From NCBI GenBank assembly GCA_905181995.1, contig CAJIZO010000163.1, forward strand, positions 1 to 36,443: a stretch of DNA of 36,443 nucleotides, written 5' to 3'. Made by a program: the position numbers and the translations under genes. Source of the stretch: Flavobacteriaceae bacterium TMED48 (GTDB lineage Bacteria > Pseudomonadota > Gammaproteobacteria > Pseudomonadales > Porticoccaceae). Below, one piece after another: positions 1 to 36,443 of this stretch. The notes under the pieces are model-generated. The model was not told where the DNA came from, ran no database searches, and saw only the letters and a program-made list of their open reading frames with translations. Position 1 is the stretch's first letter. Each line of letters opens with the position of its first letter.

Positions 1-291
1 TAATTAGACTGGAGCTATTAACATCGCGGCGGCGGCGAAAGACATTTAATGTACTTGGTCGGGGTCAATTCCAAAGTACATCGCTGGCATACCTGGCTCA
101 AAGCGGGAAAGTTTATTAGTAGAAAAGATTCAACAAGTTGAATTGGCGGGTTAGCGTCTTAAATGGGGCCCTAGGATGTTAAAGACGAAAAAACACAACA
201 GGCATTTACTCGATGATCGATATTCCTCTCATGGCGCTATGGTGCAAATCAAGCACATCTATCGATCCACGCACCGCTGTCCATTTGATGT
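1..291. other. Gene-poor left edge, probable decayed island DNA
   Basis: No convincing gene is visible. The stretch lies downstream of the broken integrase stub and probably held the rest of that gene or element. An imperfect inverted repeat (gtacttgg at 51-58 with ccaaagtac at 71-79, one-base bulge) could form a small hairpin. A short minus-strand open stretch ends with a TAA at about 48-50 and reads GMPAMYFGIDPDQVH at its C terminus. I do not recognise it, and it lacks a start within its open frame. Confidence 0.4.
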
Positions 292-312
292 TCAATCCAT
301 TTGATGTTCAAT
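281..312. repeat. 16-bp tandem duplication inside the integrase stub
   Basis: The 16-base unit ccatttgatgttcaat occurs twice back to back. Its length is not a multiple of three, so it shifts the integrase frame and creates the stop at 292-294. The perfect identity of the copies suggests a recent slippage or duplication event. Confidence 0.85.
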
Positions 313-429
313 GCGACCTGCCCATGCTTTCGCGAGGGTTTTTATAGGGAATGTTTTCGTTTGAACAGGATAACCTTTGCGGACAATCCTAGCGTGAACG
401 GACTTGCCTTGCTCAACTATTGACGCCAT
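292..429 (-). pseudogene. Tyrosine integrase, N-terminal remnant
   Basis: A 45-residue frame starts at ATG 429 behind a good Shine-Dalgarno (AAGGAGAG, about 7 nt upstream). It has the N-terminal pattern of phage/island tyrosine integrases: a basic stretch RIVRKGYPVQTKTF, then KTLAKAWAGRIEHQMD. It stops at TGA 292-294 because a 16-bp unit is duplicated in tandem. Removing one copy in thought extends the family pattern to EHQMDSGAWIDR before a second stop, so the gene is decayed beyond the duplication. No catalytic domain (Arg-His-Arg-Tyr) is seen in the remaining 290 bases. The gene points away from the tRNA-Ser whose 3' end is 88 bp upstream, the usual position of an integrase that uses a tRNA as attachment site. 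Recognition of the integrase N terminus is by family resemblance only. Confidence 0.7.
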
Positions 430-450
430 ATAATCTCTCCTTGATCAACT

Positions 451-470
451 TGTGGCACATGTGTGGCACA
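451..470. promoter_or_regulatory. Direct repeats upstream of integrase stub
   Basis: Two perfect copies of tgtggcaca start at 451 and 462, 11 bp apart or one helical turn, just upstream of the integrase start and within 50 bp of the tRNA 3' end. Same-face spacing fits a protein-binding site. Integrase arm-type sites or an autoregulatory operator are the obvious candidates, by inference from position only. Confidence 0.45.
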
Positions 471-516
471 AGCAGCTCTACTATAACGTAACTAGCTGAT
501 AAATATAAAAAAATAG

Positions 517-607
517 TGGCGGAGAGAGAGGGATTCGAACCCTCGATACGCTATTAACGCATACACACTTTCCAGGCGTGCGCCTTCAGCCGCTCGGCCA
601 CCTCTCC
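517..607 (-). tRNA. tRNA-Ser (anticodon GGA)
   Basis: Read on the minus strand, the sequence begins GGAGAGG and ends TCTCTCC-G-CCA, giving a 7-bp acceptor stem with one G-U pair and an encoded CCA. The T arm is GAGGG-TTCGAAT-CCCTC. The anticodon stem is CACGC/GTGTG around the loop CTGGAAA, so the anticodon is GGA (at 571-573), reading UCC/UCU serine codons. A long variable arm (TACGCTATTAACGCATA region on plus) is the class II hallmark of serine tRNAs. The gene is 91 nt including CCA. Its 3' end faces the integrase remnant, so it is a likely attachment site. Confidence 0.95.
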
Positions 608-738
608 GGTTCAATCACTGTTGCCGCGCAATCGGGCACAATTTTTGAGGGGTCAGACTGTATACAAATCGCCGCCGAAAAGCAATCCGCGCGGCGCTTG
701 ATAACAGCAAAAATCTAACATCCTCGGGACTTTAGTCG

Positions 739-1596
739 CTATTGACGGACGTGCCTAAAGGCTGGCGGCAACGCCTGATGAGTGCTGCGAAAGGGATTGA
801 TATCTATACCGCCACGGCGCAGATAACGCGCGTAAACCGACAGCGCACTCGGCTGGCACTGGGCGACGATATCGGCAAAAATTTGCTCGACGCACTGCTC
901 GTGAAAGTCCTGGTGTTGACGGTATGAAACGAGATAGGCAAGCAACCCGTCGCGATCGATCGGCGCACCGCGATAAACAATGTACACCGATGCCCAATCT
1001 GGTTGGTTAGTCACCGGACAATTGCTGCGCAGCAAGTGCGAATAGAGCGTCTCTTCGATCTCGCTCTCAGTGTCTGTATCAAGCTCTCGATCAACATCTC
1101 GATCAACGTCTAGGCCTAACAAGTTAGCATCCGGGGTGTAGGCATTGATCGATACCTGACGACGATCCAGGCAGTGCCCCTCGGGTTCGCTCGTCGGGCG
1201 TTGCCGGTGATAGTCGTCGAGGGTGTAGAGAGAGACCTCGACGCCGCCGCCGGTGGCGCTCGACAAATCGTCGCGCAAGCGAGATTGCAGCGTACTCCAA
1301 GAGGGTTCCACATGCTGATGATAGCTATTCAAATAGAGCTTCACCGATTTTGACTCGACGATGTTGGGGCTGTCGCAGGGAACGCTAAATTCGGCGATGG
1401 CGCTCTGCGGCAGACCCTGCCCATTCAGCCACGATAGTTCGTAGGCGGTCCACAGATCACAGCCGACAAACCCCAACACCGTCCCCTGCGCCTGGCGCGC
1501 ACGAACGCGAGCTATCGGGTATAACAGCCGAGCGTCTAGTGCGCTGTCGTAGTCAGTCGTCCGACCGAGTCCCGTATCGGAGTAATCGATGCTCAA
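739..1596 (-). CDS. queF: NADPH-dependent 7-cyano-7-deazaguanine reductase QueF
   Basis: QueF reduces preQ0 to preQ1 with NADPH in the cytoplasm, a step of queuosine synthesis. The protein matches the long, two-domain E. coli type: the substrate-recognition region with ELSWLNGQGLPQ and ESKSVKLYLNS, the catalytic segment SHLLRSNCPVTNQPDW (Cys193), and the end FHEQCVEQI, SVYARYLRRGGIDINPFRS. I chose the TTG at 1596 because it gives 285 residues (E. coli 282) and overlaps the permease stop as TTGA, suggesting translational coupling. The open frame runs further upstream, but only by overlapping the permease by 90 bp. Odd: an acidic repeat (DVDRDVDRELDTDTESEIEE, about residues 163-182) sits just before the catalytic Cys, where E. 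coli has a shorter linker. It is third in an operon after an ABC exporter. Confidence 0.93.
   Translation of the reverse strand: MSIDYSDTGLGRTTDYDSALDARLLYPIARVRARQAQGTVLGFVGCDLWTAYELSWLNGQGLPQSAIAEFSVPCDSPNIVESKSVKLYLNSYHQHVEPSWSTLQSRLRDDLSSATGGGVEVSLYTLDDYHRQRPTSEPEGHCLDRRQVSINAYTPDANLLGLDVDRDVDRELDTDTESEIEETLYSHLLRSNCPVTNQPDWASVYIVYRGAPIDRDGLLAYLVSYRQHQDFHEQCVEQIFADIVAQCQPSALSVYARYLRRGGIDINPFRSTHQALPPAFRHVRQ
1086..1109. repeat. 12-bp tandem repeat within queF
   Basis: Two near-identical 12-bp units (ctcgatcaacat / ctcgatcaacgt) encode the repeated acidic DVDR motif. The length is a multiple of three, so the frame is kept. Confidence 0.7.
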
Positions 1597-2366
1597 CTGC
1601 GCAACCTCGAGCCCTGCTCCAACTGCCGCAGGGTAATAGAAAAAAGCACCGCAATCGATAGACAGACCATGGCAAAAGCCCACCCAATATTAATATCGGT
1701 CACTCCACTGATACCGTAACGAAAGGTATTTACCACGTATAGGATCGGGTTGATCATGGCCACGTTGGCCCAAAAATCACTCAGTAATTGGGTCGAATAA
1801 AATACCCCGCCAAGATAGGTCAATGGCGTCAAAATAAAGGTTGGCACTATGGAAATATCGTCAAAGCTGTCGGCGAAAATGGCGTTTAACAAGCCGGCGA
1901 TCGAAAATAGCATCGACGTCAACAAAACAATACTGATCGTAACCGGCACGTTGTGAATAGAAAAATCGGCAAAGTACAGCGACAACAGCGTGACGATGAC
2001 GCCGATACCCAAACCTCGGGTCATACCGCCGACAACATAACCGAGCAAAATCACAATATTGGGCGTCGGTGAGACTAACAACTCCTCGATATTGCGCTGG
2101 AATTTGGAGCCGTAAAAAGACGACACCACATTGGAATATGAATTGGTAATGACCGACATCATAATCAACCCCGGCGCGACAAACTGGATGTACGGCAACC
2201 CCGCCATCTCGCCAATACGCCCACCAATAAGATTGCCAAAAATCAAAAAGTACAAAACGATAGTGATCACCGGCGGAATCAGCGTCTGCGGCCACATACG
2301 CAGATAGCGCCGTACTTCTCGCGTGACGATGGTGGCAAAGGCTATCCATATCTCTTTGCGGTTCAC
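1593..2366 (-). CDS. yadH: ABC-2 type exporter permease (YadH-like)
   Basis: This is the membrane subunit of an ABC-2 exporter, 257 residues, as in E. coli YadH (about 256). It has an N-terminal cytoplasmic part and about six hydrophobic segments, with the ABC-2 hallmark region PGLIMMSVITNSYSNVVSSF at about residues 65-84 and a C-terminal segment with the PLTYLGGVFYS motif. The start ATG at 2366 overlaps the stop of the upstream ATPase gene by 4 bp (ATGA), so the two subunits are translated together. The stop overlaps the queF start. The substrate is not known for the YadGH family; drug or lipid-like export is often suggested without firm proof. Confidence 0.88.
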   Translation of the reverse strand: MNRKEIWIAFATIVTREVRRYLRMWPQTLIPPVITIVLYFLIFGNLIGGRIGEMAGLPYIQFVAPGLIMMSVITNSYSNVVSSFYGSKFQRNIEELLVSPTPNIVILLGYVVGGMTRGLGIGVIVTLLSLYFADFSIHNVPVTISIVLLTSMLFSIAGLLNAIFADSFDDISIVPTFILTPLTYLGGVFYSTQLLSDFWANVAMINPILYVVNTFRYGISGVTDINIGWAFAMVCLSIAVLFSITLRQLEQGSRLRS

Positions 2367-3316
2367 GCTGCAGTCTCCGGCAATTTTTTCTCGACCATAC
2401 TGATAAACAATTCCTCCAATCGATTGGTCTTGTTGCGCATGCTGAGCACCTCGATAGATTGCTCGCCAAGCGCCGCAAACAGCGGGTTGATCGACTGGCC
2501 GCTGGCAACTTCAACCTCTAGGCCGTGACTGTCGGTGCGGGCTATGCGATAGCCGTCTACCTCCGGCGCCGCGACCAGTTCGTCTCGAGTGTCGAGCACA
2601 AAGGTCTCGACACTCAGCTGTTTAATCAACGCCTTGACGCTGGTATTTTGAACGATCCTACCATGATCGATAATCGCTACGTTGCGACACAGACTCTCGG
2701 CCTCTTCGAGGTAGTGAGTGGTAAGAATGATGGTCGTACCGCGCTGGTTTATGTCGCACAAGAAGTCCCACATCGATCGGCGCAACTCGATGTCTACGCC
2801 GGCAGTCGGTTCATCGAGAATCAATAATTTGGGCTCGTGAATCAGCGCTCGCGCTATCATCAGACGCCGTTTCATACCGCCCGACAGGGTTCTCGATGGC
2901 TCCCAGCGACGTTCCCAAAGTCCCAACTGCTTCAGGTAGCGCTCGGTGCGCTCAAGCGCCACACGCCGCCCAATACCATAGTAACCGGCCTGATTGACCA
3001 GAATGTCGATCGGTCGCTCAAACTGGTTAAAATTGAATTCCTGCGGCACCACCCCGATATGCCGCTTGGCATTGGCGAAATCGGCGTCGATATCGTGGCC
3101 AAACACCGAAACCGAGCCCGAAGATTTGCGTACCAAGGAGCAAATAATACCTATAGTCGTCGACTTGCCCGCGCCGTTAGGGCCCAACAGCGCAAAAAAA
3201 TCGCCCGACTCGACTGTCAGGTCTATCCCCTTGAGCGCCTCAAAGTGATCGCCATAGGTTTTGCTAAGCTGGCGAATCTGCAACGCTGGCGTGTGGTTTT
3301 CAGTCACTCTTTTCAT
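2363..3316 (-). CDS. yadG: ABC exporter ATP-binding subunit (YadG-like)
   Basis: This 317-residue ATPase energises the permease encoded next to it. It has a complete nucleotide-binding domain: Walker A GPNGAGKST (45-53), Q-loop at PQE (91-93), ABC signature LSGGMKR (144-150), Walker B LLILDEP (164-170) and switch His201 in TTHYLEEAE. The C-terminal 100 residues form the usual extension of the drug/Nod-factor type exporter ATPases. It is the first gene of a three-gene operon with yadH and queF. The upstream gap (3317-3508) separates it from the divergent ogt and must hold promoters for both. Confidence 0.9.
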   Translation of the reverse strand: MKRVTENHTPALQIRQLSKTYGDHFEALKGIDLTVESGDFFALLGPNGAGKSTTIGIICSLVRKSSGSVSVFGHDIDADFANAKRHIGVVPQEFNFNQFERPIDILVNQAGYYGIGRRVALERTERYLKQLGLWERRWEPSRTLSGGMKRRLMIARALIHEPKLLILDEPTAGVDIELRRSMWDFLCDINQRGTTIILTTHYLEEAESLCRNVAIIDHGRIVQNTSVKALIKQLSVETFVLDTRDELVAAPEVDGYRIARTDSHGLEVEVASGQSINPLFAALGEQSIEVLSMRNKTNRLEELFISMVEKKLPETAA

Positions 3317-3362
3317 GCCCTGTAATATTGGTGAAAATGGTGGCCTATGGATGCCGCTATTA

Positions 3363-3393
3363 TTTAAAAAAAAGCAGCTCGCACTGCTATACT
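3363..3393 (+). promoter_or_regulatory. Candidate promoter for ogt
   Basis: An extended -10 element, TG-c-TATACT, has its TATACT at 3388-3393. A poor -35-like TTTAAA lies at 3363-3368, spacer 19. Extended -10 promoters tolerate a weak -35. It lies 116 bp upstream of the chosen ogt start, so the leader would be about 110 nt. Confidence 0.4.
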
Positions 3394-3508
3394 TACCCAG
3401 AGAAGCGCATGTTTGAACGCCCGCACCCTTTGCGGGGATATCGCTCTAACGGTCTTTTCAACTGGCGAAAAACCCACCCTAAATCGCCATGTTCACGGGA
3501 GACGCACC

Positions 3509-4030
3509 GTGCAAAGAGTCATCACCACGCCCCTGGGGCCTGTGACCCTGACCTGCGAGAACGCGCTATTGTCTCGCCTCGAGTTCTGGCCCCGCGGCGA
3601 GTGCGATCGCGGGGTGGCGGCGAACGAGTCAGAAGCTTCGATAGCGCCCGCCGACGCTGAGATTATACAGCACGCAAGCCAACAACTTCATGAGTATTTT
3701 AGCGGCCAGCGAACCCTCTTTACACTGCCGCTCGACGCCCGTGGAACTGAGTTTCAACAACTCGCCTGGCGGCAACTGCAAACCATCCCCTACGCAGCCA
3801 CGCGCAGCTATAAATGGCAGTGCCATGCAATGGGTCGGCCTAACGCCGCCCGCGCAGTGGGCTCCGCCAACGGCCGCAATCCACTGCCGATCATCATTCC
3901 CTGCCACCGCGTAATCGGCGCCAACGGCACGCTCACCGGTTACAGTGGCGGCTTGGCGATCAAACAATTTTTACTTTCCTGCGAGCGTTTTTTTGGCGCC
4001 GCCGCAGGCCCTAGTTCGAGCGACCGATAA
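3509..4030 (+). CDS. ogt: Methylated-DNA--protein-cysteine methyltransferase
   Basis: This suicide DNA-repair protein transfers alkyl groups from O6-alkylguanine in DNA to its own cysteine. The active-site motif PCHRVIG carries Cys132, so it is a true methyltransferase and not a Cys-less alkyltransferase-like protein. The helix that flips the base contains the conserved Arg115 (RAVGSANG), and the C terminus has the usual GYSGGLAIKQFLL. I chose GTG 3509 because GGGAG lies 7 nt upstream and it gives 173 residues, matching E. coli Ogt (171). An upstream in-frame ATG at 3413 would add 32 residues that do not look like family sequence. Confidence 0.92.
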   Translation: MQRVITTPLGPVTLTCENALLSRLEFWPRGECDRGVAANESEASIAPADAEIIQHASQQLHEYFSGQRTLFTLPLDARGTEFQQLAWRQLQTIPYAATRSYKWQCHAMGRPNAARAVGSANGRNPLPIIIPCHRVIGANGTLTGYSGGLAIKQFLLSCERFFGAAAGPSSSDR

Positions 4031-4079
4031 AGTGCATAATAAGCCTCTTCCTGCACGCTTTACACAGGGCCTTTAATCC

Positions 4080-4628
4080 ATGCCGCGCAAGACCATTCAT
4101 CGCCTGATTCCAAACATGACGGCCATTCTCGAAAAACCATCGTTACACTGGCTGAAGTCGCTGATAAAAGACCCCAACTTGTTACATATCAATCGACATT
4201 CGGTCTCGTTGGGTGTGTATATCGGCATCTTTTCGGCCTTTTTACCGCTCCCCGGGCAAACCTTTATCGCGATATGGATGTGCTTTTGGCTCGGCGCAAA
4301 CCTGCCGATTGCAGCCGTCGTAATTTGGATTAGCAACCCGATCACCATGCCACCGATGTTTTATCTCACCTATCAACTCGGCAGCGTATTGCTTGGCACC
4401 GAGGCTCTCGACTTTACCATCGCGCTCACTTGGCAATGGTTTATCAACGTCGGCACACAAATTATTTTGCCGCTGGCGGTCGGCAGTCTGTTGAGCGGAA
4501 TACTGCTGGCGACCAGTGGTTATTTTCTTGTGCTACAACTTTGGCGTTGGAAGGTGGTGCAAAATTGGGAGCGCCGCAATATCGAGCGCATCGAGTTAAA
4601 ACGCCAAACCGTTGCGCAAGATCAGTAA
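4080..4628 (+). CDS. DUF2062 family membrane protein
   Basis: A 182-residue protein with the DUF2062 pattern: a short N-terminal amphipathic part, the core SLGVYIGIFSAFLPLPGQ followed by a hydrophobic helix, then ISNPITMPPMFYLTYQLG, and a second pair of membrane helices ending near residue 155. The basic C-terminal tail is likely cytoplasmic. The function of the family is not established. It follows ogt on the same strand after a 49-bp gap. Its 3' end overlaps the convergent lolE by 7 bp (4622-4628), so there is no room for a conventional terminator between the two. Confidence 0.85.
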   Translation: MPRKTIHRLIPNMTAILEKPSLHWLKSLIKDPNLLHINRHSVSLGVYIGIFSAFLPLPGQTFIAIWMCFWLGANLPIAAVVIWISNPITMPPMFYLTYQLGSVLLGTEALDFTIALTWQWFINVGTQIILPLAVGSLLSGILLATSGYFLVLQLWRWKVVQNWERRNIERIELKRQTVAQDQ

Positions 4629-5869
4629 CGTAACTCTGTCGCCGGCGCAACGCGCGATGCGCGAATCGCCGGGTAGACGGTCGCCATACCGTTCAACAAT
4701 GCCGCTACCGCCGCAATCACCAAAACATCACCAGCGCGCAGATCCACCGGCACATAGTCGATCGGATAGACCGCGGTGTCTAAAAAGACCCGCCCAGAGA
4801 GTTGTTCGACCCAACCGATCAACTCACCTACCCACAGGCACCCAACCACGCCAAGTAGCACGCCAGTGGCAATACCAAGCGCACCGATCACGCCACCCTG
4901 CACTAAAAAAACCTGCACGATAGACCGCCCAGACAGACCCAGAGTTTGCAACACGGCAATATCCCGGCGTTTATCAATCACCGACATCATTAGCATAGAG
5001 ACCACGTTGAAGGCGGCGATCGCGACAATCATAAAGATCAACAATCCGACCATATTGCGCGACAACTGAATGGCTTGATAAAGATTGCCATGGGTTTGAA
5101 ACCAATCTCTAAAACCATACCCATAGGGAAGTTTTTCAAGCAGTTGATAACCAACTTCGCGAGCCTTAAAGGGGTCATCTAACTGCACTCTAAAGCCGCC
5201 GATCCCACTCTCAAATCCAGCGATCTGTGCAACTTGCTCCAACTGTCCAATAGCCAATACCTGGTCTAATTCAGTATGGGTGGCAAATACCCCGCTCACG
5301 GTCAACCGTTGCACCCGCGTCTTGCCCGACTGAGTTCCCGGAAATACCAATCGCACCGACTGACCGAGCGATACCTTCAGGCGTTCAAGCAGTGTCTTCG
5401 ACAGCAGTACCTCACCCGATTTCGGCAATCCCAGCGACTGCTCTGCCAGCATCGAGGCAAATCCGGCCGGCACCTGACCCTTTGAAAAACCCAGCAGCCG
5501 CAGCGGCTGGGTCTTGCCACGCGCATAGATCAAGCCTTGTAATTCGGCGTAGGGGGTTATTTCCTGTACCACCTCTAAATCCTCGAGATCGGTAAAGCCA
5601 CTGCGCCAATCTGAGTCGATTCGGCTGTTGATCAACACCACATGGGGAACCAGATTCAAAATCCGCTCGCGTAATTCGCGCTCAAAGCCATTCATCACCG
5701 ATACCACCACGATCAGCAGGGCCACACCGAGCACCATTCCAGTCACCGCCAGCGCCGAGATAAACGACACCAGATGATTAGGTTGGGCCCGCGACAGGGT
5801 ATAGCGCAGGCCGATATACACCGCGGTTGGCTTAAACACCCGCCGCCTCGCTAGTGCCATCCAGTTCAA
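4622..5869 (-). CDS. lolE: Lipoprotein-releasing ABC transporter permease LolE
   Basis: This is one of the two inner-membrane subunits of LolCDE, which extracts outer-membrane lipoproteins and hands them to LolA. It has 415 residues: an N-terminal helix (about 35-58), a large periplasmic domain (about 60-270) and three C-terminal helices of the FtsX/MacB type. I call it LolE rather than LolC because it is third in the operon and its coupling region (GNLYQAIQLSRNMVGLL) and IDYVP segment near the C terminus resemble E. coli LolE. The C/E assignment is less certain than the family. It overlaps lolD by 38 bp; a start at the Met three residues in (5860) would shorten this to 29 bp. Confidence 0.88.
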   Translation of the reverse strand: MNWMALARRRVFKPTAVYIGLRYTLSRAQPNHLVSFISALAVTGMVLGVALLIVVVSVMNGFERELRERILNLVPHVVLINSRIDSDWRSGFTDLEDLEVVQEITPYAELQGLIYARGKTQPLRLLGFSKGQVPAGFASMLAEQSLGLPKSGEVLLSKTLLERLKVSLGQSVRLVFPGTQSGKTRVQRLTVSGVFATHTELDQVLAIGQLEQVAQIAGFESGIGGFRVQLDDPFKAREVGYQLLEKLPYGYGFRDWFQTHGNLYQAIQLSRNMVGLLIFMIVAIAAFNVVSMLMMSVIDKRRDIAVLQTLGLSGRSIVQVFLVQGGVIGALGIATGVLLGVVGCLWVGELIGWVEQLSGRVFLDTAVYPIDYVPVDLRAGDVLVIAAVAALLNGMATVYPAIRASRVAPATELRY

Positions 5870-6518
5870 CTACCCGATCCATCTGCGCGGCAATCGAGGC
5901 GTCGTGGGTCACCACGACAAACGAAATTTGTAGACGGCGATTGAGGTCGAGTAACAATTCGAGAATCGTGCGCGCGGTAGCGCCATCGAGATTACCGGTC
6001 GGCTCATCCATCAACACCACCGAGGGTTCGGTCACCAGTGCTCGAGCAATCGCTACCCGCTGGCGCTCGCCCCCAGATAATTCCGCGGGCCGATGCTCAA
6101 GGCGATGCTCGAGACCTACCTGCTGCAGTAAATGTCGCGCTCGGCGACTGGCCTCGTCGACCGAATATTCACCAATAAGCGCCGGTAGCGCAACATTTTC
6201 CAGCGCCGAAAATTCGCCAAGTAGATGATGAAATTGGTACACAAAGCCGACGTGCTGGTTGCGCCAACGCGCCCTCGCCGTGCGATCTAATTGACTCCAG
6301 TCGGCCCCGCAAACGCTGACAGTGCCCGCGCTTGGCTCATCCAAGCCCCCGCACAGGTTTAACAGCGTCGTTTTACCCGACCCAGAAGCACCCACTACCG
6401 CCACGCGCTCGCCGGCCGCCACCTGAAAGTTAAAGTCGACCAAGACATCGATATCGGTGTCAGCCTGACGGCAGCGCCGACACACATCCGTAGTCTGTAA
6501 AACAATTTTAGATGTCAT
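5832..6518 (-). CDS. lolD: Lipoprotein-releasing system ATP-binding protein LolD
   Basis: This is the cytoplasmic ATPase of LolCDE, 228 residues (E. coli 233). Walker A GASGSGKTT lies at 43-51, the signature is LSGGERQRV, and Walker B is VVLMDEPTGNLD, typical of the LolD/MacB/FtsE group. The frame is open 20 codons further upstream, but the ATG at 6518 gives the family's normal N terminus and overlaps the lolC stop by only 11 bp. Continuous overlap with lolC and lolE shows that the three are one translationally coupled operon. Confidence 0.95.
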   Translation of the reverse strand: MTSKIVLQTTDVCRRCRQADTDIDVLVDFNFQVAAGERVAVVGASGSGKTTLLNLCGGLDEPSAGTVSVCGADWSQLDRTARARWRNQHVGFVYQFHHLLGEFSALENVALPALIGEYSVDEASRRARHLLQQVGLEHRLEHRPAELSGGERQRVAIARALVTEPSVVLMDEPTGNLDGATARTILELLLDLNRRLQISFVVVTHDASIAAQMDRVVELDGTSEAAGV

Positions 6519-7755
6519 AGCGCAACGCCTCCGCGGGCTGGATTTGGGCCGCACGCCACGCCGGATACAGCGAGGCAATAAAACACAGCGCTAACGATGT
6601 TAACGCCACCGACAACACATCAGCGAGGAGTACTTTTGATGGCAATACGCTGATTAGGTACACCGATGGGTCAAACAAATGAACGCCTAGTAGGCCTTCG
6701 ATCAGCGACAACAAATCACCAATATTCGCCGCCAACAGAGAACCCAACAGCGTACCTATGGTAACGCCCACACAGCCGACAGCAACGCCCTGCACCATAA
6801 AAATCTTCATCACCGTGGCCGAACTCGCCCCGAGGGTTCTTATCACTGCGATGTCCGCGCGCTTATTCGACACCATCAGGACGAGACTGGCGACAATATT
6901 AAACGCTGCAACGGCGATGATCACCGACAGTAATAACCGTACGATTTGCTTTTCCATCCGCATAGCGTCAAACAAACTGGCCATACTCTGTTGCCACGAG
7001 TGCCAATCGGTGGTCAACGGCAGTAGATCGACAAAATCGCCCATCTGCGTGGCGACCGTGTAGGGATCGCGCAATTGAATCTGTATGCCTTGATAGCGAT
7101 CGCCTAAACGCAGGAGCTTTTGCACGTCGCCGCGATGCATCAATACCGTCGATCCATCGACCTGGGCCCCGACCTGAAAAATACCGATCACCCGAGTCGA
7201 CTTAATTCGAGGAAACATACCGAGGGGCGTCACGCTCAGTTGCGGCAGCGTCAATTGTAACTTGTCGCCCATCGACAGCCCGAGCTTGCGCGCAATCTGA
7301 CTGCCAACCACGACACCATAATCGCCGCGGGTCAAGCTAGTCAGGTCACCGGCGAGCATATCTTGACGCAAATCGGCGTGCATGGCGTCAGCCGGATCTA
7401 TACCGCGCAACATCGCGCCAAGCTTTTGGTCGGCGCGTGACAGCATAATGTAGGACTGCGCCAGTGGAATCATCGCCTCGACCCCAGCGTGAGCGCCAAT
7501 GACTTTCTCTAGACGAAGATAATCAGCGCTAGCCAAGCTTTCTTCGGGGAGGGCCACAAGGTGCGGCATAATTCGCAATAGGCGACTTTTTATCTCCCGA
7601 TCAAAACCGTTCATTACCGACAGTACGGTAATCAGCGCCATCACGCCAATCGCCATAGCGCCCATCGACAGCGCCGAAACAAAGGACAAGTAGCCCTCGC
7701 CGCGAACGCTGCGGGTGTAACGCAAGCCAACGTAAAGTGGTAGATTTTTTAACAT
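6508..7755 (-). CDS. lolC: Lipoprotein-releasing ABC transporter permease LolC
   Basis: First gene of lolCDE, 415 residues, the size of E. coli LolC (399). It has an N-terminal membrane helix followed by VLSVMNGFDREIKSRLL, a periplasmic domain of about 220 residues and three C-terminal helices. The segment before helix 2 (WQQSMASLFDAMRMEKQIV) and the C terminus AQIQPAEALRYD match LolC more closely than LolE. LolC and LolE here are clearly similar to each other, as expected for a duplicated pair. It starts 105 bp after nqrM on the same strand, so it may be read through from the nqr operon or have its own promoter in that gap. Confidence 0.9.
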   Translation of the reverse strand: MLKNLPLYVGLRYTRSVRGEGYLSFVSALSMGAMAIGVMALITVLSVMNGFDREIKSRLLRIMPHLVALPEESLASADYLRLEKVIGAHAGVEAMIPLAQSYIMLSRADQKLGAMLRGIDPADAMHADLRQDMLAGDLTSLTRGDYGVVVGSQIARKLGLSMGDKLQLTLPQLSVTPLGMFPRIKSTRVIGIFQVGAQVDGSTVLMHRGDVQKLLRLGDRYQGIQIQLRDPYTVATQMGDFVDLLPLTTDWHSWQQSMASLFDAMRMEKQIVRLLLSVIIAVAAFNIVASLVLMVSNKRADIAVIRTLGASSATVMKIFMVQGVAVGCVGVTIGTLLGSLLAANIGDLLSLIEGLLGVHLFDPSVYLISVLPSKVLLADVLSVALTSLALCFIASLYPAWRAAQIQPAEALRYDI

Positions 7756-7860
7756 TCAGAGATTAAACCCGAAAGCCGAATGTGGCACAAGCAACCCTCG
7801 GGACTGACCGGTATGCGCACGAAGTCTCGTCTAACAGCGATGGCCGCCCTCGTGCGACGG

Positions 7861-8109
7861 TCAATGGACTCTGCTGTCCAGCCGACCGGCCGAATAGCTT
7901 AAATTGTCGATCGCGGCGCCGTCGTCGGACAGCTCGTCGCAACGAGTGGGGTCGCCACCACATAGCTCACATTGATAATCCTCTTCGCCGAGCGCTGCAC
8001 CGACACCACCACAGGAGCCGCTAATCGGCTTGCCGGCAACGATCACGCCGATCGCCATGCCCGCCATCAACAGACCAAAAATGAGCACGCTTAGAAAAAT
8101 CTCTGCCAC
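7861..8109 (-). CDS. nqrM: Na+-NQR maturation protein NqrM
   Basis: An 82-residue protein with one N-terminal membrane helix (about 3-26) followed by a Cys-rich tail: GKPISGSCGGVGAAL, then Cys47, Cys50 and Cys57 (Cys33 in the first motif). This is the NqrM (DUF539) pattern. NqrM is required for maturation of Na+-NQR, proposed to deliver iron for the membrane Fe centre held by NqrD and NqrE. The position right after apbE, with a 14-bp gap, supports the call. The last 20 residues (from about 62) have no cysteines and I do not recognise them. Confidence 0.9.
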   Translation of the reverse strand: MAEIFLSVLIFGLLMAGMAIGVIVAGKPISGSCGGVGAALGEEDYQCELCGGDPTRCDELSDDGAAIDNLSYSAGRLDSRVH

Positions 8110-8123
8110 GTTTTAAATCCTCG

Positions 8124-9191
8124 TTAATTGAGCGTAGGCGTTGCGCCGTTTTGATTTTCCGGCCGCGCCAAATACGTATCAAACGCGCGACTGCTGCGCA
8201 CGCTAAAACCCTCGCCGTCCCTGACCAGCATATAAACGGCGATACCCAACCGGTCGGCGGTCTCTATCGCCTGCTCATCACCCATCACCATAAACGCCGT
8301 CGACCAAGCATCGGCTTCGGCGCAGCGTCGCATAATAACAGTTACCGACGCCAGCGGGTGATCTATTGGGTAGCCGCTGCGTGGATCGATGGTGTGAGAA
8401 TAGCGCTGGCCGTCGCGCTCAAAATAATTACGATAATCACCCGACGTCGCTAGGGCGTTGGCCTTTAAGTGAATCACCTGCTCGACCCCACCGAGTAACG
8501 TCGGCGTCTCAATTGCAACTCGCCAGGGTTGTCCTTCGGGATTGCTGCCGCTGACCCGCACCTCGCCACCCAACTCCACCAGGTAATCCGGCAACGCCAA
8601 CATTTCTAGGTAGTCGGCGATCAAATCGACGGCATAACCCTTGGCTACCGCGGATAGATCCAGCGCCACCGGAGTACTCTTCTCCAGATACATCTGGCCA
8701 TCGTCATTGTGCAGTTGCAACCGCTCAAAACCGGTTTGTGCCAATGCCTCGGCAATCGCTTCGTGCGCCGGAATCTGATCATCGGTAGGCTGCGGGCCAA
8801 AGCCCCAGAGGTTAACCAATGGGCCGACCGTCGGATCAAGCGCTCCATCGCTAGCGCGCCACACCTTGGAGCTGATCGCCACAACCTCGGCAAATTCTGC
8901 CGATATCGGTTGTCGATCATCGATCTGTGCACGGTTGAATCGACTCAACTCAGACTCTGCCTTGTAGGTCGACATGGCGTTGTCGACGCGGTCGATGATC
9001 GCTGCGAGGCGTCTATCGAGATCGGCCGGAGCCGGTTGGTCAGCCACCACGGTGATATGGTAGGTTGTACCGAGTTTGGCCCCCGAAATTTTGACAATCT
9101 CTGGCCCGCGCTGACAGGCACCCAACAGCAACGCAAGCAACGCCAGTACAAAAAAAAACGAGGCTCGTTGGAACCCCGTTTGACATCTCAT
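8124..9191 (-). CDS. apbE: FAD:protein FMN transferase ApbE
   Basis: ApbE attaches FMN by a phosphoester bond to threonines of NqrB and NqrC. The 355-residue product begins with a lipoprotein signal (hydrophobic 11-25, LLGAC with Cys26), so it should be anchored on the periplasmic side of a membrane. Family signs are GTTYHITV, VDNAMSTYKAESELSRFN, the LDLSAVAKGYAVD segment, ELGGEVR, and DPRSGYP near the C terminus. The ATG at 9191 lies 10 bp after the nqrF stop; the longer frame would overlap nqrF by 77 bp and hide the signal peptide. Both acceptor sites are visible in the neighbouring NqrB and NqrC, so enzyme and substrates share one operon. Confidence 0.94.
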   Translation of the reverse strand: MRCQTGFQRASFFFVLALLALLLGACQRGPEIVKISGAKLGTTYHITVVADQPAPADLDRRLAAIIDRVDNAMSTYKAESELSRFNRAQIDDRQPISAEFAEVVAISSKVWRASDGALDPTVGPLVNLWGFGPQPTDDQIPAHEAIAEALAQTGFERLQLHNDDGQMYLEKSTPVALDLSAVAKGYAVDLIADYLEMLALPDYLVELGGEVRVSGSNPEGQPWRVAIETPTLLGGVEQVIHLKANALATSGDYRNYFERDGQRYSHTIDPRSGYPIDHPLASVTVIMRRCAEADAWSTAFMVMGDEQAIETADRLGIAVYMLVRDGEGFSVRSSRAFDTYLARPENQNGATPTLN

Positions 9192-9201
9192 CACCACCGG
9201 C

Positions 9202-10425
9202 TTATCCGCCGAAATCATCGAGGAAGATATTTTCATTCTCAACCCCAAGATCGCGCAGTAGCTTGACCACCGCAGCATTCATCATTGGCGGCCCACACAT
9301 ATAGTACTCGCAGTCCTCCGGGGCTTCATGATCTTTCAAATACTGTTCGAACAACACATTATGAATGAAACCCGTCAAACCATCCCATTGGTCCTCGGGC
9401 TGGGGATCCGACAACGCCAGATGCCATTCAAAATTGTTATTGTCAGCAGCCAACTTATCGTACTCATCGTCGTAAAAGCATTCGCGAAGCGATCTAGCTC
9501 CATACCAAAAGCTAATTTTTCGCTCGGAATTAAGACGCTTTAACTGATCGAAGATGTGCGAGCGCATCGGTGCCATACCGGCGCCTCCGCCAACAAAAAT
9601 CATTTCATTGTCTGTGTCGCAGGCAAAAAACTCACCAAACGGTCCGTACACAGTGATCTTGTCGCCGGCTTTCAAGCTGAACACATAAGACGACATCTGG
9701 CCCGGCACGATCCCAGTGGAGCCAGGCGGTGGCGTGGCAATCCGTATATTAAACTTAACGATGCCCTCCTCGCCCGGATAGTTCGCCATCGAGTATGCGC
9801 GTATCACCGTCTCCTCGACCACCGATTCCTGATTAAAAAAGCCAAATCGTTCCCAATCACCGCGATATTCATCATCAATATGGAAGTCGGCATATTTAAC
9901 ATGGTGCGGCGGGCATTCAAGTTGCACGTAACCACCGGCGCGGAAAGCCACCTTCTCTCCCTCGGGCAAACGCAGCGTCAACTCCTTGATGAACGTCGCT
10001 ACATTGGGGTTGGACTCGACCACACATTCCCAGCGTTTAACTCCAAACACCTCTTCTGGAACCTGTACCTTCATGTCTTGCTTGACCGGCGTTTGACACG
10101 ACAAACGCCATCCCTCTTCGGCCTGTCGGCGATTAAAATGGCTCTCTTCAGTCGGCAGCATCGATCCACCACCGTCCGAAATAATGCACTTACATTGGGC
10201 GCAACTGCCGCCACCTCCGCACGCCGAAGGCAGGAAAAGCCCCGCATTCGACAGGGTTTGCAGCAACTTATCGCCGGCTGCCACGGTAATGGTTTTCTCA
10301 CCGTTAATTTCAATGTTGACATTGCCGGAGGACACCAACTGGCTCCGAGCGATCAAGATGAACGCCACCAACGCAAGAATAATGCTGGTAAACATGGAAA
10401 CGCCGAGAATAATCTCAATATTCAT
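9202..10425 (-). CDS. nqrF: Na+-NQR subunit F (NADH dehydrogenase, 2Fe-2S/FAD)
   Basis: This is the electron entry subunit of Na+-NQR: NADH is oxidised at FAD and electrons pass to a [2Fe-2S] cluster. It has 407 residues, equal to the Vibrio protein. An N-terminal membrane anchor (about 4-27) is followed by a ferredoxin domain with [11 protein letters not shown] (Cys69, Cys75, Cys78) and Cys110. The FAD domain has RAYSMANYP, and the NADH domain has [17 protein letters not shown] and the C-terminal YMCGPPMM. I use ATG 10425; a TTG three codons upstream is possible but lies closer to the GAGAGA ribosome site. Confidence 0.97.
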
Positions 10426-10447
10426 CGCTAACAATCTCTCTCAAAGG

Positions 10448-11056
10448 TTACAGATCTATGCCGCCGAACGACATGAAACCCAGTGATATTAAACCCACGG
10501 TGATAAATACGATACCCAAGCCCTGCAATCCCTCGGGAATATCGCTGTATTTCAACTTCTCGCGGATACCCGCCAGCACTGCAATCGCCAGCGCCCAAGA
10601 GGTGCCCGAGCCAAAACCGTAAACCACGCTCTCAGTGAAGTTGTAGCCGCGCTCGGCCATCAACAACGAACCGCCCAAGATGGCGCAGTTGACGGTGATC
10701 AGAGGTAAAAACACACCGAGGGCGTTGTAGAGCGCCGGGACATATTTGTCCAACACCATCTCGAGAATCTGCACCATGGCCGCAATAACACCGATAAAAC
10801 ACAAGTAGACCAAGAAACTGAGGTCGACGTTCGGCAATCCAACCCAAGCCAGCGCACCGTCCGACAGCAGATAGGTCAGTAACAAGTTATTAACAGGTAC
10901 GGTCACCGTCTGCACGACGATCACCGCAAAACCCAAACCGATCGCCGCGTTGATCTTTTTCGACAGCGCAATAAAGGTACACATACCAAGAAACATGCTC
11001 AAGGCAATGTTATCGATAAAGATCGAGCGCACCAATAAGCTGAGATAATGTTCCAT
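10448..11056 (-). CDS. nqrE: Na+-NQR subunit E
   Basis: An integral membrane subunit of 202 residues with six hydrophobic helices, homologous to NqrD in inverted topology. Cys26 in [14 protein letters not shown] and Cys124 in [11 protein letters not shown] are the conserved cysteines that, with the pair in NqrD, hold an iron-sulfur centre within the membrane. The start ATG shares a base with the nqrD stop (TGATG), so translation is coupled. Confidence 0.97.
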
Positions 11057-11718
11057 CAGACGGCCCCGCTAGGGCGACTGTTCGCGGTAATCACGAAATC
11101 GGGATTCTCTACTTGGCCCTTTTTCCAGGCCCGAATCACCCAGATCATAATGCCGATCAGGAAAAATGCGCTCGGAGGCATCAACATCATACCGTTGGCC
11201 ACGTACCAACCACCTTCAGTGCTTACCGGCAACACCTGATAACCCCAGAGCTTACCAGCCCCCAACAATTCGCGAATAAAAGCTACCACCATCAAAATCA
11301 AGCTGTAGCCGAGGCCATTACCGACGCCATCGATAAAGCTCGGCAACGGCGGATTCTTCATCGCAAAGGCTTCAGCGCGTCCCATTACGATGCAATTGGT
11401 AATGATAAGGCCGACAAACACCGACAATTGCTTGCTGATGTCGTAGGCCACCGCCTTTAATACCTGATCAACCAAAATCACCAGCGACGCAATGATCGTC
11501 ATCTGCACAATAATGCGGATGCTGCCGGGAATATGATTGCGAATCAAAGACACAAAGAAGTTGGAAAAAGCCGTCACCACGGTCAGCGCCAAACACATCA
11601 CAAAAGCCACTTTCATGCTCGAAGTAACCGCCAGTGCTGAGCAGATCCCAAGTATCTGCAGGGCAATCGGGTTATTCGAAACCAGCGGTTCTAACAACGT
11701 TTCTTTGGTTGTCGCCAT
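11056..11718 (-). CDS. nqrD: Na+-NQR subunit D
   Basis: An integral membrane subunit, 220 residues from ATG 11718, with about six helices. It resembles the Pseudomonas and Vibrio proteins throughout: [20 protein letters not shown] with Cys26, [14 protein letters not shown], and [16 protein letters not shown] with Cys109. GAGG lies 7 nt upstream of this ATG. A TTG at 11724 overlaps the nqrC stop (TTGA) and is an alternative start adding two residues. NqrD and NqrE together form the central channel-like core and bind the membrane Fe-S centre. Confidence 0.96.
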
Positions 11719-11720
11719 GC

Positions 11721-12488
11721 TCAAACCTCGCTCGATTTTAGATGTTGTATCAGCGGCTCAAACCCTTCGGTTCCAAGCCAGTACTTGACCAAGTTATCGA
11801 TTCCGCGGGTCGTCAGCGTGGCCCCCGCAAGCCCATCGATTTGATATTCGGCACCACTTCGAGCGGGATCGACCTTGCCCTTGATCACGCTAATCACCCG
11901 CTGCCCCGACTGGTAGGCCTGTTTGCCAACCCAACTCGCTTTCCAACTCGGATTGTCGACTTCACCGCCTAGGCCAGGGGTCTCGGCGTGCTCATAAAAT
12001 CCGATGCCGGCGACCGTCTGCAGATCCGCCTCGAGCGCCAAAAACCCATACAGCGTTGACCACAGGCCATAGCCTTTGATTGGTAGTATGACCTTCTCGA
12101 GCCCCGACGAGCCCTCGACCAAATAGACCGTGGCGTATTTTGCGCGCCGCTTGATCTTTGCCGGGTCTTGCTTTGGCGGCAGCGCCTTCGACATCGCCGG
12201 ATCCTTAGACGCCTTGCGTTGATCGTAGGTAGCAGCATCCACCGCGTCGCTAAAACGGCCGGTGTCCATGTCGACAATTCGCACCGAAATTTGTTCGAAC
12301 TGGGTCTCCACATCCACGCCTTGCTGAAGCAATCCGGCAGACGCCAATATATTGGTCTTCAGATCGAGCGCCTTGTTGGCCTGCTGCGTCGGACGCAAAA
12401 CAACGGCCGCAGCCGACACTACAACCGCACAGACCACGCACAAGGTCAGGGCGACGGTGAGGGTTTTTGCAATTGATTCATTGGCCAC
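11721..12488 (-). CDS. nqrC: Na+-NQR subunit C (FMN-binding)
   Basis: This subunit has one N-terminal membrane helix (about 8-30) and a periplasmic FMN-binding domain. The FMN acceptor motif [10 protein letters not shown] places the modified threonine at residue 224, to be loaded by the ApbE encoded downstream. Other family marks are [14 protein letters not shown] and [12 protein letters not shown] 12488 is preferred because AGGAGA lies 7 nt upstream. A TTG two codons earlier would also work. It overlaps the nqrB stop by 11 bp with the GTG start. The product is 255 residues, normal for the family. Confidence 0.95.
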
Positions 12489-13674
12489 GGGCAAGTCTCC
12501 TGTCTACATTCGACTGCACCACAAAGTGGTCGATCAACGGAGCAAATAAATTGGCAAACAAAATGGCCAGCATTATGCCCTCTGGGAAGGCTGGATTAAC
12601 CACGCGGATTAAAATCACCATGACCCCTATCAGCGCTCCATAATAAAATTTTCCAGTGTTGGTCATCGACGCGGAGACCGGGTCGGTGGCCATAAACACC
12701 GTGCCAAAGGCAAAACCGCCAATCACCCAATGCCAGTAAAACGGCAGCGCGAACATGGGATTGCTCGACTCAATACTGTTAAACAGTAACGACAATAGCC
12801 CCGAACCCAGCAGCACCCCCGCCATAATGCGCCAAGACGCAATGCGCATGGTCAACAACAGCGCAGCGCCGAATAGAATCGCTAGCGTCGAGGTCTCGCC
12901 GATAGAGCCCTGTATGGTGCCGAGAAAGGCATCCGACCAAGCGATGGACTCAGTCAAACCCGCCATACCCTCAGAGGCGGCAACCGACAACATGGTCGCG
13001 CCCGTGTAGCCATCGACAGCCGTCCAAACCGCATCGCCACTCATGTAGGCCGGGTAGGCAAAATATAAAAACGCGCGGCCGGTCAGCGCTGGGTTGAGAA
13101 AATTTTTGCCGGTGCCACCGAATACTTCTTTGCCAATAACGATACCGAAACTAATCCCCAGCGCCACCATCCACAGCGGTAAATCGGGCGGGCAGCAAAG
13201 TGCAAACAAGATCGACGAGACAAAAAATCCCTCGTTCACTTCGTGCTTGCGAACGCTGGCAAACAACACTTCCCAAAAGCCACCAACGATGAACGTAGTC
13301 ATGTAAATCGGCAGAAAATAGGCCGCACCGTGAATCATGTTGTCCCAGACACTTTCCGCGTTGTAGCCAGCTAACAGGGCGATAAACGCACCGCGCCAGC
13401 CTTCCTGCGATGCCATGCCGAGGTCCGCCATAATGCTGTTGGCCTGGTAGCCGACGTTCCACATACCAAAAAACATGGTCGGAAAAGTCGCGATCCAGAC
13501 GGTGATCATTACCCGCTTGAGGTCGATCCCATCGCGCACGTGAGCGCCATTTTTTGTGACGTCGGCGGGTTTGTAAAGCGCCGTGTCGATGGCCTCGTAG
13601 AGCGCGTAGAAGCGCTCCCATTTGCCGCCGCGGTGGAAGTGCGGTTCGTACTTATCGAGCGTCTTTCTGAGCAC
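12478..13674 (-). CDS. nqrB: Na+-NQR subunit B (FMN/riboflavin-binding, membrane)
   Basis: This large membrane subunit, 398 residues, has about ten helices, binds a covalent FMN and riboflavin and contains the quinone region. The acceptor motif DGYTGATML puts the FMN-linked threonine at residue 227. Conserved stretches include [16 protein letters not shown], the [23 protein letters not shown] loop and [15 protein letters not shown]. The start is GTG 13674, 3 bp after the nqrA stop. The tight spacing leaves no space for a promoter, so it is expressed with nqrA. Confidence 0.97.
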
Positions 13675-13677
13675 CGT

Positions 13678-15018
13678 CTAGCCCTCTATTTCAATTCTGG
13701 TAAGGTTGTCTCGCAGGATCGGAGCGTATTCATACTTACCTACGCAGACGTAGGTATATAAGCCCACATCCTCTTCATCCAATTCCAAACAGCCGAGCTT
13801 CTGGGCCATTTCGGTATCGCCAACGATCAGCGATCGGAGCAATTGAGTGGGTAATATGTCAAGTGGCGTGACTGCTTCATAAGCGCCCACCGGCACCATG
13901 GCACGCTCGCTGCCGTTGGTACTCGAGGTCATCGCCTGCAATTTTTTTGACATCGCCGAGACAAAAATCGGCAGTGCCGAATGACTTTCAGCACCGGCAC
14001 GCAGATAGTGCAAGAGGTGCCGCTCGCGACCCTCGCGGATCACCGATACTTGATTGTGATAGCGGCCAAGAAAAGCGCACTCGCCCGAGGCCTTGCGGCC
14101 CGACAGTACCGAACCCGATATCAACCGGTTCTCATCGTTCTGCAATTCGCCAATCACCATCTGGTTGAGGTTGGCACCTAAGTGCACCGCCAAAAGACGC
14201 GGATTGATAACTTGCGGTCCCGCCAATGCCACCACCCTACGCGTGTCAATGCGGCCGGTAGTAAACAGCGCGCCGAAGGCAATGACGTCCTGATAACCGA
14301 TAGTCCAAACGGTTTTCTCGGCACTCACCGGATCGACAAAATGAATGTGTGTACCAGCGAGGCCGGCAGGATGCGGCCCACCAAAAGAAATTTCTTCAAC
14401 GCCCGTCAAGTTACCGCCGGGGATACCCGAGTTTGGCGCAGTGCACAAATTGACCGCGCCGTCGGTCAGTCGCGCCAGCACTTTTAATCCATTGCAAAAA
14501 TCTTCTTGGCGCTGATGGATAATTGCCCGCGGATCCGCCGCTAAAGGATTACTATCCATGGCGGTGACAAAAATCGATGTCGGCTGTGACTCCGGCGCCG
14601 GCACCTTAGAATACGGACGGGTGCGCAGCGCGACCCACTGCCCCGAGTCGACCAGATTTTTGACCACTTGATCGCGCGGCAGTTGCGCCAAGTCGGCGGC
14701 GCTAAAATGGCTAAACGTCTCCTCATCATCGCCCTCAACATCGATGACAAGCGACTGAAAAACGCGCCGCTCTCCGCGATTTACCGCCAGCACAACGCCC
14801 GATGCTGGTGATGTAAATCTGACCTGGGGGTTTTTTTTATCGGTGAATAAAAGCTGGCCGAGCTTGACCCGATCGCCCTCCCGCACCGCCATGGTAGGCT
14901 TCATCCCCTGATAATCGGAACCTATCAAGGCGACCTGACTGATCGCCGGACCTTGTTCTATAACTTGAGCGGGCACACCCGCAATGGGCAAGTCCAATCC
15001 GCGACGGATTTTGATCAT
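13678..15018 (-). CDS. nqrA: Na+-NQR subunit A
   Basis: First gene of the nqr operon, 446 residues, the usual size. It begins MIKIRRGLDLPIAGVP and contains RPYSKVPAPESQPTSIFVTAMDSNPLAADP and HIHFVDPVSAEKTVW, all typical of NqrA. NqrA is a peripheral cytoplasmic subunit near the quinone site of NqrB. Six structural genes nqrA-F followed by apbE and nqrM make a complete, apparently functional Na+ pump cluster. A promoter should lie in the 292-bp gap upstream. Confidence 0.97.
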   Translation of the reverse strand: MIKIRRGLDLPIAGVPAQVIEQGPAISQVALIGSDYQGMKPTMAVREGDRVKLGQLLFTDKKNPQVRFTSPASGVVLAVNRGERRVFQSLVIDVEGDDEETFSHFSAADLAQLPRDQVVKNLVDSGQWVALRTRPYSKVPAPESQPTSIFVTAMDSNPLAADPRAIIHQRQEDFCNGLKVLARLTDGAVNLCTAPNSGIPGGNLTGVEEISFGGPHPAGLAGTHIHFVDPVSAEKTVWTIGYQDVIAFGALFTTGRIDTRRVVALAGPQVINPRLLAVHLGANLNQMVIGELQNDENRLISGSVLSGRKASGECAFLGRYHNQVSVIREGRERHLLHYLRAGAESHSALPIFVSAMSKKLQAMTSSTNGSERAMVPVGAYEAVTPLDILPTQLLRSLIVGDTEMAQKLGCLELDEEDVGLYTYVCVGKYEYAPILRDNLTRIEIEG

Positions 15019-15310
15019 TCAAATACCTTTTTAGCGTTGGTAGTCATCATCGTGCTATACCGGTGACCAACGCCCTTTGGATCGCTGTCACTGGGTCGTG
15101 GTTCGTTGACCACAGTTGGGCTGAATTAGCTGAGCGATATAGCCATAACCCGAAAGGCGCACATTGTAATGGTCTGCTAGCTAGGTTACCAGTCGATAAG
15201 GGGCCAAAATAGAGCTAATTGGTCTATTTGCGTCGGATGTTTAAGTCGCCCCGTCGAAGCTCACCCATCGACACGCCAATCCAAGCTATCTGCGCTTGCA
15301 ATCAAGCATT
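15019..15310. other. Gap holding the nqr promoter region
   Basis: This 292-bp gap lies between the GAPDH stop and the nqrA start, both on minus. The nqr operon promoter must be here. On the minus strand I see GGCTATATC (about 15140-15148) as a possible -10, but no good -35, so I do not place a promoter. No coding frame or clear terminator hairpin with a U-run is seen for GAPDH. Confidence 0.4.
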
Positions 15311-16768
15311 TTATACACTTTGCGGGAAGGTCTTCCAAGTCACTCCAGCCATCGCTTCGAGACAGCGCACCACCTGACAACTATAGCCAAATTCGTTGTC
15401 GTACCAGCAATACAGCACACAGCTTTTACCGTCCACAATGGTCGCTTGCGAATCAAACACACAGGCCTCGCGCGAGCCGACAAAATCGGTCGACACGGCT
15501 TCACTGGAAAGCGTAAAACCAATCTGCTGTTGCATATCGGAATACAGCGCAGTGCGACGCATGTACTCATTTAATTCCTCGACGTTAGTCTCTTTGTCAA
15601 GTTGCAGGTTGAGCAACGCCATCGACACGTTGGGCGTCGGCACGCGGATCGCGTTGCCGGTGAGCTTGCCCTTCAATTCAGGTATCACTTTGGCCACCGC
15701 CTTGGCAGCGCCGGTAGACGTCAACACCATGTTCAGCGCCGCACTGCGACCGCGACGGTCGCCCTTGTGATAATTATCAATCAGGTTCTGATCGTTGGTG
15801 TAGGCATGTACCGTCTCGACATGTCCCCGAGTGATACCGTATTCATCGAGCAGCGACTTGAGGATCGGCACAATCGCATTAGTCGTGCAGGATGCCGCTG
15901 AAACAATATCTCGCTGCGGGGTAATTTGTTCGTGGTTAACGCCATACACTACATTCGGAATATCGTCGCCGGCGGGTGCGGTCAGTATGACTTTCGAAGC
16001 ACCCGGCCGCAGGTGCCCGGCAAGCCCTTCACGATCTCGCCAAACGCCGGTATTGTCGACGATGATGGCATTGTCGATACCATATTCTCGGTAGTCGATC
16101 TCGCTGGGTGCACTGGCATAGATAATTTTGATGGGGTTGCCGTTAACAACCAAGGTATTGCTGTCCTCGAGCACCCGAATAGTGCCCTTAAACGAGCCGT
16201 GCACCGAGTCTCGGCGCAGCAGTGCGGCGCGTTTCTCTAGATCGTTACTTTGTTTGCTCGGCCGAATAACGATCGCCCGCAACCGCAACACATCACCTCC
16301 GCCGGCCTTGTCGACCAAGAGTCTAGCTACCAGCCGTCCGATCCGTCCAAAGCCGTATAGAACAACGTCTTGCGGCTCGGGTAACGGCTTCATTTGCGAG
16401 CCGATGATATCCGCCAGTTGCGCGCCTAAAAAGCTGTCCAAGGATTGATCTCCAGCCACTTTTTGATAGCGTACAGCCAACTTACCAACGTCTATATGGG
16501 CCGGCCCAAGCTGCAGATTAGCAATCGCCTCAAGCATCGGATACGACTCAAATTCGGACAGCTCGTTGTGCTCGATATGGCGCACATAGCGGTGCGCCTT
16601 CATCAGGTCGGTCACCGATTTGTTGACCATGCTGTTACCGTACATGTAGGTCGATACATTACTCTCCCGGTAGAGCTTGCCAATCAGTGGAATCATGCCC
16701 TCGGCCAGCGCTTCGCGCTGTTTCCAATCCTTGAAAAAATCGTCTGGTAACGGTCGTTTTTCGTCCAT
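15311..16768 (-). CDS. Glyceraldehyde-3-phosphate dehydrogenase, long form
   Basis: 485 residues, against about 330 for classical GapA. The first 130 residues are a helical-looking extension (from MDEKRPLPDDFFKDW) found in the long GAPDH group of Pseudomonas and some marine bacteria. The dehydrogenase follows: Rossmann motif GFGRIG (139-144), catalytic Cys294 in SAASCTTNAIVPIL, His321 in TVHAYTND, and STGAAKAVAKVIPELKGKLTG. At the end of the second beta strand classical NAD enzymes have Asp (INDL in E. coli), but here the segment reads VIRPSKQ, suggesting altered cofactor preference (inference). The direction of the reaction in vivo is not readable from sequence. ATG 16768 is preferred over the adjoining TTG. 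It stands between nqrA and mfd, as in Pseudomonas from memory. Confidence 0.93.
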   Translation of the reverse strand: MDEKRPLPDDFFKDWKQREALAEGMIPLIGKLYRESNVSTYMYGNSMVNKSVTDLMKAHRYVRHIEHNELSEFESYPMLEAIANLQLGPAHIDVGKLAVRYQKVAGDQSLDSFLGAQLADIIGSQMKPLPEPQDVVLYGFGRIGRLVARLLVDKAGGGDVLRLRAIVIRPSKQSNDLEKRAALLRRDSVHGSFKGTIRVLEDSNTLVVNGNPIKIIYASAPSEIDYREYGIDNAIIVDNTGVWRDREGLAGHLRPGASKVILTAPAGDDIPNVVYGVNHEQITPQRDIVSAASCTTNAIVPILKSLLDEYGITRGHVETVHAYTNDQNLIDNYHKGDRRGRSAALNMVLTSTGAAKAVAKVIPELKGKLTGNAIRVPTPNVSMALLNLQLDKETNVEELNEYMRRTALYSDMQQQIGFTLSSEAVSTDFVGSREACVFDSQATIVDGKSCVLYCWYDNEFGYSCQVVRCLEAMAGVTWKTFPQSV

Positions 16769-17059
16769 CAAAGCTTAATCCCTCAGTGTTGTCGATAATC
16801 GGTGCGCGGTATTATCGCGAAGTGTTGCTATGCAGGCAACTAAACAGTTCTCGAGCGCGTCAAATAGTTGCCGACTGCCCACTCACCCAAACACCCAGCC
16901 CAACTCTTTAAACCTCTGACACTTTATCTGTAAAGCACTTAATGAAGATCGCTGGTAGCAAATGCCCCGGGCTCAACCGCCAAAAGAAAAGTGACTGCAC
17001 CCAAGGTAAAGCCGCGTAATTGTAGACTCAACATTAATGCCAATCATTCAGGTCGCAGG

Positions 17060-17149
17060 GACGATATCCAATAGAGTGACGGTATCCGTTAAAGTGACGG
17101 TATCCGAAAAAGTGACGGCATCCAATTAAAAGATGGTATCCAATCAATC
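17060..17149. repeat. Five 18-bp tandem repeats
   Basis: Five head-to-tail units begin at 17060, 17078, 17096, 17114 and 17132, with consensus gacggtatccnnnaaagt. Units 2 and 3 differ at only three positions in their variable middle; unit 5 has drifted most. The array is contiguous with no spacers, so it is a minisatellite and not a CRISPR. Confidence 0.9.
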
Positions 17150-17238
17150 CACAGCACGCGCTTGAGAAAACCACCGGCGCGGCATTTATTAACGCCAGCA
17201 AACGCCACCGGTGGCTAGCGCATACAGCTCTGCCGACG

Positions 17239-17265
17239 ATGGCCACCAGTAGCTGGTGCGCGCCA
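17239..17265. other. Hairpin upstream of mfd
   Basis: The stem CACCAG/CTGGTG (17244-17249 with 17253-17258) has a 3-base loop and is flanked by a second complementary pair, ATGGC/GCCAT, making a longer interrupted hairpin. There is no following T-run on either strand, so it is not a clear intrinsic terminator. The function is unknown. Confidence 0.4.
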
Positions 17266-17552
17266 TGCTTGACCGCGACGGGTTGATTGTTAACACCGAG
17301 CAGATTTCAAATCCGCAGGCCTTCGCTTGACGTACACAATGCCAATGGATTTTGTCTATCGAATAGATCTCCGGTCAGGGCGGCGTCCAAAAGCACAGTG
17401 GTGGGCTCCGAGCGGCCTACAAACGGCGCACAAACATCTTCATATAGACTGATCAGCGGCTTGCGATTCTGGCCCGTAGAGACGTAAAATGTGCGGCCTG
17501 CGGAGCTCTCGAAATCCGTCAACTGAAACACGGCGGAGCGTGCCAACCGATC

Positions 17553-20500
17553 ATGACATTTTTTCAGCTACCCACGGCACTCGCCGCCGGCGCCAAAAAC
17601 CATTGGGCCGAATTGCATGGCGCCGGGAGGACGCTCGCCATCGCCGAGCACGCCATGCATTACGATGGCCTGACCATGGTGGTGACGCCCTCCGCGCGCG
17701 AGTCGGCGGCGCAGGCGCGGGCACTGACCTTTTTTAACGCTGACTTGCCAATTTACAGTTTCCCCGACTGGGAAACGCTACCCTACGACATTTTTTCACC
17801 CCATCAGGATATTGTGTCGGCACGCCTGCAAACATTAGCCAGCCTGCCTCAGTCGGGGCGCGGTGTCTTGCTGGTGCCGTTACAGACCTTGATGCACCGC
17901 TTGGCGCCTATCGATTTCGTCGCCTCGCGAACCTTTAATTATGCGATCGGCGAACAGATCGATCGCGAGACTCTGCGCCAGCAACTCAGTCACGCTGGCT
18001 ATCACAAGGTTGATACGGTGTTTGGCCACGGCGAATACGCGTTTCGCGGATCGATCATCGACATCTATCCGATGGGCTGTGCGACGCCTTTCAGAATTGA
18101 TCTGTTGGATGATGAAATAGAATCATTGCGACTGTTCGATGCCGAGTCCCAGCGAACCACCGAAACGGTCGGCGAATTGAAGCTGTTACCGGCGCGAGAA
18201 TTTGCCCTCGACAAAGATGCCATCAATCTTTTCTTGAACAACTGGCACGAAAAATTTCCCAACAGCCCAACCCATAGTCCGATCTATCGGGACATAGCCA
18301 GCGGCATGGCTCCCCAGGGCATCGAGTATTTTTTGAGCTTGTTTTTCCAACAGACCGCAACGCTATTCGATTATTTACCCGCCGCGGTTAGGCTTTTGAG
18401 TTTCAGCGGCATCGAGGAATCTGCAGAGCACTTTTGGCAAGACGTGGTAGCGCGGTATAGCGAGTATGGGGTTGATCCGGAGCGCCCAATTCTGCCGCCC
18501 GCGGACGTTTTTTTGCCGATTGAAACGCTCTTTCAACAGATACGAAAACTTCCCAGAATTGTTCTACACGAAACTGCCAAGCGCGATTCACCGGCAACCC
18601 AAAACTACCGCATATTGAATGTTCCCGATATTGGTGTCGATCCGCACGCCGCAGCGCCGGCGCTGAAATTGCAGGCGTTTATGTCCGCTGATGGCGACGA
18701 ATCTCCCTGTCGCGTGCTGTTTTGCGCGGAATCGGCCGGACGTCGCGAGGTTCTCGCTGAGTTGCTCGGTGATATCGATGTGCGACCTGAAAACTGCGCC
18801 GACTGGCAGACCTTTATTAACTCACAGATGCAGTGTGGCATCACCACCTTTGCCATCGACCAGGGTCTGTACTGTCCGGATCAAGGTATCTGCCTGATCA
18901 CCGAGGGCGAGCTGTTTGGGCAGCAGGTGATGCAGCGACGACGGCGATCCAAGGCGTCGCAAACGCCCGACTATGTGTTCAAGAGCTTAGCTGAACTCAA
19001 ACCGGGCGCTGCTGTAGTCCACATCGAACACGGCGTCGGTCGTTACATCGGCCTTGAAACTCTGATCGTGGATAAGAGTACCCAAGAATTTTTGCTGCTG
19101 TCGTACGCCGACGAAGCCAAACTCTATGTGCCGGTGGCGTCGCTTCACCTTATCAGCCGTTTCGGTGCCGGCGATCAGGCTCTTGCCCCGCTTAACCGAC
19201 TGGGCAGCGACAAGTGGGACAAGGCCAAAGAAAAGGCCGCGAAACAGGTGCGCGATACGGCGGTAGAACTGCTCGATATCTACTCGCGCCGCGCTGCACA
19301 GGTTGGCTTTGCCTGCACCGACCATGCCGAAGACTACGCCCAATTTTGTCGCGAATTCCCGTTTGAAGAGACCCCGGATCAACGCGAGGCGATCGACGCC
19401 GTGCGGCGCGATTTGCTCAGCGCACAACCGATGGATAGGCTGGTCTGCGGCGATGTCGGTTTCGGCAAGACCGAAGTCGCAATGCGCGCCGCTTTTACCG
19501 CCGTCAGCAGCGGCAAACAAGTAGCGATTTTAGTGCCGACAACACTCCTGGCGCAGCAGCACCTGGAGAATTTTCGCGATCGCTTTGCCAACTGGCCAAT
19601 CTCTATCGAAGCGCTATCGCGGTTTAAGACCCAGCGCGAGCAACAGGCGATTATCGCCACCGTCGAATCGGGCAATACCGACATTTTAATCAGCACCCAC
19701 AAACTGTTGCACACCGAGATCAATTTTGCCCATCTCGGCATGATGATCATCGACGAAGAACACCGTTTTGGCGTCCGCCAAAAAGAAAAAATCAAATCGT
19801 TACGCAGTCAAGTCGACATCTTAACGCTGACCGCTACGCCGATTCCACGCACGCTAAATATGTCGATGCACAGTATTCGCGATCTGTCGATCATCGCCAC
19901 ACCACCTGCCAAGCGGCTGTCGGTAAAAACCTTTGTGCGCACCGAAGAGCCGAGAATCACTCGCGAGGCAATACTTCGCGAGATTCAACGCGGCGGCCAA
20001 GTCTATTTTCTCCACAACGACGTCAAGAGCATTCAACGGGTCGCGGACGAACTTGGCGATTTAGTGCCCGAAGCGCGAATCGATATAGCCCATGGCCAAA
20101 TGCGCGAACGCCAACTCGAGCGTGTGATGTCAGAGTTTTATCACCAACATTTTAACGTTTTGGTGTGTACCACGATCATCGAGACCGGTATCGATGTACC
20201 CAGCGCCAATACAATTTTGATCGCCCGGGCGGACAAATTTGGATTGGCGCAACTCCACCAGTTGCGTGGTCGAGTCGGCAGGTCGCACCACCAGGCCTAC
20301 GCCTATTTGATGACCCCAGCAGACAAAACCCTGAGCGGCGACGCGATAAAACGCCTGCAGGCGATATCCGCTGCCGACTACTTGGGGTCTGGCTTTACCT
20401 TGGCGACCAATGATCTAGAAATCCGCGGTGCCGGTGAACTGCTCGGTGAAGAACAGAGCGGCCACATTCAGGCGATCGGTTTTACGCTCTACATGGAAAT

Positions 20501-21017
20501 GCTTGAAAATGCGGTGACCGCTATTCGCCAGGGTAAACAACCGTCGATCCGCGCAGCACTGGGACAGGGAGTCGATGTCAACCTGCATCTGCCGGCGCTG
20601 ATTCCAGCCGACTATTTGCCCGATGTAAATATGCGTTTAACGCTGTACAAACGTCTCGCCAACTGTAAGACCGAGACCGACCTCTACGACCTGCAGGTGG
20701 AGATGATCGATCGCTTCGGGCTCCTTTCAGAGCCCATTAAAGCCCTGTTCAAACTTGCCGAACTGCGCCAAGCTGGGGAGCGACTGGGCATTAAAAAAAT
20801 TGAGGCTGGCCCCACCGGAGGTAGACTCTGCTTCGACATTGAGACGCCGGTAGAACCCATTACCATCATTAAAATGATACAGGCCGCACCGCGTACTTAT
20901 CGGTTAAAGAACAACGATCAGCTAAGTTTTACGCTGGATATGGAGAGCCACGAACAACGCTTCTCAGAAGTCGCTGGCATACTCAAACACCTGATGACAG
21001 AATCTGCCTCGGCGTGA
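17553..21017 (+). CDS. mfd: Transcription-repair coupling factor Mfd
   Basis: Mfd binds RNA polymerase stalled at DNA damage, pushes it off with a DNA translocase and recruits UvrA. At 1154 residues it is full length (E. coli 1148). In order: UvrB-like N-terminal module with FPDWETLPYDIFSPHQDIVS (about 70-89), RNA polymerase interaction domain near EHGVGRYIGLETL (about 490), the translocase with Walker A GDVGFGKTE (about 633), DEEH box (about 733), LTATPIPRTLNMSM, and the RecG-like motif region LHQLRGRVGRSHHQAYAY, then the C-terminal UvrA-binding-like domain. GCGGAG lies about 15 nt upstream of ATG 17553, not ideal spacing. csiV follows on the same strand after 51 bp. Confidence 0.98.
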   Translation: MTFFQLPTALAAGAKNHWAELHGAGRTLAIAEHAMHYDGLTMVVTPSARESAAQARALTFFNADLPIYSFPDWETLPYDIFSPHQDIVSARLQTLASLPQSGRGVLLVPLQTLMHRLAPIDFVASRTFNYAIGEQIDRETLRQQLSHAGYHKVDTVFGHGEYAFRGSIIDIYPMGCATPFRIDLLDDEIESLRLFDAESQRTTETVGELKLLPAREFALDKDAINLFLNNWHEKFPNSPTHSPIYRDIASGMAPQGIEYFLSLFFQQTATLFDYLPAAVRLLSFSGIEESAEHFWQDVVARYSEYGVDPERPILPPADVFLPIETLFQQIRKLPRIVLHETAKRDSPATQNYRILNVPDIGVDPHAAAPALKLQAFMSADGDESPCRVLFCAESAGRREVLAELLGDIDVRPENCADWQTFINSQMQCGITTFAIDQGLYCPDQGICLITEGELFGQQVMQRRRRSKASQTPDYVFKSLAELKPGAAVVHIEHGVGRYIGLETLIVDKSTQEFLLLSYADEAKLYVPVASLHLISRFGAGDQALAPLNRLGSDKWDKAKEKAAKQVRDTAVELLDIYSRRAAQVGFACTDHAEDYAQFCREFPFEETPDQREAIDAVRRDLLSAQPMDRLVCGDVGFGKTEVAMRAAFTAVSSGKQVAILVPTTLLAQQHLENFRDRFANWPISIEALSRFKTQREQQAIIATVESGNTDILISTHKLLHTEINFAHLGMMIIDEEHRFGVRQKEKIKSLRSQVDILTLTATPIPRTLNMSMHSIRDLSIIATPPAKRLSVKTFVRTEEPRITREAILREIQRGGQVYFLHNDVKSIQRVADELGDLVPEARIDIAHGQMRERQLERVMSEFYHQHFNVLVCTTIIETGIDVPSANTILIARADKFGLAQLHQLRGRVGRSHHQAYAYLMTPADKTLSGDAIKRLQAISAADYLGSGFTLATNDLEIRGAGELLGEEQSGHIQAIGFTLYMEMLENAVTAIRQGKQPSIRAALGQGVDVNLHLPALIPADYLPDVNMRLTLYKRLANCKTETDLYDLQVEMIDRFGLLSEPIKALFKLAELRQAGERLGIKKIEAGPTGGRLCFDIETPVEPITIIKMIQAAPRTYRLKNNDQLSFTLDMESHEQRFSEVAGILKHLMTESASA

Positions 21018-21068
21018 GATGATATCGGCATGTAATCACTGTACAAAATTAAAAATGGATGTTGAATT

Positions 21069-22367
21069 ATGAATGGGGAGTGCCTAATACGGATATTGCG
21101 CTGCGGCTTAATACTGGTTGTGAGCCAATGGTTTGCTAGCGCGGCGTACGCCAATCAAACATCGGGGTCGCCATGGCAGCCGGATAACTGGTATCAAGCA
21201 GAAGTCGTCATCTTCACTCAGGGCAGCGCTGTACCCGACGAAGCAGCATCGCTGCAATACCAGCTCAAATACCCACAACGATGGCTGAAACTCCTCGACA
21301 GCGATACGGTAATAGACATTCGCCAACTGGCCGACGCCTTCGAGGACGGTATTGATCCCGACGCCGCCGGCGCCCTGAAACGCCTAAGCATTCAGAGCAA
21401 TCTGCCACAAACGACCGCTGCATCCGATGCCAGTGCAGCCTTAATACCCGGCGCGCCCGTCCCGTCTGCGGTAATCGCTGGGCCGCTGATCGCAGCAAAA
21501 CCTATATTTGAACTGCCCTACCGACGGCTAAAAGCGCCAGATCGCGACCTCAACGATACCGCACGCGCCTTGGTTCGACGTCCGCCTTACGAGGTCATTT
21601 ACCACCGCGCATGGCGCTTTCCTGCGCAACAGGATAGTGACGACCCCTGGTTGATCGTCGAGGGCGGCCCAGCGTTTAAAGACCGCTTTCAGCTTGAGGG
21701 TAGCTTACGTTTTTACAAATCGCGCTTTTTACACTTCGAAAGCAATCTCTGGCTAACCCACTTTAGTGACGATATCGAGGCAACACAGCAGATTATATTG
21801 CCGGTATTGAAACGCCACCCGCGGTCAAAAAACAGCCCGATAGTCGATCAGACCACCGGTCTTGCAGGGCTCGAAAAAGCACCGGTAACTACACAGGACC
21901 CGAACGTCGACGCAGCCTTACAATCGCCCGATAACGGTGGAAATGGTGCCGAGGCTCAAGCCGATACTGACGTCTATGGTGAAGATGAAGGTGAAGACCT
22001 GCTGCGAATGTCCTCTCTATCGACCTCTCTATCGACCTCTGTATCGACCTCTGTATCGACCTCTGTATCGACCTCTACATCGACCTCTGCACCCGCCATG
22101 GGCATCGGCGAGCTATCGTTTAGCCCAAGGCAGCCTGGTGCCCAACTGGCACCGGCGATCGAATCACTGGCGCCGCCGAATGTCTATCCCGCAAAAAACC
22201 TCTGGACCTTTAACCAGTCGAGGCGCCTGCAGGAGGCCGAGGTGTACTATTTAGATCACCCGCAAATAGGCATTATATTGACCATCAAGGCATACCAACC
22301 GCAATTGCTCAATCCACAAGACAATCACCAAGACAATCCACAAGACAAAGCGCCTGTAACCGAATAG
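21069..22367 (+). CDS. csiV: CsiV family peptidoglycan-binding protein
   Basis: A 432-residue secreted protein with a signal peptide (hydrophobic 8-25, likely cleavage at AYA-N near residue 29). After it comes the CsiV-type start WYQAEVVIFTQGS, and later the second conserved part FESNLWLTHF and EAEVYYLDHPQIGIILTIKAYQP. In Vibrio cholerae CsiV is a periplasmic peptidoglycan-binding protein needed for cell-wall integrity through LpoA/PBP1A. The conserved halves are split by a low-complexity insert with a Ser/Thr repeat (STSV units, about 318-342). The C terminus has short QDN repeats (NPQDNHQDNPQDK). mfd followed by this gene is also, from memory, the Pseudomonas order. The family call is good; the detailed role here is by analogy. 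Confidence 0.8.
   Translation: MNGECLIRILRCGLILVVSQWFASAAYANQTSGSPWQPDNWYQAEVVIFTQGSAVPDEAASLQYQLKYPQRWLKLLDSDTVIDIRQLADAFEDGIDPDAAGALKRLSIQSNLPQTTAASDASAALIPGAPVPSAVIAGPLIAAKPIFELPYRRLKAPDRDLNDTARALVRRPPYEVIYHRAWRFPAQQDSDDPWLIVEGGPAFKDRFQLEGSLRFYKSRFLHFESNLWLTHFSDDIEATQQIILPVLKRHPRSKNSPIVDQTTGLAGLEKAPVTTQDPNVDAALQSPDNGGNGAEAQADTDVYGEDEGEDLLRMSSLSTSLSTSVSTSVSTSVSTSTSTSAPAMGIGELSFSPRQPGAQLAPAIESLAPPNVYPAKNLWTFNQSRRLQEAEVYYLDHPQIGIILTIKAYQPQLLNPQDNHQDNPQDKAPVTE
22019..22090. repeat. Six 12-bp tandem repeats in csiV
   Basis: Six contiguous units of atcgacctctgt (ends vary: ct, gt, gt, gt, ac, gc). Each encodes one Ser-Thr-Ser-X repeat, with units 2-4 identical. The 12-bp period preserves the frame, so copy-number changes would lengthen or shorten the linker without breaking the protein. 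A second small array of aatccacaagac-like 12-mers lies near 22312-22347. Confidence 0.9.
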
Positions 22368-22438
22368 CGTCGCCACAAGACGGGATGCTCGTCAAGATAC
22401 GCGTTGCTCACCAACCCATGGGTCGCAAACGGAATGGG

Positions 22439-22999
22439 CTAATTAGCAGCAGAGCGAGGGTGAGAGACCCAGATGAGATCGTCGGAGGCAAAACCCAACT
22501 CGGCGGACCTAGCGACAAATCGATCTTTCAGCGATTGCGGTGGATTGGGCGTCCGCGCAAGCAACCACAGGTAATCGCGGTTGTTGCCGGCAACGAAGGC
22601 ATAGTCGTACTCAGGCCCTAACTCAAACACCACATAGGCGCCGTAAAAGGGCCCAAAAAACGACACCTTGAGGTGGCCCCGAGTCGCTGAGTCAACGAAA
22701 TAGGCTCTGCCCTCGGCCTCGCTACGCTCGCCCGTTGCGACCGAGATACCGCTGTTAGCTACGCGAATACCATCGTCATCGCGCAAGCTATAGTTGGCTT
22801 GAACACCCTCGAGGCCGCGCTCAAAAGAGTGGTCGAGGCGAGCTATTTCGTACCAGCTACCCAAGTAACGCTGAACGTCGAAATCGTCCACCGCAGCGAT
22901 GCCCTCGGGCGCATCTGAACAACCGCCAAGCAGCGCACAAACCACTAAAAAAGCCCCAAGCCACGTCGATGCCAGCGTCGTTTGCACAGGAGATATCAC
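22439..22999 (-). CDS. blc: Outer-membrane lipocalin (Blc-like lipoprotein)
   Basis: A 186-residue lipocalin with a lipoprotein signal (hydrophobic stretch ending LLGGC, Cys at about 27), then the lipocalin signature YLGSWYEIARLDHSFERG, GVQANYSL, and the later strands GPFYGAYVVFEL, YAFVAGNNRDYLWLLARTP. Bacterial Blc binds lipids such as lysophospholipids at the outer membrane. The start GTG 22999 overlaps the stop of the upstream channel gene as GTGA, so the two are translationally coupled. No Shine-Dalgarno is visible, which also fits coupling. The call is firm for the family. Confidence 0.93.
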   Translation of the reverse strand: MISPVQTTLASTWLGAFLVVCALLGGCSDAPEGIAAVDDFDVQRYLGSWYEIARLDHSFERGLEGVQANYSLRDDDGIRVANSGISVATGERSEAEGRAYFVDSATRGHLKVSFFGPFYGAYVVFELGPEYDYAFVAGNNRDYLWLLARTPNPPQSLKDRFVARSAELGFASDDLIWVSHPRSAAN

Positions 23000-24105
23000 C
23001 GTCGTTCGCTGCCGGTCAATGCCAGAGCCTCGGCGCCAGCAGGCAAATCCAGCGTGGTGGTCGGAAAGGCTATCTCGGCACCCTGCGCGGTGATGATATC
23101 GGCGATACGCAATAACACATCCTGTTTCACCTGGTGGAAATACACCCAGTCGGTGGTTACGGTAAAGGTGTAGACGAAGAAATCCGCCGAACTCGGTGCA
23201 AACTGATTAAAGTTGACGATCATGGTCTGGTCGGCATCGATTTCTGGGTGCTCGACCAGCATGTTTCGAACGTCCGCAATGATCGCATCCATGTGATGGA
23301 TATCGACGTAGCGAATGCCGACGGTTTCATAGATCCGCCGATGACTCATGCGCGACGGGTTCTCGACCGAAATATTGGCAAATACCGAGTTGGGGATGTA
23401 TAGCGGCCGCTTGTCAAACGTGCGAATGCGGGTTAACCGCCAACCAACATCCTCTACCGTACCCTCGATTTCTTGATCGGGTGAGCGCACCCAATCGCCG
23501 ACCGAAAACGGGCGGTCGAGGTAGATCATCAAGCCGCCAAAAAAATTGGCTAACAAATCCTTGGCGGCAAAACCTACGGCGAGACCACCAATACCACCAA
23601 ACGCCAAGAGTCCCGATATCGAGATACCCAAAATCTGCATGGCCGACAGTACCGCGGTAATAATGACCGCGCTGCGCAGCAGCCTAGCGACTGCCCGCAT
23701 GGTGGTCATGTCCATCGGTTTACTGACAAAACTCGGGTCGACGAGATTGTGTTCCGCACGCTTGATAAAATTATTTAGGAACAATGCGCCGAGAAAAATT
23801 ACCGCCAACTGATTGGCCGGTTCGATGATCGTCAGCAGTTGCGACTCCATCTTTTGCAAGGCAATGCTGGCGGCAAAATTAATTCCTAGAATCCGAATCA
23901 ACCACACCAACGGTTTGCGGCTGGCTTCGATCAGCGCATCGTCCCAGACGGTCTTAGTTTGCACGGTCCGCGCTTCGAGTTTGCCCATCGCACGGTTGGC
24001 CAAAAACCCAGCCACCAGCGCTACCATAACGATGACAAACAGCTCCATTACCCACAAATACTGTTCGCCGGTCAGATTGACCAGTTTGTTGCGCAGCGTC
24101 TCCAT
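22996..24105 (-). CDS. Mechanosensitive ion channel, MscS family (YnaI-like)
   Basis: 369 residues with four or more hydrophobic segments in the first 190, longer than MscS (286) and close to E. coli YnaI (343). The pore-lining helix and beta domain carry the family pattern: GLLAFGGIGGLAVGFAAKDL, FFGGLMIYLDRPFSVGDWV, EGTVEDVGWRLTRIRTFD and PNSVFANISVENPSRM. Such channels release solutes when membrane tension rises. The stop overlaps the start of the lipocalin gene, pairing an inner-membrane tension valve with an outer-membrane lipid-binding protein in one operon. Confidence 0.93.
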   Translation of the reverse strand: METLRNKLVNLTGEQYLWVMELFVIVMVALVAGFLANRAMGKLEARTVQTKTVWDDALIEASRKPLVWLIRILGINFAASIALQKMESQLLTIIEPANQLAVIFLGALFLNNFIKRAEHNLVDPSFVSKPMDMTTMRAVARLLRSAVIITAVLSAMQILGISISGLLAFGGIGGLAVGFAAKDLLANFFGGLMIYLDRPFSVGDWVRSPDQEIEGTVEDVGWRLTRIRTFDKRPLYIPNSVFANISVENPSRMSHRRIYETVGIRYVDIHHMDAIIADVRNMLVEHPEIDADQTMIVNFNQFAPSSADFFVYTFTVTTDWVYFHQVKQDVLLRIADIITAQGAEIAFPTTTLDLPAGAEALALTGSERR

Positions 24106-24199
24106 CGGTGTCGGTTCACTCCCATTCGCAGTGTTCTATGTTCAACGGATTTTTTTTCAATCCCCATCGGCCCTACACTATCTGTATCTGTACCTGGTC

Positions 24200-25237
24200 C
24201 TATCCGCCCAACAATCTCGACAAACGTTCGACAATAGCCAACCAGCGCGGTGATGCCGTCAACTCAGCCCAACATGGCACCTCGGCGTGGGGCGCTTGGC
24301 GAGCCATCATCGAGGCGATTTTTTCGCTGCCGGCTAGCCCCTCGGAATGCATATAATCGAGCACTTCCAAAGCCCCTGAACGACTATTACAGACCAAAAT
24401 CATATCGCAACCGGCATCCAGCGCCAAGCTAGCCTTGTCGCGATAACTGCCGGCGATATCGGCGCCTTTCATGGACAGATCATCGCTAAAAATGACGCCC
24501 TTGAACCCGAGTTTATCGCGCAGTATGTCGCGTAACCAAAAGCGTGAAAAACCCACCGAGTGTGGATCGATTTCGGCAAATGTCATGTGCGCCGGCATCA
24601 CACCACCGAGTTGCTCGCTCAACCGCGAAAACGGCACCAGATCGCGCTCAACTAGCACCGCCATCGAGCGCTGGTCTACCGGCGCCTGCAGGTGGCTGTC
24701 GGCGACCACGCCTCCATGGCCGGGGTAGTGCTTTCCCGTAGCCGCCATTCCAGCTTCGCGCATACCGCCGATAAACGCCTGTGCAGCGGCGACCACAATG
24801 TCGGGGGAGTCCGAGAAAGACCGATTACCAATGATGCTACTAAGCTCGCGATCGACGTCTAATACCGGCGCAAAGCTAATGTCTAATCCGCAGGAAAGGA
24901 CCTCCGAAGCCATCAACCAACCGGTCTCATGGCATAGCGCAAGTCCCTGCATGGCATCTTTAACCACCGCATCACCGAGCATTTGCATCGGCGGCAAGCG
25001 CGTAAATCCATGGGTAAACCGCTGCACCCGACCGCCCTCTTGATCCACCGCGAGTAACAGCTGGGGTGCGATCTGGCGAATCTGTGCGACGAGATCGCAT
25101 ATTTGTTGGCGATCGATAATATTGCGCGCGAACAGTATCACGCCCCCAACCTGCGGATCGCGTAATAAACGGTGTTCTTCAGCGCTGATGTCGGTACCCA
25201 AAAGGTCGATCATCAGGCGACCGTGAAATTGGCTCAT
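24200..25237 (-). CDS. nagZ: Beta-N-acetylhexosaminidase NagZ
   Basis: A cytoplasmic family 3 glycoside hydrolase that removes GlcNAc from anhydromuropeptides in peptidoglycan recycling. 345 residues, single domain (E. coli 341). Key parts are AVDQEGGRVQRF (63-74), the catalytic loop GKHYPGHGGVVADSH with His174, and the nucleophile Asp252 in VIFSDDLSMKGAD. GGAG lies 8-9 nt before ATG 25237. The products of NagZ can control AmpR-regulated beta-lactamases in other bacteria, but no ampR or ampC is in this window. Confidence 0.97.
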   Translation of the reverse strand: MSQFHGRLMIDLLGTDISAEEHRLLRDPQVGGVILFARNIIDRQQICDLVAQIRQIAPQLLLAVDQEGGRVQRFTHGFTRLPPMQMLGDAVVKDAMQGLALCHETGWLMASEVLSCGLDISFAPVLDVDRELSSIIGNRSFSDSPDIVVAAAQAFIGGMREAGMAATGKHYPGHGGVVADSHLQAPVDQRSMAVLVERDLVPFSRLSEQLGGVMPAHMTFAEIDPHSVGFSRFWLRDILRDKLGFKGVIFSDDLSMKGADIAGSYRDKASLALDAGCDMILVCNSRSGALEVLDYMHSEGLAGSEKIASMMARQAPHAEVPCWAELTASPRWLAIVERLSRLLGG

Positions 25238-25514
25238 AGGCTCACTCCAAGTTGAGATCGATGAAACTCGCCAGTTTTTTAGAATAGTTTATTCTTTAAA
25301 CCGTTGGTTGCTATTCCATTCGCTTATTTTACCTATTTATCTAATCACTACAGCAAAAATATAAATTTACTGGAAATAATATCTTAGTCCAGCAAACTAA
25401 ATTAAAGCATTGAGTAAGCGACCTAATTGCAATCACCGCTGCCAAAATTAACCCGGTGCATCTTGACGCTCGCAGTGTTAAGTTCAGGAACCAACGATCA
25501 GGAGGACACGCCCT
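25238..25514. other. AT-rich gap between nagZ and a small gene
   Basis: This 277-bp gap is clearly more AT-rich than its surroundings (about 25275-25420) and holds the start regions of two divergent genes. I see a TATTCT on minus and a TTGACG on plus but no convincing paired promoter elements, and no coding frame. Confidence 0.4.
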
Positions 25515-25832
25515 ATGGCCAAGTTAGCTCCCGCAGTAGGACAGTGGTATGAGGATATTACCGCTTATCGCTTTTTTGAGATCACCGCAATCGACGAATC
25601 GACCGGAATCGTCAGCATCCAATTTTTAGAGGGCGATATTGACGAAGTGGATTTTGACACCTTGTCACAAATTGCCGTTCGCCAGCAGCGACAACCAGAA
25701 AATTGGCGACGTGAATTAGAACTCGACACGCAGAGCCCCAGAGGCACGGACAACATCTGTCTACCCTTCGGCGTCGGCGACGCCCTCGACAAAATCGAGC
25801 CGGACTCACTGTTTGGATGGGACGACTTTTGA
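25515..25832 (+). CDS. Small acidic conserved protein (possibly DUF6763)
   Basis: 105 residues, strongly acidic, without membrane segment or signal peptide. A strong ribosome site (AGGAGG) lies about 9 nt before ATG 25515. The sequence reads as a small beta-rich domain: WYEDITAYRFFEITAIDE, then GIVSIQFLEGDIDEVDFDTL, ending in EPDSLFGWDDF. It resembles small gammaproteobacterial proteins that I think are grouped as DUF6763, but this is from memory and uncertain. The function is unknown. It stands alone between nagZ and the LOG-family gene. Confidence 0.75.
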   Translation: MAKLAPAVGQWYEDITAYRFFEITAIDESTGIVSIQFLEGDIDEVDFDTLSQIAVRQQRQPENWRRELELDTQSPRGTDNICLPFGVGDALDKIEPDSLFGWDDF

Positions 25833-26005
25833 CCCCGCTCAATGGTGTTGAATCTTTCCGCGCCACTGCACCGCTCGGAATCAACAGCTCCATATCAACA
25901 GCTCGAAATAAAGCGTTCGGTCGAAAAAGCTCATCACTCAAAGCTTGGCGAGCCCCGCTAGGCAATTTTATCGATCCTTCGCCGCAGATTCGACGAACAG
26001 CCCAG

Positions 26006-26749
26006 TTAGTGATCTGCCGACACGGAATCGAGCGCTCGCGCATGCTCAAGAATTATTTCGGCGGCCTCTTGCGGCGTGTCTACCAACGTCAGCAAGGACA
26101 ACTCTGAGTGATCGATACAGCCCTGTCCAATCATCTGCTCGGAAATCCAATCAAACAGTCCACGCCAGTAAGCGCGGCCTACCAGTACGATCGGAAAGGC
26201 CGACATTTTTTGCGTCTGCACCAGCGTCAGTGCCTCGAACAATTCATCTAAAGTACCAAATCCGCCTGGGAACGTAACGAAACCAATCGCATGTTTTAAA
26301 AACAGATATTTACGTACAAAAAAATATCTAAATTCTAATGACAGATCCTGATAGGGGTTAATTTCCTGCTCGAAGGGTAGTTCAATGTTTAAACCCACCG
26401 ACACCGAATCTGTGCCCTGACAGCCTCGATTCGCCGCCTCCATAATACCCGGGCCGCCACCAGTAATTACCGGCAAACCCGCGCGCCCTACCAGCAAGCC
26501 AAATTCGCGCGCTGCGTCATAGTGCTCAGAGTCTTGGCCAAAACGCGCACCGCCAAACACCGTGACCGCGCGACCTAATTTTAACAACCGATCGGTACCA
26601 TCGACTAGTTCCGACTGGATTCGCAGTACCCGCCACGCCTCTTGAACTTTTGTTTCCAACATGCTTTTCATCCTTAAATCGAGTAGTGGCAACGCCATTG
26701 TCCGGCCGATCAAACTCAAACTACCGTCGGCCTTATAGATCGAGCTCAT
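26006..26749 (-). CDS. LOG family protein (TIGR00730-type Rossmann fold)
   Basis: 247 residues with the two LOG motifs: GGGPGIMEAANRG (97-109) and PGGFGTLDE (161-169), the nucleotide/phosphoribose site of the cytokinin-activating LOG phosphoribohydrolases. Bacterial members cleave nucleoside 5'-monophosphates to base and ribose phosphate in tested cases. The group with a long N-terminal helix region, as here (first 55 residues), is close to the PpnN/LOG-like proteins but much shorter than PpnN. It is divergent from lexA across a 209-bp gap, so the SOS box there might affect it, although it lies nearer lexA. Confidence 0.88.
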   Translation of the reverse strand: MSSIYKADGSLSLIGRTMALPLLDLRMKSMLETKVQEAWRVLRIQSELVDGTDRLLKLGRAVTVFGGARFGQDSEHYDAAREFGLLVGRAGLPVITGGGPGIMEAANRGCQGTDSVSVGLNIELPFEQEINPYQDLSLEFRYFFVRKYLFLKHAIGFVTFPGGFGTLDELFEALTLVQTQKMSAFPIVLVGRAYWRGLFDWISEQMIGQGCIDHSELSLLTLVDTPQEAAEIILEHARALDSVSADH

Positions 26750-26899
26750 GCAATCTCCATTGTAAAACCTAACGTAGATAATCTACAGCGCAGAACCTGC
26801 AGTGGAGAATATAGTCCGCCCGGTCATCGAGCAATACGTCAACCGTCTAGCCAAAATATCGGTCTCAATGGTTCGCTAGATCGGTTCGCAAAGAATGAT

Positions 26900-26936
26900 T
26901 TGACAGTCCAATTATATACTGTATATACTAACAGCA
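26900..26936 (+). promoter_or_regulatory. lexA promoter with SOS box
   Basis: A perfect -35 TTGACA (26900-26905), an 18-bp spacer and -10 TATACT (26924-26929). A LexA box, CTG-N10-CAG (26919-26934; ctgtatatactaacag), covers the -10, so bound LexA would block RNA polymerase. A second half-box ctgtataaaa follows at 26937 but its partner (cgg) is imperfect. This is the expected autoregulation of lexA. Confidence 0.9.
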
Positions 26937-26958
26937 CTGTATAAAAAGGCGGTCATTC

Positions 26959-27564
26959 ATGCTCAAACTTACGGCTCGACAACAACAAATCTTTGATCTT
27001 ATTCGCGACAACCTTGAAGAGACTGGCTACCCGCCAACCCGCGCCGAAATCGCGCAAAAACTGGGTTTCAAGTCTGCCAACGCCGCCGAGGATCATCTCA
27101 AAGCGCTGGCCCGCAAGGGCGCTATAGAAATGATACCCGGTGCCTCTAGAGGGATACGTATTATCGACAACTACGCTGGCATCCCGATTATTGGTCAGGT
27201 GGCAGCCGGAGAACCCATACTCGCCGAACAGCATATTGAAGATTACCAAGAGGTGCCGTCGAGCACCTTCCATCCGAGCGCAGATTATTTTTTACGTGTT
27301 CAAGGTCAGAGTATGGTCGATGTCGGCATTATGGATGGTGACTTGCTAGCGGTGCACCAGCAACCCACCGCTGAGAATAAGCAAATTATCGTCGCACGGG
27401 TCGATGGTGAAGTGACCGTAAAGCGGCTCGCCAAGAGCCAAAACAAAAACGAAGTCCAATTACTTCCCGAGAATCGAGACTACCAGCCGATTGTCGTGGA
27501 TCTGCGAGCCCAACAGTTCAACATTGAAGGTCTGGCGGTTGGGATCGTCAGAGTGGCCATTTAG
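26959..27564 (+). CDS. lexA: SOS response repressor LexA
   Basis: 201 residues, full length (E. coli 202). The N-terminal winged helix begins [19 protein letters not shown] and has the recognition region [20 protein letters not shown]. The self-cleavage site is Ala83-Gly84 in QVAAGEP. The catalytic Ser118 ([11 protein letters not shown]) and Lys155 (VTVKRL) are present, so RecA-stimulated autocleavage should work. The promoter carries a canonical LexA box. In Pseudomonas lexA is followed by sulA, but no such gene is seen here. Confidence 0.98.
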
Positions 27565-27599
27565 TTCGCCACTAATGATTCAACGCAACCACGGCTAAA

Positions 27600-27628
27600 A
27601 GCCACTATTTAAATCAAAAATAGTGGCT
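27600..27628 (+). terminator. Stem-loop after lexA
   Basis: A perfect 11-bp stem, agccactattt with aaatagtggct, around a 7-base loop, starts 36 bp after the lexA stop. A further CCACG/CGTGG pair flanks it. No T-run follows, so it is an atypical terminator or an RNA 3'-end stabilising structure. Confidence 0.5.
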
Positions 27629-27708
27629 TACGTGGTCTATATTCGATGACAAAAAGTCGCAATAATTAAAGTCACCATCTTGATAGCGAAGCTCTAGACA
27701 GCCGTTCG

Positions 27709-27808
27709 CTCAAAACCCTTTGGTTGATCTCAAAGCTCTCTGGTCAGTCTCAAAGCCCTCTGGTTAGTCTCAAAGCTCTCTGGTTGGTGTCAAAGCCCTC
27801 TGGTTGGT
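27709..27808. repeat. Five 20-bp tandem repeats
   Basis: Units start at 27709, 27729, 27749, 27769 and 27789, with consensus ctcaaagcyctctggttrgt. Units alternate between gctctc and gccctc from unit 2 on, which suggests the array grew partly by duplication of a 40-bp dimer. No spacers, so not CRISPR. The 20-bp period is not in phase with codons. Confidence 0.9.
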
Positions 27809-27937
27809 AGTGCCTCGGCAGTTGTTATTAGACCTGTCCCACCAAATGTGCTTGATTGGTTGCGGTAAAAGACGCGCCTGTGTTTTCTTGACCAGTATTT
27901 TTTGGCGCGGCTAGATCAAGGACGATAAAGAATCCAG

Positions 27938-27980
27938 GGCTGTTTATGGCTCATGGCTGTTTGTGGCTCAGGGCTGTTTA
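27938..27980. repeat. 17-bp tandem repeat, about 2.5 copies
   Basis: Units ggctgtttatggctcat and ggctgtttgtggctcag are followed by a partial third copy, ggctgttta. They are unrelated in sequence to the 20-bp array 130 bp away. Confidence 0.8.
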
Positions 27981-28063
27981 AAGCGCTGAGGCCTGCGTGG
28001 GAGCATTTTATCTGTTAATCAGCAACCAAGGCGAAGAGAGGTAATGCCAGTGCGATTTAGGTG

Positions 28064-28309
28064 TCAGTGCACCTGATGGCTTTTGACGGCAGTGGCTTTG
28101 CTTAAAAGGCCCTGATTCTCTTGCAAATCGATCACTTTGCGCAATCCAGCATCGACCATAGCCTTAGCGACATCAACATGGCGGTCACCCAGGTAATCGA
28201 TAACATCGGCAGCGAACTTCATGGTGACGAGTGTTCGCTGATCGCTCGCGTGTTTCAATGCAATGTCGCCATTGCCCTGCACGATCAATTCAAATTCTTT
28301 TAACGCCAT
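28064..28309 (-). CDS. Small hypothetical protein downstream of topA
   Basis: An 81-residue protein, no signal peptide or membrane helix: MALKEFELIVQGNGDIAL, then TMKFAADVIDYLGDRHVDVAKAMVDAGL, which looks like a mixed alpha/beta domain with an amphipathic helix. GGAGGA lies just upstream of ATG 28309, a strong ribosome site, which supports a real gene. It follows topA on the same strand after 86 bp and is probably co-transcribed. A small gene near topA is also present in Pseudomonas from memory, but I cannot confirm homology. The function is unknown. Confidence 0.7.
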   Translation of the reverse strand: MALKEFELIVQGNGDIALKHASDQRTLVTMKFAADVIDYLGDRHVDVAKAMVDAGLRKVIDLQENQGLLSKATAVKSHQVH

Positions 28310-28340
28310 ATGCCATCCTCCGACTGCTCACCTGTCACCG

Positions 28341-28358
28341 CGGCTAATCATTTAGCCG
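28341..28358. other. Stem-loop between topA and the small gene
   Basis: A perfect 7-bp stem CGGCTAA/TTAGCCG around the loop TCAT, in the 86-bp gap. No T-run on the minus strand, so it could be an RNA-processing or attenuating hairpin rather than a full terminator. Confidence 0.4.
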
Positions 28359-28395
28359 GGTGGTGATAGTCTACCCCGCCCGTTGCGAAACTGCA

Positions 28396-31074
28396 TTATT
28401 TTGTTGCCTTGCTGGTGCTCGCTCCCTGCCAGACGCCGTTGTTGTAGTAAGCACTCCAACCAGACGGCTTGCCGTCTTTTTCACTCCGCACGTATTGCTC
28501 TTTGGTCTTGCGACTATAGCGAATAACCGTCGGCAAACCCTGCGGATCTTTAACTGGCGCGGCCAACAAAAACTGATATTTGGCGTCGATTTGGTCGCCG
28601 TAGGGTTGCAACTCGGCCACAGTCGGAGCCCGCGTTTCGCGATGTTTTGGAAATTGGCTGGCCGCTAAAAAGATTCCCGATGCGCCATCGCGCAGCACAT
28701 AGTGGTCATCGACCTTTTCACAGCGCAACTCAGGCATCGCGATCGGATCGACCTTGGGGGGCGCAGCCTGTCCATTGCGAAGTAGCTTGCGGGTGTTTTT
28801 ACACGGCTCTCCCGGGCTCAATTCACCGGTACAACCAAAATACTTGCCAAAACGGCCGGTTTTAAGCTGCATTTCACTCCCGCACTTATCGCAGTCTATC
28901 ACTGGGCCATCGTAGCCCTTGATGACATACTGCCCGCTTTCAACGGCAAATCCTTGGCAATCAGGGTTATTACCACAGACGTGTAATTTGCGAGACGCAT
29001 CTACCAAGTAGCTGTCCATCGAGGTATTACACAATTTACATCTAAAGCGATCCAACAGTCGTTTTGACTCTGCCTCGTCGTCTTCGTCGACGTTCACCGC
29101 CTCATCGCCCGAGGTCAGGTTAATCGTCGCCTTGCAGCGCTCTTTAGGCGGCAAAGCGTAGCCAGAACATCCCAAAAATACCCCTGTACCAGCGGTTCTG
29201 ATGGTCATTGGCCGCCCGCAATCGGGCTTGTCGCAGGCAATATCGGTGACCGACGGCACATTGGCGCGCATGCCGTGATCACCGTCTTTGGCTTTGGCGA
29301 CCTGCTGGCTGAACGTGGCATAAAATTTATTTAACAGATCCTTCCAGTTCAATTTGCCCGCCGCAACCTCGTCGAGTCGCTCTTCCATATTCGCAGTGAA
29401 ACTGTAATCCATCAGATCAGAAAAACTCTCGGATAATCGGTCGGTCACTATGTCGCCGATCTTTTCAGCGTACAGGCGCCGATTTTCAATGCGCACATAA
29501 CCACGGTCTTGAATAGTGGAAATGATCGAAGCATAGGTCGATGGCCGTCCAATCCCCCGCTTTTCCAACTCTTTCACCAATGCCGCTTCCGAATAGCGCG
29601 CCGGGGGTTTGGTAAAGTGCTGTTGCGGAAGCAATGCGAGCATCGTCATCAGGTCACCGGCCGACAAATCTGGCAGTTCGACATCCTCATCATTTTTGCG
29701 GGTATTGGGCATCACGGCTAAATAACCGTCAAAGCGAGTCACCCGCCCTTTACAGGTCATTTCATAGTCTGCCGCAGCAACCGTGATGGTGGTCGAGGTA
29801 AACTCCGCAGGCGTCATCTGGCAAGCGACAAATTGTTGCCAGATAATTTGGTACAGCCGCGCCGCATCCGGCTCGACATCGGCCAGCGCACCCGGAAGGA
29901 TATCCACGTTTGACGGTCTAATCGCCTCGTGGGCATCTTGTGCACCCGACTTACTGCTGTAGGTAATCGGCTGCTCTGGCAGATATTTGGGCGCATACAT
30001 GCGTTGAATATAGTCTCTACAGGCGGTGGTTGCATCGGCGCTGAGATTGGTCGAATCGGTACGCATATAGGTGATATATCCAGCTTCATAAAGCCGCTGG
30101 GCCATCATCATGGTCTTCTTGACGCCGTAACCCAGTCGCGTGCTCGCGGCCTGCTGTAAGGTCGAGGTAATAAATGGCGCCGACGGTTTCGAGCGGGTCG
30201 GTTTATCCTCCCGCTTGGATACCGCATACTCCGCGCTACGCAAGGTCTCTAGCGCCACCTCAGTCTGTTCACCATTGGTCGGCCTGAAGGCAGCGCCACG
30301 GTATTTTTTAACATCGAAACGAACCTTGACCGCTGCGCTATCCGCGGCCTCTTGTCGATCCTCTAAGTCTGCCTGAACAGTCCAATATTCTTCGGGCTCA
30401 AAGGCGCGTATCTCTCTCTCACGCTCGACTAGCATGCGCACCGCCACCGACTGCACACGCCCAGCAGAAAGACCGCGACCGACCTTTTCCCAGAGTAGTG
30501 GCGAGGCCATAAAGCCAACCACGCGATCCAAAAAGCGACGCGCCTGTTGGGCATCTACCCTGTGAGTATTTAGCTCGCCAGGGTCGGCAAACGCATTGCG
30601 TATCGCCTTTTTGGTGATCTCGTTGAAAACCACCCGCTTATAGCGGCTAGGATCTCCGCCGATGACCTCGGTTAGATGCCAGGCAATCGCCTCTCCCTCT
30701 CTATCCATATCAGTTGCGAGATAGACGGTATCGGCGTTCTTGGCCAATTTTTTCAGTTCAGCAACAACCTTTTCCTTACCGGGTAGCGTTGCATATTGCG
30801 CCTTCCAGTCATTTTCAGGATTGATCCCCATGCTATTAAATAGCTGGCTTTTGCCCTTTTTCTCCCGGTGGATCTGTTTTTCCTCCGGGGACATCTTACG
30901 TGTCGCCGCCGCCTGCTTGGCACGCTCTTTGGGGTCGGTCGGCGTGCGACTGGCACCGGTCGGCAGATCGCGGATGTGCCCGACACTCGATTTGACCACA
31001 AAATCATTGCCAAGATAGCGGTTGATTGTCTTTGCCTTGGCAGGCGATTCGACGATAACGAGGGATTTACCCAT
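28396..31074 (-). CDS. topA: DNA topoisomerase I (type IA)
   Basis: Relaxes negative supercoils by single-strand passage. 892 residues (E. coli 865). The TOPRIM domain begins [16 protein letters not shown] and carries DMDREGE (122-128); the catalytic tyrosine is Tyr336 in [10 protein letters not shown], followed by [18 protein letters not shown]. Between residues 41 and 80 lies the Lys/Arg-rich insert seen in gammaproteobacterial TopA. The C-terminal part has three or more four-Cys zinc modules: [17 protein letters not shown] with CGNNPDC, and CDKCGSEM with GKYFGCTG. The last 90 residues form the basic tail domain. A promoter probably lies in the 141-bp gap upstream. Confidence 0.97.
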
Positions 31075-31215
31075 AGGGAACTACCTTCTCCATGTCCTTG
31101 CGAGTCCACTGCGTGGACTGCCTGGTGTTAAATTTACCGTGTCGATGACTGCGGCGAGCCAAATGTCATCAGATACCAGAAAGAGCGCATATATACGCGC
31201 TTGCATACCATTAGG

Positions 31216-31707
31216 TCAAGGTTTGGTCGATTTTTTTTCCAGCAGCTCTCGCAGATCCGACAAGCTGGCGCAAATAGCTGCCACCGCTTGAGTATCTTCT
31301 CGCTCACCCCAGGTTACACCGATACCCGATGCATTGCACAGTATTGCCGACGCGGATTCGGGCATGCCTACAATCGCTTCACCCAGTCCCTCAGAGAACC
31401 CGTTTTCAACCTCTCCTTGAAACCATCGCCAACCGGAGAATAATGATTCCCACCCTCGCTGGCTGTAGCGATGAATGACCCAGTGATCGGCCACTTTTAA
31501 TCCCCTCCAGGGCAACCGATAACAGACCGTTTCCAACCGCACCTCGTCATCGCGGGCGTCGGGCCGTCGATGGAGTATCACTTGTATTCCCGCAGTTCTG
31601 GCGTAGCTACGCAGGTGATCGATGTGCTTTTGACGCGGCGAAGAGCGCATCCACAGCAATGGCGAAATTATCGTCAAGATGACAGCCGCTATTAACAACC
31701 AAATCAT
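31216..31707 (-). CDS. Membrane-anchored hypothetical protein
   Basis: A 163-residue protein with one N-terminal membrane helix (about 2-20) followed by SSPRQKHIDHLRSYARTAGIQVIL, a pattern I associate with small gammaproteobacterial proteins of unknown function. The rest is soluble with several tryptophans (WRGLKVADHWVIHRYSQRGW) and a basic C terminus, probably cytoplasmic. It is upstream of topA on the same strand with a 141-bp gap, and divergent from the universal stress protein gene with only 66 bp between starts. I cannot assign a function. Confidence 0.75.
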   Translation of the reverse strand: MIWLLIAAVILTIISPLLWMRSSPRQKHIDHLRSYARTAGIQVILHRRPDARDDEVRLETVCYRLPWRGLKVADHWVIHRYSQRGWESLFSGWRWFQGEVENGFSEGLGEAIVGMPESASAILCNASGIGVTWGEREDTQAVAAICASLSDLRELLEKKSTKP

Positions 31708-31773
31708 TGTGTAATACTCTGTAGCGATGCCTGAAAAAATTGGTCATCGCTGGATTAAAAGGAGTTGCACGCT

Positions 31774-32223
31774 GTGTCAAGCTACCAACATATTCTCATC
31801 GGGCTCGACCTATCTGCCCAGTCGACCCAAATTATCGATCGTGTCAATCAGCTATTCGGCGGTACCACCTGCCGAGTGTCGCTATGCCATATTATAGAGC
31901 CAATTACCTTGGCATATGGTACCGATATTCCCATAGATCTCACCGAGGTGCGCTCTCAACTCTATCACAACGCCATGCAAGCACTCGACACGCTGACTCA
32001 ATCATTGATGCTAGAGGATTCTCAACAGCATGTCTTAGTCGGTGATCCGGCGCATGAAATGCACCGTTTAGCGGAAGAATTAGCGGCCGATCTGATCGTC
32101 GTAGGCACCCATGGCCGGCACGGTTTATCGCTACTCTTTGGCTCCACCAGCACGCGGGTACTGCACGGCACCGGTTGCGATATTCTCGCGGTGCGAATCA
32201 ATCAAGATGCGGGCGACAAGTAG
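31774..32223 (+). CDS. Universal stress protein (UspA family)
   Basis: 149 residues, one Usp domain: YQHILIGLDLS at the start, then the C-terminal ATP-site pattern GTHGRHGLSLLFGSTSTRVL and CDILAVR. The G-2X-G-9X-G(S/T) motif indicates the ATP-binding subtype. I chose GTG 31774 because AAAAGGAG ends 9 nt upstream; the TTG at 31765 directly abuts that site and is too close. Usp proteins are usually induced by stasis and stress. The exact subtype (UspA or UspE half) is not decided. Confidence 0.92.
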   Translation: MSSYQHILIGLDLSAQSTQIIDRVNQLFGGTTCRVSLCHIIEPITLAYGTDIPIDLTEVRSQLYHNAMQALDTLTQSLMLEDSQQHVLVGDPAHEMHRLAEELAADLIVVGTHGRHGLSLLFGSTSTRVLHGTGCDILAVRINQDAGDK

Positions 32224-32294
32224 ATATCTGCTTGATGCCAAAATACGCATAATTTAAGATCCATGATTGGGTTAAATAAAGGTGATGATCGTTG

Positions 32295-34331
32295 ATGCAG
32301 TCTCGTAACACGCAGAACTTAAGTTCTCAGAATGAAACACAGCGATCGGACAAACATCTAATTCTAGCCATACTGGGATGGACTCTGTGGTTTTTCGCCA
32401 CACCATCTGCGGCCTCACTCCCGGTCTCCAACGCACCTGTAGAGACTCAATATGCTGGTTTAACCGAGCAACGCGCACTCTACACCAAAGCGCTGCGGAT
32501 GATCGATCAGAGAAATTGGCGTGGCCTGCGCAGACTGCGCGAGGAACTCTCTGACTACCCGCTTTACCCCTATCTTCAATATGCCGATCTAACCGCCAAC
32601 ATGAGTGTGCCGCGACGCGCTGAGATCGCTGACTACCTCGATAGTAACGCCGATTCAGTGCTCGCCTATCGACTCCGATCCAAGTGGCTGGGGTATCTCG
32701 CCAAACGCGGCCAATGGACCAATTACCTCACTTATTATCGGGACGAAGAAGCCACTACTGCGCGCCGCTGTCAATTCCATATCGCCCAATACCACCGCCA
32801 ACAACGCGCCGCTGCGATTGCCGGTGGACTAGAATTATGGACCGTCGAAAACTCGCAACCGCGCCAGTGCAATGCGCTTTTTGACATTCTGATCCGCCAC
32901 GACAAAATTGATGATCAACACGCTTGGCAACGCTTTCAATTGGCATTACTGGCCAACAACTATTCGCTAGCCCGCTATACGCGACAATTTATGACCGCGC
33001 CTGCAACAAGGCGCCGCGCCGAAACGTTTTACCAGCTCGACCGGCAACCCACATCGTTTAACAAGGGCCTCGACTCACTGGCAGACGAGCCTCAAGCCGC
33101 TGCCATCGTCGCCCAAAGCCTGCGCCATACAGCTGCGCGAAATCCTCAACAGGCGATTAAAAACTGGCAACGCGCGCAACAGCGCATAACGTTAACCGAT
33201 ACCGATACAGCTGCGCTGATATCTGCCCTGGTGAAAGGTCTGATTAAAGTTGGCGACCAACAGCAGGCCGATACCTATCTGCAACAACACAGCGCCATCA
33301 TCAACACTCACCGTGACGGCGATGTCATCGAATGGCGTATTCGCCACGCGCTCAAGGCGCAGAATTGGCCCGACGTGCTGCGCTGGATCGATACGCTCTC
33401 CGCCAAACGCCAACAGCGCAGTGCGTGGCGCTACTGGCGGATTCGCAGCCTCGAGAACAGACCGCAATCAGAATCCAACGATCGCCTTCGACTGACGCGG
33501 GAACTGGCGTTAGAAAGGGATTTTTATGGCTTTTTGGCCAGCGAAAAGCTGCAGCAAAAATACAGTTTCAATCATCGGCCATTACAGGTCGATGAGGCCA
33601 CGAGCGCGCGAGTCGGCGCCATGCCAGCGTTGCTGCGCGCGCGCGAATTGTACTTTCACCAATTTATCATCGAAGCCAATCGCGAGTGGCACGCGGCGAC
33701 GCGTGAATTTGTCCAAGTCGAATGGCTGGCCGCTGCCAGCCTCACCCATCAATGGCAGTGGCACAGCCGAGCGATTATGGCCATGGCTCGAGCCCAATAC
33801 TGGGATGACATCGTCATCCGCTTTCCACTGGCCTATCAGACTTCGCTAGTGCGCGCGGCACAATCTTCGGGGGTTGCCAGCGCGACTCTATTCGCCATCG
33901 CCCGACAAGAAAGTGCTTTTGAACGACGCGCAACTTCGAGCGCTGGCGCTATAGGGCTGCTGCAAATTATGCCGGCTACGGCCCGAGAAACGGCAAGAAA
34001 GTTTGCAATTCCATACCGAAATAAAATGCAATTACGCGATATTGAAACCAATCTACCCATTGGTTCACAGTACTATAAGAGCCTGTTAAGGCGTTTTGAC
34101 AACAATCGAATACTCGCAACGGCGGCTTACAACGCAGGTCCAGATCGCGTCGCCAAGTGGCTCGCAAGAAGTCGAGGCGAACTACCGTTCGACATTTGGG
34201 TAGAACTCATCCCGTTTAAAGAAACTCGTGGTTATGTCACCAATGTCTTGATGTACTCGGCAATCTATTCTCACCGTCTCGGTATCGACACGCCGATGCT
34301 CCAAGCGAGCGAGCGAGCGCGGCTTTTATAA
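32295..34331 (+). CDS. slt: Soluble lytic murein transglycosylase Slt
   Basis: Cleaves peptidoglycan between MurNAc and GlcNAc to give 1,6-anhydro ends in the periplasm, making the substrates that NagZ later processes. 678 residues (E. coli Slt70 is 645). N-terminal signal peptide (hydrophobic LILAILGWTLWFFATPSAAS at about 25-44), a long alpha-helical superhelix region (about 60-500), then the catalytic domain with Glu539 in FAIARQESAFERRATSSAGA, GLLQIMPATA and AYNAGPDRVAKWL. ATG 32295 is preferred over the adjoining TTG 32292. tatD follows after 22 bp on the same strand. Confidence 0.95.
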   Translation: MQSRNTQNLSSQNETQRSDKHLILAILGWTLWFFATPSAASLPVSNAPVETQYAGLTEQRALYTKALRMIDQRNWRGLRRLREELSDYPLYPYLQYADLTANMSVPRRAEIADYLDSNADSVLAYRLRSKWLGYLAKRGQWTNYLTYYRDEEATTARRCQFHIAQYHRQQRAAAIAGGLELWTVENSQPRQCNALFDILIRHDKIDDQHAWQRFQLALLANNYSLARYTRQFMTAPATRRRAETFYQLDRQPTSFNKGLDSLADEPQAAAIVAQSLRHTAARNPQQAIKNWQRAQQRITLTDTDTAALISALVKGLIKVGDQQQADTYLQQHSAIINTHRDGDVIEWRIRHALKAQNWPDVLRWIDTLSAKRQQRSAWRYWRIRSLENRPQSESNDRLRLTRELALERDFYGFLASEKLQQKYSFNHRPLQVDEATSARVGAMPALLRARELYFHQFIIEANREWHAATREFVQVEWLAAASLTHQWQWHSRAIMAMARAQYWDDIVIRFPLAYQTSLVRAAQSSGVASATLFAIARQESAFERRATSSAGAIGLLQIMPATARETARKFAIPYRNKMQLRDIETNLPIGSQYYKSLLRRFDNNRILATAAYNAGPDRVAKWLARSRGELPFDIWVELIPFKETRGYVTNVLMYSAIYSHRLGIDTPMLQASERARLL

Positions 34332-34353
34332 CACTAGTAAACCGGAACCTACC

Positions 34354-35151
34354 ATGCTAATTGATATAGGCGCCAACCTATCGAGTCAGCGTTTTGACGG
34401 CGATATTGCCGAGGTCTTGCAACACGCGAAAAATGCCAATCTAGAAAAGATCGTCATCACCGGTACATCCATAGCCGAAAGCCAGGCAGCAATCGATCTA
34501 TGCACCACCCACACGGCAGATTTTCCAGATATGTTGTACGCAACTGCCGGTATACATCCGCATTCGGCCGACCAATTTGATCCGCAATCCACATCGATAA
34601 GTCTACGCCGTCTCGCAGCGCACCCATCAGTGGTTGCCATCGGCGAAACTGGCCTTGATTTTTTCCGTAATCTGGCAGCTCCTGACATCCAACAGCGCTC
34701 ATTTGAAGCGCACTTAGAACTTGCCATCGACCTCGTGATGCCGCTTTTCCTGCACGAGCGCAATGCCGCAACCAGGCAGCTGGAAATACTCAAGGCCCAC
34801 AGGGATCAATTTCATAGCGCGGTCATCCACTGCTTTACGAGCGACCGAAAAACCCTCTACAAGTATCTCGACTTAGACTTGCATATCGGTATTACCGGAT
34901 GGGTATGCGACGAGAGACGCGGTCTCGACCTGCAAAAAATTATCGCAGATATCCCCCTAAATCGACTCATGGTAGAAACCGACTCACCCTATCTACTGCC
35001 GCGTAATATGGCTTTTTCACCGAAAAATAATCGCAATGAGCCAGCTTTTTTACCCTGGGTAGTCGCTGGCATAGCCGCTCACAGAGCGGAATCTGAAGCG
35101 CAAATCATCGCTCAAACCGGCGCCACGGCCCGACAGTTCTTCAGGATCTAA
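34354..35151 (+). CDS. tatD: TatD family metal-dependent DNase
   Basis: 265 residues, close to E. coli TatD (260) along its whole length, beginning MLIDIGANL as TatD itself does rather than with the HxH motif of the YcfH/YjjV branch. Metal ligands visible: Glu98 (AIGETGLD), His134 (PLFLHERN), His159 (VIHCF) and Asp210 (METD-like VETDSPYLLPR). The segment ITGWVCDERRGLDL is almost the E. coli sequence. TatD is a 3'-5' DNA exonuclease linked to repair of oxidative damage. It is probably co-transcribed with slt. Confidence 0.95.
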   Translation: MLIDIGANLSSQRFDGDIAEVLQHAKNANLEKIVITGTSIAESQAAIDLCTTHTADFPDMLYATAGIHPHSADQFDPQSTSISLRRLAAHPSVVAIGETGLDFFRNLAAPDIQQRSFEAHLELAIDLVMPLFLHERNAATRQLEILKAHRDQFHSAVIHCFTSDRKTLYKYLDLDLHIGITGWVCDERRGLDLQKIIADIPLNRLMVETDSPYLLPRNMAFSPKNNRNEPAFLPWVVAGIAAHRAESEAQIIAQTGATARQFFRI

Positions 35152-35186
35152 CCCCCTAGACAGACTGACGCTGAGTGCTTAGACGT

Positions 35187-36443
35187 TTAATCGCAGGCGA
35201 CTAACGCAGCATCGGGTAGCTCTCGCGCAACGCGAACATCGTTGATGGTAATTGTAAACGGCTCTGAGCTAACCAGCACCAAGGGCGAGGTGATGCGGTT
35301 AAAATCCACTCCGGCAGATGCAAAACACTTTAATGGAATACCAGCACGCACCCATTGTCCCTCTGGAACCGCGCTATAAAATGCCGTCATATCGATCTTA
35401 CCGGAACATGGATAACCACAGTCCATACGTTGATCGACGCGCCCCTCGGGATGCTTATCCACCTTAAACGTGGTTACCAGAGCGGCGTTACTATCCAGCA
35501 ACATATTCCAATCGGCGATTGAATCGGCGCGCCAATAAAATTGACTTTCCTCATCACCGAGCCATTCAATTTGTCGCGAATCCTCTTGCAACTGACCATC
35601 GACTCGCGTCACCGAAATCCCGCCAAGGAGCGATGTAGTTTGTGCACTGGCGACCTTGACGCCCCAGTTGCGAGAATCACCGACAAAGGCGTTGAACGGT
35701 TTGCGCGTGGTGGTATTAAAGATCACTAGAGGCATGCTAGCGGGTTCGTCCCGAACTACCTCGATCAAAGTAGATGGCATATTTTTATTCGGACTAGCGT
35801 AGTTCAAGCCGGAGCCACGCTTGAATAGGTAACTCGACACCGGCAAGTCCGCGTTGTATTGATTTACCGAAACCTTGGGCCAGTTGAATGGAAGTCGACC
35901 GGTAAAATCAAAGCGCGGCTTTCCCTTGCGGTTTGCCACCAGCACATCGGCCAGTCCCCCGCCTTCACTACCGGGTAACCATGCCACCACGAACGCTTGA
36001 GACTGGTTTAAAAGCGCATTGACCAACAGCGGCCTACCGGTTAAAAATACCGCAACCACCGGAATGTTCTCCTCGCGCAACCTGTTCAATAACGCTGTGT
36101 TCGATTTAACCAGTTCACGATAGAGCAAATCATTCATATCGCCGACGCTCTCGGCGTAGGGCTCTTCACCAAATATCACCACCGCCACATCTGGCCTGCG
36201 TCTCCATCGATCGTTTTGAGTCAACTCGACAGAGCCACCAACACCTTCGATGGCTCGCTTTAATCCCGTATATAGCGAAGTCGCTCCGGGAAAATCTCCC
36301 TCCTCATTTTCAGTTCCCTGCCAGGTCAGCGTCCAGCCACCAGATTGCTTACCTATATTATCCGCACCATCGCCGCCAATCAGCACCCTACCGCCTCGTA
36401 TTGGCAACAGACCATCGTTGTTTTTCAATAGCACTAACGACTC
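35187..36443 (-). CDS. Glycoside hydrolase family 3 protein, C-terminal part (cut by window edge)
   Basis: The frame is open to the edge of the window, where it reads ESLVLLKNNDGLLPI, the usual start of the second (alpha/beta) domain of GH3 enzymes, so the N-terminal catalytic barrel and its Asp nucleophile lie beyond 36443. About 418 residues are visible: the GH3 C domain (VVIFGEEPYAE, AFVVAWLPGSEGGGLADVL, GRLPFNWP), then a C-terminal beta-rich extension of about 190 residues, as in exo-beta-glucosidases of the ExoP/BglX-like marine group. Substrate is likely a beta-glucan, by inference. The apparent start at 36434 is an internal GTG, not the real start. Convergent with tatD, with a 35-bp gap. 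Confidence 0.88.
   Translation of the reverse strand, partial: ESLVLLKNNDGLLPIRGGRVLIGGDGADNIGKQSGGWTLTWQGTENEEGDFPGATSLYTGLKRAIEGVGGSVELTQNDRWRRRPDVAVVIFGEEPYAESVGDMNDLLYRELVKSNTALLNRLREENIPVVAVFLTGRPLLVNALLNQSQAFVVAWLPGSEGGGLADVLVANRKGKPRFDFTGRLPFNWPKVSVNQYNADLPVSSYLFKRGSGLNYASPNKNMPSTLIEVVRDEPASMPLVIFNTTTRKPFNAFVGDSRNWGVKVASAQTTSLLGGISVTRVDGQLQEDSRQIEWLGDEESQFYWRADSIADWNMLLDSNAALVTTFKVDKHPEGRVDQRMDCGYPCSGKIDMTAFYSAVPEGQWVRAGIPLKCFASAGVDFNRITSPLVLVSSEPFTITINDVRVARELPDAALVACD

Follow-up and report, generated by a model that had tools for sequence, protein, structure and literature searches.

Does the left end of this contig hold the remains of an integrative element that once entered a serine tRNA gene, and, if so, what inactivated its integrase? 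The window, that is, the whole stretch of 36,443 nucleotides analysed here, is the entire contig C163; its position 1 is the contig end, and there is nothing farther left in sequence. The assembly it belongs to amounts to 2.06 Mb in 218 contigs and is 88% complete, and all support for a remnant comes from one contig end of this one fragmented assembly. The initial annotation described a fossil element at tRNA-Ser(GGA) whose tyrosine integrase had been killed by a 16-bp duplication. Our answer agrees with the first half of this description. Homology, placement, orientation, low G+C and a variable flank agree on a degraded tyrosine integrase at the 3' end of the tRNA, and we consider it highly probable that an element carrying such an integrase entered tRNA-Ser(GGA) there, that the integrase was later inactivated, and that the rest either has been deleted or is located past the end of the contig. 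The second half is a different matter, and is taken up below.

An integrase N terminus beyond tRNA-Ser(GGA)

Three features, all on the minus strand, define the locus:

517..607, minus strand: tRNA-Ser (anticodon GGA), found by ARAGORN and by the Rfam tRNA model (520-607, 52.8 bits), with its 3' end at 517; the probable attachment target
430..516, minus strand: spacer of 87 bp, read from the sequence, separating the integrase start codon from the tRNA 3' end
295..429, minus strand: integrase N terminus of 45 codons (the stub), with ATG at 429 and stop at 292-294, identified by tblastn to annotated integrases and by a profile of relatives

This tRNA is the sole one that ARAGORN reports in the window. 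A match to the sX4 RNA at 420-615 was set aside, being below the cut-off and having its alignment carried by the tRNA. The spacer would be expected to contain an attachment-site arm and a promoter.

The integrase N terminus that had been annotated close to the tRNA proved to be real: it lies on the tRNA's strand, its ATG 87 bp beyond the tRNA, and is homologous to integrases. A tblastn search of plasmids returned four matching records, all annotated as site-specific integrase, the best of them (E 2e-4) with 50% identity over all 45 residues. Among phages there were 38 records with E-values of 0.02 to 0.4, 36 of which carry an integrase or recombinase annotation at the match. In the same taxonomic family, 2 of the 111 genomes besides the own one have, between them, three loci that match the stub (E 8.9e-5 to 3.9e-4), and in the order 11 of the 389 other genomes have a match (best E 1.4e-7), the E-values of these searches, of 112 and 390 genomes with the own genome included, being those for one genome. 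The search found none in the genus's 13 other genomes. A stub without any integrase match, together with a tRNA 3' end duplicated in no relative, had been named as an outcome that would count against the reading; annotated integrases do match the stub.

Pattern scans widened the set of related loci to 53 viral and 53 genome loci, with 41–59% identity in the N terminus. Against a profile of 62 relatives the stub scores 48.7 bits, a value to be read with the fact that the relatives were gathered with patterns partly derived from the stub itself. Ten columns are invariant across seven aligned sequences, the stub among them. Members of the Phage_integrase family (PF00589) have a C-terminal catalytic domain with R, H-x-x-R and Y residues, and the family's model is present in all four full-length relatives tested. 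On its own the stub hits none of the curated Pfam, PHROGs and NCBIfam models, which counts against the element reading. Its match in the PDB comprises only 18 residues of a synthetic PPR protein and was taken as chance. Across the own genome no PF00589 match was found at E 0.001, though there is one weak match to the XerD model (E 3.7e-6); the lack of a catalytic domain also counts against the element reading. The stub is a remnant of a tyrosine recombinase gene, not a working member of the family.

The layout is that of an integrative element: the integrase adjoins the tRNA 3' end and reads away from it on the same strand, after a short spacer. Among the 53 related genome loci, 47 have a tRNA on the same strand that ends upstream of the match, at most 165 bp away. 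In 41 of them, mostly from Pseudomonas, the tRNA is tRNA-Arg(CCG), so that the loci are not independent; the other six lie at tRNA-Leu, -Ala, -Ser or -Lys. The remaining six loci (L100, L103, L138, L141, L146 and L150) have no upstream tRNA. The viral scan covered 28 of the 53 loci, the other 25 being left out since their match starts within 46 bases of a sequence end; seven of the 28 have an upstream tRNA, always tRNA-Ser(CGA), and 21 have none. In the same taxonomic family all three loci start 90 to 124 bp from a tRNA (tRNA-Asn, tRNA-Met and tRNA-Arg), and in the order a same-strand tRNA lies within the stretch examined at four of 11 further loci. For the genus, nine integrase regions from seven genomes were chosen from a list. 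In four of these the integrase frame starts close to a tRNA on its own strand, 74 bp past tRNA-Ser(TGA), 86 bp past tRNA-Met, 100 bp past tRNA-Arg and 134 bp past tRNA-Met. Two others have their same-strand tRNA farther away, at about 340 and 690 bp; in a further two the tRNA is on the opposite strand and not near the start, and the ninth region lacks a tRNA. A tRNA is present in eight of the nine regions, as opposed to four with the close same-strand layout. The five regions lacking this layout, like the related genome and viral loci with no upstream tRNA, count against the element reading.

The stub resembles the integrases at tRNA-Arg(CCG) and at viral tRNA-Ser(CGA) in its N terminus, its distance from the tRNA and its direction. 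Those integrases differ in using other tRNA targets and in that most are full length: among the 53 genome loci, 36 reach at least 280 residues, one is cut by a contig end, and 16 end short of 280 residues within their contig, some of which may be sequencing errors or matches starting inside the gene. Within the genus, the integrase of G011 lies at the tRNA-Ser(TGA) mentioned above, 74 bp from its 3' end and on the same strand. It differs from the stub in its N terminus (judged by eye), its open frame of 386 residues and the isoacceptor. An apparently split tRNA in G011 was discarded, since a stretch of N lies within it.

A side observation concerns XerC and XerD, the usual enzymes of chromosome-dimer resolution. 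The XerD cut-off (TIGR02225) is reached in none of the 69 genomes of four genera, g1 (the window's), g6, g10 and g13, among them the single-contig genomes G086 and G109, both of g10. It is reached in 41 of the 43 genomes of the family's ten other genera, the remaining two scoring 284–295 bits. The best score in the 69, among the matches listed, is 107.8 bits with an internal stop; elsewhere, scores over the cut-off are at least 366 bits. The clade of these four genera may have lost XerC and XerD, or may have very divergent ones.

The 16-bp duplication and the end of the reading frame

Two features mark the place where the integrase frame breaks:

281..312, no strand assigned: perfect 16-bp tandem duplication, two adjacent copies found by repeat detection, which throws the frame out of register
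252..278, minus strand: integrase-like reading resumed for nine codons in the shifted frame, with a stop at 249-251

The duplication is as first annotated, perfect and interrupting the integrase frame; its matching run spans 280-312, and the stub's stop codon falls inside it. Perfect adjacent duplications with a unit of at least 12 number three in the window, the other two both belonging to one 12-bp array near 22 kb; in 60 sequences simulated from the window with a first-order Markov model there was none. Separately, the window holds tandem arrays at 17060-17144 (18-bp unit), 22012-22089 (12 bp) and 27709-27808 (20 bp).

With one copy removed, the integrase-like reading does continue, as had been proposed; the length of the continuation is nine codons instead of about six. 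When the window's 55,452 8-mers were scored against the relatives, the eight codons past the duplication fell in the top 0.46%, in the sole register expected without a gap, and the other eight offsets were unremarkable or contained stops. Beyond this point the gene is no longer recognisable. The profile of the 62 relatives, run over all six frames of 1-520, found neither the catalytic part nor any other later part of an integrase besides the stub, in line with the earlier view that the 3' part is missing or scrambled. Since a second stop follows after nine codons and no recognisable integrase comes later, at least two lesions are present. The claim that the duplication killed the gene is thus not supported as stated: at least one further lesion exists, the duplication as the killing event is one possibility, and the lesions may have arisen in either order.

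Two other explanations bear on this break. First, it might be in part an artefact of assembly, a wrong join in the last few hundred bases, in which case the living genome may carry an intact integrase and its element. The break lies about 300 bp from a contig end in an assembly of the fragmentation given above, the integrase homology stops abruptly, 1-248 matches nothing, and the contig of the nearest relative, G001, likewise ends inside this tRNA. Early stops, however, are common in related integrases (the 16 of 53 above), and assembly errors seldom take the form of a perfect 16-bp tandem duplication; we regard such an artefact as unlikely. Second, the duplication might be a target duplication left by an excised transposon, not a product of slippage. 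Two adjacent perfect copies would look identical in either case, yet there are no extra bases between them, no transposon end is seen, and 16-bp target duplications are unusual, which makes this origin very improbable. The reading that we prefer remains that of a genuine, decayed integrase gene.

The flanks of the tRNA and the search for attachment sites

The tRNA separates two dissimilar flanks:

1..248, no strand assigned: low-G+C sequence up to the contig end, with no clear homology match
739..1683, minus strand: queF (Pfam QueF_N and QueF), the conserved chromosomal neighbour across the tRNA

At 43.4%, the G+C content of 1-516 is below the 53.4% found right of the tRNA, where only 0.28% of 707 windows are as low or lower. 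Nine of the longer frame pieces that lie within or overlap 1-300 had no Pfam match better than E 0.17, and with PHROGs the same nine gave two weak matches, at E 0.23 and at E 0.004, uncorrected for nine pieces and two libraries. The latter, in the plus-strand piece 155-301, is a 19-residue match to phrog_35409, a PHROG of unknown function, and is likely chance. Searched as DNA, the left part matched no phage record and, among plasmids, only 22 bases at E 0.9; neither of two exact patterns taken from it is present in the viral contigs. No other phage genes were seen on the element side, here 516 bp long, which counts against the element reading.

Comparison within the genus argues in the other direction. 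By eye, a queF-like ORF adjoins the tRNA in all eight genus loci examined, which come from seven genomes, one of them giving two nearly identical loci. The other side carries a periplasmic binding protein in two, a sulfatase in three, DsbD in two and a contig end in one, where one locus per type was tested with Pfam and the others were assigned by resemblance, by eye. The element side thus varies among relatives and the queF side is conserved, as is expected of an integrative element. The DNA of 1-516 is absent from 57 other genomes, the only matches being of 33 and 37 bases. To the DsbD that flanks the tRNA in a relative, the own genome has a match of 46% identity at another place; to a relative's periplasmic binding protein it has none, in a search run with no positive control. 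The ancestral left neighbour was not found in the own genome with either of these two proteins as query.

A second copy of the 30-base tRNA 3' end, with up to 3 mismatches, was sought in the own 88%-complete assembly, where the contig ends at position 1, and none was found. One further tRNA match in the own genome (C6:2-50) was rejected, being a different tRNA-Ser truncated by a contig edge, by eye from its anticodon stem a GCT gene. These results bear on whether the element is still present leftward, stranded by its dead integrase, its far attachment site being located on a different contig or absent from the assembly. Such an element would be a version of our main reading, not its opposite. 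The low G+C persists to the contig end and the assembly is incomplete, as such a stranded element would have it; set against this, no further copy of the tRNA 3' end came up in the assembly at up to 3 mismatches, and no element gene was recognised in the pieces of 1-350. We hold it possible, and somewhat doubtful.

A candidate site was found at a sister tRNA gene in another genome:

L204 of G003, 2474-2564 and 4222-4246: tRNA-Ser(GCT) and a degenerate copy of its 3' end, found by pattern search

The copy has 3 mismatches in 25 and lies 1.7 kb beyond the tRNA; the reversed control pattern gave 0 matches. The 25-base 3' end is identical in the tRNA-Ser GCT and GGA genes. The segment between the tRNA and the copy holds a 383-aa ORF and, by eye, no integrase ORF. 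Judged from its sequence, the copy is probably an old attachment site, the relic of a small integrated element.

A proposed history and its precedents

For the window, we propose the following course of events. A temperate phage or other integrative element would have integrated by recombination at the 3' end of tRNA-Ser(GGA), with the tRNA kept intact, as placement and homology suggest. Its integrase gene would thereby have come to lie just beyond the tRNA, reading away from it. The 16-bp tandem duplication, most simply explained by replication slippage, shifts the frame after codon 45. Another lesion, no more than about nine codons on, brought a stop, followed by loss of recognisable homology, with the rest of the integrase gone. 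The remainder of the element would have been deleted, or would lie beyond the contig end.

No integrase can be produced from the broken gene, and the remnant is therefore unable to catalyse its own excision; most likely it is a functionless scar. Since the start codon, the spacer and the conserved N-terminal integrase residues are all kept, one could imagine that the 45-residue stub is still made as a short peptide that binds the DNA arm, occupies the attachment arm and excludes rival elements from the tRNA. We regard this as extremely improbable.

Similar cases are described in the passages on prophages in the genome report of Pseudomonas fluorescens Pf-5 (PMC2647930). There, the integrase of the defective prophage 02, which lies in a tRNA-Ser gene, carries two frameshifts, and in a different prophage remnant the integrase is truncated. 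Prophage 02 and the locus in the window are alike in being remnants at a serine tRNA gene with a frameshift-broken integrase. They differ in that prophage 02, as described in those passages, keeps a gene for a nuclease and a putative attachment site of 60 bp in 8.4 kb, whereas in the window only about 54 integrase codons can be recognised, with no second site seen. Published cases of broken integrases at tRNA-Ser thus already exist, and the remnant in the window, set beside those passages, is a new, small and ordinary example. As one more case of the decay of a stranded integrase it leaves the general view unchanged; it also adds one more case of tRNA-Ser as a landing site for mobile elements, in a genus known mostly from draft assemblies.
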